A stretch of DNA of 64,000 nucleotides from Candidatus Tumulicola sp. Its GTDB lineage: Bacteria; Vulcanimicrobiota; Vulcanimicrobiia; Vulcanimicrobiales; Vulcanimicrobiaceae. A program made the position numbers and the translations under genes. Positions within the stretch are counted from its first letter, which is position 1. Each line of letters opens with the position of its first letter. The stretch is taken from contig DASXDT010000006.1 in the NCBI GenBank assembly GCA_036490475.1, positions 1,116,001 to 1,180,000 of the forward strand, in the 5' to 3' direction. The notes under the pieces were generated by a model, which ran no database searches, was not told where the DNA came from, and was given only the letters and a program-made list of their open reading frames with translations. This document shows, piece after piece, positions 1 to 64,000 of this stretch.

Positions 1-1
1 A

Positions 2-424
2 GCGTTCGGCGGCGCCGACTACGCCATCATGCGCGCGACCGTGCTGGACGAGTTACGACAGCACTTCCGCCCCGAGTTCCTCAACCGCGTCGACGAGATC
101 ATCGTGTTCCACGCGCTCTCGCAAGAACAACTGGAACACATCGTCGATATCCAACTGCAACGATTGCGCAAACGTCTTGCCGAGCGGCGTATCACGCTGG
201 AGCTCGACGAGGCGGCAAAACGTCACATCGTCAACGTTGGATACGATGCGAACTATGGCGCGCGTCCGCTCAAACGAACGATTCAAAAGGAGCTAGAAAC
301 GCCGCTGGGCCGAAAAATTCTGGGAGGGGAGATCAACGATGGCGACACCGTCGAGGTTGGATTCGACGACGTCCGCGGCGAGCTGACGTTTACGGTCGCA
401 TCGAAAGAAACGGTGCCGGCATAA
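2..424 (+). CDS. clpB: ClpB-type AAA+ disaggregase, C-terminal fragment
   Basis: The reading frame is open from the first bases of the window, so only the C-terminal end of the gene is present; the ATG at 29 is internal. What remains is the end of the second AAA+ module and the Clp C-terminal (D2-small) domain. The sensor stretch FRPEFLNRVDEI and the box YGARPLKRTIQ, followed by an ILGGEI...DGDTV tail, are diagnostic of ClpA/B/C ATPases. The pattern RLAERRITLELDEAA fits ClpB (ATP-driven protein disaggregase, partner of DnaK) better than ClpC, but the N-terminal and middle domains that would settle this lie outside. Its TAA stop overlaps the next start by one base (TAATG), so galM is probably co-transcribed. 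Confidence 0.85.
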   Translation, partial: AFGGADYAIMRATVLDELRQHFRPEFLNRVDEIIVFHALSQEQLEHIVDIQLQRLRKRLAERRITLELDEAAKRHIVNVGYDANYGARPLKRTIQKELETPLGRKILGGEINDGDTVEVGFDDVRGELTFTVASKETVPA

Positions 425-1308
425 TGGCGCTCGAGCTTCGCAATACGCACGGTGAGCGCGTCACGTTTTCGGACGTCGGCGCAGCGATCGTCGAGATCTT
501 CGTTCGCGACGGATCCGGCGAGATCGGTAACGTGGCGATGGCAGCCGGCGGCAGCGCCGGCCGCGTCGTCGGACGTTTCGCGAACCGTATTGCTAACGGC
601 GATTTACCGCTCGACGGCCACACCTACCGGTTGCTGACGAACGAGGGAACGACGACCCTGCACGGCGGACCCGATGGCTTTTCCAAGCGGACGTGGAACG
701 TTGAAGACGGGGCGACCGAGAGTTCCCTAACGTTTCGGATCGAGAGCCCGGATGGCGATCAAGGCTTTCCCGGTGCAGTGACCTGCCGCGTAACCTATAC
801 GTTCGACGACGATTCGGCGCTACGGATCGATTACGAAGCCACGACGACCGCGCCGACGGTGATCAATCTCCTCAACCATGCGTATTTCAATCTGACCGGC
901 GACCCGAATGCTTCGATCGAAAACGTCTTGTTACAAATCGAGTCGGAAGCGTATTTGCCGGTCGACTCTGCATTGATTCCGACGGGTGAGATACTTCCGG
1001 TTGCCGGAACCGATCGCGATTTCCGCGATGTGCGTGCGATTGGATCGACGCCAATCGATTGCACGTATGTTTTGGAAGGTCAGGGCCTGCTGCAAGCCGC
1101 GCAGGCATTGGATGTGCGCTCCGGGCGCAGTCTCGCCGTTGAGACGACGCAACCGGCGATTCAACTCTATACCGGCAAGCCCGGCGCGTTTGCGCTGGAA
1201 ACCGAGCATTATCCCGACGCTCCACATCATGCGAACTTCCCGTCGACCGAGCTAACGCCGGAGCAACCGTTTCACTCGACGACGATTTACCGCTTCACGG
1301 CCAGCTGA
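424..1308 (+). CDS. galM: Aldose 1-epimerase (mutarotase)
   Basis: A 294-residue galactose-mutarotase-fold protein that interconverts alpha and beta anomers of aldoses in the cytoplasm. Family signatures visible are GRVVGRFANRIANG (about residues 46-59), NEGTTTLHGG (73-82, holding the first active-site His), NHAYFNL (151-157, second active-site His) and the C-terminal ALETEHYPD segment, where the catalytic Glu of the family lies. The protein is shorter than the usual 340-350 residues, mainly from a compact N-terminus, but every catalytic segment is present. It begins inside the stop codon of clpB, and its own TGA overlaps the next ATG (TGATG). Confidence 0.9.
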   Translation: MALELRNTHGERVTFSDVGAAIVEIFVRDGSGEIGNVAMAAGGSAGRVVGRFANRIANGDLPLDGHTYRLLTNEGTTTLHGGPDGFSKRTWNVEDGATESSLTFRIESPDGDQGFPGAVTCRVTYTFDDDSALRIDYEATTTAPTVINLLNHAYFNLTGDPNASIENVLLQIESEAYLPVDSALIPTGEILPVAGTDRDFRDVRAIGSTPIDCTYVLEGQGLLQAAQALDVRSGRSLAVETTQPAIQLYTGKPGAFALETEHYPDAPHHANFPSTELTPEQPFHSTTIYRFTAS

Positions 1309-1841
1309 TGCAGTTGCGTCTGTCTATTGCCATCGTCTCATTCCTATCGATGTTTGCTATGCCGACTGTTTGTGACGGCGAATGCGGCGTGGGAAAGACG
1401 CCAACGTACACAGATATATCTGCCGTCCGGTATGCCCGTACTTCGTGTTTCGGCAGATGTCCGAATTACCAAGTTCTCTTCGCAAAAATATCGACCCGCG
1501 ACCCGAAGTTCATTTGCGAATACGTGGCGAGATCGAACGTTTCTAAGCACGGAACGTATACGGCAGTTTGCCAAAGCGAAGTCTTGTCGAAAGTTGTCAG
1601 TCTCCTCGAGACCACCGGCTTCTACTCATTAAGCGTCGTTCCCGATCTAGTCAGCGACGTGCCGCACTTGCTGATTGCAGTTGAGCGATGCGACGTTACG
1701 ACGGTGCTCGACTGGCCGGAATACCCGCAACGGCCTGATATCGACGGTTTAGCTAAAGGACTCGATCGAATAACCGACGCGCAGACATGGAGCAAAACCA
1801 GCGACTCGAGCGAAAGCTCTTGGATCCAGGCGTCTTTTTAA
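1308..1841 (+). CDS. Secreted DUF6438-like protein
   Basis: A 177-residue protein with an N-terminal signal peptide (hydrophobic stretch about residues 4-20) and no membrane segment afterwards. The segment RYARTSCFGRCPNYQV, followed by an aspartate-containing VPDLVSD region, matches the pattern I recall for DUF6438 (a conserved CxGxCP motif near the start of the domain); no function is known for that family. The start overlaps the galM stop by one base. Base composition is lower than the neighbours: the line at 1321-1380 counts 28 G+C of 60. With the next two genes it forms an AT-richer patch that may have been acquired separately. Confidence 0.6.
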   Translation: MQLRLSIAIVSFLSMFAMPTVCDGECGVGKTPTYTDISAVRYARTSCFGRCPNYQVLFAKISTRDPKFICEYVARSNVSKHGTYTAVCQSEVLSKVVSLLETTGFYSLSVVPDLVSDVPHLLIAVERCDVTTVLDWPEYPQRPDIDGLAKGLDRITDAQTWSKTSDSSESSWIQASF

Positions 1842-1845
1842 GATA

Positions 1846-2199
1846 ATGGAACGTTTCCCAATATCGGCAATAGTGGTCACAGCGGTTTTTGCGCTGCAGG
1901 TCCTCGTTCTGAGTTCGGGCCCGCTATCGATGGTGACGGCTGCGCTTTTTTGGGGCCTCGCAATCGGGCTGGCACCGCTGATGCAGGAGACATCCATGGG
2001 CGACGCCTCGACGACAGTGCAAATGGTCGTGCTCGTCGGGGTCTTATTTATCGTGCTCGCCTTCCTCGAAACGGCCGTCATCGTCATCTTGCGAAAGGCG
2101 ACGCCGCGCGTGCGGTGGATCGTGCGCGGGACGGCCGGTGTAATAGCGATCGGGCTGCTGCTATTTACCCCGTCGGCCGGCCCGATGCGGATGTTTTAA
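1846..2199 (+). CDS. Small integral membrane protein (tandem paralogue 1)
   Basis: A 117-residue hydrophobic protein with about four membrane helices (roughly residues 6-24, 29-47, 57-78 and 91-108), starting MERFPISAIVVTAVF. I do not recognise a family. It is clearly paralogous to the protein encoded immediately downstream: both share the N-terminal MERFP..AIVVTAVF, a central LAF(L/V)ETA segment, a VLRK.T.RVR loop and a final LLLFT...GPM tail. It begins four bases after the preceding stop, so it is probably translated from the same message. Confidence 0.55.
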   Translation: MERFPISAIVVTAVFALQVLVLSSGPLSMVTAALFWGLAIGLAPLMQETSMGDASTTVQMVVLVGVLFIVLAFLETAVIVILRKATPRVRWIVRGTAGVIAIGLLLFTPSAGPMRMF

Positions 2200-2205
2200 C
2201 GCGCG

Positions 2206-2604
2206 ATGCGCATGGAACGCTTTCCGGTTGGGGCAATCGTCGTCACGGCGGTATTTGTGATCCAGGGCCTGACGCGCCGCGGTGCGGACGTAACGATAGC
2301 GCAGTCGGACGTTGTGTACGGTCTAGCGAGCGTGCTCGCACCGATGATGCACCTTGGTTCGTTAGATGTAAAGCCAATGGGGTTAATCGCGGCGATCGTT
2401 ACGCTGCTGTTTATTATCTTGGCGTTCGTCGAGACCGCAATCTACGTCGTCCTGCGTAAGACGACGTCGCGAGTTCGTTTGACGGTTCGCGCGGCAGCTG
2501 TAGCGATAGCGGTTGCGCTGTTGCTTTTCACTCGGGCCGTGGGCCCAATGCCAGTCCTAAACTACGGCTTCGGAACGAGTATCCATACATGTTGCCACGC
2601 GTGA
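2206..2604 (+). CDS. Small integral membrane protein (tandem paralogue 2)
   Basis: A 132-residue membrane protein and the tandem copy of the preceding gene. It keeps the same four-helix layout and the LAFVETA and VLRKTTSRVR segments but adds a C-terminal extension ending in two adjacent cysteines. Two starts are possible: the ATG at 2206 (MRMERFP) or the ATG at 2212, which aligns exactly with the N-terminus of its paralogue. The gene converges on typA, with 17 bases between the stops and no obvious hairpin there. Function unknown; local duplication with divergence is the only inference. Confidence 0.55.
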   Translation: MRMERFPVGAIVVTAVFVIQGLTRRGADVTIAQSDVVYGLASVLAPMMHLGSLDVKPMGLIAAIVTLLFIILAFVETAIYVVLRKTTSRVRLTVRAAAVAIAVALLLFTRAVGPMPVLNYGFGTSIHTCCHA

Positions 2605-2621
2605 CAACACCTTGGCGAAGC

Positions 2622-4466
2622 TTATTTCGGGGCTGCCACGCGTTTGCGAGCTTTGAGGCGCTCGCCTTCGTCTAAGATCCGCTTGCGCAGGCGGATCGAC
2701 TCTGGCGTCACTTCGACGAGTTCGTCATCTTCGATGAATTCGATCGCGCGTTCGAGCGACAGTGTGTCGGGCGGCGCGAGCCTCACGTTCTCGTCGGTAC
2801 CGGCAGCGCGCATGTTGGTGAGTTTCTTCTCGCGCACGACGTTCATGGCGATATCCTTGTCATCGTTGGCCCGGCCGACGATCATGCCTTCGTACACGTC
2901 GACTCCCGGCCCGATGAAGAATTCACCGCGTTGGTCGAGTCCCTGCAATGCATAACCGGTCGTGCGGCCCGTATCGCTTGCGACCAATGCGCCGACCGAA
3001 CGTCCGGGTAGTTCGCCCTGCCACTCTTGATGGTCGTAGTACGTGTGCGACATTACGGCGGTACCGCGCGACAGCGTCAACAACTCGCCGCGGAGACCGA
3101 ACGTCGCGCGCGTCGGCATCGTGTATTCCAGCCGGCGCGAAGCGCCGATGTTAATCATGTTCGACATCAATGCTTTGCGTTTGCCGAGCGCTTCGATGAC
3201 GGGACCAACGTACTCTTCCGGCACGTCGACCACCACGTACTCGACCGGCTCCCAGCGCTTGCCGTCGCGTTCGATAACGATGACCTGCGGCTTGGAAACA
3301 GCCACCTCGTAGCCTTCGCGTCGCATGGTCTCGATCAGGATCGAAAGATGAAGCTCGCCGCGTCCGCGCACGTCGAACGTGTCGGCCGATTCGGTATCGG
3401 CGACGCGCAGCGCGACGTTCGATTCCAGTTCGCGAATCAACCGCTCGCGAATCTGTCTCGACGTCAGAAACTTACCTTCGCGGCCGGCGAACGGCGACGC
3501 GTTAACGCTAAACGACATCGAAACGGTCGGCTCGTCGACCGCTACCGCGTGAATGCCTTCGGGATTATCGGCAGCCGCAATCGTATCACCGATGTTCAGA
3601 TCGTCGATGCCCGAAACGCACACGATATCGCCGGCCGACGCTTCCTCGACTTCGATGCGCTCGAGGCCGGCAAACGTGAGGAGCGTCGTTAGGCGCAAGC
3701 CCATAGCAACCTCGCCGTCGCGCGCGACCTTCGCGATCGGCGCGTTAACACGGGAGGTGCCACGGAAGATCCGGCCGATGCCGATTCGGCCGACGTACTT
3801 ATTATGGTCGATGGCCGAGATCAACAACTGAAACGAACCGTCTTCGGCCGGCGCTTCCGGAACGTGTGTGACGATCGTCTCGAACAGCGGCTCGAGTGAA
3901 TCGCTTTCATCGTCGAGATCGCGCTTCGCGATGCCGGCCCTCGCGTTCGTATATAGCACCGGAAATTCGGCCTGTTCGTCGCTCGCGCCAAGTTCGACAA
4001 ACAGGTCGAACGTTTCGTTGACGACTTCTTGCGGTCGAGCATCCTTGCGATCGATCTTATTTACTACCACGATCGCACGCAGATCGAGTTCCAGCGCTTT
4101 GCGCAACACGAAACGCGTCTGCGGCATAACGCCTTCGGCCGCATCGACTAACAGCAGCACGCCCTGCACCATCTGCAGCACGCGCTCGACCTCGCCACCG
4201 AAATCGGCGTGTCCGGGCGTATCGACGATGTTGAACTTCGTCGCACCGTGCCGGACCGCGGTGTTTTTAGCTAAAATCGTGATCCCGCGTTCGCGTTCGA
4301 GGGGGTTGGAATCCATCACCCGCGTCGTCAGGGCTTGCCCTTCACGAAATACGCCGCTTTGGCGCAGCATGGCATCGACCAGGGTGGTTTTCCCATGGTC
4401 GACGTGGGCAATAATGGCGACGTTGCGGATATCTGGGCGGGTTCTCACGGCGACCCATCGTTCCAA
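2622..4466 (-). CDS. typA: Ribosome-associated translational GTPase TypA/BipA
   Basis: A 614-residue EF-G-like GTPase, full length for the family, acting at the ribosome in large-subunit maturation and stress adaptation. The GTP-binding motifs are intact: HVDHGKTTL (residues 21-29), the switch I region [14 protein letters not shown] (from about 57), DTPGHADF (82-89) and NKID (136-139). The later domains include the BipA-type segments [13 protein letters not shown] and [14 protein letters not shown]. The start adds about ten residues before the usual TypA N-terminus; no closer in-frame ATG exists before the first motif. It diverges from the glyoxalase-fold gene at 4562. Confidence 0.95.
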
Positions 4467-4561
4467 GGGCGAGGGCCAATACCATGCAAAAGCTGCAAGG
4501 GGAGCGGCTATTTCTCCGCGTAAGGCTGGCTGCCTGCGACCAAAGACAGAAAGGATCAGGA

Positions 4562-4981
4562 ATGCAACTCGAGCCGTACCTTTTCTTCAGCGACGGCGCG
4601 TGCGAAGATGCGCTCAGCGCCTATACGACGATCCTCGGCGGCGAAGTTCAGGGTCTCACTCGCTTCAAAGACATGCCGGCCGATGCTGGGCCGCACGTGA
4701 CCCCCGGAACCGAAAACTACGTTATGCACGCACGCTTCCAGGCCAACGGCATCGCGTTTATGGCCTCCGACGGCCGGCCCGGTCAGAAATATCTCGATGG
4801 TCCGATCTCGCTCAGCCTCAGTGTCGAGACGCGCGCGAAAGCGGACCAAATCTTCGCGGCGTTCTCCGAAGGCGGAAAAGTCGATATGCCGATGCAGAAC
4901 ACTTTTTGGGGATCGTACTTCGGTATGGTGACCGACAAATTCGGAATCGACTGGATGATCAGCGCGCCCGAGAACGCATAA
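4562..4981 (+). CDS. VOC-family (PhnB-like) protein
   Basis: A 139-residue glyoxalase/bleomycin-resistance fold protein of the PhnB/YjdN subgroup. It starts [18 protein letters not shown] and ends with [17 protein letters not shown], which are the typical opening strand and closing strand of that subgroup (one VOC unit, often dimeric). The ATG at 4562 is chosen because it follows AGGA-type ribosome-binding bases and begins exactly at the first strand; the open frame runs further upstream to 4484 without homology. Most members have no assigned substrate. The gene converges on another VOC gene, 13 bases away. Confidence 0.8.
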
Positions 4982-4994
4982 ATCGGAAGGACGG

Positions 4995-5375
4995 TCAGCG
5001 ACCGCCCTGGACCGAGAGCTCCCACCGGTAGCCGTCGGGATCGTGAAACCACAGGCCCATGTTTTTCGATCCCTCGGCTTCCGGACCGATTTCATCGCCC
5101 GGATCTTCGAGCTCCACGCCGTTCCGCTTGAGAGCGTCGAGCGCCGCACGTAACGCCTGCATGTCGGGTAGATGAAACGATATATGATCGATCGCGGCCG
5201 GATCCGGCGTCCCTTTCGAGAGCACGATCGTAACGTCGTCGTTGCTTAGCCCAACGTAATCATCGCCTGTAAAAATGGTCTCGAGATCGAACGATGCTTG
5301 CCACCATTTCGCACTTTGCTTCGGATCGTGCACCGCCAGGCCGAAGTGCCCTACCGCACCCAAATGAATTGTCAT
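4995..5375 (-). CDS. VOC-family (glyoxalase-like) protein
   Basis: A 126-residue single-unit VOC protein. The opening HFGLAVHDPKQSAKWW and the closing LWFHDPDGYRWELS are the classical metal-site strands of the glyoxalase I/dioxygenase superfamily, with His and Glu positions that can bind a divalent metal. The open frame extends upstream to 5729, but that part is arginine- and proline-rich with no fold; the ATG at 5375 starts directly before the first strand and is preferred. It stands back-to-back with the secreted-protein gene at 5512, leaving 136 bases for two divergent promoters. Substrate unknown. Confidence 0.8.
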   Translation of the reverse strand: MTIHLGAVGHFGLAVHDPKQSAKWWQASFDLETIFTGDDYVGLSNDDVTIVLSKGTPDPAAIDHISFHLPDMQALRAALDALKRNGVELEDPGDEIGPEAEGSKNMGLWFHDPDGYRWELSVQGGR

Positions 5376-5500
5376 ACGAGCTGTATCGTACCCGGTTGTA
5401 GGTCGTTGCACGCGGCGCTCGCCGGGAAAGCGTCCGAGCGTGACGCTTGACGTACCGGTCTCCTTGCAGGCATGATGCGGAGGTTCACGTTCGCTTCGTT

Positions 5501-5506
5501 GGAGGT
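5501..5506 (+). promoter_or_regulatory. Ribosome-binding site fixing a TTG start
   Basis: A perfect GGAGGT lies five bases before the TTG at 5512. It makes TTG, not a later ATG, the likely start of the secreted protein, because the signal peptide (MKRRLLSIAALAG) begins exactly there. Confidence 0.75.
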
Positions 5507-5511
5507 TTGCT

Positions 5512-6486
5512 TTGAAACGTCGCCTCTTGTCCATTGCGGCTCTGGCGGGGCTCGCCGTCGCGCTGCAGCCTTCGGCGGCTCCGGCCGCCTCCGCTGGTCT
5601 CGCATGGGATTCGGTGATGAAGTTCGATTTGGGAGCCGATGCTTCGACGCTGCAGCCAGGCTCGTTCGACAGCGACTTTGCGACGGCATCGGCGGTGCAA
5701 TCGCAAGACGAGGGCGGTGGCGGCGGCATCTTCGGTCATCTCAAACAGGCGATTGCGGCGGGCAAGGGTGCCATGCAGATGATGCAGAGCGGAGTGGCCG
5801 AGCACCACTACATCGCCGGCTACAAAGAGCGAACCGACGAAATATCGCAACAAACCGCGACGATCACGGATTGTAATGCGCGAACGATCACGACGCTCGA
5901 TTTGCGCCACAAGACGTACACCGTCGTATCGATGGATCAACCGCAATCGAGTTCCGGATCGAGTGGCGGTGGCAGCACTCCGCACCCGATGGCGTCGGAC
6001 GATTTGTCGCATCTCTCGATCGCGATTCGCAACACGGCGCTCGGGGCTCGCACTGTCGCCGGCACACCGACGCAAGGCTATCGTTCCGATACGACGATTA
6101 CCGCGACCAACGCGCAAGGCCAGACCTCGACCACCCAAGGGTTAATGAACGGGTACTATGCGTCGTTTCAAACGCCGTCGCTGTCGTGCCGCCGGTTCGG
6201 TTCGGGATCCCCGATGGGGCCGTCGGCCGCCCAGACGGCGCAGGGAATGCAAATGTACAGCCATTTGATGCAAGCGTTCTCTTCGAACCACATGGACAAA
6301 CGCTTCAGCATCTCGCAGAGCGGACCGCCGCTTCCGCTCGGCCGGTTTTCGATGTTCGACGTGCTCACATTCAAGGGCCAGTCATCCGGTCAAGGACTGT
6401 CGATCGAAAACGAGCGTGGAAACGTGCATTCGGTCGCTGCGAACGATGCGATCTTCTCAGTTCCGAGCGATTTTACAAAACAGTAA
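5512..6486 (+). CDS. Secreted protein of unknown function, TTG start
   Basis: A 324-residue exported protein. Residues 1-26 are a Sec signal peptide (KRR followed by a hydrophobic core and APAASA cleavage region). The remainder is Ser/Gly/Gln-rich, with a DEGGGGG loop near residue 66 and an SSSGSSGGGS linker near 150. A central YIAGYKERTDEISQQTATITDCNARTI region and the HKTYTVVSMDQ strand resemble DUF4412-like beta-sheet proteins of the periplasm, but the match is weak. The start codon is TTG supported by a strong ribosome-binding site. It converges on the OmpH-like lipoprotein gene, with 25 bases between stops. Confidence 0.65.
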   Translation: MKRRLLSIAALAGLAVALQPSAAPAASAGLAWDSVMKFDLGADASTLQPGSFDSDFATASAVQSQDEGGGGGIFGHLKQAIAAGKGAMQMMQSGVAEHHYIAGYKERTDEISQQTATITDCNARTITTLDLRHKTYTVVSMDQPQSSSGSSGGGSTPHPMASDDLSHLSIAIRNTALGARTVAGTPTQGYRSDTTITATNAQGQTSTTQGLMNGYYASFQTPSLSCRRFGSGSPMGPSAAQTAQGMQMYSHLMQAFSSNHMDKRFSISQSGPPLPLGRFSMFDVLTFKGQSSGQGLSIENERGNVHSVAANDAIFSVPSDFTKQ

Positions 6487-6511
6487 GAAAACGCTCGACA
6501 ATACTCGGACG

Positions 6512-7564
6512 TTATTGCATCAACGTGCTTCGTACGTGCGAGATCACGCTGGACGTAATATCCGTCGCGCCGGCGGGTGCGTTCGACTCGTACACGCGCC
6601 CCAAGCCGCGCTCTCCGGCAACGGCGTCAGCGGTCGTCTCGATCGAAGCGACGATCTCCGAACGTAGTGCTGCACGCGCCTTCTGCACGCTCGCCATTTC
6701 GGACGCAAGGCGTGCGGCCGCTAAGCGATTTTGTGTCGCGACGTCGCCCAGCCGCTGCGTTATGTCGGCGGCGCTCGTTTTGTAGGCTTGGAGCGCGATC
6801 GCGCGATCGTCGAGCGTCAACGCTGCAGCGGGGGTTCGAACGTCGTCGCGCAGTTGCCCGGCCGCACGGCGATGCTCCTCGACATCACCGGCCAGTTCGT
6901 TGAGATTCGAAATCGCTTCGCGTTGCAGCGCGTTTGCGAACTCGGATAGCGTGATGGCATCCTGCCTGCGTATGCCGGCCACCAGCCGGTCCTCTTGCGA
7001 TTGAAGTGCATCGAGTTCGGCTTGCATGCGACAGCGGTCGTTGGGCTCGAGATGCAAGTTCCGCAACTTCACGCGAATTTGCAAACGTGTGCCGGCATGC
7101 GTTCGATCGAACGCATAGGCGGCGTTGGCTTGGCTCTCTTGCAGTTGTGAGGCACGTAGCGTTAGCGCGCGGTCGTTGCGAACTTGCAACGCATCGCGAT
7201 AGGTAGCGACGGCCGCTTCGCCGTGGTCCGCAGGCGTTCCGGTCGTCGGAATAGAGGGGACTCGAATTTGTATCGCGCCGGTCTGGCGAGCCGCCGCATT
7301 CAAGACGTCCTGCGCGTCGCTAACGTCGGCTGCGATACGCTCGGAAAGATTCCTCAGGCCCGCCGGCGTTTGGATGAGTTGTAGCGTCGCGAGGTTGGCG
7401 TCGTATTGCCGCAACATCGACGCCAACGGATGGCCGGCAACGGCGCGTTGCAGATCGAGCCGCGCCGGTTGGCCGAACGGCCGCGGCGTGGGACTTTGCG
7501 AAGCAGTCGAATGCGCGCAGGCCGCGAGTGCGACCAGCAATCCGAGAGAAACGCGACGCATCAC
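6512..7564 (-). CDS. OmpH/Skp-like coiled-coil lipoprotein
   Basis: A 350-residue predicted lipoprotein: MMRRVSLGLLVALAAC gives a lipobox with the acceptor Cys at 16. The body is almost entirely helical, Ala/Gln/Arg/Glu-rich with heptad-like spacing, suggesting long coiled coils. The C-terminal stretch, with SIETTADAVAGERGLGRVYE then DITSSVISHVRSTL, resembles the end of Skp/OmpH periplasmic chaperones (hydrophobic strand then Asp-Ile-Thr helix). Its start overlaps the tamB stop by four bases (ATGA), so the two are translationally coupled. Inference: a membrane-tethered holdase assisting outer-membrane protein or TamB function. It is longer than ordinary Skp (about 160 residues). Confidence 0.6.
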   Translation of the reverse strand: MMRRVSLGLLVALAACAHSTASQSPTPRPFGQPARLDLQRAVAGHPLASMLRQYDANLATLQLIQTPAGLRNLSERIAADVSDAQDVLNAAARQTGAIQIRVPSIPTTGTPADHGEAAVATYRDALQVRNDRALTLRASQLQESQANAAYAFDRTHAGTRLQIRVKLRNLHLEPNDRCRMQAELDALQSQEDRLVAGIRRQDAITLSEFANALQREAISNLNELAGDVEEHRRAAGQLRDDVRTPAAALTLDDRAIALQAYKTSAADITQRLGDVATQNRLAAARLASEMASVQKARAALRSEIVASIETTADAVAGERGLGRVYESNAPAGATDITSSVISHVRSTLMQ

Positions 7565-10500
7565 GGCGGCGGAAACGTCCGTTGATATTTGAAGTCGATG
7601 CCGTTCCCGCCAGTGGCGATTGGAATCGTCGCCGTCGATATGCCGGTGCCGGTCGACGTCGTTTGGGAGAGGAACGGCTGCGTTGCGAAGGGATTCTGCT
7701 GCAGCGATGTGTAGGCCGTCATCTGCAACTGCGACGAGATGTTCGGGCGATATTGCACCGTATACGCCGTTCGGCGCGTTTCGTTGAACGTTTCGGCGAA
7801 GATGAAGCTGACCTTGTCGCCAAGCTTTTTCACGGCGCTAATGCCCAAGCCGCTCTGCAGGTCGTTGGTGATCTGAAAGTTCTGGAGTCCGAGCGTGTCG
7901 CCGACGGCCACCGATAGCGGTTCGAGCAAATTGCGCGTGAACAGCGTGTTCAACTGGCCTGCGGCAAGGTTCGCGATCGCCGCACCGGCCGAGAACGACC
8001 CGCCACCCGTCGCTGCGACGCCGCGCACCGCCCCTAACGATTGCGCGTTCACCAAGAGCCCGAGTATCTGATCGCGATCGTACGGCGGCTGCGACGCAAA
8101 CCCAAGATTCAAACTGGTCGCCGGACCGGTGACGTGGAGCGTGACGTCGGTACTCGGATTCGAAACGTACGTCGTGGCCGTTGCGTCGACATCGGGAACG
8201 ATGCCGCTGTTGGGATCGAACGTAACGGTACCGCTCTGCACGCGGAAGTCGCGAAGAAAGCTGACCGTGCCGCCGGTCGACGTGAACGTTCCCGAGAGTT
8301 GCGGCTTGGCCAGCGTTCCGGCAACCCTGAGCGAGCCGGTGGCACCGAGATCGATGTTCGGGCTCTGCACGCGGACGTCGCGGCCAACATTGATTTGCAA
8401 GTCGAAGGCGAGCGGCGGAAGCGCCGGTGCCGATCCTCCCGCAGGCTTCGGATTATACAGCGCTGTAAGCGGGATGCGCGCGGATGCGACCGACACCGAA
8501 CCCGATGCGAGGATCGGGCTGCCGGGCTGGCGGCTGAGCGCGACGTTGGCATCCAGCTTGCCCTTGAAGTATTTCGGAAGATCGAACTGCGCTTGCGTGG
8601 TGCGCATCGACAATGCGAACAACGCATCGCGCGGATCTCGAAAGTTCGGAATCCACGCGTACCCGTTGCCGGCCACGCCGCCGCCGCCCGCTCTCGCCGA
8701 GAATGTGTTCAGCGTAATGGTCTGCTTGTCGAACGCGACCTGCGCAACGGTGTCGGTTATCGGAATCGATTCCGCCGGCCCCGAGAACGAGCCGCCGGTA
8801 AGCCCGAGCGATCCGCCGAGTTCGGGTTTGTTGAGATTGCCGGCGATCTGCACCGTGCCATCGATACGTCCCGTCACGTTGGTGTTTTTCGGCAGCATCG
8901 ATACGAAGTTCGACAGCTCGACGTCGTCTGCGATGATTCGCGCCGAAACGGGCACCCCGCCGGGATCGAGTGCGAACGGGGCGAGCCGGATCGGCAAGGT
9001 CGCGTCGGCGAGGATTCGCCCACGTTCGAAATTGATGCCGGCGCCCGCCAGCGACACCGCACGCCGGGTCGCCGTGATACGTCCGAATACCGCATTAGCC
9101 GTGAAATTTCCGTACCGCGGCTTCGTCAATTGAACGTCGTCGGTAATCATCGGATCGTCGCGCGTGCCCGCGATGTGCGTGTTCATGGCGAGCGAACCGG
9201 ATGCGTCGTACTTCGTGCCCAGCGTCGTATTGACGAGTGCCACGGCATCATCGCTCTTGGTGCGGACGTCGATCGCGAGCGGGTCGGTGGAGTGCAATCC
9301 GAACGCGCCGTCGGCATCGACATTCAGATGCGGCGCGCGAATCGCTAAACTTTGTAAACGTCCGCGTCCGGCTCGCGTGGCGAGCACCGCGCTCACGCTT
9401 TGGACCGGCAGCCGCAATACGGTCGCGTCGATCACGTTGGCACGCACGTTGGTATCGAGGTTCGGAAAGCTGCCGGCGACGGTCGCGTCGACCGACGCGG
9501 TTCCGGTAACCGGCATTTGCAGTCCGGCAACGGGGAGCCAATGCGCCAGTGCGACGTTCCGCGCGTGCGCCGCGATATCGACGAAGCCGCGGACCCCGAC
9601 CGATCCGGTCGCCGAGAAGTTGCCGTATTGCCCGTCGGCGGCGACATCGGCGTGAATGTCGCCGGCGTTCCCGTTCCAGGCCGCGCGGGTCGTTCCGATC
9701 GCGATGCCGCGAACGGCCGTTCCGACGATCGTTGTTTGTCCGTTCGTTGCGAGCACCGTTCCGCCGGCTAGCGTGGCCGATGCGCGCAGACTCCCCCGCC
9801 CCGCCAGCATGTCGCCGGCGTCGAAGAAGTCGTTGAAATCGGCGGCGTTCATGTACGGCGCCGAAACGCTTAAGCGCTGTTGTGACGGTGACAAATCTCC
9901 GGAAAACGCGATCGCGGTGGAGCCGATGCCGACGTTGCCGTCGCGCAACTGTACCGAGCGCTGCGTTCCGCGTAGATTGGTGTGTAACTCGTGGAACGGT
10001 AAGCCGTTCACCGCGCCTTCGGGAGCCGCCAGCGTTCCCGAAACCGCAACGTCGGCGCCGCGGCCGGTGGCGTGCAAACGCGCGTCCGCGCTTCCTTCGA
10101 TCGTTTTGGCCAAACTAGGACGCGCCAACGCGACGACCGACGAGAGGTCGGCTGCGTGCAGGTTTGCATCCAGGGCGTACGCCGGTGCGCCGTCCGTCAG
10201 ATCCGTCACGGTTCCTTGCGCTCGCACGAAGTTGCCCTGCGCGGCGACGGTCGCGTTTTGCAAGTCGATGGCGCCATCGTTGTAGGAGGCGACCGCCATC
10301 GCGATCGCATCGAGTGCGCCGATACCGCGCGCGGTTAAGGCGATCGCCAACTGCGAGCCGTGCGTCGTGCCGAATCGCGCATCGGCGGCGGCCACCGGGC
10401 CATATGGCGTGACGACATCGCGCGCGTGCGCGAAGCCATCGGCATACGTGCGATTTCCGTGCATCCCGGCCAGCATATCGGCATCGATCGCGGCACCGAC

Positions 10501-12099
10501 GCCATTCATTCCGACGCGCAGTCCGGTCGCGTTGACGTACGCATCGTAGATTTTGTGGGGGTGGTCGATGACGGCGCGGGCGTACAGCGAGCCGTCGCGC
10601 CCGGCGAAGGTGACCGGTCCGATCGTTCCCGTACCGTTGCCACGCAAGTGAAACGTTGCGGCCAACGTGTCGCGTGCATTCGATCCACGCGCAGCGCCGA
10701 ACGCGTCCACCGACGCAGGCGAATCGCCGATCGCGAGCGCGTCGGCATTCACCGGTAGCCCGGCCAGCATTGCCGGCGTCTGCGGAATCGCATTGGCCGG
10801 CACGTTCGCAGCGGCAGCGAACGCGACCGCGCTATGCTTCGACTTCAGATCGAGCCGGCCGTGCGCGCGTACCGCAATCGAGCGGTAGGATGCGGATGCG
10901 TCGAGTACGACGACGCGGCGGCCGTCGAACGCCAGCGTGGCGCTGGTGGAATTCGCGACGTATGTTTGAAAGCGAATCGCCGGCGCTCGCGCGGAGATCA
11001 ATACCAACGGCGCCGTCGGTGCGCCTTCGACCGCGACGCTGAGCGCGACGCGTCCAGATAACGGAAGGTTGGCCGTTTGTGCGAGTGCCGTTCGCAGTCG
11101 AGCGACTTCGCCTTGGCCCGCGACCGTCAGATGCAATTGCGGCGATTGCAAACCGATGACGCCGCCGTCCAGACGCATGGGCACGGCTGCCAGCGTTCCC
11201 GCCACACCTTGCAAGAGAAGGCCATCGTCGTACACAGCAATCGGTCCGTTCACCGCAGCGAGCGGTGCGTCGAGCCCCGCTACGACGACCCGGCCGCCCG
11301 ATAACAACGTCGTAGCGCTGATATGGTTATCCATCGTGCCGCCGGGGCCGGGTAATGTCCCGACGCGCGCCTCCAACTGCGTCAAGTTACCGTCGGTCAG
11401 TCGCAAACTCGTCGAGTGGATCGCGAAGTCCGCAAGCGCGGCGATCGGCAGTCGCGCCGACGACCAGTGTTGCAGGCCCGTCTTGGTCGTGGCATCGAGC
11501 ATGCCGCGCCCAGCGATCGGAAAACGCCCCGAACGTTCGACATAGGTCAGACCGGCCACGTATTTCGTGATCGCATTGGTGGCGACGTGCATGTCTGCGT
11601 TCACGTCATCGAAGGCGAAGTGCGCGCTCGCTGGAATCACCGGCGCGCGATCGTACACGTCGACGCGTACGTTGCGGATGCGCCCGTCGAAAACAAACGG
11701 CGTGGTGGGCGCGCCGCGGCTCGGGCCGGCCTTCTGAACCGGAAGATTGTAGGTGCCGTCGGCGTGACGGATCAGAACGAGTTGTCCGTTCTCGACATCG
11801 AAGCCGGTTAATCCGAATGCGCGCGAACCGCCGGGCAGCAAATCGCGTAACGAATATCGCACCGTCGTCGTAGCGATTCGGCCGATCGGCTCGCCGGCGA
11901 GATTTTTGAGATCGACGTCGCGCAACACGATTTGCCCGAAGTGCAAATCCACGCCACCGACGGCCGCACGTACGCCGAAGCTAGCGGCTGCCGCCGTAAC
12001 GGCGCCGCGCAACAATTGGGGTGCAAGGAATGCGCCCACGACCACGATACAAACGAGGACGGCGGCGGCGACCGCGATCCGACGCCATGTCGAACGCAC
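7561..12099 (-). CDS. tamB: TamB-like translocation and assembly module protein (AsmA/DUF490 family)
   Basis: A 1512-residue protein with one N-terminal membrane anchor (about residues 8-30) and a very long repetitive beta-rich body typical of bridge-like AsmA/TamB proteins that span the periplasm. The C-terminal quarter carries the DUF490 hallmarks: repeated SGTFTSTGGTVSFLRDF, VTFDPNSGIVPDVDATATTY, the YDRDQILGLL segment and a final strand set with an aromatic-rich end. The family works with an Omp85 partner or moves lipids to the outer membrane; no Omp85 gene lies in this window. It follows lysA with a one-base gap and overlaps the lipoprotein gene downstream. The many long frames on the opposite strand are GC-driven shadows. 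Confidence 0.88.
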   Translation of the reverse strand: MRSTWRRIAVAAAVLVCIVVVGAFLAPQLLRGAVTAAAASFGVRAAVGGVDLHFGQIVLRDVDLKNLAGEPIGRIATTTVRYSLRDLLPGGSRAFGLTGFDVENGQLVLIRHADGTYNLPVQKAGPSRGAPTTPFVFDGRIRNVRVDVYDRAPVIPASAHFAFDDVNADMHVATNAITKYVAGLTYVERSGRFPIAGRGMLDATTKTGLQHWSSARLPIAALADFAIHSTSLRLTDGNLTQLEARVGTLPGPGGTMDNHISATTLLSGGRVVVAGLDAPLAAVNGPIAVYDDGLLLQGVAGTLAAVPMRLDGGVIGLQSPQLHLTVAGQGEVARLRTALAQTANLPLSGRVALSVAVEGAPTAPLVLISARAPAIRFQTYVANSTSATLAFDGRRVVVLDASASYRSIAVRAHGRLDLKSKHSAVAFAAAANVPANAIPQTPAMLAGLPVNADALAIGDSPASVDAFGAARGSNARDTLAATFHLRGNGTGTIGPVTFAGRDGSLYARAVIDHPHKIYDAYVNATGLRVGMNGVGAAIDADMLAGMHGNRTYADGFAHARDVVTPYGPVAAADARFGTTHGSQLAIALTARGIGALDAIAMAVASYNDGAIDLQNATVAAQGNFVRAQGTVTDLTDGAPAYALDANLHAADLSSVVALARPSLAKTIEGSADARLHATGRGADVAVSGTLAAPEGAVNGLPFHELHTNLRGTQRSVQLRDGNVGIGSTAIAFSGDLSPSQQRLSVSAPYMNAADFNDFFDAGDMLAGRGSLRASATLAGGTVLATNGQTTIVGTAVRGIAIGTTRAAWNGNAGDIHADVAADGQYGNFSATGSVGVRGFVDIAAHARNVALAHWLPVAGLQMPVTGTASVDATVAGSFPNLDTNVRANVIDATVLRLPVQSVSAVLATRAGRGRLQSLAIRAPHLNVDADGAFGLHSTDPLAIDVRTKSDDAVALVNTTLGTKYDASGSLAMNTHIAGTRDDPMITDDVQLTKPRYGNFTANAVFGRITATRRAVSLAGAGINFERGRILADATLPIRLAPFALDPGGVPVSARIIADDVELSNFVSMLPKNTNVTGRIDGTVQIAGNLNKPELGGSLGLTGGSFSGPAESIPITDTVAQVAFDKQTITLNTFSARAGGGGVAGNGYAWIPNFRDPRDALFALSMRTTQAQFDLPKYFKGKLDANVALSRQPGSPILASGSVSVASARIPLTALYNPKPAGGSAPALPPLAFDLQINVGRDVRVQSPNIDLGATGSLRVAGTLAKPQLSGTFTSTGGTVSFLRDFRVQSGTVTFDPNSGIVPDVDATATTYVSNPSTDVTLHVTGPATSLNLGFASQPPYDRDQILGLLVNAQSLGAVRGVAATGGGSFSAGAAIANLAAGQLNTLFTRNLLEPLSVAVGDTLGLQNFQITNDLQSGLGISAVKKLGDKVSFIFAETFNETRRTAYTVQYRPNISSQLQMTAYTSLQQNPFATQPFLSQTTSTGTGISTATIPIATGGNGIDFKYQRTFPPP

Positions 12100-12100
12100 G

Positions 12101-13336
12101 TTAACGCTCCGCGAAATCGAGCGCGAGCAAGTCGTCGAGCGATTCGCGCCGCGCGAGCAACCGTTCGGTGCCGTTTTCTAAGCCGACGACCGCGGGCCGC
12201 GCGAAACGATTGTAGTTGCTCGCCATGCTGTACGTGTAGGCGCCGGTCGTGCGCATCGCCAGCAACGTTCCTCGCTCGATACCTGCGGGTAGCGCCATCT
12301 CGGCCATCTCGTCATTCTCGCACGAACGGCCGCACACGGCCATCGTTTCAAACGGTCCCACCGCGCCGTCGGCGACGACATCGTGATGGGCTCCATAGAG
12401 GGCGGGACGCGGGTTATCGGCCATACCGCCATCGACGATCACGTAGGTGCGGCCGGGGCGGCGTTTCACGGTCATCACGCGGTACAAGGTCGTACCCGCT
12501 CCGGCTATGATTACGCGTCCGGGCTCGATCTCAATCGCCGGCAGCGCAATTCCAGCCGCCACGGTTGCCCGGCGAACCTCGGCGCCGAGCGCGGCCGCCA
12601 CTCGATCCATCTGCAGCGCGGGCAGTCCCTCCGCGTCGATTCCGAACCCGCCGCCGGCGACCAGCGTGCGCACCGGAAACCCTCGCGCGGCGAAGCGACC
12701 GGCGGCCTCAACCAGACGCTCGACGTTTACGACGAACGGTTCGATCAGATCGATCTGCGACCCAATGTGACCGTGCAGGCCAGTCAAATGCAGAGCACCG
12801 TTTGCTCGTAGTATCGAAACGGCTTCCTCCTCGAGATCCGAATCGATGCCGAACTTGGTGCGGTCGCCCGCAGTTCGAACGAATTCGTGCGCGTGCGCTT
12901 CGACGCCGGTGTTCAGACGCAGCACCACGTCGACCGGCCGGTCGGCAATTCGTTGCAGCGCGCGCAGTTCGTCGATGCCGTCGACCACGATGCGGCCGGC
13001 ACGACCGTCGACCACCGCCTGCAACTCGTCGAGAGTCTTGCCCGCACCATGAAACGTCAGTCGCTCCGCCGGAAAGCCGGCGCGTTCGGCGGTGGCGAGC
13101 TCGCCGAGCGAACATATGTCGAGGCCGATACCGAACGACGCGATCCGTCGCGCAAACTCGACCGTTAGAAAAGCTTTACCGGCGTAAGAAATTGCGATGC
13201 CCGCGGGGTCGCAGGCAGTTCGAAGCTCGACCACCCGCTCGCGAACGGCGTCGAGATCGACAACGAGCAAGGGCGTACCGTACCTTTGTGCCAGCGATTC
13301 GCCCGTCACACCGCCGATGAGCAATGGCTCGGTCAT
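12101..13336 (-). CDS. lysA: Diaminopimelate decarboxylase
   Basis: A 411-residue fold-type III PLP enzyme that decarboxylates meso-diaminopimelate to lysine, the last lysine-biosynthesis step. Visible signatures are the PLP lysine in SYAGKAF (Lys54), FHGAGKT, LHGHIGSQ, the phosphate-binding GGGFGI, EPGRVII, the second-subunit catalytic Cys in CGRSCENDE and the terminal GAYTYSMASNYN. All active-site residues appear intact. Its start overlaps the stop of the PDZ/GAF membrane gene by four bases, and tamB starts one base after its stop, so it sits in a four-gene message with envelope genes. Confidence 0.93.
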   Translation of the reverse strand: MTEPLLIGGVTGESLAQRYGTPLLVVDLDAVRERVVELRTACDPAGIAISYAGKAFLTVEFARRIASFGIGLDICSLGELATAERAGFPAERLTFHGAGKTLDELQAVVDGRAGRIVVDGIDELRALQRIADRPVDVVLRLNTGVEAHAHEFVRTAGDRTKFGIDSDLEEEAVSILRANGALHLTGLHGHIGSQIDLIEPFVVNVERLVEAAGRFAARGFPVRTLVAGGGFGIDAEGLPALQMDRVAAALGAEVRRATVAAGIALPAIEIEPGRVIIAGAGTTLYRVMTVKRRPGRTYVIVDGGMADNPRPALYGAHHDVVADGAVGPFETMAVCGRSCENDEMAEMALPAGIERGTLLAMRTTGAYTYSMASNYNRFARPAVVGLENGTERLLARRESLDDLLALDFAER

Positions 13337-15159
13337 TCGGGTACCGCCGCACCCATGCCACGCAAGCGATCTTCCAGCGCCACAATGCGTTCTCGCGACC
13401 GGTCCGCATCGATGTGGTCGTAGGCGGCGGCAGCGCTCGCGGCGATTGCCTCGAGCAGCGCGCGTTCCGGCGGCGTCAGCGCGACGTCGTCTTCGCGGCC
13501 TCCATATAACACGAAACCAACAACGCGTCCGCGCATGATCAGTGGAATCACCAGCGTCGGCGCCTTGCGGCCGGTCGGGAGAACGATCGATTCCAAACGC
13601 CCTTCGTCGAACTCGATCGAACCGAGGTCGGCGCGCAGCGCGACGATGATCGGATCCTCTGCATCGATCCGCTGCGCTTCAGTGGTGTTCCAGCCGCGGT
13701 CGGCTCTTCGTTCGAACGCCGTACCGTCGGATGTTGCGACGAACAGCGCGCTCGACGTCAGATGCAGCACCAGCACCGGTTCGTCGATCAGAAACTCGAC
13801 CAAGGTTTTTTCGGACGACGTATTGGCTAAAGCGCGCGCCGCTCGTCGCAGAATGTCTTCGGCGCGTCGCTGCTCGCGGAAGAAGATTCGATTCAGGATA
13901 TCCTCGACGCGGCCGTGCAACGATTTCATCGAAAAGCCGATGACCAGCGCCGCCGCCAAACTCACGTACACGGCCGGTCGCGTGCTTTCGAATATTTGTT
14001 CGGCCCACCACTCGATGATGCCGAAGAAAACGACCAGGATCAGTGTCGTCGCGCCGTATAGCACGGCGCGCCCGATCGCGAACCGGACGTCGATCACTCG
14101 TTGCGATAAGAAGCCGTACAGCACGAACGCCGATCCGATGACGGCCGTCCATGGCTGTAGCGCGTCGGCCCAGGCTTCTACCGCCAGTAGCGGGGTGGAC
14201 GTGTCGCCGATCAACGCGCTCAACGTATCCGAAACGGCCCACAACAAATCGAGCATTGGTGAAAGCGCGATACCGGCGACCACCCAGGCAACGCGGCGGC
14301 GATCCAGAACGGTCGCGCCCGACGCAATATAGGCTAAGCCGCAGATAACCGACGTCAACAACAGCGTGTCGGAGGCACTCATCATCAATCGCGTCGGCCC
14401 GGGCATCTGGAATCGCTGAAACACGAGCCAGACGATCGGATCGACCCAGATGACGAACACGACGATCGAGAGCACGACGGAGGTGCCGAAAAACCACGGC
14501 CACGCCCGGCCGCGCCGGCCGTACAATCGTTGCGCGAAAATGAGAATGGTGATTTGCGTCAGCGGATACACGATTTGGATTAACAGATCGCTGCCGAGAT
14601 TCACCGGCCACTTGGCCAGCTCGAGCACCGACTGATTCACTTTGATCAGTACCAGCAGCGTATAGCAATAAAACGCCAGCGTGATCGGCATCGGGCGCAT
14701 GATAAACAGCACCGTCGCGAGACCGAGCGAGAGAAAGAAGCTCAGCGGAATGCCGATGTCGCGCGCCATCGTCGCGCGGCGCGAATAATCCGGCGGCGTC
14801 GCCGAAAGCAACAGCGGAAAACGATGCGCGCCGCGGCGAACCGTGAGCGCCATGCGCGCACTCGACGGTGCGGCTAATAAGTTGAAGCGCTGCTCGGGCG
14901 TCATCTGCGAGAGATCGATGCTGTCCCCGGTGCGCAACGTGTCGCTTGCGGGCGAACCTGCCTGCACCTGTACGCGATCGGTATTGTTTTCGAAATGCAG
15001 TGGAAATGAGCCCAAATGCGTCGCGTTGGTTTCGACCGAAACGAAGACGAGCAGCATCAACACCGTGCCGATTGCAACGATCGCCAACGACAACCGGTCG
15101 CACAGAAACCTGATAGCCGCACGCATTCGCGGCAATCTTACGCGAGCGGCGGTCGGCAC
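13333..15159 (-). CDS. Membrane sensor-like protein: PDZ-like, multi-TM, GAF; no kinase
   Basis: A 608-residue protein. After a first membrane helix (about 20-42) comes an extracytoplasmic PDZ-like segment (VQVQAGSPASDTLRTGDSIDL, about 68-125), then seven or eight membrane helices (to about 395), a short coiled region (LNRIFFREQRRAEDILRRAA), and a C-terminal GAF-like domain (about 450-590) with a LVIPLIMRGRVVGFVLYGG strand pair. This is the architecture of 7TM/GAF histidine kinases, but the protein ends after the GAF domain, so no HisKA/HATPase module is present. The start is GTG at 15159; ATG at 15126 is an alternative. First gene of the lysA-tamB operon. The ligand is unknown. Confidence 0.7.
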   Translation of the reverse strand: MPTAARVRLPRMRAAIRFLCDRLSLAIVAIGTVLMLLVFVSVETNATHLGSFPLHFENNTDRVQVQAGSPASDTLRTGDSIDLSQMTPEQRFNLLAAPSSARMALTVRRGAHRFPLLLSATPPDYSRRATMARDIGIPLSFFLSLGLATVLFIMRPMPITLAFYCYTLLVLIKVNQSVLELAKWPVNLGSDLLIQIVYPLTQITILIFAQRLYGRRGRAWPWFFGTSVVLSIVVFVIWVDPIVWLVFQRFQMPGPTRLMMSASDTLLLTSVICGLAYIASGATVLDRRRVAWVVAGIALSPMLDLLWAVSDTLSALIGDTSTPLLAVEAWADALQPWTAVIGSAFVLYGFLSQRVIDVRFAIGRAVLYGATTLILVVFFGIIEWWAEQIFESTRPAVYVSLAAALVIGFSMKSLHGRVEDILNRIFFREQRRAEDILRRAARALANTSSEKTLVEFLIDEPVLVLHLTSSALFVATSDGTAFERRADRGWNTTEAQRIDAEDPIIVALRADLGSIEFDEGRLESIVLPTGRKAPTLVIPLIMRGRVVGFVLYGGREDDVALTPPERALLEAIAASAAAAYDHIDADRSRERIVALEDRLRGMGAAVPE

Positions 15160-15204
15160 CTTCGCTTTGAAGGGGGAGAACGGCGCGAACCCGCACTTTT
15201 GGGA

Positions 15205-16587
15205 ATGGCAGCAGTGCCCACGAACGAGCCGATCTTGCAGGTTCCGCCATTACGCCGCAGCCTCGGGCTGGTCGACGTTGCGTTGTTTTTCGTCGTAGCT
15301 GGGTCGAACTTGCAATGGGTCGCAACGGCCGCCGCCGCCGGACCATCGTCGATCCCGGTGTGGATTTTGGGCGCCGCGACGATGTTTCTACCGTTGTCGA
15401 TCTGCGTCGTATCTCTCACGTCACGCTATCCCGACGAGGGCGGCATGTATGCGTGGAGCAAACGCGCTTTCGGACCGTTTGCCGGATTCTTCACCGGCTG
15501 GACGTACTGGACGTCAAATCTGCCGTATTTTCCGGCTCTGCTCTACTTCGCCGCCGGAAACGCGTTGTATTTCGGGAATTGGAGCCACGCTCTCGGGTCG
15601 TCACCGCTGTACTTCATTGGGTTCGCGCTCGCCGGATTAGCGCTCGGAACGATCGTCAACGTCTACGGCTATTCGGTCGGGCGCTGGCTCAACAATGCGG
15701 GCGCGCTCAGTCGTTGGATCGTGACGCTGGCGTTGATCGCGCTGGGCGCCATCGCATGGGTGAAGTTCGGTGCGGCGACGCCGATTACCGCGGCCACGAT
15801 GCGTCCCGAAGCAAGCTTGAAGAATGCGATCTTCTGGTCGGTCATCGCGTTTGCGTGGACTGGGCCGGAGGCAATCTCGTTTATCGCCGGTGAGGTACGC
15901 CAACCACGACGTTCGATTCCGCTGGGGCTGGCGATGGCGGCCCCGGCGATCGGCGTGATCTACGTGCTCGGCACGGTCGCGGTGCTCGTTGCGCTGCCGT
16001 CGCATTCCGTCGATCAGTCGTCGGGTGTCATGCAAACGATCGCGCAAGTCGCAGTTCGGTTAAATTCGGCGTGGATCGTGCCGGTCGCCGCATTTCTCGT
16101 GGTTGTGAGTTGTTTAGGGAGTTGCGGAGCGTGGTTGGGTGCCGTCGCGCGTATTCCATTCGTTGCCGGCATCGATCACTATCTTCCAAAATCGTTCGGA
16201 ATCATGCACCCCCGCTGGGGCTCTCCGGTCGTCGCGCTGCTGTCACAGTCGGGCATCGCCGCGGTCTTCGTCGTCCTCGGACAAAGCGGCAGCAGCGTAC
16301 ACGGAGCTTACGATATTTTGGTAAGCTCGACCGTGCTGATCACGATGCTCCCGTTCATGTTCTTATTCGCAGCCGCCATTAAATTACGCGGTGGCTTTTG
16401 GATCGTCGCTTGCGCCGTCGTCGGCTTCATAACGACGGTCGCGGCCGCCATCTTCGCATTGATTCCAGCGCCGGACGACGCCGACAAAGTAGTAAGCGTG
16501 GCCAAGGTGCTGTTCTTGACCGCGTTGCTCGCGGGAGCCGGCGTCGCGGTGTATTGGCTGGGCCGTCGCCGTCTCCCGAACGGTTAG
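15205..16587 (+). CDS. APC-family amino acid permease
   Basis: A 460-residue permease with about 12 membrane helices. The first helix region (LGLVDVALFFVVAGSNLQWVATAAAAGPSSIPVW), the SRYPDEGGMYAWSKRAFGPFAGFFTGWTYW loop and the FAWTGPEAISFIAGEVRQPRRSIP segment are classical for APC-superfamily amino acid transporters. The ATG at 15205 is chosen; a GTG at 15214 is in frame and equally near a weak GGGA site, and the open frame upstream lacks homology. The substrate is not deducible. It is divergent from the PDZ/GAF gene and converges with a 4-base overlap on the gene at 16584. Confidence 0.85.
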   Translation: MAAVPTNEPILQVPPLRRSLGLVDVALFFVVAGSNLQWVATAAAAGPSSIPVWILGAATMFLPLSICVVSLTSRYPDEGGMYAWSKRAFGPFAGFFTGWTYWTSNLPYFPALLYFAAGNALYFGNWSHALGSSPLYFIGFALAGLALGTIVNVYGYSVGRWLNNAGALSRWIVTLALIALGAIAWVKFGAATPITAATMRPEASLKNAIFWSVIAFAWTGPEAISFIAGEVRQPRRSIPLGLAMAAPAIGVIYVLGTVAVLVALPSHSVDQSSGVMQTIAQVAVRLNSAWIVPVAAFLVVVSCLGSCGAWLGAVARIPFVAGIDHYLPKSFGIMHPRWGSPVVALLSQSGIAAVFVVLGQSGSSVHGAYDILVSSTVLITMLPFMFLFAAAIKLRGGFWIVACAVVGFITTVAAAIFALIPAPDDADKVVSVAKVLFLTALLAGAGVAVYWLGRRRLPNG

Positions 16588-17444
16588 CGCTTCCCCGCTT
16601 CGGGCAAGCAAAAACCTGTCCACACAGCTTTAGCAAACTCCCAAGAAAATGTCTCGTAAGACGCGTAAAATCTACTAGCGACGCCCGCATATAGCAGCGC
16701 GGTCGCTCCGTACGTCAAGACTACACTCAGATTGAAAATCTGCGATTGCGCAAACAGACAGCCGAGTGTGCTCATCATCGCCGCTATTGCTACGATGCCA
16801 AGGATATCTGTATTCCGGTTTCCCTCAACGCCCTGGCTAACGCGCAAAATGCCCAGCACCAGCGTGGCAATAAGTGAACCGATTAAGATCAATGATGCGG
16901 TAGCAGCGATCCAACAAAGATGCCAATAACCGGCAGTCCACCCCAGCATGTAAACGAAGCCGAGGGCAAACGCCACGGCCAGTCCTCGCATCATCGAGTA
17001 TAACCCCTGAAACTGCTGTGCGTACGTCCCAGAATCGTTAATGTTTGTTAAGGCCCGAGCCAATCGAAAGGCAGATTTTCTGACCGCGTCAACCTCATCG
17101 TTTTGGTCCAGATGAACCTTGGGGTCGATACCAAAGCAGTCGATACATTTTGCCGAAATTTTCGCTTTCATCGGCGTCGAAAGAGTCTTGTCGGAGGAAT
17201 CCAGCAACCGTGTAGATGGGTAACGGCCGCCGAATTCGGAAGGCACTGCTTTTGTCGCCATTGATTGCAAGAAATATCCGACAAGGTAAGAAATAATTGC
17301 TGCGACAACGGCCAACGAAAATTCGCCCCAATCAAGGGACGGCCTCCACGCCGTCAACGCGAATGGCCCGTAGGTAATGAGAAGTATGACTAACCCAGGA
17401 ATGAAGTACCCATACACATCGTAGAAATTGAATTTTTCGATCAC
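16584..17444 (-). CDS. Membrane protein of unknown function, coupled to DHH phosphoesterase
   Basis: A 286-residue protein starting at the GTG at 17444, five bases past the upstream stop; an ATG at 17489 would overlap the DHH gene by 41 bases. It opens with FNFYDVYGYFIPGLVILL and has two N-terminal helices, a roughly 90-residue cytosolic loop with a CIDCFGIDP stretch, then four C-terminal helices after AQQFQGLYSMMRGLAVAF. I have seen this YGYxxPG opening in uncharacterised membrane proteins with a polar loop but know no function. Composition is clearly AT-richer than the surroundings (26 G+C of 60 at 16621-16680, versus 42 of 60 at 15901-15960). Probably co-transcribed with the DHH gene. Confidence 0.6.
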   Translation of the reverse strand: MIEKFNFYDVYGYFIPGLVILLITYGPFALTAWRPSLDWGEFSLAVVAAIISYLVGYFLQSMATKAVPSEFGGRYPSTRLLDSSDKTLSTPMKAKISAKCIDCFGIDPKVHLDQNDEVDAVRKSAFRLARALTNINDSGTYAQQFQGLYSMMRGLAVAFALGFVYMLGWTAGYWHLCWIAATASLILIGSLIATLVLGILRVSQGVEGNRNTDILGIVAIAAMMSTLGCLFAQSQIFNLSVVLTYGATALLYAGVASRFYASYETFSWEFAKAVWTGFCLPEAGKR

Positions 17445-17448
17445 GCTG

Positions 17449-18498
17449 TCAGACCGCAGCGGAGTCGATAGGGCTCTCGCGTATATCACCTAGAATCGCA
17501 TCAAAAACATCCTGTGCGTGTTCAACGGCTGTTCCGGGCACGATGACAGAAGCGACTCGCCTGTGGCCACCGCCACCATATTTGCGAAATAATTCGCCGA
17601 GTTCGATACTGCGAAATTGCCGCCAAGGGTTACGCATTGCCGTTATCTTCCAGTGTTGCTTCGTGCGAGTCAAAGACAGTGAATACGAAGCGTCCGGATA
17701 AAAGATATAAGGGCTATATCTGCTGATGGTTCTCGCTTCACTCTCGGACGTTGAAACCGCCACGATATCTCCGTCCACCAACCGCACGGATTTTTCGACG
17801 GCCTTCAGGCCAGCGCGTATCCGGCGTCGCGCCGTTATTGTTCGCTTCTGGACTTCGGGCAGCGCGCTGACCTCCTCTAGCGACAACCGAAGCAGGGAAC
17901 GCACGAGCAGCTCCGCATATTTTGAATCGGCACCTCCTGCGGATAGCCCGAGGTTGATGTCCATGGCGGGGCTCCCTCCATAGACGGCCTCTTCGACCGA
18001 TGAATAGCTAGCCGAATCTATCTTGTCCGCCCATTGAGCCATATCACGATACCGGTCGGGATCCGATAGGCTATCCCGAAGACGCTCAAACAGTAGCAGG
18101 GCACACGATTGTGCTTCGGGGTCGTAAATTAACCACTCGCCTGGACGGTCTCTTTTTGCCAAGTAGTCCTGTTGATTTTCGCTTGTTAAGAAAGTCGTGG
18201 CATGGTGATCTGCCCAGAAAACTGCGCCCGGGTGGTACAGAAAATCAACGACAGCCGATCGGTGCGGCAGACTGATATCCAGCCACTGGGCTTTCAGATC
18301 ATAATCAACAGGCCGAAAATCCTCGATTTTCCAGTCGTGGAACATGGTCAGGTGGTCGGCGGCAATCGCACTTGAGATCAGTCCGTCAAAACACGGAAAG
18401 TGGAAGTAAATAGCGTCGCTGCCGGCCGCGCGTTGTTGCATGAGGCGTGAGGCATGAGGCGTATTATCCACGGTAATGATTCCTGCTTGTAGCGACAC
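17449..18498 (-). CDS. DHH-family phosphoesterase (DHH plus DHHA1)
   Basis: A 349-residue cytoplasmic protein with the full set of DHH motifs: motif I HFPCFDG (His33, Asp38), motif II WLDIS (Asp74), motif III ADHH (97-99), motif IV ADKID (Asp158), and the DHHA1 substrate-binding motif GGGGHRRVAS (308-317). The family hydrolyses phosphodiesters in short oligonucleotides, cyclic dinucleotides or pAp using two Mn ions. There is no membrane segment or CBS domain, so it resembles NrnA-type enzymes but is diverged (HFPCFDG instead of the usual H.DPDGD). The start is GTG at 18498; ATG at 18441 is possible. Composition is about 50% G+C, lower than the flanks. Confidence 0.8.
   Translation of the reverse strand: MSLQAGIITVDNTPHASRLMQQRAAGSDAIYFHFPCFDGLISSAIAADHLTMFHDWKIEDFRPVDYDLKAQWLDISLPHRSAVVDFLYHPGAVFWADHHATTFLTSENQQDYLAKRDRPGEWLIYDPEAQSCALLLFERLRDSLSDPDRYRDMAQWADKIDSASYSSVEEAVYGGSPAMDINLGLSAGGADSKYAELLVRSLLRLSLEEVSALPEVQKRTITARRRIRAGLKAVEKSVRLVDGDIVAVSTSESEARTISRYSPYIFYPDASYSLSLTRTKQHWKITAMRNPWRQFRSIELGELFRKYGGGGHRRVASVIVPGTAVEHAQDVFDAILGDIRESPIDSAAV
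18441..18461. repeat. Three tandem 7-base repeats
   Basis: TGAGGCG, TGAGGCA and TGAGGCG lie head to tail inside the 5' end of the DHH gene, between its two possible start codons (GTG 18498 and ATG 18441). A unit of seven is not a multiple of three, so gain or loss of a copy would shift the frame from the upstream start but leave the downstream start unaffected. Confidence 0.7.
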
Positions 18499-18654
18499 GA
18501 ACGTGTGTTCAAAAGTTCCCCGGACGGTTCCTACCGGGCCGTCATTCTCGATAATCTACCACGGAAGTTTCGCCGTTCGACTCGAGCGGCCATGACCTTT
18601 GAAAACCTGCGAGCCATCGCACACCGTGCCTATCGAAGCATCGGCGACGCCCAT

Positions 18655-19512
18655 ATGATGAGCGTTAACACAGTGTACTCAAATATCCGGTGGGGTGCCG
18701 CCGTGATCGTTCTCGCTTTGCCGCAGGCGGTCGCGGCCGCGTCGCCCGCGCCGAGCGCGGTTCCGCGTATCGCGCACGTTACGATCATCGTGATGGAGAA
18801 CCGCGACGACGAATCGGTCGCGGGAAACAAAAATGCTCCGTACTTCAATAATCAACTCGTTCGGCAGGGCGTGCTGATGACCAACGCGCACGCGGTGGCG
18901 CATCCTAGCCAGCCGAATTACCTCGCCCTATTTTCGGGATCGACACAGGGCGTAACGTCGGACCACTGTCCTGTCTCATTCGAAGCTCCGAATGTCGCCA
19001 CCGAGCTAATGGCCGCGGGCTTAACGTTCGCCGGGTACGCGGAGTCCATACCGCGCGACGGCTATCAGGGCTGTTGGACGGCGCTGTATGCGCGCAAGCA
19101 CGTGCCGTGGGCCGATTTCGCGAACGTGCCGGCATCGCTCAACCGCGTCTATCACGGGCTGCCGTCGCAGCTGCCGTCGTTGCTGTGGATCACGCCGAAC
19201 ATGTGCAACGATATGCATAACTGCTCGACGCGCACCGGCGACCGTTGGCTGCAGGCAAATCTCCCGCAACTCATTGCGTGGAATGCGAAGAACGACGGCC
19301 TATTGATCGTTACGTGGGACGAAGCCGAACCGGATCGCGACGGAACGAACCGGATTCCAACCGTGCTGGTCGGGCCTATGCTGCGAGCCGGAACTACCTC
19401 TGCGCAGCGTATCGACCACTATTCGACCTTGCGCACGATCGAGGCCGCGTTCGGCCTTGGCTGCTTGCAAAAGGACTGTTCGTCAAGTCCCATCGGCGGT
19501 ATCTGGCGTTGA
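18655..19512 (+). CDS. Secreted phosphoesterase (PF04185-type, acid phosphatase-like)
   Basis: A 285-residue exported enzyme with a signal peptide (AAVIVLALPQAVAAA). Alkaline-phosphatase-superfamily signatures follow: IIVMENRDDES with its metal-binding Glu/Asn, HAVAHPSQPNYLALFSG, LLIVTWDEAEPDRDG, and DHYSTLRTIEAAFGL at the end. This is the layout of the phospholipase C/AcpA group; single-domain secreted members act as phosphatidylinositol or acid phosphatases. The start is placed at 18655 (a second ATG follows directly) because the signal peptide begins there; in-frame ATGs at 18505 and 18592 would add a non-signal-like arginine-rich leader. Its 3' end overlaps the convergent MFS gene by 30 bases. 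Confidence 0.8.
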   Translation: MMSVNTVYSNIRWGAAVIVLALPQAVAAASPAPSAVPRIAHVTIIVMENRDDESVAGNKNAPYFNNQLVRQGVLMTNAHAVAHPSQPNYLALFSGSTQGVTSDHCPVSFEAPNVATELMAAGLTFAGYAESIPRDGYQGCWTALYARKHVPWADFANVPASLNRVYHGLPSQLPSLLWITPNMCNDMHNCSTRTGDRWLQANLPQLIAWNAKNDGLLIVTWDEAEPDRDGTNRIPTVLVGPMLRAGTTSAQRIDHYSTLRTIEAAFGLGCLQKDCSSSPIGGIWR

Positions 19513-21030
19513 ACGGCGGTTTGAGAGCGTCGTAGCGGCGATCAGCGCCGAACCCAACGTCAGCAGAACGCACGCCATGGAAACGACGCGAAACCCATCG
19601 AGATAGGCACCCTTCACGACTGCAGTTTCGCGTGGGTCGTGAAATCGCGCCGCCGCCATTGCGGCGCGTTGCGCTGCTAGATCCGCACGCTGCTGCGCCG
19701 AAAACGAAGCCGCGTCCGCGCGCTTCGACAAGTGGCTGTCGAACGCGAATGCGATCAGCGATCCGAGTATCGCAACCGCCAGCAGTCCCGCGACGCGCGA
19801 CACGGCATTGTTGACACCCGACGCCACACCCACGTTGTGTTCCGGCACCGAGTCGATCATCGTGGTGGTGAGCGGAGCGACCGTCAATCCCATTCCGATA
19901 CCGACCAGAATGACGGCCGGGAAGACCCCCGTCCAATAGTGCATGTTGGGAAGGAACGCGAGCGCGCAGAAACCGAGGGCCGTCACCGAAGGCCCGGTTA
20001 CCAGCATCGTACGCCGTCCGACACGATAGGTAAGCGCTCCCGAGTACCGCGATAACGCCACGATCAGCACGACGAACGGCAGCATCGAAAAGCCGGTCAC
20101 GGTCGCGCTGTAGCCATCCACTTGAATCAGCACGAACGGCAAGAAGAAGAACACGCCCGATAACGCGGCGTACAGCAGAAACGTCATCGCGTTGATGCCG
20201 CTGAATTCGCGATTGGCAAATAGGGCGAGCGGAAGGATCGGATTCTTGACTCGGCCTTCCAGCACGACGAAGCCAATGAGTGATGCGACGCCCAGCACCA
20301 ACGAACCGATTGCGATTTCGTTCCAGCCGGATAGTCCGCTGAACACAAAGGCGTAGACGACCAGACCCAGACCCAGTGACACGACGATCGAGCCCAAGAT
20401 GTCGAGCGGTCCGCCCTCGTCCTCGTCGCGGCTTTCGCTCACGTGGCGCAGCGCAATCACGACTACCGCCAGCGCGATGGGCACGTTGATGAAAAAGATC
20501 CAGCGCCAGCCGAAATGGTCGACGATCGCGCCGCCGGCTACCGGCCCGATCGCGCTGGTCATCGCGGTCCAACCCGACCACGTTCCGATGGCTTTTCCGC
20601 GCGCTTCGCCCTCGAAGGTTGCGCCTAGGAGCGCCAAACTCGCAGGGGCCAGCATCGTTCCGCCGGCGCCTTGCAATAGGCGAGCCCCGATGAGCGCGGG
20701 CATCGAATTGGCCATTCCGCATAAGATCGATCCAAGAGCGAACGTGACGACGCCCATCACAAAGAGTCGTTTACGGCCGTAGCGGTCGCCAAGCGCGCCG
20801 CACAGCAACATGAACGCACCCAACACGAGCGTGTAGCCTTCGACCACCCACTGCGCGTCGAAGGTGGTGGCGTGGAACGCGTCTTGCAGCACCGGCAACG
20901 CGATCGAAACGACGCTGCCATCGATAAAGACCAGGCTCGAGCCGAGCACCGTGGCCGCCACGATCCACGCACCCGAGGTCGCCGCGGTTCCACGCTGCAT
21001 GGCCGGCACGTTCGCCGCCGAATCATCCAA
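19483..21030 (-). CDS. MFS multidrug exporter, DHA2 (EmrB/QacA) type
   Basis: A 515-residue transporter with 14 predicted membrane helices. It has the DHA2 motifs: motif D1-like LPVLQDAFHA near the first helix, motif A GALGDRYGRKRLF (loop 2-3), motif C-like GWTAMTSAIGPVAGGAIVDHFGWRWIFFINVP, and a large C-terminal periplasmic loop before the last helix. The family uses the proton gradient to expel hydrophobic drugs or metabolites. The start is probably TTG at 21030, or ATG at 21000. No adjacent regulator or membrane-fusion partner is seen. It is divergent from a tiny membrane protein at 21059. Confidence 0.88.
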   Translation of the reverse strand: MDDSAANVPAMQRGTAATSGAWIVAATVLGSSLVFIDGSVVSIALPVLQDAFHATTFDAQWVVEGYTLVLGAFMLLCGALGDRYGRKRLFVMGVVTFALGSILCGMANSMPALIGARLLQGAGGTMLAPASLALLGATFEGEARGKAIGTWSGWTAMTSAIGPVAGGAIVDHFGWRWIFFINVPIALAVVVIALRHVSESRDEDEGGPLDILGSIVVSLGLGLVVYAFVFSGLSGWNEIAIGSLVLGVASLIGFVVLEGRVKNPILPLALFANREFSGINAMTFLLYAALSGVFFFLPFVLIQVDGYSATVTGFSMLPFVVLIVALSRYSGALTYRVGRRTMLVTGPSVTALGFCALAFLPNMHYWTGVFPAVILVGIGMGLTVAPLTTTMIDSVPEHNVGVASGVNNAVSRVAGLLAVAILGSLIAFAFDSHLSKRADAASFSAQQRADLAAQRAAMAAARFHDPRETAVVKGAYLDGFRVVSMACVLLTLGSALIAATTLSNRRSTPDTADGT

Positions 21031-21046
21031 CGTCTCGTCTCGAGCA

Positions 21047-21052
21047 AAGGAG
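21047..21052 (+). promoter_or_regulatory. Ribosome-binding site of a tiny membrane protein
   Basis: AAGGAG sits six bases before the GTG at 21059 and decides the start of the 56-residue membrane protein; the frame is open further upstream only as an antisense shadow of the MFS gene. Confidence 0.75.
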
Positions 21053-21058
21053 CGTCAG

Positions 21059-21229
21059 GTGGAGCACACCCTCGTACACATCGCCGCGACCGCCGCGTGG
21101 TTTTTTGTGATCGTCTTTATCTTCGCGCTGATCGGCGTGGTTGCAATGATCAGGTGGATCGTCGGCTTATTCCGTCGCGGCGAAGCTGCCGTCGAATCGG
21201 GAGTGCAGTCGATCGAACGCCGATTATAA
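21059..21229 (+). CDS. Tiny single-helix membrane protein
   Basis: A 56-residue protein starting at GTG with a strong upstream AAGGAG. It has a short N-terminus, one or one-and-a-half hydrophobic helices (about residues 8-38, AWFFVIVFIFALIGVVAMIRWIVGLF), then a charged amphipathic tail ending SIERRL. No family is recognised; similar single-helix proteins with a C-terminal amphipathic tail are common in GC-rich genomes and rarely annotated. It lies between two minus-strand genes and has its own site for translation, which is the main reason to call it real. Confidence 0.5.
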   Translation: MEHTLVHIAATAAWFFVIVFIFALIGVVAMIRWIVGLFRRGEAAVESGVQSIERRL

Positions 21230-21233
21230 CAGC

Positions 21234-22052
21234 CTAAAAAATAAGCGACTGGTAGTCGGCGACATACGAGAAGCCGACGCGACGGTACATCGCGATCGCG
21301 CTTTCGTTGAAATCGTTGACGAACAGCGATAGCGACGGCGAAAAGTCGAGTAGCTTTTCGCAAATTGCCGTGAGCGATGCGGTGGCGAGCCCGCGACCAC
21401 GCAGATCCGGCGGGCTCCAAACGCCTTGCAACTGCGCCGTTTCGCGGCACCACGCGCCGACGCTGCAGAAGAAGCATAGCCGTCCGTCGTATTCGCCGAC
21501 CCACCAGCGTTCGCGAGCGATCATCTCCCGAATGCCGCCCGAGAACTCGGCCCGTGCTTTGCGCGGATCGTATCCAAGCTCGCCGACGATCATTTGCGCC
21601 GAATTTTCGGCGACGATCGAGGCTTCGGCCGGTCGCGCGAGACGAACGCGCACCGGCAGGGAGGACGGACGTAACGACTCGCGTTCGACGCGCATCACGA
21701 GCTGTCGCTCGCGCACGATGCGCGGGGGTATGCGACCGGCGGCGATTCGCGGCCAAAACGAAGCGACCGTCGCTTGCGGGCCGACGATCATCCGTTGTCC
21801 GTTGCGTCGAAAACCCGCGGCGAAATCGGCAAACGCCTGCGCCGTCGCTTCGTCACCCGACAAGAGGATTTCGTTCCCAAAGAACCCGACGCCGCGCACG
21901 CCGGACGCATCGAGCGCGAGAGCGATCGAGTTGCGCGCGTGCGGCGACCCGTACATCACGAGGTGTGCGATAACGACGCGTTCGTACGGCCGCCGTTCGA
22001 GAAACTCCAGCGCCGAGCTTTCGTTCGCAGTGGATAATCGCTCGATGCGCAC
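21234..22052 (-). CDS. GNAT acetyltransferase with N-terminal DUF4081-like domain
   Basis: A 272-residue protein of two halves. Residues 1-125 resemble the DUF4081 region found before some GNATs (LEFLERRPYERVVIAHLVMYG, a predicted inactive acetyltransferase-like half). Residues about 130-272 are a canonical GNAT domain: VGEYDGRLCFFCSVG, the acetyl-CoA binding loop PPDLRGRGLATASLTAI (Q/RxxGxG/A motif) and the closing LFVNDFNESAIAMYRRVGFSYVADY. The acceptor is unknown. The downstream end is four bases from the small gene at 21059; upstream it follows the Gre-factor gene by three bases, so both are likely in one transcript. Confidence 0.82.
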   Translation of the reverse strand: MRIERLSTANESSALEFLERRPYERVVIAHLVMYGSPHARNSIALALDASGVRGVGFFGNEILLSGDEATAQAFADFAAGFRRNGQRMIVGPQATVASFWPRIAAGRIPPRIVRERQLVMRVERESLRPSSLPVRVRLARPAEASIVAENSAQMIVGELGYDPRKARAEFSGGIREMIARERWWVGEYDGRLCFFCSVGAWCRETAQLQGVWSPPDLRGRGLATASLTAICEKLLDFSPSLSLFVNDFNESAIAMYRRVGFSYVADYQSLIF

Positions 22053-22055
22053 GTG

Positions 22056-22520
22056 CTACGACGCGTCCTTGCGTTGCGGATCGTACGAGATCGACTCGAT
22101 AACGACGACCGTCGCGCCGGCTGGACGATGCACGGCAACACGGTCACCGGCGCGGTGCCCGTCGAGCGCTCGGGCGTACGGCGACGTCCAGCTGACTTTT
22201 CCGGAAGCCGGATCGGCTTCGTCGTCGCCGACGAGATGCAGCGTTAGCGCGGTTCCGTCGGCTTGCCGTAGCACGACGTACGCGCCAAACATCACGCGTT
22301 TGCACGGTCGCGATGGCGGTTCGATGACGCGCGCAGACTCCACGCGCGCTTGTAGATATGCGGCCTCGCGCTCGTCACCCTCGGCACGTGCTCGTTCGAG
22401 CGCCGTCCGTAGCTGCGCCATTCCATCGGGCGTCACGTAGTTCGGATGTTCGCTTTCGGCGATGCGCGGTAACGGGCGTTCCGGCCGATCGTCGTCTTCT
22501 TTGACGAATGCCCGGCTCAC
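22056..22520 (-). CDS. GreA/GreB-type transcript cleavage factor
   Basis: A 154-residue protein. The GTG at 22520 starts it with SRAFVKED and HPNYVTPDGMAQL, the conserved GreB-like opening; the frame extends upstream but without homology. The N-terminal half is the antiparallel coiled coil that enters the RNA-polymerase secondary channel (LRTALERARAEGDEREAAYLQARVESA). The C-terminal FKBP-like half has FGAYVVLR, LHLVGDDEADPASGKVSWTSPYARAL and GD.VAV.RPAG. The coiled-coil tip retains acidic residues (EGDERE), consistent with RNA-cleavage stimulation. Divergent from the sirtuin gene, with only about 50 bases between starts. Confidence 0.85.
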   Translation of the reverse strand: MSRAFVKEDDDRPERPLPRIAESEHPNYVTPDGMAQLRTALERARAEGDEREAAYLQARVESARVIEPPSRPCKRVMFGAYVVLRQADGTALTLHLVGDDEADPASGKVSWTSPYARALDGHRAGDRVAVHRPAGATVVVIESISYDPQRKDAS

Positions 22521-22572
22521 GCTTCGACCGTTCGCGCAATGGCGAAGCGACCCTCGGCGCGAACCGCGACGC

Positions 22573-23280
22573 GTGCGGGAATTGATCGAACGATTGCGGG
22601 CGGCACAGTCGGTCTTCGTGTTAACCGGTTCGGGCATTTCGGCCGAGAGCGGCTTGCCGACATTTCGTGGCGTCGGCGGCTTGTGGCGCACACATAGAGT
22701 CGAAGAACTTGCATCGCCGGAAGGTTTCGCGCGCGACCCACGCTTGGTCTGGACCTGGTATAACGAACGGCGCGCGGCGCACGAACGCGCGGAGCCCAAC
22801 GCGGGTCATCGCGCGCTGGCCGCGATGGAACGTCGCGTCGGCGATTTTACGTTGGCAACGCAGAACGTCGATTCGCTGCATTTGCGCGCTGGTTCGTCGC
22901 GCGTTCTCGAGCTGCACGGCAAACTGCGCGAAGCGCGTTGCGACCGCTGCGGCACGGGCCGTCCGATCGATGCGTCGGGCTTGCCGCTCGACGAAATCGA
23001 TCATGCCTGCGGCGGGCGTTGGCGCCCCGATATCGTGTGGTTCGGAGAATCGCTGCCGGCCGCGGTGTGGAGGGAAGCCGAGATCGCTGTGGCCCGCGCT
23101 GAGGTGATTTTGGTTGTCGGAACCAGCGCGGTAGTCTATCCGGCCGCCGCGCTGGCGACCCGCTACAACGCCGCCGCCTACGTCGCCGAAATCAACCCCG
23201 AGGCGACCGCGATCAGCGGCCGGGTGGATTGCGTCGTCCGGTGTGGCGCCGCGGAGGCCTTACCGCTGCTCGATTGGTGA
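22573..23280 (+). CDS. Sir2-family NAD-dependent deacylase
   Basis: A 235-residue class III sirtuin. The NAD-binding motif TGSGISAESGLPTFRG, the TQNVDSLH motif, the catalytic His in LELHGKL and the RPDIVWFGE segment are all present, matching CobB-like enzymes that remove acyl groups from lysines using NAD. The zinc site is unusual: only one CxxC pair plus a single Cys (HACGGRW) is visible where four Cys are normal. The start is uncertain: GTG at 22573 begins at the first helix, while ATG at 22462 adds a Ser/Arg-rich leader and would overlap the divergent Gre gene. Confidence 0.85.
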   Translation: MRELIERLRAAQSVFVLTGSGISAESGLPTFRGVGGLWRTHRVEELASPEGFARDPRLVWTWYNERRAAHERAEPNAGHRALAAMERRVGDFTLATQNVDSLHLRAGSSRVLELHGKLREARCDRCGTGRPIDASGLPLDEIDHACGGRWRPDIVWFGESLPAAVWREAEIAVARAEVILVVGTSAVVYPAAALATRYNAAAYVAEINPEATAISGRVDCVVRCGAAEALPLLDW

Positions 23281-23398
23281 GCGTCCGAGCGCGCTAATAT
23301 TACTAAGCAAGCCTTGCGGCCGCCTGGCGGAGCGGCTCCAGGGACTGCCGAATAAGTCGCAGATAAACTCGGACCGTTTGTTACACATCAGGAGGCAT

Positions 23399-25831
23399 AT
23401 GCGAAGAACATCACGGGTGGTGGCGTCTGCTTTAGGGCTGGCGCTAGTACTGTCCGCATGCAGCGGCGGCCACAACGCAACTCTTCCATCGCTTGCGAGC
23501 CCGGACGGAGCGCTCGGGTCGACGCAGGCGGCGGTAACGCATTCGAACGTTTCGGAAACGCCGTTGACGTCGATCCCACAAATGTACGGCAAGCTCGCGT
23601 TCACCGATAGCGGGCGCCATCCGAAGAACGCGATCGTTCGCGTTGCTCTCACGCTGAAATACAACAATCAAAACGAACTCGATGCGCTGGTCGCCAAACT
23701 CAACGACCCGCGAGCGGGAAAACATCGGCGCTTTCTTTCTCCTAACCAATTTAACGAACGTTTTGCGCCGACGCGCGAGCAAGAACGCAGCGTCGTTCGT
23801 GCGTTGCAAACTGCCGGCTTTAAGATCGAAAAACGGTACGCCAACCGGACGATCGTAGATGCCACGGCGCGCACGTCGACCGTCGAAAGCTTTTTCTCGA
23901 CGGAAATCCACTCGGTGCAGCAGGGTAAGTATGGCGATCGCTATACGAACGTCAAGCCCGCTACCGTTCCGAAATCGATCGAAGCGGTCGTTCGCGACGT
24001 TTCGCTCAACAATCTCGTCGTGGTTCGCACGGTCGTAGATTCGACCGGCGGCGGACGCACGGCGCCGGTCATCAAGACCGACTCCGTCGGACGCCAGATT
24101 CTTCCGCTGCCGGGCATCCAGCCCAACGATTCCAGCGGTAATCTGGTCAACGGCGGTTTCGAAACCGGTTCGCTGAGCTCGTGGATCGACGAGACCACCG
24201 GATCGCCCGACGCGAACGTCACGTCCGCAAGAGCACATTCCGGAACGTACTCGGCGGAAATGGGTGCGCTCGCGCCACCCGAGACGTACGGCTGGTCGGC
24301 CATCGCACAACAAGTCAAAGTTCCCAGCGGTGGCAAGCTGAGCTTCTGGGTGTATCAAGGCTCCAACGAAGGCACGCTCGGTTACGGAACCAAGTATGCG
24401 TATCAAGCCGGCTATCTGTTGAACAGCCGCGGCAGCATTCTGACCACGTTCTATAAGACGGTAAACAACACCAACGGCTGGGTGAACTACACGATCAACC
24501 TCAGCTCGTACGCCGGACAGAGCGATTACATCTACTTCGGGGTGTACGGCGACGGATACAGCAAAACGTACACGTATCAATACCTCGACGATGTTGCGTG
24601 GTCGGGCGCGACGCCCACCCCGTCACCGACGCCGACGGCAAAACCGACGGCGACGCCGACGGCACAACCGACCGCAACTCCGACGGCAAAGCCGACGGCA
24701 ACTCCGACAGCCGGCCCGACTGCGACTCCGACGGCGAAGCCGACAGCCACCCCAACAGCGCAACCGACGTCGACCCCTGGTGCGGGATGCAACAACTCAG
24801 CGCCCGACAACGGTCCGTTGACAAACTCGGACGGAACGCTGGCAACCGGCGTTGCGAAGCCGTTCGACTTCCCCGTTCAGCACGGTTGTAACGGCGCCGG
24901 ATACACCGCCGCGATCGTGATCGACGATCCGGTTAACACGAGCTATCTGGCTTCGTATCTGAGCGCTTCGCAAGTCACGCAGACCGGAACCGTCACCAAT
25001 GAAGCGGTCGACGGCGGCGGCAGCGGTGACGATCCCGAAACCGATCTCGACGTCCAAACGATCGCCGGTCTCGCGCCGGGCGCGAACATCATCGTGTACG
25101 ACATCGGATCGCTCGGCGATCAACAAATCGAAGACGCGTACAATAAGGTGCTCACCGACGGGAAAGCGTCGGCCGTGAACTCGTCGTTCGGCGGTTGCGA
25201 ATCCAGCGATACGTCGTTCGCCGACTCGACCAATGCAATCGCCGAACAGGGCGCATCCGAAGGCGTCGAATTCTCGGCGTCGTCCGGCGATACCGGAAGT
25301 AACGAATGCAGCGGCAAGAAGGGCGTGAGCGCGCCGGCCGGCGGTCCGTACTTCTCGTCGATCGGCGGCATTAATTTCACCGACACGTCGCAAGGTGTGC
25401 TGCAGACCGTGACCATGGGCACGGCTTCCGGCGACTCCGGCGGCGGCGGCGTTTCGACCGTGTTCGCGCTCCCGAGTTTCCAGACCGGAATCACGGGCAT
25501 GATCACGACCGGACGCAATCAACCCGACTATTCGTTACCGTTCTTCCCCGTGGCAGTCTTCACGGGTGGCGCGTTCGGCGAATATCTCGGAACGTCGTGG
25601 TCATCGCCGGCGTCGGTGGCGTTGATCATCACTTCCGACCAACTCCACGCGAGCAAACTGGGATGGGTTAATCCGACCATTTACAGTCTGTTCAGTTCGA
25701 CCGGGTACAGCACGTACTTCACGCCTTGCACGTCGGGCAGCAATGGTGCCTACTCGTGTAGTGCGACGCAGTACAATCAAGCAGCCGGCATCGGGGCTCC
25801 GAAGGGCTGGGCGCTCGCAAACGCGCTCTAG
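23399..25831 (+). CDS. Secreted S53 (sedolisin/kumamolisin) protease with inserted carbohydrate-binding-like module
   Basis: An 810-residue exported protease; ATG at 23399 follows a consensus AGGAGG. Order: lipoprotein-type signal (LALVLSAC), pro-kumamolisin activation domain (about 45-215, with FLSPNQFNERFAPT), a jelly-roll-like domain (about 240-400, NGGFETGSLSSW... YLDDVAWSG), a Pro/Thr repeat linker (about 404-462), then the S53 catalytic domain. The catalytic Glu547 and Asp551 (E-x3-D, as in sedolisin), an SSGDTGSN segment with the oxyanion Asp, and the nucleophile Ser733 in GTSWSSP are all present. It is an acid-active, self-cleaving endopeptidase by family. The extra jelly roll between propeptide and protease is unusual. 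A hairpin follows the stop. Confidence 0.9.
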   Translation: MRRTSRVVASALGLALVLSACSGGHNATLPSLASPDGALGSTQAAVTHSNVSETPLTSIPQMYGKLAFTDSGRHPKNAIVRVALTLKYNNQNELDALVAKLNDPRAGKHRRFLSPNQFNERFAPTREQERSVVRALQTAGFKIEKRYANRTIVDATARTSTVESFFSTEIHSVQQGKYGDRYTNVKPATVPKSIEAVVRDVSLNNLVVVRTVVDSTGGGRTAPVIKTDSVGRQILPLPGIQPNDSSGNLVNGGFETGSLSSWIDETTGSPDANVTSARAHSGTYSAEMGALAPPETYGWSAIAQQVKVPSGGKLSFWVYQGSNEGTLGYGTKYAYQAGYLLNSRGSILTTFYKTVNNTNGWVNYTINLSSYAGQSDYIYFGVYGDGYSKTYTYQYLDDVAWSGATPTPSPTPTAKPTATPTAQPTATPTAKPTATPTAGPTATPTAKPTATPTAQPTSTPGAGCNNSAPDNGPLTNSDGTLATGVAKPFDFPVQHGCNGAGYTAAIVIDDPVNTSYLASYLSASQVTQTGTVTNEAVDGGGSGDDPETDLDVQTIAGLAPGANIIVYDIGSLGDQQIEDAYNKVLTDGKASAVNSSFGGCESSDTSFADSTNAIAEQGASEGVEFSASSGDTGSNECSGKKGVSAPAGGPYFSSIGGINFTDTSQGVLQTVTMGTASGDSGGGGVSTVFALPSFQTGITGMITTGRNQPDYSLPFFPVAVFTGGAFGEYLGTSWSSPASVALIITSDQLHASKLGWVNPTIYSLFSSTGYSTYFTPCTSGSNGAYSCSATQYNQAAGIGAPKGWALANAL
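24609..24782 (+). repeat. Pro-Thr-Ala repeat linker (in-frame microsatellite-like)
   Basis: About eight tandem units coding PTATPTAxP-like hexapeptides inside the S53 protease gene. The DNA repeats imperfectly with an 18-base period. This is a flexible, glycosylation-prone linker between the jelly-roll module and the catalytic domain; it is not a CRISPR, as spacers are absent and the frame stays open. Confidence 0.85.
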
Positions 25832-25843
25832 TTCGTTCGAAAC

Positions 25844-25895
25844 CTGAAAGCAAAAACGGGGTGGTGCGGTAACGCATCGCCCCGTTGCCTTTCAG
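25844..25895. terminator. Large imperfect hairpin after the S53 protease gene
   Basis: Outer arms CTGAAAG and CTTTCAG enclose a second stem AACGGGG...CCCCGTT and an inner TGCG/CGCA closed by a GTAA loop. It lies 12 bases after the protease stop and 57 bases before the next start. No U-run follows, so it may be a processing or stabilising element or a weak terminator; the nested symmetry is clear from the bases. Confidence 0.5.
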
Positions 25896-25952
25896 AGAGC
25901 AGCCAAGGGTTCTCTCGCATGCAATCGAACGCCGACAGCACAGGAGGGAACC

Positions 25953-26294
25953 ATGGCTTTTTCGTTTTCGCTGCGTCGCTTTGGTTACGGCGCGATTGCA
26001 GTTGCCGCACTTGCCTGCGCGGCCGTTCCGGCGCAGGCGCAAATGCGCCAACAAATCGCCGATAAGGCGGCGGTACAAGCTGGCAACAGCTTCGTTACCA
26101 AGATCAACGGTCAGAGCTGTAGCGATTTCGCTACCACGCTCAAATCGATGAAAAGTGGTGGTTCGGGCGGCAGTTCGAGCTCGATGTCGTCAAAACTAAA
26201 ATCCAATACCGAAGCTCGGACGCAGTTCGTGAACATCGTCGCCGCCCCGCTGCTCAACAAGATGATTACGTGCGACCTGCTGCCCGGCATGTAA
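25953..26294 (+). CDS. Small secreted protein of unknown function
   Basis: A 113-residue protein with a textbook signal peptide (FGYGAIAVAALACAAVPAQAQ) and an AGGAGG site just before the ATG. The mature part of about 83 residues has two cysteines (SCSDFA near residue 53 and TCDLLPGM at the end) and a GSGGSSSSMSS linker. No family is recognised. It is monocistronic: a hairpin precedes it and a strong terminator follows, suggesting a highly expressed envelope protein. Confidence 0.65.
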   Translation: MAFSFSLRRFGYGAIAVAALACAAVPAQAQMRQQIADKAAVQAGNSFVTKINGQSCSDFATTLKSMKSGGSGGSSSSMSSKLKSNTEARTQFVNIVAAPLLNKMITCDLLPGM

Positions 26295-26316
26295 ACGTAG
26301 CATAGCAAAAGGGAGA

Positions 26317-26347
26317 AAAGAGCGGTGCGAAAGCGCCGCTCTTTTTT
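26317..26347 (+). terminator. Intrinsic terminator
   Basis: AGAGCGG and CCGCTCT pair around a short TGCGAAAGCG loop, preceded by AAAA and followed by six T. It ends the small secreted protein gene, and its A-run makes it usable from the other strand for the membrane protein whose stop lies at 26346. Confidence 0.85.
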
Positions 26348-26654
26348 AACGAAAGCGTTCGAAGAGAACGGCGATCAGTACGATCGCTAGTAAACCGAGC
26401 AACGTTCCCTTAGCTGCCCACATATGACGCTCGCCGACGGAACGCACAAACGCCGTCGGCTCGATCGGCCCGCGGATATGTTTGAGGATGTTATAGAGAA
26501 ACATAGCAAAGAGCGCGGCGTAGAGCGTCTCGTTGACCCAAAGCGGAAGAAACGGGTGCGAAGGCGGACGAGCCGGCAACGCTACTATCAAGAACGCGCT
26601 ACCGGCTAGGCCGAAAGCGTTGAGCGTCATGTACGTCGGCTTGTGGCGGATCAT
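26346..26654 (-). CDS. Small membrane protein
   Basis: A 102-residue protein with three predicted membrane helices (about residues 10-27, 38-57 and 80-97), Pro-rich between the first two and with a cytosolic GPIEPTAFVRSVGERH loop. No recognised family. The stop codon overlaps the bidirectional terminator at 26317-26347. It is divergent from the gene at 26735, leaving 80 bases for the two promoters. Codon usage resembles neighbours. Function unknown. Confidence 0.55.
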   Translation of the reverse strand: MIRHKPTYMTLNAFGLAGSAFLIVALPARPPSHPFLPLWVNETLYAALFAMFLYNILKHIRGPIEPTAFVRSVGERHMWAAKGTLLGLLAIVLIAVLFERFR

Positions 26655-26734
26655 ACGAACGCTTTCGACGTGCCTGGGATGTTCCTTGGGGATAGGAATA
26701 GGCGTCGCTGGGGTCGGCGTCGTAGGGCAGACCT

Positions 26735-27136
26735 ATGGATCAGCCGCTCGAATTCCTGAAAAGCCGAATTCCGAATTTCCCTGGATACGGGTCGGACGAC
26801 GATCGTAAGTTGTCGGACGAATTGGTACGTTCGTATTTAGGCGAACGGCTCGCTACGCTCGAAACGGACGATGGTCTGAACGACGAAGTGCGCAAGACCG
26901 TCGGCGAGTTGATGTTGCGAACGGCATTCACAAATCAAATAGCGTATAAAGTGTACGAAGAGGCGTCGCGCACGAACCACGATTTCGACGGCATGGCGGC
27001 CGCCGACGCCGCGACGGTACGGTTAGCCGATGGCGCCGGCGCCGTTACCCCCGCCGACGCACTGAAATTCGCACAACAATCGGCGCAGACGCTCGACGGT
27101 CGCGACCTCGCGATGCGCGGACAAGCCGCGGCTTAG
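26735..27136 (+). CDS. Cytoplasmic helical protein of unknown function
   Basis: A 133-residue soluble protein with no signal or membrane segment. It begins MDQPLEFLKSRIPNFPGYGSDDDRKLSDELVRSYLGERLATL and is predicted mostly helical and acidic. The middle (LMLRTAFTNQIAYKVYEEA) resembles a dimerising helix. I do not recognise a family. Its 3' end overlaps the convergent FecR gene by four bases. Confidence 0.5.
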   Translation: MDQPLEFLKSRIPNFPGYGSDDDRKLSDELVRSYLGERLATLETDDGLNDEVRKTVGELMLRTAFTNQIAYKVYEEASRTNHDFDGMAAADAATVRLADGAGAVTPADALKFAQQSAQTLDGRDLAMRGQAAA

Positions 27137-27972
27137 TGGCAGGTGCTGGTCGCGCCCGGGGTCGCCGTAGCGGCCGGCTGCGATTTGTGAAACAACCCGC
27201 CTAGGGCTGACGAGACGGCACCGCCGGCAACGCCGCCCGCGACGCCGCCGGTCGCGTTATTGACCGCACTCGCGGCCGAACTGCCCGCGTATCCGACGAT
27301 CTCGCCGGTCGCCGCATCCCAATTGGTTGGAACGCCGAAATCCGGCGAAAACTGATTGATAATCGCTTGCGTGAGTTGGCCGACTTGCGCTTGCACGATG
27401 CCGTTGACCGCCTGCGCGAATAGCGACTGCCCGGGGCGCACGTCGAACACTTTACCACCGTGCGTCGTTACGACGACCGGTGCATCCGGACTGCACACTT
27501 CGTACACGTTCACCCGGAGCGAACCGTCCGGCGCATACTCGATGTCACCTTCGGTTCCGCGCACACCCACGGTCGCGGTCGCGGTGGAAAACGTGTAGTT
27601 GGCTTTCGCGCCTGCCGCGTGCTTGACCGCGAAGCGGACGCGTCCGTTGAACACGACGAACTTGGCGGTCGCGATCTGCGTTTGATTGAAAAACGCGAGT
27701 TGTACTTTCGTGTCGGAGCCCACCATCACCATCGAACTATCCGGCAGCGTGACTTGCGCCAGCGACGATCCGCCGGTGATCGCGAAATCTTTGTCGGCCA
27801 GCCCGACGCTCGCGTTTACCGAAATCGGTACCGCCTTACCATTCGGAACCTGGTACGAAACGGTGCCCTTTTGACTTTGCAGTTGTTTGTCATCGCCGGC
27901 AACGGCCGGACCGGCGAGCACGAGCCCAATGCAGGCTCCTAGTGCTAATAAGCGGCGGAATTGCATCGGCAA
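27133..27972 (-). CDS. Secreted FecR-domain protein
   Basis: A 279-residue protein with a signal peptide (LLALGACIGLVLAGPAVA) and a FecR-like domain (about residues 65-190): ITGGSSLAQVTLPDSSMVMVGSDTKV, then FVVFNGRVRFAV and TATVGVRGTEGDI, the core strands of this beta-helix-like fold. Unlike TonB-dependent FecR regulators it has no cytosolic anti-sigma part and stands alone; such secreted FecR proteins occur widely as surface or adhesin accessory proteins. The C-terminal 70 residues are Gly/Ala-rich with an ASAVNNATGGVAGGVAGG stretch and a final Cys-His. Function beyond the fold is unknown. Confidence 0.75.
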   Translation of the reverse strand: MPMQFRRLLALGACIGLVLAGPAVAGDDKQLQSQKGTVSYQVPNGKAVPISVNASVGLADKDFAITGGSSLAQVTLPDSSMVMVGSDTKVQLAFFNQTQIATAKFVVFNGRVRFAVKHAAGAKANYTFSTATATVGVRGTEGDIEYAPDGSLRVNVYEVCSPDAPVVVTTHGGKVFDVRPGQSLFAQAVNGIVQAQVGQLTQAIINQFSPDFGVPTNWDAATGEIVGYAGSSAASAVNNATGGVAGGVAGGAVSSALGGLFHKSQPAATATPGATSTCH

Positions 27973-28053
27973 ACCTTACGCTCGGTTGCCCTGCGTCCCT
28001 CCAACCGTCACGGGCGGAACTCGCGGGTACGAAGAGTTGTCCCTTCGTGACAT

Positions 28054-28791
28054 ATGGCAAATAACAACAAGACGGCGATCGTCACAGGTGCGGCCAAAGG
28101 CATCGGCGCCGCAATCGCCCAGCGTTTAGGGTCGGATGGATTCCAGACGGTCGTCAACTACCTCTCGAGTGAAACCGAAGCGAACCGGCTGGTCACCCTA
28201 ATCGAGGCGGCCGGCGGTCGCGCCATCGCGGTGCACGGCGATGTGTCCGATCCCGCAGCCGTACGTTCGCTGTTCGATCGTGCCGAGGCCGAGTTCGGAC
28301 CGGTCGACGTACTGGTCAACAACGCCGGTACGTTGCAACGTAAGCCGCTGCTCGACGTCACCGACGACGATTACCAGCAGCTGATTGCGAGCAATCTCAC
28401 GGGCTCGTTCAACGGCATGCGCGAGGGCGCCAAACGCGTTCGCGACGGCGGCCGCATCATCAACTTCTCGACGAGCATCATCGGCTATTACGTTCCGACG
28501 TATGCGATTTACGCGGCGACGAAGGCGGCGGTCGAAGCGATGACGCACGTTCTCGCAAAAGAGCTCGGCGCACGCAATGTCACCGTGAATGCCGTCGCTC
28601 CGGGTCCGGTCGCGACCGATCTCTTTCTGACCGGCGCTTCGCAAGAAATCGTCCAACGCCTGACCGGCGAGATCCCACTCGGCCGTCTCGGCCAGCCGGA
28701 TGACATTGCCCGCGTGGTTTCGTTTCTAGCCGGTCCCGACAGCGGCTGGGTCAACGGCCAAGTGATCAAAGCCAACGGCGGACGTAACTAA
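28054..28791 (+). CDS. Short-chain dehydrogenase/reductase (FabG-like)
   Basis: A 245-residue classical SDR. The cofactor loop TGAAKGIG (residues 11-18), the NNAG motif (about 89-92), the catalytic Ser in NFSTS, the YAIYAATK active-site Tyr-Lys and the PGPVATDLF loop are all intact. An Arg/Ser-containing stretch after the second strand (SSETEANR) suggests NADPH. It is in the 3-oxoacyl-ACP reductase / sugar dehydrogenase group; without fatty-acid genes nearby the substrate cannot be given. It is divergent from the FecR gene and ends 48 bases before the GH20 operon. Confidence 0.85.
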   Translation: MANNNKTAIVTGAAKGIGAAIAQRLGSDGFQTVVNYLSSETEANRLVTLIEAAGGRAIAVHGDVSDPAAVRSLFDRAEAEFGPVDVLVNNAGTLQRKPLLDVTDDDYQQLIASNLTGSFNGMREGAKRVRDGGRIINFSTSIIGYYVPTYAIYAATKAAVEAMTHVLAKELGARNVTVNAVAPGPVATDLFLTGASQEIVQRLTGEIPLGRLGQPDDIARVVSFLAGPDSGWVNGQVIKANGGRN

Positions 28792-28839
28792 CGCAGTCCG
28801 CTGGGGGAACAGCCGAATTCGGCGACTAACGCGACGAGC

Positions 28840-30828
28840 GTGCACCGCTGGAGACGCGCCGCAACCGTCGCTCTGATCGCGCTCGCTCCGGTCGCCGCCT
28901 ACGCGCAGCCGGCGCTGCGCCTTGTACCGGCACCTTCGGTCGTTGAGAGAGTTGCCGGATGCGATCTTCCGGCATCGTCCCTGCTTCGAGCGCCGGTTGG
29001 ACTAGATGCCGGCGCGTTCGAAGAGTTGCAGTGGCGTTGGCAAGCGTTGGGCATCGGATCGCTAGCGAGCGGTCCAGCGTCGAAGGCAACGATTGCAGTC
29101 GTCCACGACGGTTCGTTGGCGCCACAAGCATATCGCTTGGCTATCGATCGTAAGCGTGCGGTGGTGTGGAGTTCGGATGCTGACGGCGCATTTTATGGGA
29201 TCGTGACCCTCGCGCAGATGGCGCAGCGGTCGAACGCCGGATGGGTCGTGCCGTGCGCCCGCATCGAAGACCGTCCGAAGCTGCGGTGGCGTATATTGTC
29301 CGACGACGTATCGCGCGGACCGCTTCCGACCATGCGTTATTTTAAAGAGCGCGTTCGCACGATCGCGGCCTTTAAGATGAATGGCTATTCGCCGTACATG
29401 GAAAATGCGTTCGTCGATCCATCCAATCCGCTACCGTCGCCGCTCGACGGCATCACGCCGTCGCAGTTGCGCGCATTGGCCGTATATGCCGCCCGGTATC
29501 ATGTCACGCTAATCCCAGAACAGCAGACGTTCGCGCACATGCATAATGCGTTGCGCGTGGAGCAGTACGCATCTGCAGCCGAGTTGCCGCATGGGTTTTT
29601 GCTGTCGCCGGTCGACCCGCTGAGCGAGGCGTACCTGCGCAGCACGATCGATGCAGAGCTCGCGGCCGATCCGCATCCGCCGTTCTTCCATATCGGTTCC
29701 GACGAAACGTCCACCCTCGGAGCGGGAACGACGCAGGCGTACGTCGCGCAGCATGGGCTGCTACACGCTTTTGCCGATCACGTCGACGCGATGCAGAAGA
29801 TCGTCGCACCATCGGGTGCGCGAATTATGCTGTGGGGTGATGCGGTCGACAAAGACTCGTCGATCATGCCGATGTTGCCGCGTAACGCCGTGATCGTCAA
29901 TTACCAATATACCGCGCAGTTTGATTTTTCCAAGTCGATCGCACGCATAGCGAGTGGCGGCTTCGACCAGATGGTCGCGCCCGGCGCCAGCAATTGGAAT
30001 GAGATCTATCCGAAGATCGATACCGCCATCCCCAACGCACGCAATTTCATCGGCGCCGGCAAGGTCGCCGGCGTGCTCGGTGCATTCGAAACGGTTTGGC
30101 ACGACGATGGCGAGTCGTTATATGAAGCGACGTGGTATCCGGTATTGTATGCGGCGGCTCAGGCATGGGAATCCCGCGACGTCGACCCGCAAACGTTCGC
30201 GGCGAGCTATCCGAGCGCGTTTTTCGGCGTCGACGACCCGCGATACGCGCGCGATGTTCGCTCGTTGGCCGCCGTCACGAATGCGCTTGAAACGTCGGAA
30301 TACGACACGACCAACGCGTTGTTTTGGACCGATCCGTTCGACGTGCCGGCGCAGGCTCGCATGGCCAAGGTCGATTTGCGCCAAGTGCGCCTCGATGTGG
30401 AGTCGGTCGAACGGCATCTGATCGACGCACGTCCGCCGCTACATGCCAACGCGGCATTCGTGACATTCTTGGCGGCGCGCAGGCTCGACGCGCTGGCGCG
30501 CAAGTTCCAAATCGGAGCAGAAGTGCGTGCGATGTACGCCGATGCGGTCGCGAATATCGACGAGCTAAACGGGCCGACGCTGCGCGACCTGTATTGGTGC
30601 CGCTATTGGATGTGGGAGTTGCGCGATACCTACGAAGAGCTGGCGCCACTCTACGAGCGGGCTTGGCGCTACGAATCGCGTGACGGTCATCTCGCTTCGA
30701 ACCTCGAGCGCTACCATGTGTCCGCTCAGCACGCGATTAGCGACGCCGATGCACTCTACCGCGCGACCTACGACGGCTACGTGCGCGGCAAGACGCTTCC
30801 GTCGTTCGATACGGTCATCGGTCGATGA
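28840..30828 (+). CDS. Secreted GH20-type beta-N-acetylhexosaminidase
   Basis: A 662-residue exported glycosidase starting at GTG, with a signal peptide (TVALIALAPVAAYA). Residues about 25-130 are the GH20 N-terminal accessory domain (LRLVPAPSVVE, FYGIVTLAQM). The TIM barrel follows: RWRILSDDVSRGPLPTM, YHVTLIPEQQTFAHM, and the catalytic Asp288-Glu289 pair in HIGSDETS, as in family 20, where the acetamido group of the substrate acts as nucleophile. The usual active-site tryptophan region is seen as MLWGDAV and WHDDGESLYEATWYP. By family it removes terminal GlcNAc or GalNAc from glycans or cell-wall fragments. Its stop overlaps the permease start (ATGA). Confidence 0.85.
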   Translation: MHRWRRAATVALIALAPVAAYAQPALRLVPAPSVVERVAGCDLPASSLLRAPVGLDAGAFEELQWRWQALGIGSLASGPASKATIAVVHDGSLAPQAYRLAIDRKRAVVWSSDADGAFYGIVTLAQMAQRSNAGWVVPCARIEDRPKLRWRILSDDVSRGPLPTMRYFKERVRTIAAFKMNGYSPYMENAFVDPSNPLPSPLDGITPSQLRALAVYAARYHVTLIPEQQTFAHMHNALRVEQYASAAELPHGFLLSPVDPLSEAYLRSTIDAELAADPHPPFFHIGSDETSTLGAGTTQAYVAQHGLLHAFADHVDAMQKIVAPSGARIMLWGDAVDKDSSIMPMLPRNAVIVNYQYTAQFDFSKSIARIASGGFDQMVAPGASNWNEIYPKIDTAIPNARNFIGAGKVAGVLGAFETVWHDDGESLYEATWYPVLYAAAQAWESRDVDPQTFAASYPSAFFGVDDPRYARDVRSLAAVTNALETSEYDTTNALFWTDPFDVPAQARMAKVDLRQVRLDVESVERHLIDARPPLHANAAFVTFLAARRLDALARKFQIGAEVRAMYADAVANIDELNGPTLRDLYWCRYWMWELRDTYEELAPLYERAWRYESRDGHLASNLERYHVSAQHAISDADALYRATYDGYVRGKTLPSFDTVIGR

Positions 30829-32834
30829 CCGCGATATTGGTCCTGCTGGCGTTCGCAGTGTTCGCCGTGCTGATGTACGTGCGCGTGCTGCCGGCGTTGA
30901 TTGCCGTTCCGGCAATGGGATTGACGATGGCATTGGCGGCCGGGGTGCATCCGTCGGCGCTCGGATCGATCGTCACTGGCGGCGTGGTCGCGCTTGCGCC
31001 GGTATACGCCGCGGTCGTGTTCGGCGCGCTGTTGGGTCGTGTGACCCTCGACACCGGCATCGCTCGTGCGATGGTCAATGTCGCGGCCGAATATGGCGGC
31101 GAGAAGCCGCTGTGGATGGCGCTGGGACTGTGCGCCGTCGTCGCGCTGCTGTTTACGTCGTTGTCGGGGTTGGGCGCGATCATCATGGTTGGATCGGTCG
31201 CGTTGCCGATCATGATGACGACCGGCGTGCCGCGCCCGATCGCCGCCACGCTGTTCTTGATGGCGTTCGCCCTCGGCTTCATATTCAACGCTGCCAACTG
31301 GACGTTCTACACGACCTACTTTAGCGTCGGCGAACCACAGTTATTTCGCTACGCGCTGGTGCTGGCCGCGATCGATGCCGTAGCGCTAGTCGTCTACGCG
31401 TGCGTGTCGTTCGCTCGCCATCGCGACTATGCGACGTGGGCAGTTCGCGCGAAGACCGACGAGCGACAAGGCGTGCCCGCGATTGCGATGATCACGCCGT
31501 TGCTGCCGCTAGCGTTGTATTACGGCCTGCACCTCGATGCCGTGCCGGCGTTCTTGATTTCAGCGGTGTTCGGAGCGGTCGTGGCGCGTCCGAAAACGGC
31601 GATCACGACGCTGGTGGCAGCGGGGATCCGCGGAGTGGAAGACGTCGCTCCGGCGCTACTGCTGTTCATGGGCATCGGCATTCTCGCGACCGCGACCAAA
31701 CAACCGCAGTTCGTGGCGGCGCTGCATCCGCTGATCGGCGATTGGCTGCGCAACCCGATCGCGTACGTCGTGGTGTTCGGTCTGGCGAGCCCGCTCACGT
31801 TGTACCGTGGCCCGCTCAATCCGTTCGGCGTCGGCATCGCGGTCTTCACCGTGCTGGCCTCTTCGCATGTGTTGGCGGCGGTCGTGCTGGTGGCGGCGGT
31901 CATGGCGGTGGTGCAAGTACAGAACGTGTGTGATCCGACGAACACGGCCAACGTATGGATCGCGAACTTCACCGGCGTGCAGATCGAGACGCTGACGAAA
32001 CGAACGTTGCCATACCAAGTCGGCGTGGCCGCGCTGGCGACGTTGGCGGTGGTGCTGCTTTCGAGCTGGTTGTTCGGTACGCAAGCGTTCGCATCGGCGT
32101 TACCGGTGGCGCGGGCTGCCGTCGCCGAACTGCCGGGTTTGTACGCGCCGTCGCAAGCCGCCGGACGGATCGGTGTCGAGGACGACGGCAGTACGTTCGG
32201 CCGCGCCGCGACCGCCGCAACCATTGGCGCGCTGAACGCTTCGGGTACCGGGCTTTCAGCAGCGCCCGCGCAGGGCGATGCGAATCTCACCGACTGCAGA
32301 GCCAAACCCTTCGCTGCGTACGCCGACGTGCTAACCTCGACGTTCCAGCTCATCGAAGGAACCGACCTCGACGTCGGAATTCGGCTCGAAGACTGCGGCG
32401 GTTGGATCGTGAATGAATGGCACGACCATCGCGTGTTTGCGGCGCCGTCGGTCGATGACGCGGCCGCATTGGCACGCGAAAGCGCGGCCCGATTGCTCGA
32501 GTGGTCGCACGCGCAACCGGCGCGAGGCCGCGCACTGTTTCAGCAAGGCTTGGCGGTGCTTCCCAGCGACCCGCCGACGTACTTGTACTCGCTCTTCAAA
32601 ACGGTGGACGGGCAGATGCGCACCTACGTTCGCGCCGGCGGTCCGGCCTACGTCGCCGGCTTGCGCACCGGGGACATCGTCGACACGGTCGACGGCAAGT
32701 TCTGGTGGGAATATGGTACGTACCAAACGCAGCAGCGTGCCTACGACGGAAAGCCGCACGTGTTCGGCATCCGTCGCGGCACTGCAACCTATGAGATTCG
32801 CTTAGGTGATCCGCTCGTGAAAGGATCTTCGTGA
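30825..32834 (+). CDS. Ion-transporter-superfamily permease fused to C-terminal PDZ-like domain
   Basis: A 669-residue protein. Residues 1-435 form about 12 membrane helices resembling GntP/CitMHS-type organic-anion permeases (an AAEYGGEKPLWMALGLCAVVALL segment and re-entrant SGLGAI and SPLTLYRGPLNPFG loops). Residues 435-590 are a soluble domain (YADVLTSTFQLIEGTDLDVG..., LYSLFKTVDG), and 600-660 look like a PDZ fold (GGPAYVAGLRTGDIVDTVDG). Such permeases normally end after the membrane part, so the fusion is distinctive. It overlaps the GH20 and M20 genes by four bases each. Inference: takes up a product of the hexosaminidase or peptidase. The substrate is unknown. Confidence 0.7.
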   Translation: MTAILVLLAFAVFAVLMYVRVLPALIAVPAMGLTMALAAGVHPSALGSIVTGGVVALAPVYAAVVFGALLGRVTLDTGIARAMVNVAAEYGGEKPLWMALGLCAVVALLFTSLSGLGAIIMVGSVALPIMMTTGVPRPIAATLFLMAFALGFIFNAANWTFYTTYFSVGEPQLFRYALVLAAIDAVALVVYACVSFARHRDYATWAVRAKTDERQGVPAIAMITPLLPLALYYGLHLDAVPAFLISAVFGAVVARPKTAITTLVAAGIRGVEDVAPALLLFMGIGILATATKQPQFVAALHPLIGDWLRNPIAYVVVFGLASPLTLYRGPLNPFGVGIAVFTVLASSHVLAAVVLVAAVMAVVQVQNVCDPTNTANVWIANFTGVQIETLTKRTLPYQVGVAALATLAVVLLSSWLFGTQAFASALPVARAAVAELPGLYAPSQAAGRIGVEDDGSTFGRAATAATIGALNASGTGLSAAPAQGDANLTDCRAKPFAAYADVLTSTFQLIEGTDLDVGIRLEDCGGWIVNEWHDHRVFAAPSVDDAAALARESAARLLEWSHAQPARGRALFQQGLAVLPSDPPTYLYSLFKTVDGQMRTYVRAGGPAYVAGLRTGDIVDTVDGKFWWEYGTYQTQQRAYDGKPHVFGIRRGTATYEIRLGDPLVKGSS

Positions 32835-34222
32835 ACGTCAACGATTCCGAACTGCTCGACTATTGCCACAAGCACGAGCGCGAACACCTGGCGACGCTCG
32901 AGCGAGCGATTGCGATTCAGTCGGTTTCGGCCGATCCGAAGCGACGCGGTGAGGTTCGACGCTGTGGCCAAGCGTTCGTCGATCGCATGCGTGATGTTGG
33001 TTTAACGGCCGAACTGCTCGAGACTGCGGGCAATCCGATCGCCTTCGGTGAGTGGACCGGTGCACCCGGCGCGCCAACGTTACTCATCTACGGCCACTAC
33101 GACGTGCAGCCCGAAGACCCGATCGAACTGTGGAACTCGCCGCCATTCGAAGCCACGATCCGGGACGGAAAAGTGTACGGTCGCGGCGCGGTCGACGATA
33201 AGGGCCAAGCGCTGATGCATCTGGCCGCGATCGAAGCGCATATGAAAACGCGCGGGCGCCTGCCGATCAACGTCAAGGTGTGTTTTGAAGGCGAAGAAGA
33301 GATCGGTTCGCCCAGCTTTGAAGCGGCCGTCGAACGGTATCGCGACAAGTTTGCGGCCGACGTTGCCGTCATTTCGGATACCGGCATGTTCGCCAAAGAC
33401 ATTCCGTCGTTGACGACGTCGCTGCGCGGCCTGGTGCATTGGGAAATCACGGTCGACGGTCCGTCCGTAGACCTACATTCGGGGTATTTCGGCGGCGTGG
33501 TGCGCAATCCGATCGAGGCATTAGCCCACATCATTGCCGCGCTCAAGGACGCAGATGGACGCGTCCAAGTTCCGGGCTTCTACGACGGCGTGCCGGAACT
33601 CGACGAGACGACGCTGTCGGAGTTGCGCGCGCTGCCGTACGACGAAGCGCGCGAAGCGCAGGGCATGGGTGTGCCCCAACTGTGGGGCGAGGCGGATCAA
33701 TCTCCATTGGCGCGCCTTTGGTTCCGGCCGACCATGGAGTGCAACGGCATCTGGGGCGGTTACAATGGCCCCGGCAGCAAGACGATCGTCCCGAGTTGGG
33801 CCAAGGCGAAAATATCCGCGCGCCTGGTCGGCGCGCAGGATCCGAAACGTGTTCGCGAGCTGGTGCGCTCGTTTATCGAAGCCAACACGCCCGAAGGCGT
33901 TCGAGTCAGCATCGAGGACGACGGCACGGTGCGCCCGATCGTCGCGTCGCGCGACCACGCCGCGGTCGCCGCTGCGGCGCGCGCGATGGAGTATGCGTTC
34001 GGCAAAGCGCCCGTGTTCGTCGGTAACGGCGGTTCGATCGGACCCGCTGCGATCTTCGATCAGGTGCTCGGCATACCGCAAGTCTTGATCGGCGTCGGTT
34101 TACCCGACGACTCGATCCATGCACCGAACGAGAAGTTCGATCTCGACCAATTCTACGGCGGAATACGCACGGCTGCGATTTTCTACGACGAGCTCGCCAG
34201 AGAAAGTGCGGTTGCATCGTGA
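32831..34222 (+). CDS. M20-family dipeptidase
   Basis: A 463-residue zinc peptidase of the carnosine-dipeptidase/M20 group, without a signal peptide. The two-metal site is visible: IYGHYDVQPED (His, Asp), YGRGAVDDKGQ (bridging Asp), the catalytic EEEIGS Glu, VISDTGM (Asp) and a C-terminal His in DDSIHAPNE. The lid domain (about 190-340) includes GPSVDLHSGYFGGVVRNP. It hydrolyses dipeptides, including beta-alanyl or gamma-type substrates in relatives. GTG start overlapping the permease stop; the next start overlaps its own stop (GTGA), so the operon is translationally coupled. Confidence 0.9.
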   Translation: MNVNDSELLDYCHKHEREHLATLERAIAIQSVSADPKRRGEVRRCGQAFVDRMRDVGLTAELLETAGNPIAFGEWTGAPGAPTLLIYGHYDVQPEDPIELWNSPPFEATIRDGKVYGRGAVDDKGQALMHLAAIEAHMKTRGRLPINVKVCFEGEEEIGSPSFEAAVERYRDKFAADVAVISDTGMFAKDIPSLTTSLRGLVHWEITVDGPSVDLHSGYFGGVVRNPIEALAHIIAALKDADGRVQVPGFYDGVPELDETTLSELRALPYDEAREAQGMGVPQLWGEADQSPLARLWFRPTMECNGIWGGYNGPGSKTIVPSWAKAKISARLVGAQDPKRVRELVRSFIEANTPEGVRVSIEDDGTVRPIVASRDHAAVAAAARAMEYAFGKAPVFVGNGGSIGPAAIFDQVLGIPQVLIGVGLPDDSIHAPNEKFDLDQFYGGIRTAAIFYDELARESAVAS

Positions 34223-34686
34223 GTGCCGTGCGTGTCGTTGCGATGCTCGTACTCGCGTTCGCTCTTGTCGTGAGCACGAGCGGTTCGGCGCGGGCTACTT
34301 GTGCGTGCCATCTTCACCCGCAGCATCGAACCGGCGCCTTCGTCATCATCGTTTCGGGAGCGAAGTCGTACGTGCTCGGGAGCAAATTCTACATTTCGAT
34401 CACGATCGCTAACGGAGAGCACTCGCCGCCGCTTCCGGTCGGTCCAACGAGCGCGGCCCGGTCGTTTTCATTGACAGCCGTCACCCCAGCTTACACATCG
34501 GTCGAACACGATAAGGCGCTTCCCGCGCAGCGAACGCGAACGATCTCGGCCGGCGGGCGTTTCACGTTCCCGCCGAAAGCTCTGCAGGATTGGGGACTGC
34601 TCGGCTATCGGACGGGCACGTACAGGGTTAGTCTCGCGTACGACCACGTGGACTCGAATATGTTCACGTTTGCGGTGCATCGATGA
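34219..34686 (+). CDS. Secreted protein of unknown function
   Basis: A 155-residue exported protein, GTG start inside the M20 stop. A signal peptide (VVAMLVLAFALVVSTSGSARA) is followed by a Cys-Ala-Cys-His-Leu-His start of the mature chain, then a beta-rich Ig-like domain (FVIIVSGAKSYVLGSKFYISITIANGE... FPPKALQDWGLLGYRTGTYRVSLAYD). The N-terminal CxCHxH could bind metal. I do not recognise a family. Its stop overlaps the methyltransferase start by four bases, so it belongs to the GH20-HyuA operon. Confidence 0.55.
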   Translation: MSAVRVVAMLVLAFALVVSTSGSARATCACHLHPQHRTGAFVIIVSGAKSYVLGSKFYISITIANGEHSPPLPVGPTSAARSFSLTAVTPAYTSVEHDKALPAQRTRTISAGGRFTFPPKALQDWGLLGYRTGTYRVSLAYDHVDSNMFTFAVHR

Positions 34687-35426
34687 CATCGAAGGATTTC
34701 CGTTCGACCGAGCGTTTTAGCGATCGCGCTACGGCGTATGCATCGAACCGTCCTGGCTACCCAGAGGAAGCGGTCGACGCAATTTTCGCCGGCCTCGGCG
34801 ATCCGCGCACGCTGACGATTGCCGATATCGGCGCCGGCACCGGTATTTCATCGCGACTCTTTGCCGATCGAGGTGCGTCGGTGATTGCGGTCGAGCCGAA
34901 TTCCAAGATGCGCAAAGCTGCTTCCGCCCATGAGCGCGTGCGTTGGCAAGACGGCACTGCCGAAGGTACTGGGCTGTTCGGTGACAGCGTCGATATCGCG
35001 GTTGCTTGTCAGGCTTTTCATTGGTTCGCCAACGATGCCGCGATGGCCGAGTTTCATCGCATCTCTCGCGGCCGCGCCGCGATGCTACAGTACGAGCGCG
35101 ACGAACGCGACGCATTTACGAAAGCGTATGGCGACATCGTTCGCGCCTACGCGGGCGACGATACGGAATTACTTCGCGCGAATGCTCTCGTCACGTTCAA
35201 AAGCTTTCCGGATGCGAAACACACGTGCACGGAAGCGTACTCGCGGCAGCGGCTGGATGAGGAGTCGCTGATCGGCCGGGCGGCCTCGTCGTCGTATCTT
35301 CCGCAGGAAGGCCCACGTGCCGAAGCGTTACATGTCGACCTGCGTGCGCTCTTCCGGCGCTTTGCACGTGACGGTTCCGTCGAACTGGCGATGGTGACCT
35401 ACGCTCTGACGGCTGACTTTCTCTGA
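34683..35426 (+). CDS. Class I SAM-dependent methyltransferase
   Basis: A 247-residue cytoplasmic protein with a Rossmann methyltransferase domain. Motif I IADIGAGTGISSRL (about residues 41-54) and motif II VIAVEPN (about 64-70) bind S-adenosylmethionine; AVACQAFHWFAND is the motif IV/post-motif region typical of the BioC/UbiE-like Methyltransf_11 group. The N-terminal RFSDRATAYASNRPGYPEEAVDAI is also typical. Substrate unknown. It is inside the coupled operon, between the secreted protein and HyuA. Confidence 0.8.
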   Translation: MTSKDFRSTERFSDRATAYASNRPGYPEEAVDAIFAGLGDPRTLTIADIGAGTGISSRLFADRGASVIAVEPNSKMRKAASAHERVRWQDGTAEGTGLFGDSVDIAVACQAFHWFANDAAMAEFHRISRGRAAMLQYERDERDAFTKAYGDIVRAYAGDDTELLRANALVTFKSFPDAKHTCTEAYSRQRLDEESLIGRAASSSYLPQEGPRAEALHVDLRALFRRFARDGSVELAMVTYALTADFL

Positions 35427-35440
35427 GCGCCCGTTACCGA

Positions 35441-37522
35441 TTGGGAATAGACGTCGGCGGAACGTTCACCGACGTCGTCGCGATCGACGCTACGACGCGC
35501 GCGGTCGTCGCGCAAGTCAAGGTGCCGACGAGTCACGATGCAGAGGACGGCGTCGCTGCCGGCATCGTAAGCGGGATCGAGCGATTGTTGCGCGAGTCGA
35601 ATATCGCAGCGGCGGACGTCGCGTTTATCGCGCATTCGACGACGCAGGCAACGAACGCGTTGCTCGAGGGCGATTTGGCCGAGGTCGGTGTGGTTGGCGT
35701 GGTGCGAGGGGGCAACTGGTTGGCTCGGCGGCAGATGCATTTCGGCAGCGTCGCGTTGACGGACGATTCGAAACTCGAGCCCCGCTATGCATTCGTGCGC
35801 GACGGCGATCGTGCCGCGATGACAGCAGCCGTCGATCGATTGATCGGTGAAGGCGCGCAAGCGATTGCCGCCAGCGAGGCATTCGGCGTGGATCGTCCGG
35901 ATTCGGAGGCCGAGGTTGCCGAATACGCCCGCTCGCGCGGAGTCGATGCGACGACTGGCCACGATGTGAGCGCGACGTATGGACTGCGCGCCCGCACACG
36001 CACGGCGGCATTAAACGCAGCCATGCTGCCGCGCATGATTCGCACGTCGCGCGTGACGGCGGCAGCGGTCGAACGCGCGACGATTCCGGCGCCGTTGATG
36101 GTGGTGCGCAGCGACGGCGGCGTGATGGACGTGCGCGAGATTGAACGCCGCCCGATCTTGACGTTATTGTCGGGGCCGGCGGCCGGAGTGGCGGGCGCAC
36201 TATTGTACGAGAATCTCACTGACGGCATTTTCGTGGAGGTTGGCGGCACGAGTTCGGATTGCTCGGCGATTAGCGCCGGGCGCCCGCAGATGCATCCGGC
36301 CAGGATCGGCGGACACCGCACGACGTTGCATACGCTCGACGTGCGGACGGTCGGCATCGGCGGCGGAAGCATGCTCCGCGTGAGCGGCGGCGCGATCACA
36401 GATGTCGGCCCGCGCAGCGCGCATATCGCGGGTTGTGCGTACGCGTGTTTCAGCGACGCGCGCGTGGTTGGGGAGTCGCGATTGGAATATGTCGCGCCGT
36501 CGCCGCGCGACCCAAGCGACTATGCGGTGCTGATCGCTCCCGATGGAACGAAAATCGCCCTTACCACCACATGTGCGGCGAATCTGCTCGGGACGATTCC
36601 CGATGGCGCGTTCGCACGCGGTGACGTTACGGCGGCGCTCGCCGGCTTCGCGGTTCTGGCTCATCATATCGGCGGAACGCCCGAGGAGCTTGCGCGACGA
36701 GTACTGACGTTGGCAGTGAAGAAGCTGCGCCCAACCATCGATGCGCTGGCAGCAGATTACCAGCTGGACGCAGAGCAGGTCACGCTCGTCGGTGGCGGTG
36801 GCGGTGCGGGTGCGATCGTGCCGTTTCTGGCTGACACGCTTGGCCTGACGTTTCGCATCGCGCGTGATGCCGAGGTGATCGCTCCGATCGGTGCCGCGCT
36901 GGCGTTAGTGCGAGACGTGGTCGAGCGAACGATTACTGCGCCCACGCCGGAAGACATCGCGCGTCTGCGGCGAGAGGCCATCGACCGGGTTGTCGCTTCC
37001 GGTGCGAATCCCGACCGCGTCGAGGTCGTTGTCGAAATCGATGCTCAGCGTAGCCGAGTTCGTGCTACGGCCTCCGGTGCGACTTCATTATCGGATTCAG
37101 GCGCTTCGGCCGTTGCGGATAAAGATGCCGCACTTACCGCTGCGGCGCGGTCTTTGTCGTGCGACTCACGTGAGTTGGAGTCGATAGAGCTGACGCCCAT
37201 GCTGACGGCATACAAACACCGGGGGCGCTTTCGTATCGCCGACGATCGTGGCGTGGTCCGTCTAGCGTTGCCGGCCGCGGAGATCGACATCATACCTGCC
37301 GGCGAAGCAGAAAGCCGCACGCGTGAAGCGATCGAACGCGAAACCCGCTTCGGGGACGTTGGGCGCGCGTTACCGGCAGTCTACGTCGCGCACGGCGCTC
37401 GCATTGCCGCGTTCGAAGGCGTAGTCGATCGCGATCAAGCGGTCGCGCTCGTGTGTGAAGAATTAAGCGGTTGCAGAGTGGACGAGCAGATCGCGGTTAT
37501 TACGGTAGCGCGTAGCCAATAG
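35441..37522 (+). CDS. hyuA: Hydantoinase/5-oxoprolinase alpha subunit (HyuA-like), orphan
   Basis: A 693-residue ASKHA-fold ATPase. The phosphate loop GIDVGGTFTDVVAI opens the protein; later signatures are AHSTTQATNALLEG, SDGGVMDVREIERRPILTLLSGPAAGV, FVEVGGTSSDCSAI and TVGIGGGS. In two-subunit hydantoinase/oxoprolinases, HyuA activates the cyclic amide with ATP and HyuB completes hydrolysis. No hyuB lies here. The start is uncertain: TTG at 35441 begins directly at the phosphate loop, while a CTG at 35423 that overlaps the preceding stop (CTGA) would restore the first strand (SARYRL). Last gene of the GH20 operon. Confidence 0.85.
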   Translation: MGIDVGGTFTDVVAIDATTRAVVAQVKVPTSHDAEDGVAAGIVSGIERLLRESNIAAADVAFIAHSTTQATNALLEGDLAEVGVVGVVRGGNWLARRQMHFGSVALTDDSKLEPRYAFVRDGDRAAMTAAVDRLIGEGAQAIAASEAFGVDRPDSEAEVAEYARSRGVDATTGHDVSATYGLRARTRTAALNAAMLPRMIRTSRVTAAAVERATIPAPLMVVRSDGGVMDVREIERRPILTLLSGPAAGVAGALLYENLTDGIFVEVGGTSSDCSAISAGRPQMHPARIGGHRTTLHTLDVRTVGIGGGSMLRVSGGAITDVGPRSAHIAGCAYACFSDARVVGESRLEYVAPSPRDPSDYAVLIAPDGTKIALTTTCAANLLGTIPDGAFARGDVTAALAGFAVLAHHIGGTPEELARRVLTLAVKKLRPTIDALAADYQLDAEQVTLVGGGGGAGAIVPFLADTLGLTFRIARDAEVIAPIGAALALVRDVVERTITAPTPEDIARLRREAIDRVVASGANPDRVEVVVEIDAQRSRVRATASGATSLSDSGASAVADKDAALTAAARSLSCDSRELESIELTPMLTAYKHRGRFRIADDRGVVRLALPAAEIDIIPAGEAESRTREAIERETRFGDVGRALPAVYVAHGARIAAFEGVVDRDQAVALVCEELSGCRVDEQIAVITVARSQ

Positions 37523-37523
37523 G

Positions 37524-38270
37524 TTACGGAGAAAACAATCTCCAGTCGCCCTCGGAGATTACTTCGATGTTTCCGTCCTTCACTCGGATGGCCGTCTGAT
37601 CGTCAATTGCGTAGACCGGGACGGGTAACATCGACGCCCATTTTTCGGCGTTCGCTAGAGAAGCGTCTTCATGATCTGGGTGGTTGAGGTGCGGAACGAT
37701 CGCAAAGTCGACGAACCCCGCTCCGCGAGCCGTAACGAAAAGTCTGCTCGTGTTGCCTTGGGGCGTCGCGAATTCGATGTCCCGCGATGTCAACACGCAA
37801 TTGCTATCGATTGGCGAACTGTCGTACGTCTCACCAAAGGTGGAAGCGACAGTCATGCTCCCGGCACTAACTCCGACGTAAACGAGGTTGGGCAGCGTCG
37901 AAAGGAGATCTGTTAGCCCAGATTCGCGCATCCAGTGGCTGAGATAAACCGGGTCACCGCCCCAAACCAGTATCGCGTCCGCCTCCTCGACCGCGCGGGA
38001 CCAGGTCTTGTTGTCGATCGTTGGCAGCGCGGTGAGTTCCAGCAATCCTACCGATTTCCAACCCAATTGCGTCATGGTAGATTGCGTCATTGGAGATTGC
38101 GGTTCTCCGCAGATCGCCTTATACGCGATATATGGCCCGCCGGCGAACGGATAGATTCCCGTAACGACAACGAGCGCATTCGATTCGGCAATCGGTTTGT
38201 CCAAAAGGTCGACGAGCGCAGCTTGGATGCTCGCATTCCTGGCGCCGGAGGAAGTGAGAAGCAGTTTCAT
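37524..38270 (-). CDS. Peptidase S51 / dipeptidase E-like protein
   Basis: A 248-residue cytoplasmic protein of the class I glutamine-amidotransferase-like fold. The nucleophile elbow VGVSAGSM (Ser135), the GGDPVYL loop, and IVPHLNHPDHED with a catalytic His are those of peptidase E, which cleaves N-terminal Asp dipeptides; YAIDDQTAIRV is also conserved. Its ATG overlaps the stop of the upstream lipoprotein gene (TAATG), so both are one unit. Together with the lipoprotein it has about 50-57% G+C, lower than the flanks. Confidence 0.82.
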   Translation of the reverse strand: MKLLLTSSGARNASIQAALVDLLDKPIAESNALVVVTGIYPFAGGPYIAYKAICGEPQSPMTQSTMTQLGWKSVGLLELTALPTIDNKTWSRAVEEADAILVWGGDPVYLSHWMRESGLTDLLSTLPNLVYVGVSAGSMTVASTFGETYDSSPIDSNCVLTSRDIEFATPQGNTSRLFVTARGAGFVDFAIVPHLNHPDHEDASLANAEKWASMLPVPVYAIDDQTAIRVKDGNIEVISEGDWRLFSP

Positions 38271-40501
38271 TACAGCGTCGTAGGGTCGATCCAGCCCAGA
38301 CCCTTGTTGCCTGGTTCATTAAACCAAACGTCGTTGTTCGGACCGTACAAAATACTCGGTGAAGGCGTGTAACCGCCGTTACGGTTGTAGGTGAGCACGG
38401 TGGTAACGGTTCCGCTCGGTGTTATACGGCCAACGCATCGGTCAGCGGAGTCGTAGTACCACACGTTGCCGTCGGGCGTGACGACAACATCGTTGGGATA
38501 ACAGTCGCCGGGATACGTATAGCTAGCGATAACTTTTCCGGTCGCATCAATTTCATAAAGTTTTTGATAGTTTGTGTACCACAGCTCGTCGTTAGCAGAC
38601 CACAAGGGTACGATGTTAACTTGGAACTCATGACCGTGGCGTGTTTGTTTTCCCTTCAACGTCATTTTGTAGAGATAGTTTTCGTCGTCGTACCACAAAT
38701 CACCGTCTGACGCTGTAACGATGTACTGTGGATCGGAAGGAGTTTTAAACGAGGTCAGCTGCCCGTCGGTCGTCAACCGGTCGATCTTGTCCTGGTATGG
38801 CTGAGTAAACCAAAGCGCGCCATCGCCTCCAACCGTCATCGACATCGGATCTCCGCGATATCCGAGCTCCGTAAAAGTAACCTTTCCTTGCGGGGTGATC
38901 TTACCGATGCGAGCGTTGGTGTAGTCGGTGAACCACATATTTCCATCGGGAGCCTCAACGATCGAGCAACCGGCTAACGACGTCGTTGCTTTGTAGTCGT
39001 GAATCGTGCCATCGGGTGCCCGCGTCGCGATATGACCGTTACTAAGGCACATCCAAATCGTGCCATCGGTGGCGAGAGCCATGTTGTAGCTCTCGCTCGG
39101 TAACGGATACTCTTGCGGGGTTGACGGGATGACGGCCGCCGGAGTAAGGCGAGCGCCACCATTGGCGGTAGCACCGATCGTAGCGACTGCGTCGGCGCCG
39201 GAGAATTTAACACCGATCTTTTCTTCGGACGTCGTTACGTTTGACTTTGAAAGCCCCGCGTTTTGCTGGTCGGTAGTTGACAAGTGAATCGGGTATGGAT
39301 ACTTCCCCGTGATTATTTTGCCGTGTAGGTCGCGCACTTCGACTGTGAGCGGAATGCTTTGGGCGACGCCGAGTTGCGGCTGCTTCTCGAGCGTCAGCGC
39401 GATCGATTGATACTCTGGATCCGATTTCTTGACATCGTGCAGTTCGACACGGCCGAGTAGACCGAGTTCCGATCCTTCGGTGAACCAGATGTTCTTGTCG
39501 CTACCGACGGTAATCTGAGCGAGATAGTTGTAGTCGTATTTGCCTTTTACCGGCAGCACGGTGAAGGCTCCCGAAGTTGTCATTCGGAGGATCTGATTCG
39601 TCTCGGTAAGCCACAGCGCGCCATCCGGACCTGCGACGATTGAAGTAGCGCCGGCGTCACCGGCCGGCAACACATATTCCTTAAAAGTTCCGGACAGCGT
39701 CATGCTTGCAATCTTGTTGGCCGAACTCTCGATGAACCATAGCGTGCCGTTGGCGGCCTGGCAAATTTCCGCAGGGCCGGCGTTCTGTGTCGGAATAGCG
39801 TAGCGCTTAAATTTGCCGGGTGCAGTCATGTGCGCGATGGAGTTATTGCGGTAATCGGTAAACCAAATGGACCCATCGTGAGCGCCCGTCAGAGACACGC
39901 CTTGCGATCCGGGCCCTAATTTGTAACCGTGGAATTTCCCTTGCGGCGTGATCTCAAGCATGTAGTCTGCATAATAGTACGGGTCCAGCGTCCAAAGATC
40001 GCCGAAGCCGCTCGCTATAGAAAACACGCCCGCGGACGATCCACCAAATTGTTTGGGGACTGGAAACGAGTCGAATTGTCCAGCCGGCGTTATTCGATCG
40101 ATTGCACCTGGAAACGACGTCATCCAGAAATTGTGGTCGGGACCTTCGGTAATGGATGCGATGTCGTCGCCCAGAGGAATGGCATAATCGGTCATCTCGC
40201 CGGCGACCGAACTTTTGCCAACGACGCCGTGACCGGTGAACCATACGTTTCCATCGGAGCCGGAGGTTATGCCGCCTAACGTCGTGTTGACCGGCGTATA
40301 CATCTGGTCGATGACGTATGTCTTGCCACCCGCCCGCACCGAACTCGATACGATGCGAGCCTGCGTAGTCGTCGTTTGCTTTGCCGACCCTTGATTCGGA
40401 GAGGGAAGCAACGACGCATGTTGTGCCGAGCATCCGCCCAGTACGGCGCTAAAAAAAGCGAAAAAAGAGCGTTTGCATATGATGCGCGCGGCGGAAGGCA
40501 T
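38270..40501 (-). CDS. Lipoprotein with two streptogramin-lyase-like beta-propellers and an Ig-like domain
   Basis: A 743-residue predicted lipoprotein (signal IICKRSFFAFFSAVLGGC). The ATG at 40501 is chosen because AGGAG lies seven bases upstream. Residues about 45-330 hold repeated blades of the type GSDGNVWFTG...ITPAGQ, as in virginiamycin B lyase-like propellers. Then an Ig/Big-like domain (about 345-440, IPLTVEVRDLHGKIITG), then a second propeller (about 450-740; APDGNMWFTDYTNARIGKITPQGK and similar blades). Known Vgb enzymes need a conserved His and Glu for lactone opening, which I cannot confirm here; most secreted relatives have no known activity. Its stop overlaps the S51 gene. Confidence 0.75.
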   Translation of the reverse strand: MPSAARIICKRSFFAFFSAVLGGCSAQHASLLPSPNQGSAKQTTTTQARIVSSSVRAGGKTYVIDQMYTPVNTTLGGITSGSDGNVWFTGHGVVGKSSVAGEMTDYAIPLGDDIASITEGPDHNFWMTSFPGAIDRITPAGQFDSFPVPKQFGGSSAGVFSIASGFGDLWTLDPYYYADYMLEITPQGKFHGYKLGPGSQGVSLTGAHDGSIWFTDYRNNSIAHMTAPGKFKRYAIPTQNAGPAEICQAANGTLWFIESSANKIASMTLSGTFKEYVLPAGDAGATSIVAGPDGALWLTETNQILRMTTSGAFTVLPVKGKYDYNYLAQITVGSDKNIWFTEGSELGLLGRVELHDVKKSDPEYQSIALTLEKQPQLGVAQSIPLTVEVRDLHGKIITGKYPYPIHLSTTDQQNAGLSKSNVTTSEEKIGVKFSGADAVATIGATANGGARLTPAAVIPSTPQEYPLPSESYNMALATDGTIWMCLSNGHIATRAPDGTIHDYKATTSLAGCSIVEAPDGNMWFTDYTNARIGKITPQGKVTFTELGYRGDPMSMTVGGDGALWFTQPYQDKIDRLTTDGQLTSFKTPSDPQYIVTASDGDLWYDDENYLYKMTLKGKQTRHGHEFQVNIVPLWSANDELWYTNYQKLYEIDATGKVIASYTYPGDCYPNDVVVTPDGNVWYYDSADRCVGRITPSGTVTTVLTYNRNGGYTPSPSILYGPNNDVWFNEPGNKGLGWIDPTTL

Positions 40502-40607
40502 TCCGTAGCTCCTAGAGGGTAGTAGCGACGCGCATTCTCTTCGCAACAGCCAGCACGGCACCTACCGCCACGTCGCAGGCCGAGTGCCTTTACTGGACTG
40601 AAATGCA

Positions 40608-40636
40608 AGCGGGGCACCGTAATCCGACGCCCCGCT
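40608..40636. terminator. Hairpin between permease and lipoprotein genes
   Basis: Perfect eight-base stem AGCGGGGC/GCCCCGCT with a 13-base loop, 30 bases beyond the permease stop on the minus strand. The minus-strand sequence after it has a weak T-rich stretch (TGCATTT). It probably ends the permease transcript; resembles the hairpin at 25844-25895 in its GGGG/CCCC core. Confidence 0.6.
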
Positions 40637-40665
40637 ACAACTGGTCTACCGCGTGACCGGCCGCC

Positions 40666-42204
40666 TCAGTTTACTGGTGGCTGCCGTACCGCGAGCCGGT
40701 CGATATCTTGCAGCGCGACGGTACTCTTATGTCGGCCGTACGCAAAGTAGAAAATCAATCCGATAACCAGCCAGATGATGAACGATAGCCAAACGAACGG
40801 GAAGAAGCCCCAAATGAGTGGGTTCCCGAACCGTAGGAAGTACATCAGAGACAGCGCTGTGAGCGCCGACAATACTGGAATGAGGTACGGTCCGAACGGT
40901 AGCGTGAACTGTCCGGTCACTTCGGGATGCCGTTTACGAAGGATCGGCACCGCGATCGAGACCAGCACGAATGCGGCGAGCGTTCCCATATTGGTGAGTG
41001 CTCCGACGATGTCGATCGGCGTAAAGGCTGCGATCGCAGCGATGATGATCCCAAAGAACGCCGTCGAGAAGACCGGAGTGCGCCAAGTCGGATGCACGCG
41101 TGTAAACGCCGGCGGTATCAAGCCGTCACGCGACATCGCGAAGAAGATACGGCTTTGACCGAACATCATCACGAGCAGCACGGTCGTTAAACCGGCGATC
41201 GCGCCAATCGAAATGATGACGCCGGCCCAGCCTAAGCCGACGTAGTTCATCGCAAATGCGACCGGGAACGCGACGTTCAGTTTATAGAACGGCACCATAC
41301 CGTTCAGAATCGCGACGACGATGATGTAGAGTATCGTACAAACGCTGAGACTGACGAGGATGCCAAACGGAAGGTCGCGCCCGGGGTTTTTTGCTTCCTC
41401 CGCGGTCGTCGAGACAGCGTCGAATCCGATATACGCAAAGAAGATGAATGCTGCGCCACCGAGCATGCCGTACACGCCGAACGGGAAATAGCCACCCATG
41501 CCCGCCGGTCCGCCCGGTGGAAGGTGGTAGTTGACGCCGTCGATGTGCCCGATGCCGATCGCAATAAAGAACAGCACGATCAACAGCTTGATCGTTACGA
41601 TCACGGCGTTGACGGCGCCCGACTCTTTCGTACCGCGCACCAGAAGCGCAGTGATAATCAGGATGATGCCGGCCGCGGGGAGGTTCGCGTACCCCGACAC
41701 TCCCGCTTGGCCCGCCAAGCCCCAGTGTGGTCCATTTGTCCATTCCGGCGGAATATTAAGCCATCCCAATCCCGGTGCCGCGGCCGCCTGGTGCAAGATG
41801 TTGACAAAGTAACCGGACCAGCCGATGCTGACCGTCGCCGCGCCAAGCGCATATTCCAGCACGAGATCCCAGCCGATAATCCAGGCCAAAAACTCTCCGA
41901 GCGTCGCGTACGTGTACGTATACGCGCTGCCCGAGATCGGAATCTTGCTGGAGACTTCAGCGTAGCAGAGCGCAGCCAAGGCGCTGACGAGGCCCGCCAC
42001 AACAAACGAAATCGTCAGCGCAGGACCGGCTCGAGTCGCCGACGCGACGCCGGTCAGCACGAAAATACCGGTGCCGATAATGGCGCCGATGCCCATGGCG
42101 GTAAGCGCCCACGGGCCCAACGACCGCTTTAATGCGTGCTCGCCGTCTTTATCGCTACCCTCGGCGAGAATCCGCGCGATCGGCTTAACCCGTTGAAATA
42201 GCAT
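40666..42204 (-). CDS. APC-family basic amino acid / polyamine permease
   Basis: A 512-residue transporter with 12 or more membrane helices, in the CAT/YfnA branch of the APC superfamily. Signatures: the first-helix GIGAIIGTGIFVLTGVA, SSKIPISGSAYTYTYATLGEFLAWIIGWDLVLEY, and FFAYIGFDAVSTTAEEAKNPGRDLP. It resembles cationic amino acid transporters, which import Arg/Lys/ornithine or exchange them for polyamines, but selectivity is not readable. A long charged N-terminus (VKPIARILAEGSDKDGEHALKRSLG) is typical. Divergent from the propeller lipoprotein at 42310. Confidence 0.9.
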   Translation of the reverse strand: MLFQRVKPIARILAEGSDKDGEHALKRSLGPWALTAMGIGAIIGTGIFVLTGVASATRAGPALTISFVVAGLVSALAALCYAEVSSKIPISGSAYTYTYATLGEFLAWIIGWDLVLEYALGAATVSIGWSGYFVNILHQAAAAPGLGWLNIPPEWTNGPHWGLAGQAGVSGYANLPAAGIILIITALLVRGTKESGAVNAVIVTIKLLIVLFFIAIGIGHIDGVNYHLPPGGPAGMGGYFPFGVYGMLGGAAFIFFAYIGFDAVSTTAEEAKNPGRDLPFGILVSLSVCTILYIIVVAILNGMVPFYKLNVAFPVAFAMNYVGLGWAGVIISIGAIAGLTTVLLVMMFGQSRIFFAMSRDGLIPPAFTRVHPTWRTPVFSTAFFGIIIAAIAAFTPIDIVGALTNMGTLAAFVLVSIAVPILRKRHPEVTGQFTLPFGPYLIPVLSALTALSLMYFLRFGNPLIWGFFPFVWLSFIIWLVIGLIFYFAYGRHKSTVALQDIDRLAVRQPPVN

Positions 42205-42309
42205 TAGCGAGAATATCGCGTGTCTTGCTAAACTCCCTGGTTTCGGCGCCGCGAGGTAAAAGTTTGCCGATCGTTAACGCAGCAAACAGCTCAACGGAGA
42301 TAGAATACC

Positions 42310-43227
42310 GTGTCGATTTCGAAGATGGTGGTTCGCCTCGTAGTTCCGCTCGTCACCTTGGTTTTATCGGGTTGCTTTGGTAATGCCGGTTCGGGCGGTG
42401 CATCGGAGCTCGTGCATCTGGAATACCCACACGATCGAGTAGCACCGGGCTTGGTAAACGCCGCTCCGGCGCCAGTGCTGTACGTAGCTCAGTACAATGG
42501 CAGCCGCATATTACTATTCGATCCGAGAAAGCACGATAAGAACCCGATAGGACAGATCACAGACGGTGTCCAGGATCCGATGGGTCTTGCAACCGACAAC
42601 AAAGGCGATCTCTACGTTCTCAACACCATCTATCCGTCCGTAACGATGTACCCGCCCGGTTCGAAAGAGCCGAGCTTTACGATCAGCAAAGGCATAAGTT
42701 TCGCTCCGTATGGTCTGGCGGTCGATTCGTCCGGAGACGTATTCGTCAGCGAGCAAGAACCCGACGCAATCGTTGGATATCGCGCCGGCAGCACGTCGCC
42801 CTTCGAGCGGATCACGTTCAAAGCAGATCCGGTCGCATTCGGAATCGATCGTGAAGACGATCTCATCGTGATAAACGGCTCTGAAGTTGTCAAAATTCCG
42901 CACGGAACGAAAGAGAAGATCGACCTGCATCTCGAGGGACTTACCGGTCCGGAGGCAGTGTCCGTCCGCGGAGATGACGCGTTGTACGTTTCGGACTTTG
43001 ACCAAAACATGGTGTTCGTTTATCCGGCTGGTAAAACGAAACCATCGTATTCCTTCGGCGCGGGCATGGACGGCCCGATATTCAGTACGTTTGGAATTGG
43101 AAGCCGCTTTTTTCAAGTCAACCAAAACAATCAAATCGTTGAAGGGTTCTTGAAAAACCAACGTAAGCCATTTGCAAAGATTTACGGCGAGGGTCGCCTA
43201 ACGGGCGTCGCGGCTTTCCCGAAATAG
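42310..43227 (+). CDS. NHL-type beta-propeller lipoprotein
   Basis: A 305-residue protein starting at GTG (GGAG eight bases before), with a lipoprotein signal (VVPLVTLVLSGC). The mature part has six or so NHL-like repeats of the form DPMGLATDNKGDLYVLN, APYGLAVDSSGDVFVSE and GPEAVSVRGDDALYVSD, alternating with Pro/Lys-rich edges such as TMYPPGSKEPSFTI. It is a secreted propeller of unknown ligand. It differs from the Vgb-type blades of the lipoproteins at 38270 and 47300 but serves a similar architecture. Monocistronic. Confidence 0.75.
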   Translation: MSISKMVVRLVVPLVTLVLSGCFGNAGSGGASELVHLEYPHDRVAPGLVNAAPAPVLYVAQYNGSRILLFDPRKHDKNPIGQITDGVQDPMGLATDNKGDLYVLNTIYPSVTMYPPGSKEPSFTISKGISFAPYGLAVDSSGDVFVSEQEPDAIVGYRAGSTSPFERITFKADPVAFGIDREDDLIVINGSEVVKIPHGTKEKIDLHLEGLTGPEAVSVRGDDALYVSDFDQNMVFVYPAGKTKPSYSFGAGMDGPIFSTFGIGSRFFQVNQNNQIVEGFLKNQRKPFAKIYGEGRLTGVAAFPK

Positions 43228-43294
43228 CACGTAAATCCGGCTAGAAGCGTTGGCCTCGCGGGTAGGTGCTTCCGCCGTGGGGTAAAGTAGCGCT

Positions 43295-44389
43295 ATGTCG
43301 CTTTCCGAAGGATCGTTGCGTCCACAAAACGGGTGGCTCCGCGCGTTGATCGTCATCGCCGTGCTGATCGGGATCGGCATTCTGGCGTGGATGCTGGGCG
43401 TCGCCGCGGGGCGCATTCAAAACATTCTCACGACGATCGTCGCGGCCGTTCTCTTCGCATATATGATTTATCCGCCGGTACGCTTGTTGAGCCGCAAAAT
43501 GCCGCGGGCGCTCGCGGTCCTGATCGTGTACGTCGTCGTGCTCGGGCTGATCGGGTTGGCCATCGCGTACCTCGCGCCCACGGTCACGCGCCAGGCAATC
43601 GAACTGTCGCAAACGTTCCCTGCGACGTTGCAATCAGTCGAGCGAGACGCTGCGAATCCAGGCTCGAGTTCGCTCTTGCAACATCTCCCGCCGGAGCTTC
43701 GCAGCTTCGTGCTCGCAAATCTCGCCAAAGCGGGAGCCGTTGCGGCGGCCTTAGGCGCGACGCTTGGGATGCAAGCGCTCGGAATACTTCGCGGCACCGT
43801 AACGTTCTTCGTCGACCTTCTGCTCGTGCTTACGTTGACGTTCTTCTTCGTTACCGACGTCGAGCGCATTCGCTCCGGCTTCATGCGCTTGCTGCCGAAG
43901 AAAGCGCGCCCGGGAGCCGCCAGCTTTATCGACGATTCCGACGCCGTCATCGCCGGTTTCGTGCGCGGTCAAGTGCTCTTGGCGCTCATCATTGGCGTCG
44001 CGGCGATGGTAATTCTTCTCATTATGCGCGTCCCGTACGCACTATTGCTGGCGGTCGTCGCCGGAATCGCGTCATTGATACCGATCTTAGGCGAATTCAT
44101 CGGCGGTATTCCAATGTTCGTTGTCGCGCTCGTTGCCGCCGGGCCGATTCGCGCTTTGATCGTGCTCGGGCTGTTTATCCTCGTATTCGAAGCGCAGGGG
44201 CGCGTTCTCGCTCCGATCATCGTGGGGAAGAGCGTCGGCGTTTCGGCGCTGGTGATCTTCATATCGATCGTCGTTGGTGCCGAAACGCTCGGAATCATCG
44301 GCATGATCTTAGCCGTTCCGGTCGCCGGAATCGTACGCGTCGCGTTGGACCGAATTGCGGCGGCGAACGAGCAAAAAGCTCTGAGCTAA
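43295..44389 (+). CDS. AI-2E-family transporter
   Basis: A 364-residue membrane protein of the AI-2 exporter/UPF0118 family, with about eight helices in two groups around a helical soluble region (about 100-160). Characteristic are LTTIVAAVLFAYMIYPPVRLLSRKMPRALAVLIVY near the start, the LLVLTLTFFFVTDVERIRSGFMRLLP stretch and PILGEFIGGIPMFVVALVA near the end. Members function as sodium/proton antiporters or export small signals; this one has no diagnostic neighbours. Starts with a plain ATG. Confidence 0.85.
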   Translation: MSLSEGSLRPQNGWLRALIVIAVLIGIGILAWMLGVAAGRIQNILTTIVAAVLFAYMIYPPVRLLSRKMPRALAVLIVYVVVLGLIGLAIAYLAPTVTRQAIELSQTFPATLQSVERDAANPGSSSLLQHLPPELRSFVLANLAKAGAVAAALGATLGMQALGILRGTVTFFVDLLLVLTLTFFFVTDVERIRSGFMRLLPKKARPGAASFIDDSDAVIAGFVRGQVLLALIIGVAAMVILLIMRVPYALLLAVVAGIASLIPILGEFIGGIPMFVVALVAAGPIRALIVLGLFILVFEAQGRVLAPIIVGKSVGVSALVIFISIVVGAETLGIIGMILAVPVAGIVRVALDRIAAANEQKALS

Positions 44390-44401
44390 CGCTTCCGACT
44401 T

Positions 44402-44947
44402 ATGGAACGATGGTTTCCGATCGCGACGGAGCGATTATTGCTGCGCGAATTCAGCGCCGCTGACGAGTCCGATATTCATGAATACGGCGGAGATACGATC
44501 GTAGCGCGATACGTCGATTGGGGGCCGAACACACCGGAGAAGACCCACGAAATTCTTGCGAGCCGTCTACGCGATCAACTAATGTGGCCACGAGACGAGG
44601 TTGACTTGGCCGTGGAACTGCGCGAAGAGCAAAAGGTGATCGGCAGCATCACTCTCTGGATGTTGGATCGACAAACCGGCGTCGCCGGCTACGGATATGC
44701 GTTCAACAGAGCCTATTGGAATAACGGCTACGCGAGCGAAGCCTCCCGCGCAATTCTGCGCGTCGCCTTCAGTACTCTACGTCTTCATGGAGTTTTGGCG
44801 ACGTGCGACGTTCGCAACGTCGGATCGTGGCGCGTTATGGAGAAGGTTGGGATGCATCGCGCGCGTAGGCTCGAGCGAGACGTTCTGCAAAAGGGAGAAT
44901 GGCGCGACTCGTACGAGTACGCCATCATCAGCGGCGATATTACTTGA
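44402..44947 (+). CDS. GNAT acetyltransferase (RimJ/RimL-like)
   Basis: A 181-residue protein of the Acetyltransf_3 group. Openings TERLLLREFSAADESDIHEY and the core AFNRAYWNNGYASEASRAIL (acetyl-CoA loop) and LATCDVRNVGSWRVMEKVGMHRARRLERDV are the standard motifs of ribosomal-protein or small-molecule N-acetyltransferases related to RimJ/RimL and aminoglycoside-type GNATs. Substrate not known. It follows the AI-2E gene by 12 bases and its stop overlaps the convergent DUF4870 gene by eight bases. Confidence 0.85.
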   Translation: MERWFPIATERLLLREFSAADESDIHEYGGDTIVARYVDWGPNTPEKTHEILASRLRDQLMWPRDEVDLAVELREEQKVIGSITLWMLDRQTGVAGYGYAFNRAYWNNGYASEASRAILRVAFSTLRLHGVLATCDVRNVGSWRVMEKVGMHRARRLERDVLQKGEWRDSYEYAIISGDIT

Positions 44948-45392
44948 TGAAGTTGATGGCGAACGGGTAGCGGTAGGTACGGCCCTGGCTCGCGGCTACG
45001 GCTCCGAGAATCACACAGACCAGCGATCCGATTCCAGCAAAAATGAACAGCGCCGCGACGCCGAACATTCCAACCATGGCTCCAGGCGGAAGCTGCGTAT
45101 TGGACGAGTCTCCGTTGGATGCGGCGATAGCGGCTGCGATTACGCCAAACCACGCGACGACGAGAGCGATGATTAATAACACGAGCCCGATCGACAGCGT
45201 GATCTGGAAGTTGAGCGACGACTTCGCGTGCTCGGTCGCGAACGGCCGCTTCCCATTGTTGATCAAATAGACCACGAGCGGGCCAACGACGTGCCCGAAG
45301 GGGATGCCGGCCACTGCGACCAGCGCCGATAGGTGGGCGGCTACGCCCCAGCCGCGTTCTTCACGTTCGGTGGCGTCGATCGTGTCAATCAT
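44940..45392 (-). CDS. DUF4870 membrane protein (paralogue 1)
   Basis: A 150-residue protein with three or four membrane helices and the DUF4870 pattern: EREERGWGVAAHLSALVAVAGIPFGHVVGPLVVYL, then the HAKSSLNFQITLSI helix and a final GRTYRYPFAINFI tail. The family is small membrane proteins of unknown function. The neighbour at 45432 is a clear paralogue with identical architecture, 39 bases away on the same strand, so they arose by tandem duplication and may be one transcript. Confidence 0.85.
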   Translation of the reverse strand: MIDTIDATEREERGWGVAAHLSALVAVAGIPFGHVVGPLVVYLINNGKRPFATEHAKSSLNFQITLSIGLVLLIIALVVAWFGVIAAAIAASNGDSSNTQLPPGAMVGMFGVAALFIFAGIGSLVCVILGAVAASQGRTYRYPFAINFIK

Positions 45393-45431
45393 ACGCTTAC
45401 TGTACTATGGCGCGGGGTCCCGTGTTTCATG

Positions 45432-45884
45432 CTACTTAACGAACTCTCTCGCCAACGGGTACCGGTACGTGCGGCCCTTGCTGGCGGCCACGGCGGCGAG
45501 GATATTTTGCACGAACGTCCAGACGAAAAATGCTACGCAGGCGATGACGACGGCGAAAATCCCGATCAGCGCCCCGGTCGAAAGCGGCGTTGGCTTACCC
45601 GCGTCCGACGACCCGGCAACCACGGTGACCAGCAGAATCGCGTAGACGACAAGCGCCGCGATGATCAACATGATCGCGACGATCGTCATCGTTATCTGAA
45701 AGTTGAGCGATGCTTTCGCGTGTTGCGCCACGAGCGGCTTCTTATCGCGATACGAAAAGTACATGATGAGCGGGCCGGCGATGTTTCCAAAGGGGACCAC
45801 GAACCCGCTGATTACTGCAGACAGATGTGCGAGAACGGCTAAGTTGCGCTCTTCACGCTCGCTCGGATCGATCGTCTCAATCAT
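45432..45884 (-). CDS. DUF4870 membrane protein (paralogue 2)
   Basis: A 150-residue twin of the preceding protein, same strand and length. Shared blocks: EREERNLAVLAHLSAVISGFVVPFGNIAGPL, HAKASLNFQI, AAVAASKGRTYRYPLAREFVK. The loop between the third and fourth helices differs (SSDAGKPTPLSTGAL here). No function is known for DUF4870; heteromer formation by the pair is possible but not shown. It is divergent from the FAD-dependent oxidoreductase gene, with 72 bases between. Confidence 0.85.
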   Translation of the reverse strand: MIETIDPSEREERNLAVLAHLSAVISGFVVPFGNIAGPLIMYFSYRDKKPLVAQHAKASLNFQITMTIVAIMLIIAALVVYAILLVTVVAGSSDAGKPTPLSTGALIGIFAVVIACVAFFVWTFVQNILAAVAASKGRTYRYPLAREFVK

Positions 45885-45956
45885 GTTGGCAGCTTACCAC
45901 AATCCACTCCCCGGTACGCCGCCAGGCGCCGCTCGCCCATCGCCGAAACGGACGAC

Positions 45957-47303
45957 GTGCTCGAAACCGGCGTACTCGTGATCGGAGGCGGCAATGCGGG
46001 CTGCGCGGCGGCGATCGCCTCGGCCCGTCATGGCGCGCGCACGACCCTGGTCGAACGATACGGATTTCTGGGGGGCACGGCGACCGCCGCGATGGTCGGA
46101 CCGTGGATGACGTTTCACTCCGGTGGCGACCGCATCGTCGGCGGTATCGCGCAAGAGATCGTCGAGCGATTGATGGCCAAGGGCGCGTCGCCGGGGCACG
46201 TCGCCGACTCGTCGGATTACGTCGCCACAATAACGCCCTTCGACCCCGAAGTGCACAAAGCGGTGCTTTTCGAGATGATGCGCGAGGCCGGCGTCGAGCT
46301 ATTGCTGCACGGCTATTTTCTCTCAACCGAAACAGTTGGCGACGGCGTAACGGGAGCGACGTTCGCGACGGTAGCAGGCTCGCGCCGCTACCAGGCGACG
46401 GTCGCGATCGATGCGACGGCCGACGCGCTCGTCGCGCACTCCGCCGGCGTGCCGACGCAGCAAGGCGACGAACGCGGCCGCGTCCAGCCGGCCAGCCTGA
46501 TGTTTCGGCTTAGCCATGTCGACATGCACGAGCTCGCGCGCTACGTGCGCGAACATCCCGACCAAATGCGAACATCGCTCGCACCCGGCCAGCGTAAAGC
46601 AGCGGCGCTTACCGCGGTCGCGGGCTTGAATGAAATCTGGCAAGCCGCGGTGCGGGACAACATCGTCGACGTGCCGCGCGAGCTCGTGTCGATCTTTGCG
46701 TCGCCGTACGCCGACGAAGTGATCGTGAATATGACGCGCGTCGTCAACATCAATCCGCTCGATCCGGACGATCTGACCCGCGCGGAAGTTGAGGCACGTT
46801 TACAGACGATGCAACTACTCGACTTCTTCCGCACGCGCGTTCCCGGTTTTGCCAACTCACGCATCGCCGCAACCGGAACGCAAATCGGCATTCGTGAATC
46901 CCGGCGTATCGTGGGTCGTTACACGCTCACCGCTGACGACGTGTTAAACGCGCGGCAATTCGACGATGCCGTGGCGCGCAGCGCGTATCCGATCGACGTG
47001 CATAATCCGTCCGGCTCGGGAACGACGACGAAGCGGCTCGCACCGGGCAAGAGTTACGAAATCCCGTACCGTTGCATGGTGCCGGTCAATCGCGAGCAGT
47101 TGCTGGTGGCGGGGCGCTGCATTTCGACCACGCATGAAGCGCTCGCATCGGTACGCCTCACCCCAACCGTGATGACCTTGGGCCAAGCCGCAGGCACGGC
47201 GGCCGCGCTGGCCGTCAGGTCCGGATCGATGGTCGGAGAGGTCGATCCGGCGCAACTCCGGGCGACCCTTGAGGCCGATGGCGTGGATTTACGGCGTACG
47301 TGA
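45957..47303 (+). CDS. FAD-dependent oxidoreductase
   Basis: A 448-residue cytoplasmic flavoprotein of the PF12831 type. The N-terminal dinucleotide fold VLVIGGGNAGCAAAIASARHG with a following TLVERYGFLGGTATAAMVG binds FAD. Later the VAIDATADALVAHSAG strand and a C-terminal APGKSYEIPYRCMVP...LVAGRCISTTHEALASVRLTPTVMTLGQAAGTAAALAV complete the FAD site; that ending is typical of this family. Substrates are varied and not deducible. Starts with GTG; a weak ribosome-binding site. It opens a plus-strand run of genes to 56.5 kb and overlaps the next gene (GTGA). Confidence 0.85.
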   Translation: MLETGVLVIGGGNAGCAAAIASARHGARTTLVERYGFLGGTATAAMVGPWMTFHSGGDRIVGGIAQEIVERLMAKGASPGHVADSSDYVATITPFDPEVHKAVLFEMMREAGVELLLHGYFLSTETVGDGVTGATFATVAGSRRYQATVAIDATADALVAHSAGVPTQQGDERGRVQPASLMFRLSHVDMHELARYVREHPDQMRTSLAPGQRKAAALTAVAGLNEIWQAAVRDNIVDVPRELVSIFASPYADEVIVNMTRVVNINPLDPDDLTRAEVEARLQTMQLLDFFRTRVPGFANSRIAATGTQIGIRESRRIVGRYTLTADDVLNARQFDDAVARSAYPIDVHNPSGSGTTTKRLAPGKSYEIPYRCMVPVNREQLLVAGRCISTTHEALASVRLTPTVMTLGQAAGTAAALAVRSGSMVGEVDPAQLRATLEADGVDLRRT

Positions 47304-48415
47304 AGAAGACAGCAATCATGCGCTCTTTCGCACGATCGCTTCGCATTTCGTTCATCTGCGCCGCCACAATCGCCGGTCTGGCCTCCTGTGGCGGAGGTTC
47401 TCTGCGCAGCACCCCGCAGGTCGCAACGCAATCCTTCGAGGTGCCCGCTCGCCGAAATGCCGACTTGCCGATACTCAAAGAGTACCGTATCACGGCAAAA
47501 AATATGGAGAACGCCCTCGATCTCACGTTCGATGCTGCGGGTTCGCTCTGGGTGAATTCGACCTTGGCATACCTGGGCAAAAGAAGCCCCAACGGCCACA
47601 TAACGGCACATAAGCTGCCGAATCAGAGAGACAATTATGGGTATGGGTGGGCGTATAATTTCGCGACCGATTCGAGCGGCCGCGTGTATTTCACGACGTA
47701 TTATGGCGAGCACGTCGGATACATCGAACCGACTGGGAAAATCGTCGAGTTCGAACCCGCTCATCTGTACGCATGGACGTCGGGATTGACCATAACGCAC
47801 GATCGCTTGTGGGTCGAAATAACCGGCTTCTACAGCACCTCACTGCTCGAGTTCACGTTGACCGGCAAACTGGTGAAGCAGTTTCCACTCCCGAGTCCAT
47901 ATTGTTATAGCGGACCCATGACGGCATCGAAAGACGGCTCGTTGTGGATCGGATACAGCGCCAACTGTCCTTCGATTTTACATGTTACGGAAAAAGGCGT
48001 CGTCACGAAATATCCGATCGTCGCTTCCAACGGTGTATGGAAGATCGCGAACGGTCCGGACGGCAACGTTTGGTTCGCCGCGGGGAGTGGCCCGACGCAG
48101 CACGACTACATCGGGAAGATCACCCCAAACGGAACGATCACGGAGTATCCGATTCCGAATCAGGCAGATGGGCTTGCGGTCGGACCGGATGGCAACTGGT
48201 ATCTAACGATGCCGTTCGTCGGACAGATCGCTGAGATGACGCAAAGTGGAGACATCGTCAACACGATCACGCTGCCCGGCGCCATCAACGGGAGCGCGCC
48301 GAACTACCAGCTAGGCAGCATCACTTTGGGACCCGACGGCAACTTGTGGTTTGTCGAGGGCCAGCGTAACCAAATTGGCGAGCTGAAGTTCGGCACTCGG
48401 GCAGAGAAGAGGTAA
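47300..48415 (+). CDS. Streptogramin-lyase-like beta-propeller lipoprotein
   Basis: A 371-residue predicted lipoprotein (signal SLRISFICAATIAGLASC), GTG start at 47300 overlapping the FAD gene stop; an ATG at 47318 also fits the signal. Six or more blades follow, for example ATDSSGRVYFTTYYGEHVGYIEPTGKIVEF and GPDGNVWFAAGSGPTQHDYIGKITPNGTITEY; these match the Vgb-type repeat of the large lipoprotein at 38270. Function is unknown. It may be the first gene of, or merely next to, the unit at 48422-50666: six bases separate it from the next start. Confidence 0.75.
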   Translation: MKKTAIMRSFARSLRISFICAATIAGLASCGGGSLRSTPQVATQSFEVPARRNADLPILKEYRITAKNMENALDLTFDAAGSLWVNSTLAYLGKRSPNGHITAHKLPNQRDNYGYGWAYNFATDSSGRVYFTTYYGEHVGYIEPTGKIVEFEPAHLYAWTSGLTITHDRLWVEITGFYSTSLLEFTLTGKLVKQFPLPSPYCYSGPMTASKDGSLWIGYSANCPSILHVTEKGVVTKYPIVASNGVWKIANGPDGNVWFAAGSGPTQHDYIGKITPNGTITEYPIPNQADGLAVGPDGNWYLTMPFVGQIAEMTQSGDIVNTITLPGAINGSAPNYQLGSITLGPDGNLWFVEGQRNQIGELKFGTRAEKR

Positions 48416-48421
48416 CAGGGT

Positions 48422-49483
48422 ATGGCTATGAAGTCGTCGTCGTTTCTAGCGCCGCGATCGAAGCTTCCGCAACAAGCACTGGACGAGCTGCGCAGCATCA
48501 TCGATGGGTACCATCTGATGCGCTCCGCGTCGGATGCCGGGTCGAACAGCGACGCGGAGATCTCCAAGCTTGAGAGCAAGCTGCAGACGTCGCCTGCGCA
48601 GCTATGGTGGTCGGATCTCGCCATGGCCGAGTTGTGCGTTGCGGCTATATTGCCGGCCGACCAGATTCGTTCGACCCTCCCGTCGTGGCGGCGCCGCCTG
48701 CAGGACGTCGTCGGTTCGAACCGCTACTCGCAGTACGTCGCCAGCGCGGTCGACATTTCGCAAGAGCAAGACGTCGACGTTTTGCGCGCCGATTTGATGT
48801 CGTGCATCCGAGCCGTCTACTATTTTTACGGTTCGTACGGCGTCGCGGCGTTGAGCCGCACTCGGGCCGCCGAACGGCTTGTCGCGGCCGCCATCGTCAT
48901 CCTCGCCGTCCAAGCGATCGCATTCGCCGTTGCGTGGCTGTTGCCTAACATCGCCGGCTCGTGGAGAGCCGTTGCCGCCCTCGCAATCGCGACGTCGGCC
49001 GCTGCGGTCGTGGGCAGCGTCGTAAGCGTTCAGCGACGCCTGCAAGACCCAACCGTCGAAGTCGATCCGTTTTACCGTTTCATTCAAACGGATGCAGATT
49101 GGTTTGGAATCGCCGTTATTTCGCCGATGTTCGGAGCCATTTTTGGCCTGCTCGTGTACGGTCTGCTCGTGTCGAAGCTCTTGTCCACCAGCATAGTAAC
49201 GTTCCAAGAAACTTCGAGCGATCCATTAGCGATTGCGTTGCCGGCATCCGTGGCCGGTTACGCCGCTGTCGTTATCCTCGGCTTCATCTCGGGGTTCGCG
49301 GAGCAGTTGATACCCGACGCATTGACGCGAATCGCGACTCGTGCGCTTGCCGGCGTTGCCGGTGGCGACTCGACGACGGTGCAATCACCCGCTGCCAGTC
49401 CGTTTGTGAGAAGCGCGGCGAAAGCGAGCTCCGATGGTTCGAACGCTTCCGCAGTGGATGACGCGACGAAGTCGACGCAATAG
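48422..49483 (+). CDS. Multi-helix membrane protein, first gene of a three-gene unit
   Basis: A 353-residue protein. Residues 1-145 are a soluble helical region (coiled-coil-like SDAEISKLESKLQTS). Four helices follow (about 156-177, 184-203, 230-252 and 275-296), with FGAIFGLLVYGLLVSKLL and GFISGFAEQLIPDALTRI between and after them. I recall similar helical pairs in uncharacterised bacterial membrane proteins but know no function. The C-terminal 50 residues are Ser/Ala-rich and unstructured. An AGAGG-type site precedes the ATG. Its TAG stop overlaps the next GTG by one base, so the following gene is coupled. Confidence 0.6.
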   Translation: MAMKSSSFLAPRSKLPQQALDELRSIIDGYHLMRSASDAGSNSDAEISKLESKLQTSPAQLWWSDLAMAELCVAAILPADQIRSTLPSWRRRLQDVVGSNRYSQYVASAVDISQEQDVDVLRADLMSCIRAVYYFYGSYGVAALSRTRAAERLVAAAIVILAVQAIAFAVAWLLPNIAGSWRAVAALAIATSAAAVVGSVVSVQRRLQDPTVEVDPFYRFIQTDADWFGIAVISPMFGAIFGLLVYGLLVSKLLSTSIVTFQETSSDPLAIALPASVAGYAAVVILGFISGFAEQLIPDALTRIATRALAGVAGGDSTTVQSPAASPFVRSAAKASSDGSNASAVDDATKSTQ

Positions 49484-50343
49484 TGCAGCAGCACGTTCTT
49501 CTGGCAACGTGGATAGCGAATCACTGGTCCGACGTCGCGAGCGTCGCTTCGATCGTGATCGCGTTCGTCGCGGCATTTCGGCCGGAGCTGCACGCGCTCT
49601 TGCGACCACGACGCGTCGACGTTCTGCTTAGCGACAGCCTATTTTTGGAGATCGGCTTCAATGGTTTTGGGCCGACGCTCGGAGTGATCGGCACCTTGAA
49701 CAACGAGCACGCGCGCTCATTGATAACCAAAATGCGCATTCGACTCAAAGCCTCCGGCGCAAACGGTGAGTTTGTTCTGACGCCGCTTTTTAATCGGGAA
49801 CGCGCCATCAATAGCGCGCTCGCCGGCGGTGAAGAAGCTCGCGGCAAGTTCTGGTTACCATTCCTGATCGAGGCGGACGTCGCCATCCCCTTCGACATCT
49901 TCTTTCGCAACGATGCTGCGACCGCCGCGGTAACGTCGAGTGGCTTCAACCTAGGGCAGGCGTGGATGTCCTACGCCAACGCCAAGGTGCAAGAAAACGA
50001 ACAAGCGCTATCCGATCCGGATCCAACTACGATGCAGGCGAAGGTCGCGGGCTACCTAACCGCCCTCTCTAATGAGTCGGGTAGCCAAGACTTTATCGTG
50101 ACCGCTAGCCGGGAATTGAGTGATGCGTTTGTATGGCAGGTGCAAACGTATGAAGCTCGCCTAGAAGTCGACGTGCTGGATTGCCATCGCGCCTTCTCAC
50201 GGAGTTTCCAATTTGCCATCTCCGAAGAACAGCTTCGACAGCTTCAGGAGAACATCGGCGTCATAATCGCGATCGTCTGCAAACAGCTCGACCCGAACAC
50301 CGTTCCGTGCTCCGCTTTTTCGAAGATAACGCTCGAAGATTGA
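49483..50343 (+). CDS. Membrane-anchored protein of unknown function
   Basis: A 286-residue protein beginning at GTG. A single N-terminal hydrophobic helix (about residues 8-32, SDVASVASIVIAFVAAF) anchors a long soluble region rich in beta strands and helices (RVDVLLSDSLFLEIGFNGFGPTLGVIGTLNN near the start). The segment FEGE-like motifs of known enzymes are absent, and I do not recognise a family. It is sandwiched between the multi-helix protein and the HExxH peptidase with overlaps on both sides (TAGTG and TTGA), so the three are probably produced together. G+C is lower in its first part (32 of 60 at 49621-49680). Confidence 0.55.
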   Translation: MQQHVLLATWIANHWSDVASVASIVIAFVAAFRPELHALLRPRRVDVLLSDSLFLEIGFNGFGPTLGVIGTLNNEHARSLITKMRIRLKASGANGEFVLTPLFNRERAINSALAGGEEARGKFWLPFLIEADVAIPFDIFFRNDAATAAVTSSGFNLGQAWMSYANAKVQENEQALSDPDPTTMQAKVAGYLTALSNESGSQDFIVTASRELSDAFVWQVQTYEARLEVDVLDCHRAFSRSFQFAISEEQLRQLQENIGVIIAIVCKQLDPNTVPCSAFSKITLED

Positions 50344-50666
50344 GCGAAGCATTGCGGTCGGCTCGCGCGTACAACATCGCGATCCGTTTTGTGGACCTCG
50401 GGGATTGGAACGGCGGCGGCGAACTGCGCGCGGAATACGACGCAACCATTCCCGAGATTCGCATCAATCGCCGCATCACCGAATCTATGCCGGATAGCGA
50501 GCGCGAACGGTTCGTCGCGCTCGCCATCGGCCACGAGCTATATCATCATCGGGAACATTTAGGAGAAATTCCCACACTGTCAAAGCATGCCGAGCGCGAA
50601 GCCTCGGCAAATGCATACGCCCTCAAACTACTCGCCGAGTTGCGGCCCGCACTCGCGGAACGGTAA
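50340..50666 (+). CDS. Small HExxH metallopeptidase-like protein (ImmA/IrrE-like)
   Basis: A 108-residue protein with a zinc-binding HELYHH motif (His65, Glu66, His69) and a downstream EREASANAYALKLL helix whose Glu can be the third ligand, the layout of small IrrE/ImmA-type peptidases that cleave repressors. No helix-turn-helix or GAF part is attached. The start is TTG at 50340, overlapping the preceding stop as TTGA; GTG at 50307 is an alternative with 11 more residues. The frame upstream of that lacks homology. It is the third gene of the coupled trio; a substrate is likely one of its neighbours, but this is inference. Confidence 0.65.
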   Translation: MSEALRSARAYNIAIRFVDLGDWNGGGELRAEYDATIPEIRINRRITESMPDSERERFVALAIGHELYHHREHLGEIPTLSKHAEREASANAYALKLLAELRPALAER

Positions 50667-50723
50667 CCTACACAATGGGAATCTTCCGTAAGCATCGAAT
50701 TTGCTGCGACATCGTGATAATTG

Positions 50724-51611
50724 ATGGGCGATAACCTTTTCGCCGGAATCGACGGCGGACAAAGCTCGACCAGGGCGGTCGTGGGAACGGGTGACGGGCA
50801 GGTTCTCGGCCGCGGAGCCGTCGGCGGAGCGGATGAGGTCGGTGCTACCACACATTCCACGCGACTTCGCGATGCACTACGTGATGCGCTCGCAGCCGCG
50901 GTCGCCAACGCCGGCTTACCTGCAGACGCGCAATTCGATACGATCGTTGCGGGCGTATCCGGGTTCGACGGCGCGCATGTTGGCCGTCCACCCGAATTGC
51001 CGGCTCGCGAAACGATCGTGCTGCACGACGCGCCGATCGCGCTCGCGGGAGCGCTCGATGGCGAAGCCGGCATCGTCGTGATTGCCGGAACCGGTACCGT
51101 CGCATATGCTGCGAACGCGAATTCGGATGACGCAAAAACGTATGGCGGTTGGGGCTATCTGTTCGGTGACGAGGGTAGCGCGTTCTGGCTGGTGCGCGAA
51201 GCTCTTGCGCAAATGATGCGGCACGAAGATGACGGCAGACCCCTCGACGCTCCGGCCAATGCGATACGTGCGTACTTCGGAGTCGACTCGCTTCGCGAGA
51301 TCGTGTCGGCGACGCACGCCGGGCGACTCACGCGCGACCGCCTCGCTTCCTACGCTCCGTCGGTTTTGAAAGCGGCGCCGTTCGACCATCTCGCGCGACG
51401 CGGCGTGCAGCGACTGGCCGAGCTCGTCGGGGCGGCGGTCCGCGATGGAGCCGCGCCGCGCGTCGCCTTGATCGGCGGCATGTTCGCGAACGCCGATTAC
51501 CGCGAGCGCGTCGGCGCTGCTATCGAGCGCCTCGGCGTACGAATCGTCCCCGCCAAACGGCCGCCGGCTGAAGGAGCGATGCTGCTCGCTATCCGCGCCG
51601 CCGGCGGATGA
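50724..51611 (+). CDS. N-acetylglucosamine kinase-like (BadF/BadG/BcrA/BcrD ATPase family)
   Basis: A 295-residue ASKHA-fold sugar kinase. Signatures: LFAGIDGGQSSTRAVV (phosphate-1 loop), VAGVSGFDGA, VIAGTGTVAYA (phosphate-2) and GWGYLFGDEGSAFWLVREAL (adenosine site), the order seen in GlcNAc kinases and MurK. ATP phosphorylates amino sugar at C6 in the cytoplasm. The first start triplet is TTG at 50721; ATG at 50724 is preferred. It overlaps nanE by four bases (ATGA), supporting an amino-sugar pathway. It lies 58 bases after the peptidase stop. Confidence 0.88.
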   Translation: MGDNLFAGIDGGQSSTRAVVGTGDGQVLGRGAVGGADEVGATTHSTRLRDALRDALAAAVANAGLPADAQFDTIVAGVSGFDGAHVGRPPELPARETIVLHDAPIALAGALDGEAGIVVIAGTGTVAYAANANSDDAKTYGGWGYLFGDEGSAFWLVREALAQMMRHEDDGRPLDAPANAIRAYFGVDSLREIVSATHAGRLTRDRLASYAPSVLKAAPFDHLARRGVQRLAELVGAAVRDGAAPRVALIGGMFANADYRERVGAAIERLGVRIVPAKRPPAEGAMLLAIRAAGG

Positions 51612-52318
51612 GCGATCCGCGAACCGCGGACGCCATCCTCGAGAAGCTGCGCGGCGGCCTGATCGTCTCGGTCCAAGCCTTCGACGGTTCGGCGATCGAT
51701 CGGCCCGACGTGCTCGCCGCCATGGCCGATGCCGCGGTCCGCAACGGCGCCGCCGGCATTCGGGCGAGAAGTTTGGCGTGCCTAACAACGATGCGAAATG
51801 CGATCGACGCACCGCTAATCGGTCTCGTAAAGGCTGCGTACGACGGATTCGAACCCTACATCACCCCGACGATTGCGGATGCCGAGGCCGTCGCTGCGAC
51901 TGGTGCCGACATCGTCGCATTCGATGCGACGGGACGGCCGCGACCGGATGGCAGCACGATGGCCGAAGCGGTACGCGCCATTGCGACTGTCGGAAAACTC
52001 GCGATGGCCGATTGTGCTACGTTCGACGACGCCGTCCGCGCCGCAGAAGCGGGCGCACACATCGTTGCGACCACGTTGAGTGGCTACACGCCCCAAACGA
52101 GCGGCCGCGCGCTGCCCGATCTCGACTTGGTCGAACGCATGACTTCACTAGACACATTTGTCGTATGCGAAGGCGGCGTGCACCATCCCGAGCAACTGCG
52201 CGCGGCGTTCGATCGCGGTGCGGATGCCGTCGTTGTCGGTACTGCAATTACCAACGTCGACTGGCTCGTGCGTCGATTTGCAGGGTTGACGGGTGCCGCG
52301 CCAAACCGCTCAAAGTAG
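51608..52318 (+). CDS. nanE: N-acylglucosamine-6-phosphate 2-epimerase (NanE-like)
   Basis: A 236-residue TIM-barrel protein. The NanE signatures are LRGGLIVSVQAFDG at the start, RNGAAGIRARSL, YITPTIADAEAV, IVAFDATGRPRPDG and the final phosphate-binding CEGGVHHPEQLRAAFDRGADAVVVGTAI. It interconverts ManNAc-6-P and GlcNAc-6-P. Paired with the kinase, this fits salvage of N-acetyl-hexosamine, possibly ManNAc, or a link to cell-wall sugar recycling. It ends 60 bases before the oxidase operon, so they are separate transcripts or weakly linked. Confidence 0.9.
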   Translation: MSDPRTADAILEKLRGGLIVSVQAFDGSAIDRPDVLAAMADAAVRNGAAGIRARSLACLTTMRNAIDAPLIGLVKAAYDGFEPYITPTIADAEAVAATGADIVAFDATGRPRPDGSTMAEAVRAIATVGKLAMADCATFDDAVRAAEAGAHIVATTLSGYTPQTSGRALPDLDLVERMTSLDTFVVCEGGVHHPEQLRAAFDRGADAVVVGTAITNVDWLVRRFAGLTGAAPNRSK

Positions 52319-52362
52319 ATGCGCAGCGCGGAGCTTCCTTATAGTCTATCAATAGAGCGCTT

Positions 52363-52372
52363 GGGAGAGGGA
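52363..52372 (+). promoter_or_regulatory. Ribosome-binding site with a TTG start of coxB
   Basis: A purine-rich GGGAGAGGGA lies five to seven bases before the TTG at 52378. It supports TTG as the start of subunit II; no in-frame ATG or GTG precedes the first membrane helix at a sensible distance. Confidence 0.6.
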
Positions 52373-52377
52373 ATTCA

Positions 52378-53472
52378 TTGGTAAATCAGACGGCGCCGCC
52401 AGTTCGGCTCGGCAGTCAATTTTGGATGGTCAGCGCCGTCCTCGCAGTGCTGGCTGCCGTCGGAATATGGTTCTGGTACTGGTTCCCGATCGAGCAATAC
52501 TTGCCGGCCGCCATCGTAACTGCGCGTCAAGTCGACACACTCTTCCGCTTCATGGCCGCGACCGGCACCGCGCTCTACATTTTCATCGCCGGCTACCTCG
52601 TCTATTTCTCGATCGCGTTCCGCGTGCGCAAGAGCGATCCGCCCGACGCGATCGGCGTCCAAATCCACGACAATCACAAACTCGAATTGTGGTGGACGAT
52701 CATCCCAGCGTTGTTCGTCGTGCTGCTGTCGGCCGTCAGCGTTCGGATCTGGTACGAAATCATGCTGGAGCCGCAAAACGGTTTGGTCGTTCAAGCAATC
52801 GGCCACCAGTTCGATTTTACGTTCCGCTATCCGCAGGTCAACGGCGAGATCACCGACGAGATGCATCTGCCGATCGGCGTTCCAGTGACGCTCAATTTGA
52901 CGTCCTCGGATGTGATCCACTCGTTCTGGGTGCCGGCGATGCGCCTGAAAAACGACACCGTCCCTGGCCTCGTCACCGAGATCCGGTTTACGCCGCGCCT
53001 CGAGGGACGCTATCAAATCATTTGCACCCAGTTCTGCGGCGTGTTGCATAGCCAAATGAACAAGCAAGTGCTGGTCATCGAAAGCCGGGACAAGTTCAAC
53101 GCGTGGTTCCACGGCTGGCAAGTCAAGAACGCGCACGTCAGCAACGCATTACCGACGACGACCGGCACGGCGATCAACCTGTCGAATGCGAACATTGGGG
53201 CCGGTCAGACGCTGTTCAAACAGAAGTGCTCGGCGTGCCATTCGACGGGACCGTTCGATCAGCGCATCGTCGGCCCGGGCCTGAAGGCGGTGTTGCACGA
53301 CCCGACCCACCCGAATCTCGTAGACGGCGATCCGGCCACAGAGGCCAACGTCGCAAAGATTTTGCAGACCGGGTACACCGGCAGCATCGGCAGCATGCCC
53401 AACGCAACCACCAACGGACTCTCGGATCAGGATATTGCGAATCTAGTCGTGTACCTGAATTCCCTGAAGTAA
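52378..53472 (+). CDS. coxB: Cytochrome c oxidase subunit II with fused cytochrome c (caa3-type)
   Basis: A 364-residue protein with two membrane helices (about 17-37 and 60-82; a third hydrophobic stretch 102-123), a CuA cupredoxin domain and a C-terminal cytochrome c. CuA ligands: His181 (VIHSFW), Cys216, Cys220, His224 and Met227 (CTQFCGVLHSQM). Heme c: CSACH (284-288). Two positions are atypical: the aromatic motif reads GHQFDFTFRYP (Phe145 where Trp is usual) and Gln218 sits where Glu normally helps bind CuA/Mg. The fused heme c makes this a caa3-type oxidase entry point. TTG start. Confidence 0.93.
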   Translation: MVNQTAPPVRLGSQFWMVSAVLAVLAAVGIWFWYWFPIEQYLPAAIVTARQVDTLFRFMAATGTALYIFIAGYLVYFSIAFRVRKSDPPDAIGVQIHDNHKLELWWTIIPALFVVLLSAVSVRIWYEIMLEPQNGLVVQAIGHQFDFTFRYPQVNGEITDEMHLPIGVPVTLNLTSSDVIHSFWVPAMRLKNDTVPGLVTEIRFTPRLEGRYQIICTQFCGVLHSQMNKQVLVIESRDKFNAWFHGWQVKNAHVSNALPTTTGTAINLSNANIGAGQTLFKQKCSACHSTGPFDQRIVGPGLKAVLHDPTHPNLVDGDPATEANVAKILQTGYTGSIGSMPNATTNGLSDQDIANLVVYLNSLK

Positions 53473-53485
53473 TCGGAGAACGATC

Positions 53486-55165
53486 ATGGCAACCCACGCA
53501 CCAGTAGCTCATCCCGGCGGAATCGCGGGTCACATCCACCAGGAACCGCAGGGGTTCGTTCGACGATACGTCTTCTCGATCGATCATAAGATCATCGGAA
53601 TTCAATACCTGATCACCGGGTTCGTCTTCTTCATCCTGGCGGGCTTACTGGCCGAAACGATTCGCACGCAACTACTCAACGCTAACGGCGGCTTCGTTTC
53701 ACCCGAGACCTATAACGAGGTGTACAGCATCCATGGCAGCGCCATGGTATGGCTGGTCGTAATTCCCATCCTGACCGGTGGATTCGGCAACTTGGTTTTC
53801 CCGCTGCAGATCGGCGCGCGGGACGTCGCGTTTCCGTGGCTCAACCTATTGAGCTTCTGGATCTTTCCGGTGGCGGGTTTGATGTTGTTCTCGTCGTTCC
53901 TGATGGGCGCGCCAACCGCCGGCTGGACTGAGTATCCGCCGGTGTCGCTGCAAGGCGCGGCGGGTACGTCGATGTGGGCGGCTGCGATCTTTTTAGTCGG
54001 TGTCAGCTCGACGCTGACGGGTATTAATTTCGTCGTAACGTTGCTCAAGATGCGCGCGCCGGGGATGACTTTTACGCGCATGCCGCTGTTCTGCTGGGCA
54101 CAGTTCGCAACCGCTCCGCTGCTGATGATCGCCACGACGGCGCTGGCCGCCGCGCTGGCGGCGCTGTTCATCGAGCGCCAGTTCGGCGTGCCGTTCTTCG
54201 ACCCGACCAAGGGCGGCAGTGCGGTGCTATGGCAGCATATGTTCTGGTTCTACTCGCATCCCGCCGTCTACATTATGATTCTGCCGGCCTTCGGAATCAT
54301 CTCCGAAGTGCTTCCGACGTTCGCGCGTAAGCCGATCTTCGGATATAAGCTGATCGCGTTTTCGTCGATGGCAATCGCGTTGGCGGGCTTCATGGTGTGG
54401 GCGCATCACATGTTCACGTCGGGCCTCGCACCCTATTTGCAGTTACCGTTCATGATCTTGACGTTCGCGATCGGCGTGCCGACCGGCATCAAGATCTTTT
54501 CGTGGACCGCGACGCTGTGGGGCGGCAAGATCCATCTGACGACCGCCATGTTGTTCGCGATCGGATTCATCGCGCTATTCACGTGCGGCGGTATCACCGG
54601 CATCTTCCTGGCCGCGGTGCCCTACGACCTTGACGTGCACGGCACGTACTTCGTGGTCGCGCACTTCCACTACGTGCTCGTAGGCGGAAGCATGATGGGC
54701 GTGTTTGCCGGGATGTATTACTGGTTCCCAAAGATGTCCGGACGACTCTTGAACGAGACGCTCGGAAAGATTCACTTCTGGCTGTTCTTCATCGGATTTA
54801 ACGGTACGTTTTTGCCGATGCATTGGCTCGGTGTCGAAGGCATGCCGCGCTGGGTCGCGAGCTACGATCCGCAGTTCGAGTTCTGGAATCGCTTCGCGTC
54901 GATTTCGTCCTACGTGATGGCGCTCGGTATGTTGGTGTTCTTCTACAACGTCATCTCTAGCGCACGCTTCGGCAAACGGTCCGGACCGAATCCGTGGAAC
55001 GGCCGCACGCTCGAGTGGATGATTCCGTCGCCGCCGCACTACTACAACTTCAAAAACATTCCGACCGTGTACGGCCTGCCGTACGACTTCTCGCATCCAC
55101 TCCCGTATAAGGGTCTGGAAGACGAACTCAACGATTCGCCGCCCGCAGCGGCCGGAGCGCATTAA
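53486..55165 (+). CDS. coxA: Cytochrome c oxidase subunit I, A2-type
   Basis: A 559-residue heme-copper oxidase core with 12 helices, reducing O2 and pumping protons. Heme a ligand His83 (IHGSAM), CuB ligands His258-Tyr262 (YSHPAVY, cross-linked pair) and His307-His308 (WAHHMF), and the heme a/a3 ligands in VVAHFHYVL are all present. The D-channel Glu of HPEVY is replaced by Ala260 with Tyr256-Ser257 before it: this YSHPAVY motif defines the A2 subclass of Pereira's classification (as in Rhodothermus caa3). The LNLLSFW loop also lacks the usual second Asn. It follows coxB by 13 bases. Confidence 0.95.
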   Translation: MATHAPVAHPGGIAGHIHQEPQGFVRRYVFSIDHKIIGIQYLITGFVFFILAGLLAETIRTQLLNANGGFVSPETYNEVYSIHGSAMVWLVVIPILTGGFGNLVFPLQIGARDVAFPWLNLLSFWIFPVAGLMLFSSFLMGAPTAGWTEYPPVSLQGAAGTSMWAAAIFLVGVSSTLTGINFVVTLLKMRAPGMTFTRMPLFCWAQFATAPLLMIATTALAAALAALFIERQFGVPFFDPTKGGSAVLWQHMFWFYSHPAVYIMILPAFGIISEVLPTFARKPIFGYKLIAFSSMAIALAGFMVWAHHMFTSGLAPYLQLPFMILTFAIGVPTGIKIFSWTATLWGGKIHLTTAMLFAIGFIALFTCGGITGIFLAAVPYDLDVHGTYFVVAHFHYVLVGGSMMGVFAGMYYWFPKMSGRLLNETLGKIHFWLFFIGFNGTFLPMHWLGVEGMPRWVASYDPQFEFWNRFASISSYVMALGMLVFFYNVISSARFGKRSGPNPWNGRTLEWMIPSPPHYYNFKNIPTVYGLPYDFSHPLPYKGLEDELNDSPPAAAGAH

Positions 55166-55167
55166 GC

Positions 55168-55788
55168 ATGGCTGTCGCTTCGGTCCCGCACGGCGGCGTG
55201 CACGTGGAGCAGCCGGATCAGCTGTACAACGAAATCCGAGACCTGCGGCTGCAAGGGTTTCTTCTGGCGCTCATCAGCGACTGCGTCCTATTCTCGTCGT
55301 TCGTCTTCGCGTATTTGTACTTGCGCAATAGCGGCCAAGGCTGGCCGCCGCCGGGCATTCCGCGACTCGACGTGCCCTTTGCAGCCTGGAACTCCGTGTT
55401 ACTCTTTGGCTCGGGCGCGACGATGCATTACGCGCTCGAGAACCACAAGCACAACAACTTCATGAAATACATGTTGTTCTTGATCGCAACGATCATTCTG
55501 GGCGCGGGCTTCTTGGGCGGTCAAGGGTATGAGTACACACACCTTATCGTCAGCGAGCACATCACGTGGAGCGGAAGCGGCATCTTCGGCGCCTCATTCT
55601 TCACGCTTACCGGTATGCACGGCTTCCACGTATTCGTAGGCGTCATTTTTCTCACGGTGCTTTTGATGCAGTCGGCCGCCGGCGTCTACACGCGAGAAAA
55701 ATTCTTCGGCATCACCGCCGGAACGTTGTACTGGCATTTCGTCGACGTTATCTGGGTGCTACTCTTCTCGATCTTCTATCTGATTTAA
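55168..55788 (+). CDS. coxC: Cytochrome c oxidase subunit III
   Basis: A 206-residue protein with five membrane helices, the short bacterial form found in caa3 oxidases. Features: the RLQGFLLALISDCVLFSSFVFAYLYLRN opening, a FFTLTGMHGFHVFVGVIFL helix with the conserved Glu/His positions and the LYWHFVDVIWVLLFSIFYLI end, which is nearly invariant in subunits III. Starts two bases after the subunit I stop, so translation is coupled. It stabilises the core and keeps proton pumping active. Confidence 0.93.
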   Translation: MAVASVPHGGVHVEQPDQLYNEIRDLRLQGFLLALISDCVLFSSFVFAYLYLRNSGQGWPPPGIPRLDVPFAAWNSVLLFGSGATMHYALENHKHNNFMKYMLFLIATIILGAGFLGGQGYEYTHLIVSEHITWSGSGIFGASFFTLTGMHGFHVFVGVIFLTVLLMQSAAGVYTREKFFGITAGTLYWHFVDVIWVLLFSIFYLI

Positions 55789-55798
55789 GGAAGCGACG

Positions 55799-56011
55799 AT
55801 GCATCTCAATTGGCCAATCCTCGAACGCACCGGTGCCATCGCCGGCGGCATCATCGTCGGTATCGTCGCGTTCTACGCGCTCTATAAAGACTGGAAGACG
55901 CCGGGACTCGAGAACCAAGTGTTCAAATTGATGTTACTGTTGCTTGGCTTTGGAGCGCTGCTGGCAATCTTCGCGGGCGCGGGCGTGCTCGGAAACTTCG
56001 GGAAGGCATAG
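55799..56011 (+). CDS. Small membrane protein in the oxidase operon (possible subunit IV)
   Basis: A 70-residue protein with two hydrophobic helices (about residues 12-27 and 43-62), a LYKDWKTPGLENQVFKL loop and a Gly-rich end. It follows coxC by ten bases and precedes another tiny membrane protein by two, so it is part of the oxidase message. No family is recognised; its position and size match the small subunit IV seen in many caa3 oxidases, but the sequence does not prove this. Confidence 0.6.
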   Translation: MHLNWPILERTGAIAGGIIVGIVAFYALYKDWKTPGLENQVFKLMLLLLGFGALLAIFAGAGVLGNFGKA

Positions 56012-56013
56012 AG

Positions 56014-56217
56014 ATGATCGTACCGGATTCAGAGTATCTCGATTTTAGTCAAGTCCCGCAAACCAAGGGCATTCCGAAATCGATTTTGTACTCGGCGATC
56101 GTTGGCCTTGCCATGATCTTCGGGATCGGCGCATCGGTGGTATTGCTTTCAGGCAACGGCCATCATTGGCCGGCGGCCTCCTCGATGCGTGTGGACCTCG
56201 GTGCGCTCCACGAGTAA
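56014..56217 (+). CDS. Small membrane protein in the oxidase operon
   Basis: A 67-residue protein with one membrane helix (about residues 24-46, SILYSAIVGLAMIFGIGASVVLLS), an acidic N-terminus (VPDSEYLDFSQVPQ) and a short polar C-terminal tail. It starts two bases after the previous stop. It has no recognised family. The acidic N-terminal tail and His-His-Trp near the end could serve in assembly or electron-donor docking, but that is a guess. Confidence 0.55.
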   Translation: MIVPDSEYLDFSQVPQTKGIPKSILYSAIVGLAMIFGIGASVVLLSGNGHHWPAASSMRVDLGALHE

Positions 56218-56239
56218 CTGCGCGCTCGCGTAGACGACG

Positions 56240-56476
56240 ATGTCCGAGCGGCGTCTACGCAACATCGGAATGTTCGTCGTCCTCGGCGGCCTTTTGGCGG
56301 GCGGAGCGATTCGTTGGGAACCCCTGCGGACGCTGATTTTACTGGCTGTTTTTATCTTTGGTGTCTTCGAATATTGGCGCGCGGGCAATCGTCGCGCTGC
56401 CATCGGGTCCGTCGTCTTCGTCATCATCGGTACGACCTTGGCTCTCCTATACGCTTACCACAATTCAAACCGCTAA
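56240..56476 (+). CDS. Small membrane protein at the end of the oxidase operon
   Basis: A 78-residue protein with two hydrophobic helices (about residues 8-24 and 31-72, the second possibly two helices: LILLAVFIFGVFEYWRAG and IGSVVFVIIGTTLALLYAY) and a basic N-terminus (SERRLRNIG). It begins 22 bases after the preceding gene and is the last plus-strand gene before the minus-strand lipoprotein. Family unknown; oxidase accessory role by context only. Confidence 0.5.
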   Translation: MSERRLRNIGMFVVLGGLLAGGAIRWEPLRTLILLAVFIFGVFEYWRAGNRRAAIGSVVFVIIGTTLALLYAYHNSNR

Positions 56477-56519
56477 AGCCGGCGCGTCGGTTAGCGGCGA
56501 CGTCCTGCCCTGGGAAAAT

Positions 56520-56555
56520 GTAAAAAAGCAGACGGACCTTTCGGCCCGTCTGCTT
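56520..56555 (-). terminator. Intrinsic terminator for the minus-strand lipoprotein gene
   Basis: Ten-base stem AAGCAGACGG/CCGTCTGCTT with a ten-base loop; read on the minus strand it ends in a run of T (CTTTTTTA). It lies 25 bases beyond the stop of the lipoprotein at 56581-57600. On the plus strand the following bases (CACGG) are not T-rich, so the cox operon is not strongly terminated here. Confidence 0.85.
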
Positions 56556-56580
56556 CACGGAGATGGTGCGTAGCGGATTG

Positions 56581-57600
56581 TTAGGGTGGCGAGACGATAT
56601 CGAAATCGCCCGGGTTGATTGTCGACAGATTCTTTGCGTCGGTGCTTGTCCAAACCGGCGTCCCGTTCGAATCTTTCGCGAGGATGATCGCGTTGCAGCA
56701 ACCCGTATCGTACACGTAGAGACCATATTGTTGCATTGCGAGGGCGACGATCTTGGCTTCGCGACTGAAACCGGAGATATCGAACGAAGATTTTAGTCGC
56801 GCGTGCGAACCGTACGGCATCGGAGAATCGCTCCCGGGCCCCCTATAGGCGTTACCGTCGGTGCAGTGTGCTTTTCCGGCGGGCGAAACGCATGGAGCGC
56901 CGGCCACGCCGTTCAACGAGTGCGATACGGCGTTCCAACCGATCGCATGTCCGATCACGCCGGCAGTAAGTTCTTCCGGTCGAACCGCCAGCAGGCCTAA
57001 CGGAATTCCGGTCGCGGTTGAAAGTGCGCCGTTCTGCGGTTGCACGAAGGGCTTGGTGAGATCGATGTGTTCGTTATTGAACATCGACAAATAGTTGCCC
57101 GATTGGTAGTAGTACGTCAGGTACCCTTCGTAGTACTGACACGACTGCGTGTTGATCACTTCGGAGTGATGGTCGCCGTCTTTCTCGATGAAAAAGCTCG
57201 ACGTCCACGGGATCGGCGAGTACGGATGATCGTAACTGTTCCCGGGTTTGACCGTGACCAGCGGCGTAGAGTTGGTTGCGGAATTGATGTCTTGCAGACT
57301 AACCCAAGCTTGGAAACCGCCTCCGCCTCCGCCGGCGAGTGTTGCGGCAATGTATTTTGCGCTCATCGATTCCGGCGATGCTTTTGTGATCGTCGTTTGA
57401 TACACGTCACCGCTCGGATACGGGCAGCCGAGAATTTTTGGAGCGCTTGACGGCTGCGCGGTCGGCTTACTGGACGGAAGGGCTTGCGCCCCGGCATACT
57501 GCCCTGGAATGGGGGATTGCGAATTCAATCCACCTTGACATGCGCACAATGCGCCTAGTGCCAGCGTCGCTGGCAAGCAACGAAACATACCTCGAACCAT
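56581..57600 (-). CDS. Secreted lipoprotein of unknown function
   Basis: A 339-residue predicted lipoprotein (MVRGMFRCLPATLALGALCAC, lipobox LGALCAC). GAGGAGG lies seven bases before the ATG at 57600, fixing the start. A Pro/Ser-rich linker follows (SSKPTAQPSSAPK, about 44-56), then a soluble domain with several Cys. The C-terminal part, FDISGFSREAKIVALAMQQYGLYVYDTG and STINPGDFDIV, resembles an uncharacterised family of secreted bacterial proteins that I remember by the ALxxYGxxxxD pattern. No catalytic motif is clear. A strong terminator follows. Confidence 0.65.
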   Translation of the reverse strand: MVRGMFRCLPATLALGALCACQGGLNSQSPIPGQYAGAQALPSSKPTAQPSSAPKILGCPYPSGDVYQTTITKASPESMSAKYIAATLAGGGGGGFQAWVSLQDINSATNSTPLVTVKPGNSYDHPYSPIPWTSSFFIEKDGDHHSEVINTQSCQYYEGYLTYYYQSGNYLSMFNNEHIDLTKPFVQPQNGALSTATGIPLGLLAVRPEELTAGVIGHAIGWNAVSHSLNGVAGAPCVSPAGKAHCTDGNAYRGPGSDSPMPYGSHARLKSSFDISGFSREAKIVALAMQQYGLYVYDTGCCNAIILAKDSNGTPVWTSTDAKNLSTINPGDFDIVSPP

Positions 57601-57606
57601 GTGTTG

Positions 57607-57614
57607 GCCTCCTC
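57607..57614 (-). promoter_or_regulatory. Ribosome-binding site of the lipoprotein
   Basis: On the minus strand GAGGAGG stands seven bases upstream of the ATG at 57600 and fixes that start for the lipoprotein. Confidence 0.7.
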
Positions 57615-57631
57615 ACCCACAAGTCGGCGTA

Positions 57632-57643
57632 GGACTTAAGTCC
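57632..57643. promoter_or_regulatory. Perfect 12-base palindrome, possible operator
   Basis: GGACTTAAGTCC is a perfect inverted repeat located 32 bases upstream of the lipoprotein ATG, between its ribosome-binding site and the candidate promoter at 57670-57697. It could be an operator or a chance EcoRI-like six-cutter-type palindrome; only position and symmetry support it. Confidence 0.35.
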
Positions 57644-57669
57644 CGGTCGCCATGATTCTTCAGTTGCTC

Positions 57670-57697
57670 TTATTATCATGCTTTGCGCACGAAGCAA
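57670..57697 (-). promoter_or_regulatory. Candidate sigma70-like promoter of the lipoprotein gene
   Basis: On the minus strand TTGCTT (57697-57692) and TAATAA (57675-57670) are separated by 16 bases and match the -35 and -10 consensus only partly (4 of 6 each). Placed 70-97 bases before the ATG. Weak evidence. Confidence 0.25.
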
Positions 57698-57790
57698 GCT
57701 GATGGTATCTTGCAGATCGCCTGGTGTTAGGGACCGCTACTTGTAAAGCCGCACGTGCAAGCAATGAACCGAATGGACCAATCGCTAAAT

Positions 57791-58381
57791 TTACTTGCGA
57801 AACCGTTCGCGCGCAATGCCGATTGCGAGCGCCGGTAGATCGCCATCTGGTAACACACCGGTTGGTTTTCCGTCGATTTTGTGGATCCCGGCATACGTCG
57901 AGAACTCGAGCATCGATGGAATCGTCGCTTCGGCCAGCGCAATCGTTCCGAGAAATTCCCATTCGCATGCGACCGACGCATCCGGAAATAATGCGGCGAC
58001 GTATCCGCAGGCGTCGTCGCGCGATTGCGCGTCGCGGTCGCGATAGCGCACGTAGCCGTCTAAAATATAGATCGGCTTGAACGTCTGCATGTAAGCTGCG
58101 ATCGGCGCAACCAGCACCGCGACGAAATACCCGGCGAACGCGATCGCGCCGATCGCGAATATCGGTGCGATCTTTACTAGCGTCGCATCGCTGGCGACGT
58201 GATGCGCGCGCCACACGATACCCCATGTGAGCAAGACCATAAATATCGCTCCGACGAGCGGCTCTATGGCGATCGCCATGCGGCCACTCAGTCCGCGCGC
58301 GACGATGCCCCGTTCGCGTTCGGTCCATGCCCGGTGCGCCAGCCCGAGCGCACGCCGGTCGAGCGGGCCGAAGCGTTTCAT
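57791..58381 (-). CDS. Membrane protein of unknown function
   Basis: A 196-residue protein with two or three membrane helices (about residues 37-57, 70-93) after a basic N-terminus, then a soluble C-terminal domain (about 100-196) containing YILDGYVRYRDRDAQSRDDACGYVAALFPD and WEFLGTIALAEATIPSMLEFSTYAGIHKIDG. No recognised family. It starts nine bases after the MFS stop and is the last gene of the ctaA-ctaB-MFS operon, so its product may belong to heme or oxidase biogenesis, though nothing in the sequence proves it. A 190-base gap with a palindrome separates it from the lipoprotein. Confidence 0.5.
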   Translation of the reverse strand: MKRFGPLDRRALGLAHRAWTERERGIVARGLSGRMAIAIEPLVGAIFMVLLTWGIVWRAHHVASDATLVKIAPIFAIGAIAFAGYFVAVLVAPIAAYMQTFKPIYILDGYVRYRDRDAQSRDDACGYVAALFPDASVACEWEFLGTIALAEATIPSMLEFSTYAGIHKIDGKPTGVLPDGDLPALAIGIARERFRK

Positions 58382-58390
58382 ACCGCCCGG

Positions 58391-59722
58391 CTAAGCCGCT
58401 TCTCCGATCGGCTCGCGGCGTTCTTGCCGGCGCGACTTCAGCGCGGTCGTTAACGCCAGAGCAACGAGCGCGACGGCGCAAAATGCCAGATAGGCTTCGC
58501 GATAGCCAACGACTTCTTGTGTCGCCAGGCCGATGATGCCGCCTACTAACGACGAGCCGACGATCTGCCCTACGATCAAACATTGGCTCAGCAGTCCGAC
58601 AGCGATTGCGCGCGTGTGTTCGTGCGTTTCGTTGGTAACGATATACCGCGTTGGCGCGCCCAGCAGCGCACCAAAACCGGCGCCGGCAACCAGCATCGCG
58701 AGCACCGCCAACCAGATCGAGCTAAAGCCGAGTGCGAACAAGCCGAGCCCCACTTCCACTGCGACCGTGCCGACTAACAACACGTCGCGGCTTCCTACGC
58801 GGTCGAGTGCGCGTCCCGCCATCGGAATAACGATCACGAATGCCAACGCGCCGAGCGCGGCGATCGAGCCGGCGGCGATATACGACACGTGCAGCGCGCC
58901 GACTAATACGGTCGGAACGAAAAATAGCGAACCCTCGAGGATGCCGATCGCGATCTCGAGAGCGTACGTTTTAGCCAGCTGCGCGTTGCGCAACAACACC
59001 GGCGGGACCACCGGAAAACGCGCACCGCGCGATTCCCACAACCAAAAGCCGGCGAGCACCACTATGCTGCCGGTGCCGAGCACGACGTGCGCTTCGATCA
59101 AGCCGTCGGTCAGGGCTAATAACCCAACGCACAGAAGCGCTAATCCTAAGACGTCGACCGGCTGCCGTTTGCGCGGCGCGAACGACGGGACGTAGCGCAT
59201 CGCAAGCCAGAAGACGACTGCCGCCAGCGGCACGTTCGGCAAAAAAATCCAACGCCAGGATACGTAGTGGGCGATCGCACCGCCGAACAAAGGTCCGATG
59301 ACGGCCGCCAATCCCCACATGGCGGCGACCATTCCAAGTGCAGCCCCGCGCCGTTCGCGCGGCACGACGTCGCCGATCGCGGCGGTCGCGACTGGAAAAA
59401 TGCCGCCTGCACCTGACGCCTGCAACGCGCGCGCGAACAGAAACACGCCGTAATTCGGCGCAGCCATCGCCACGATGCTGCCCGCGGCAAAGAGCGCGAT
59501 GCAGCCTAAGTACGCTGGACGCCGTCCGTATCGGTCGGCCAGTGCGGAAGCGATGGCGATCGAAGCGACGGTGACCAGCAAGTACAACGTAAACACCCAC
59601 GCCAAGTCGGCGGTCTGAACGTTGAAATCGTGGCCCAGCGCGGGCAGTGCGGGAGAGAGAACGCTCAAATCGAGCGCTCCGGCAAACACGCCGGCGGCCA
59701 GCGTGCCGAGCAGCGGTTTCAC
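58391..59722 (-). CDS. MFS transporter, DHA-type
   Basis: A 443-residue permease of about 12-14 helices. The GTG at 59722 is chosen because it overlaps the ctaB stop (GTGA) and starts at the first helix; the ATG at 59758 would lie inside ctaB. MFS motifs are [22 protein letters not shown] (first helix), [14 protein letters not shown] (motif A), [31 protein letters not shown] (motif C-like) and a second-half [13 protein letters not shown] loop. Drug/H+ antiporter relatives export small molecules; its place in a heme A operon is unusual, so it might export a heme intermediate or be unrelated. Confidence 0.85.
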
Positions 59723-60594
59723 GCGACGATGATGCGATCGACGACCATGAACAGGCACATCAGCGCGAGGTATAACAGCGAAAATCGAAACAACCTGCGC
59801 GCGGCTAACGTTCCATCGGTTTCACGCCACGTTCGCACGGCATCGAGCAAAAAGATCGCTCCCAATACTGCCGCAGCGGCAAAATACAGCGCACCCATGA
59901 CGTGCAACGGATACAGCGCCAGCGACGCGATCACTAAGATCGCGCTGTAGTAAAAGATCTCGCGTTTCGTTCGCGGCCGGCCGTACACGTTGGGGAACAT
60001 CGGAACCTTGGCACGGTCGTAATCCAGCTCGGTCATGAGCGACAACGACCAGAAATGTGGTGGCGTCCATAAAAAGATCAGCGCGAACAGTCCCAACGCC
60101 GGACCGCCGATAGAGTTGGTCACCGCGGCCCAGCCCACTAGCGGCGGCACCGCGCCGGCCGCGCCGCCGATCACGATGTTCAGCGGCGTTAATCGCTTGA
60201 GCCACATGGTGTAGATGACGACGTAGTACACGTTGCCCGCCAGCGAGAGCCAGGCTGCCAACGGATTTACCAACACGTACAATATTGCGAAGCCGAGCAG
60301 GCCCACGATGGTGGCGTAAATGGTGCCGGCACGCTTCGAGATGCGGCCTTGCGGGATCGGCCGGTCGACCGTGCGCCGCATGATGCCGTCGATGTCGGCG
60401 TCGTAGACGCAGTTGAAGGCGCCTGCCGACGCCGCCGACAACGCGCCGCCAAGCAGCGTCCACAGTGCGATCCCAATCGGTGGAAGGCCGTGTGCCGCCA
60501 TGGCCATCGCCGCCGCCGTTGTGATCAGCAGCAGATAGATGATGCGTGGTTTCGAAAGCTCGTAATAATCGGCGAGGACGTTGCGCAAATTCAC
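59719..60594 (-). CDS. ctaB: Protoheme IX farnesyltransferase (heme O synthase)
   Basis: A 291-residue UbiA-family enzyme that adds farnesyl to heme B giving heme O. GTG at 60594 overlaps the ctaA stop by four bases; the frame upstream lacks homology. Seven to nine helices; the two Asp-rich prenyl-diphosphate motifs are [24 protein letters not shown] (NxxxDxDxD) and, after helix five, the [10 protein letters not shown] and [13 protein letters not shown] stretch, which is diagnostic for heme O synthase. It provides the heme O precursor for CtaA and the oxidase. Confidence 0.93.
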
Positions 60595-61502
60595 GAAGCG
60601 GCCGCCGTCGCTGCGCGCGAACGGGCGGCGTCGAGCGACGCGAAGACGGTGCCGACGACGAACGCGAGGAAGGTCAGTGCCGCGTTGACGGCGTGCGCCT
60701 CGCGCAAATCGGTAGGCAAGCGAAGTACGACATTTAACAAGCCGAGCAATACTTGCACGAGAACCAGCGTGACTCCGGTGCAAACCGCAACCCGCGTCTG
60801 CTTCGACGAGGAAACGGCCCACACGATTGCCAGCGATCCCGCTGCGAGGAGCAGCGTGGCGCCCGCCAGCCCGCGATGCAACATTTGTACGAACTGCCCG
60901 CTGCCGTAGACGATCACGTTACCGGCGCAGCCGGGAATGTCGAGGCACGCGAGGCCGGCACCGCTGGAACTGACGTACGCACCGACGCACATCGTGATGA
61001 ATGTTATTGCGGCGGTCGTACCGATGATCGCGCCGGGCGCGATTCCGGTCGACCGGCGGCTGCGCGCCGGGTCCGAATCGGCGGCCGAGGCGAAAATTGC
61101 TAGCGCCGAAAGCGCGGCGACGAACGCCATGGCCGTTCCCCAGTGGAGCACGACCGACATCGGACTGTTGAACAATTTGACGGTCGCGGCTCCGAGCAGC
61201 ACTTGAACGACGAAGAGAGCTGCTACCAACGTCATCGCAGGCACGATAAAGGCCGAGCGGCGACGTTCGCGCCACGCCACGACCAAGAGCGCGATGACCA
61301 GCGGCGTCACCGAGAAGGCCAGCAACCGGTGCGCCCATTCCCAGATCGTGCCGTCCGACAGCGACGGAATCAGACGTCCGTGACAGAGCGGCCAATCGGG
61401 ACAGGTTTCTCCCGCACCGTTGATGCGGGTCCAGCTTCCCAATACCACGGTTGCGAGCGCAACGAAATCGGCGGCCAGCGCCAAGCGACGCAAAGTCCTC
61501 AT
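60591..61502 (-). CDS. ctaA: Heme A synthase
   Basis: A 303-residue membrane protein with eight helices in two four-helix halves, oxidising heme O to heme A. The first-loop motif RINGAGETCPDWPLCHG (Cys34, Cys40) and the matching Cys pair in the second half (GLACLDIPGCAG) are typical of type with two cysteine pairs. Heme-binding His are in WEWAHRLLA, LHWGTAMAF, LHRGLAG and REAHAVNAA. It is the first gene of the ctaA-ctaB-MFS-57791 minus operon and lies about 5-9 kb from the oxidase genes it serves. Divergent from the PrcB-like lipoprotein. Confidence 0.93.
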   Translation of the reverse strand: MRTLRRLALAADFVALATVVLGSWTRINGAGETCPDWPLCHGRLIPSLSDGTIWEWAHRLLAFSVTPLVIALLVVAWRERRRSAFIVPAMTLVAALFVVQVLLGAATVKLFNSPMSVVLHWGTAMAFVAALSALAIFASAADSDPARSRRSTGIAPGAIIGTTAAITFITMCVGAYVSSSGAGLACLDIPGCAGNVIVYGSGQFVQMLHRGLAGATLLLAAGSLAIVWAVSSSKQTRVAVCTGVTLVLVQVLLGLLNVVLRLPTDLREAHAVNAALTFLAFVVGTVFASLDAARSRAATAAAS

Positions 61503-61574
61503 CAGCTCGTTTTAGCGTAATCCCTGTTTTCGCACGCGCACAATGACATTGGAGGCTTGTGAAAAGGCGCCTTT

Positions 61575-61582
61575 GGAGGGGG
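61575..61582 (+). promoter_or_regulatory. Ribosome-binding site fixing a GTG start
   Basis: GGAGGGGG lies eight bases before the GTG at 61591 and places the start just before the lipoprotein signal; the open frame begins at 61543 with a non-signal-like leader. Confidence 0.65.
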
Positions 61583-61590
61583 CGGTCGTC

Positions 61591-62046
61591 GTGAGCCGGG
61601 CGAAGGCGACCGCCGTGAGACGCTGGACGGCGCTGGTTGCGCTTTTGCTGCTGACCGGCTGCCGGGAGGTACGCGTCAATACGCTGGCGCAGGGGACCAC
61701 GACCGTTCCCGGAGCCGATCAAATCGTCATCGTCCGCAACACGGTCGACCTTGCTAAGGAGGGGTTGCACGCCCCAGTCCATTTTCGCGGCGAGTTCGGT
61801 GTGATTCTTCTCATGGGCCCGCACACGCGTACCGGTTACAAACAGATTATCGAATCGATCCGCGCCAACGATCAGCGGGTTCGGGTGGTGGCCTTCGAGC
61901 AGGAGCCTGGCGACGGCGGCGAATCCTCGCCCAGCTATCGTACGTACACTTTATGGATCGTTCCGAACCGCGTTTACCGGCGAGGCCTTCGCGTGGATGT
62001 GGTCACGCCCAGTGACCAGCCGATCGCAACTACTTACTTGCCATGA
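61591..62046 (+). CDS. Lipoprotein with PrcB-like C-terminal domain
   Basis: A 151-residue predicted lipoprotein starting at GTG, with signal WTALVALLLLTGC. The mature part of about 120 residues has the pattern of the PrcB C-terminal domain: a FGVILLMGPHTRTGYKQIIESI strand-turn (the family has G.....TGGY), RVRVVAFEQEPGDG and a YTLWIVPNRV strand. In spirochete dentilisin-like complexes PrcB is a chaperone-like subunit of a secreted protease; standalone proteins have unknown roles. Its stop is 24 bases before the GH130 gene. Divergent from ctaA. Confidence 0.6.
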   Translation: MSRAKATAVRRWTALVALLLLTGCREVRVNTLAQGTTTVPGADQIVIVRNTVDLAKEGLHAPVHFRGEFGVILLMGPHTRTGYKQIIESIRANDQRVRVVAFEQEPGDGGESSPSYRTYTLWIVPNRVYRRGLRVDVVTPSDQPIATTYLP

Positions 62047-62069
62047 GCTGAAGGGATAGCGCCGCGTCA

Positions 62070-63185
62070 ATGCGTTCGCCCGACAATCAATCCGAAACGA
62101 CGGCCGGCGCCGATCTCGATATCCGTATCGATCGGCTCGGCCCGGTACTCGAACCCGATGGAAGCCCGAACGAAGCCTGCGGAGTTCTCAATCCGGCCGC
62201 GACGCACGCTCCGGGCGGCGAGCTGCTTCTCTACCCACGTTGCGTGCAAGACGGTAACATCTCGCGCGTCGGCACGGTTCGTATCGCCGAACACGATAGG
62301 CGTTTCGACGTCCAGCGCTTAGACTACGCGCTCGTTCCGCAAGCCGAATATGAGCTGCGGCCGCAACCGGGCTACGGCTGCGAAGACCCGCGCGTCACGT
62401 TCGTACCCGTGCTCGACGCGTACATCATGGTGTACACCGCGTTTGGACCGAACGGTCCGCGCCTGGCGATCGCACAATCGAAGGATGCATACCATTGGGA
62501 ACGCATCGGCTTGCTGCATTTCGAAGGTGCGACCGGCGACGACAAGGACGGCGCGATGTTCCCAGAGCCGGTGCTGTCGCCGAGCGGCGTGCGCAGTTTG
62601 GCCGTCTACCATCGTCCAATGTTACATCTTTCGGCGGTCGACGGACGCGCCGCAATTCCGATGATCGAAGCGATGCCGTTCGAAGATCGTGAATCGATTT
62701 GCATCGGATACATTCCGCTCGATCCCGTGTTAGCCGATCGCACCAATATTCTCTGCATCGCCGAAACCTGTACGGTCATGTCGCCTGTGGCAGCGTGGGG
62801 TTCGATCAAGATCGGTGGAGGAACGCCGCCCGTAAAAACATCGCGCGGATGGCTGTCGCTGTACCATGGCGTCGACGTCGTCAACGGCCGATTGGGAACG
62901 CCGGTGCTGTCGTATAGCGCGGGCGTCGTGATCCACGATCTAGAGCGTCCCGATCGCATCGTCTATCGCTCACCCAAACCGGTGATCTCGCCGACCACCG
63001 AAGCCGAACGCGTCGGCGTGGTCGACAACGTCGTGTTCCCGACCGGATTAGTTCCACGCCTCGACATGGGCGACGACGTCTACGACGTGTATTATGGAAT
63101 GGGCGACTTCGCCGTCGGTGCGGCCCGGTTGTGGATCGCCGGCGTCACGGATTTCCCAGCACTTTCGAGCGTGAGCCGCGCATAG
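62070..63185 (+). CDS. Glycoside hydrolase family 130-like protein (phosphorylase family)
   Basis: A 371-residue five-blade beta-propeller protein. Family traits: NPAATHAPGGELLLYPRCV near the start, GCEDPRVTFVPVLDAYIMVYTAF (the GxEDPR motif with the acid Asp), LAIAQSKDAYHWERIGLL, the KDGAMFPEPVLSPSGVRSLAVYHRP region and GTPPVKTSRGWLSLYHGVDV. GH130 enzymes phosphorolyse or hydrolyse beta-mannosides; whether phosphate or water is used cannot be told here. No signal peptide, so cytoplasmic. It links to oligosaccharide use. Confidence 0.85.
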   Translation: MRSPDNQSETTAGADLDIRIDRLGPVLEPDGSPNEACGVLNPAATHAPGGELLLYPRCVQDGNISRVGTVRIAEHDRRFDVQRLDYALVPQAEYELRPQPGYGCEDPRVTFVPVLDAYIMVYTAFGPNGPRLAIAQSKDAYHWERIGLLHFEGATGDDKDGAMFPEPVLSPSGVRSLAVYHRPMLHLSAVDGRAAIPMIEAMPFEDRESICIGYIPLDPVLADRTNILCIAETCTVMSPVAAWGSIKIGGGTPPVKTSRGWLSLYHGVDVVNGRLGTPVLSYSAGVVIHDLERPDRIVYRSPKPVISPTTEAERVGVVDNVVFPTGLVPRLDMGDDVYDVYYGMGDFAVGAARLWIAGVTDFPALSSVSRA

Positions 63186-63213
63186 CCGGCCCCGCATCGT
63201 GCGGAGGACTTGA

Positions 63214-63708
63214 ATGAACGTATTCTCGCGTATGGTTCGCGGCAAGCTGGCCGGCTTGGCCGGAACGGCCGCGCTCGACGCCGTTACCTATCTCGATATG
63301 GCGATTCGAGGCCGCCCACCCAGCGAACTGCCCGACAAAATGGTTCGTACGCTTGCCGAACTCGCGGGATGCGCAGAATTTGCGAAGCCGGCTGAAGAGC
63401 TCGACAACAAGACCAAACAGCAACGCGCTGGGATTGCAGCCTTGTTAGGCTATGCCGACGGTGCCGGTTCGGGAGTGGTGTTCGGTCTGGCACGTCCGTA
63501 TGTTCGCGGCGTACCGTGTTTTTGGGCCGGTATCGGGCTGGCCGGATTGACGATGCTGCTCAGCGAGGGGCTTGCGGCGAAGCTGGGCCAAACCGATCCG
63601 TCGAGTTGGCCCGCTTCCGCTTGGATCGAAGACATCGTCCCGCGTTGCGTATATGGCTGGGTGACGTGTTACGTCTATGACCGGCTCGCGGGAAGCGACG
63701 ACGGCTAA
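63214..63708 (+). CDS. Hypothetical membrane-associated protein
   Basis: A 164-residue protein starting at ATG with a strong GGAGG seven bases upstream. It has a hydrophobic stretch near residues 10-25 (RGKLAGLAGTAALDAVTYL), a polar middle (LPDKMVRTLAELAGCAEFAKPAEELDNKTKQ) and two or three weaker hydrophobic segments (GIAALLGYADGAGSGVVFGLA, CFWAGIGLAGLTMLLSEGLAA). No family is named with confidence; layout resembles DUF1440/YagU-like proteins. It converges on the Lys-rich gene with a three-base overlap. Confidence 0.55.
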   Translation: MNVFSRMVRGKLAGLAGTAALDAVTYLDMAIRGRPPSELPDKMVRTLAELAGCAEFAKPAEELDNKTKQQRAGIAALLGYADGAGSGVVFGLARPYVRGVPCFWAGIGLAGLTMLLSEGLAAKLGQTDPSSWPASAWIEDIVPRCVYGWVTCYVYDRLAGSDDG

Positions 63709-64000
63709 GAGCGCTTCCGCGCAGTTTTCTTGCGCGTCGTCTTCTTGCGCGTAGCTTTCTTCTTGGCGGTTGTCCTTTTTGTGGCGGTCTTCTTTGCGGT
63801 GGTCTTCCTTGCGGCGCCCGTCGTTTTCTTGCGGCCGCCGGTCGATTTCTTACGCGTTGCCGTCTTTTTTCTAGTCGTTTTTTTGCGCGACGCAGTGCTC
63901 GCCTTTTTCCCGAGCTCGCTCCAGTGCGTCTCGGTCATCTCGACGCCATACTTTTTGGCGGCTCTCTTGATCTTCGCAAACGCGAGATCGCGTTCGGCAT
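63705..64000 (-). CDS. Lys/Thr/Ala-rich histone-H1-like protein, N-terminus cut by the window edge
   Basis: On the minus strand the frame is open from the last bases of the window, so the ATG at 63938 is likely internal. The upstream part reads AERDLAFAKIKRAAKKYGVEMTETHWSELGKK, resembling a small domain found at the end of DUF6582-like proteins (aaa..KIKAAAKRYGVEVSE..W). After it comes a tail of about 65 residues, nearly all Lys, Thr, Arg and Ala, in KKTTRKK/KKTAT repeats, like bacterial H1-type DNA-binding tails (AlgP, Hc1). Likely binds DNA or RNA nonspecifically. Lys repeats recall slippage-prone sequence. Confidence 0.65.
   Translation of the reverse strand, partial: AERDLAFAKIKRAAKKYGVEMTETHWSELGKKASTASRKKTTRKKTATRKKSTGGRKKTTGAARKTTAKKTATKRTTAKKKATRKKTTRKKTARKRS

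Follow-up and report, generated by a model that had tools for sequence, protein, structure and literature searches.

Csx27 is an accessory protein of type VI-B1 CRISPR systems, and predictions of the function of Csx27-type proteins extend from a channel for DNA to the regulation of Cas13b. In 2019, Makarova reportedly found the Csx27 family associated with ComEC-MBL and with E1-E2-JAB. A passage of PMC7642515, which cites Makarova 2019, repeats these associations in part. CorA is the membrane effector of the CorA-NrN cassette of type III-B CRISPR systems, in which Cas10 makes SAM-AMP and CorA acts at the membrane (PMC10600005; PMC12255297). NrN, for which PggH and GdpP were reported as the nearest structural matches, hydrolyses SAM-AMP (PMC10600005). 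CorA alone is toxic, NrN lowers this toxicity and immunity requires both proteins (PMC10600005; PMC12255297), the lowering being seen even without activation of CorA (PMC10600005). PggH itself acts in c-di-GMP turnover according to a paper cited in PMC10600005, and the Sulfolobus protein MAD is, as cited in PMC7694759, a membrane-associated DHH-DHHA1 nuclease which degrades cyclic oligoadenylate.

The locus considered here lies in a 64-kb window (the whole stretch of DNA that was analysed) and comprises a gene for a DHH/DHHA1 phosphoesterase, hereafter the DHH protein, and a gene for a membrane protein, hereafter MEM. It resembles CorA-NrN of Bacteroides fragilis in that a DHH-family phosphodiesterase nearest to PggH is encoded beside a candidate membrane effector, forming a two-gene ancillary unit. 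It differs in that MEM is Csx27-like and not CorA, in that no adjoining cmr or cas genes were recognised and in that Cas10 is absent from most of the genomes concerned; the combination which defines a CorA-NrN cassette, a CorA-family protein with adjoining type III cas genes, is thus not present. MAD can be likened to the pair by description, being a DHH-DHHA1 enzyme with links to both the membrane and immune signalling by nucleotides (as cited in PMC7694759), but it is a single archaeal protein. In the open-access literature that was searched, no paper joining Csx27 proteins and DHH enzymes in one system was found.

Organization of the locus

The two-gene unit that had been predicted at 16584-18498 is present, both open reading frames being located there on the minus strand. 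The gene of the PggH/NrN-like DHH/DHHA1 phosphoesterase extends over 17449..18498 and codes for 349 aa counted from the first GTG, but translation may in fact begin at the ATG at 18441 (Met20), since very low pLDDT was obtained for residues 1-15 and relatives begin near this position. MEM, a membrane protein with six helices that belongs to the Csx27 superfamily, is encoded by 16584..17444 (286 aa, GTG start). At the junction (17445..17451, minus strand), the stop codon TGA (17451-17449) of the DHH gene is followed by the 4-nt spacer CAGC and then by GTG ATC GAA of MEM. Since TGA, CAGC and GTG are read in this order, the start of MEM is placed at 17444, four bases past the DHH stop as originally proposed; the longest open frame of MEM extends back to 17489. 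The spacing of the two genes in relatives ranges from -17 to +12 nt, with frequent ATGA overlaps.

The host genome has a size of 3.3 Mb in 7 contigs and is 96% complete. On either side of the pair lies a plus-strand gene, one for an amino-acid permease and one of the phosphoesterase family. The latter (18505-19512, PF04185) has 29 matches in its own genome and 39 in the second genome available for the genus, an unusual expansion.

The DHH protein

The DHH protein was modelled by AlphaFold2 with a pLDDT of 90.8 from 19 sequences. In Foldseek searches its fold matched many DHH enzymes (74 at E<=0.001), the best solved structure by far being PggH, the pGpG hydrolase of Vibrio cholerae (PDB 7d62; E 8.9e-17, TM 0.68/0.79), ahead of GdpP, NrnA, PAP phosphatase and RecJ; the RecJ exonucleases gave TM values of 0.4-0.57 and a larger rmsd. 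PggH was also the sole match in a profile search (HMM E 2.3e-18). Together with the fold match, the conserved residues D85, D97-H98-H99, D161 and GGGGH 308-312 place the protein in the DHH/DHHA1 superfamily. Among the invariant residues are H33, D38, D85, D97-H98-H99, D161 and G308-G311, and H312 is nearly so. Among the metal motifs of the original prediction, H33, D38, DHH 97-99 and GGGGH 308-312 therefore stand, but D74 and D158 vary in relatives. Motif I reads H-x-P-C-F-D-G across the clade formed by the DHH proteins of the pair, with Cys36 in place of the usual first Asp; this Asp is kept in the outgroups from Chloroflexota and Patescibacteria. In one of these, the Patescibacteria locus L062 (7989-9826), the DHH gene adjoins a gene which by eye looks like RNase HI.

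Two familiar identities were considered for the enzyme. Housekeeping NrnA proteins possess a motif I of the type HxxxDxD, score above the Pfam cut-offs for DHH and DHHA1 and are often encoded beside truB. The DHH protein falls under the Pfam cut-off (17.2 vs 25.9 bits), and the genome has its own NrnA elsewhere (G000:C6, ~45 kb), which carries the motif HVKPDGD and adjoins truB. On these grounds and from its position in the tree, an assignment to NrnA was rejected, and the grouping with NrnA that the original prediction had named as its refutation did not occur. PggH proper shares with the DHH protein the DHH/DHHA1 fold, the DHH and GGGGH motifs and the length, but its identity to the pair's DHH proteins is only ~20%. 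In the tree, the latter are split from PggH and from PggH-like proteins of the same phylum with 100/100 support, so that membership in the PggH clade was also rejected.

The membrane protein MEM

The AlphaFold2 model of MEM (pLDDT 84.3) has six long helices, of which two precede and four follow a loop of cytosolic type. The six helices agree with the original prediction, but the loop comprises ~73 residues (67-139) instead of 90. Among the most conserved parts are the N-terminal motif FNFYDxYGYxxPG and the loop residues R122 and R130. As a whole, the fold has no significant match among solved or viral structures.

The PADLOC profile of Csx27 covers the first four helices of MEM with an E value of 5.9e-6. 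It matched all five MEM members first tested, several with E values from 3e-8 to 6e-6, the lowest value quoted (3e-8) being that of the MEM of L046. The profile proved specific: it matched in 4 of 149 genomes, three times MEM and once a four-helix orphan, and in 0 of 14 controls. Conversely, a profile built on MEM detects four-helix proteins encoded beside ComEC-like metallo-beta-lactamases (MBL) and, in genome G944, beside an E2-ThiF-JAB protein; an hhalign comparison of MEM with these four-helix members gave a probability of 99.5% and an E value of 2.9e-23. The Csx27 superfamily is understood here as proteins with a homologous four-helix membrane core and an N-terminal FxxYDxxGxxxPG, both of which MEM shares according to the profile match, its specificity and hhalign. 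Because the Csx27 profile, the neighbourhoods of the four-helix relatives and hhalign agree, MEM is assigned on sequence grounds to the Csx27 superfamily, as a member with two extra C-terminal helices. These helices distinguish it from Csx27 of type VI-B1 systems and the wider family, as does the lack of a recognised CRISPR locus beside the pair. The partners differ as well, being Cas13b, MBL or ubiquitin-like components for Csx27 and a DHH phosphodiesterase for MEM.

In G944, which also carries the DHH pair, a three-gene operon of Csx27 type (L122:4331-8545) codes for an MBL-like protein with a weak match to LmuA, an E2-ThiF-JAB protein and a four-helix Csx27-like protein.

Conservation and distribution of the pair

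The pair is a conserved, sparsely distributed two-gene unit. A search of the same phylum with the DHH protein yielded four more genomes with proteins of 46-49% identity, all with MEM directly behind the DHH gene; the other hits were distant DHH proteins. Scanning genome contigs with an alignment of five sequences gave 18 loci, a MEM search of Methylomirabilota added two further pairs, and one more came from Acidobacteriota (G420). With one count per genome, the DHH clade is present at 22 loci. MEM follows at 21 of the 21 loci with readable sequence, 19 of them intact and two damaged, the contig ending at the 22nd (L059, Planctomycetota). In the damaged loci, MEM is frameshifted (L051) or truncated (L057) and the DHH frame is open in both; these two cases are few and may be assembly errors. 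The co-occurrence outside close relatives which the original prediction had set as a test was thus found in six phyla: Eremiobacteriota, Acidobacteriota, Tectomicrobia, Myxococcota ("Deltaproteobacteria"), Rokubacteria/Methylomirabilota and Pseudomonadota.

The pair is rare, occurring in 5/149, 3/396 (one a truncated copy) and 3/95 genomes of three phyla. Few candidates were scored for each genome in the larger searches, which makes these values lower bounds; the carriers are mostly metagenome-assembled genomes. In the 149 Eremiobacteriota genomes, strong MEM matches were obtained in exactly the five that possess the DHH clade. The distance matrices of DHH and MEM are correlated (Mantel r 0.87, P 1e-4; r 0.76, P 1e-4, when a near-duplicate and an outlier are left out), which argues that the two genes move together. 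The dN/dS values between two close pairs are ~0.15 for DHH and ~0.27 for MEM, and by this measure both genes are under purifying selection.

One DHH relative has another companion: in the Chloroflexota locus L061 (7920-9778), a DHH protein of 33% identity is encoded 2 nt ahead of an unrelated gene (8942-9778), whose product has two N-terminal TM helices, matches no known family and is possibly a swapped membrane partner.

Signs of horizontal transfer

The pair appears to have been spread horizontally, judging from several sequence features. Its G+C content is 52.5% compared to 60.8% for the rest of the window, which places it in the lowest 0.2% of equal-length stretches of the 64 kb, and in 18 of 19 loci it is lower than in the flanking DNA. 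The low G+C content noted by hand count is therefore real, but the gap is smaller than the 43-55% against ~70% given there. Neighbouring genes vary from locus to locus, and in the tree the DHH proteins from the five Eremiobacteriota genomes are united in one clade (97/97) within an otherwise Acidobacteriota group. With the patchy spread over six phyla, these features uphold the earlier hint of transfer. Scans of viral contigs and, with both proteins, of plasmids gave no relative, so that nothing points to carriage by phages or plasmids that have been sequenced. The one further genome of the genus was examined for an empty insertion site, but the best match of the neighbour gene sits there in a different context, so that the insertion junction cannot be read; the window contains no convincing tRNA or insertion-marking terminal repeats.

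A second stretch of low G+C content (38001-39500, ~52.5-53%) lies inside a 763-aa minus-strand ORF with propeller repeats of the virginiamycin B lyase type.

Defence genes and signal sources in the surroundings

A location in defence islands, for which the original prediction had proposed a test, was not confirmed: 4 of 84 neighbour genes match PADLOC at 1e-5 (PD-T4-6 twice, REase_II and RmrA), and most of the surrounding genes have housekeeping functions. Among the neighbours that were called, no cas gene could be recognised, and among 20 genomes carrying the DHH clade or L061, Cas10 was clear in one and marginal in a second, so that a type III CRISPR partner acting in trans was rejected. No signal synthase adjoins the pair, and no riboswitch that could name a signal was found upstream or otherwise near the six loci tested. 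As neither a defence-island context nor a synthase or an activity was found, a role in defence is unproven.

Possible functions of the pair

The expectation of a nucleotide-signal enzyme coupled to a membrane effector is supported in part: homology places a PggH/NrN-type enzyme beside a member of a membrane family that includes a known CRISPR accessory, Csx27. NrN-CorA is the nearest functioning parallel, and of the readings considered a similar logic without an adjacent Cas10 is the most likely. Because the enzyme is of the NrN type, the membrane protein comes from another family, no cas genes were recognised in the vicinity and Cas10 is mostly missing from the genomes, we favour, tentatively and at a little less than an even chance, a horizontally spread signalling cassette in which the DHH protein hydrolyses a small nucleotide that controls MEM. 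The substrate would be a small linear nucleotide (a dinucleotide or a nucleotide adduct), either synthesised at another site in the cell or introduced by an invader. It would gate MEM, which might then disturb the inner membrane or open a channel, and the DHH enzyme would keep MEM quiet or reset it. Loss of MEM with retention of DHH at both damaged loci fits this reading, two cases being weak evidence. The more specific version, an immune or stress module working without CRISPR, whose PggH/NrN-like phosphodiesterase with its Cys-containing motif I removes the signal that gates a six-helix pore of Csx27 type, we consider rather unlikely; if true, it would make Csx27-type proteins nucleotide-gated effectors.

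Equally doubtful is that MEM forms a channel for nucleic acids or oligonucleotides, like the one suggested for the Csx27 family, with the DHH protein degrading the material that comes through or finishing off the products, either to counter DNA entering the cell or for salvage. The four-helix relatives of MEM (L122, L124, L088) adjoin ComEC-like MBL proteins and an E2-ThiF-JAB protein, in keeping with what the relevant passage of PMC7642515 states of Csx27; MBL and DHH proteins are both phosphodiesterases of nuclease type, and the RNase HI-looking neighbour of the outgroup L062 points in the same direction. The Csx27 channel itself, however, is a prediction from the literature, the DHH fold finds its best match in the dinucleotide hydrolase PggH, the similarity to RecJ exonucleases being clearly lower, and the Chloroflexota relative has its unrelated partner with two TM helices.

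It is still less probable that the pair is a guard resembling a toxin-antitoxin system, in which the DHH protein restrains a MEM that is toxic to the membrane, through direct binding or through removal of a nucleotide common in the cell, and an invader disturbing the DHH protein sets MEM free. The two-gene size, the overlapping or nearly overlapping genes, the patchy spread and the damaged loci with MEM lost and DHH open would suit this mechanism, as would the NrN effect on CorA in the absence of activation (PMC10600005), but an antitoxin acting purely by binding needs no conserved active site.

Least probable is a function in ordinary nucleotide metabolism apart from conflict, as a hydrolase specialised for pGpG or nanoRNA and accompanied by a transporter, for which the part of PggH in c-di-GMP turnover (cited in PMC10600005) and the mostly housekeeping neighbours speak, and against which stand the very patchy distribution (5/149, 3/396 and 3/95 genomes), the G+C content under that of the flanks in 18/19 loci and the separate NrnA.

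Being reduced to one enzyme and one Csx27-like protein, and lying outside recognised CRISPR loci, the pair makes the function of Csx27-type proteins testable with two genes. With the signalling cassette favoured here, the principle known from SAM-AMP signalling, a phosphodiesterase plus a membrane protein, would also apply to a further membrane family and to systems with no adjacent synthase.

A further putative two-gene arrangement of the window matches no Pfam family at E 0.01: at 48422-50343, two plus-strand ORFs sharing one base code for 353 aa with ~4 TM helices and for 286 aa with one.
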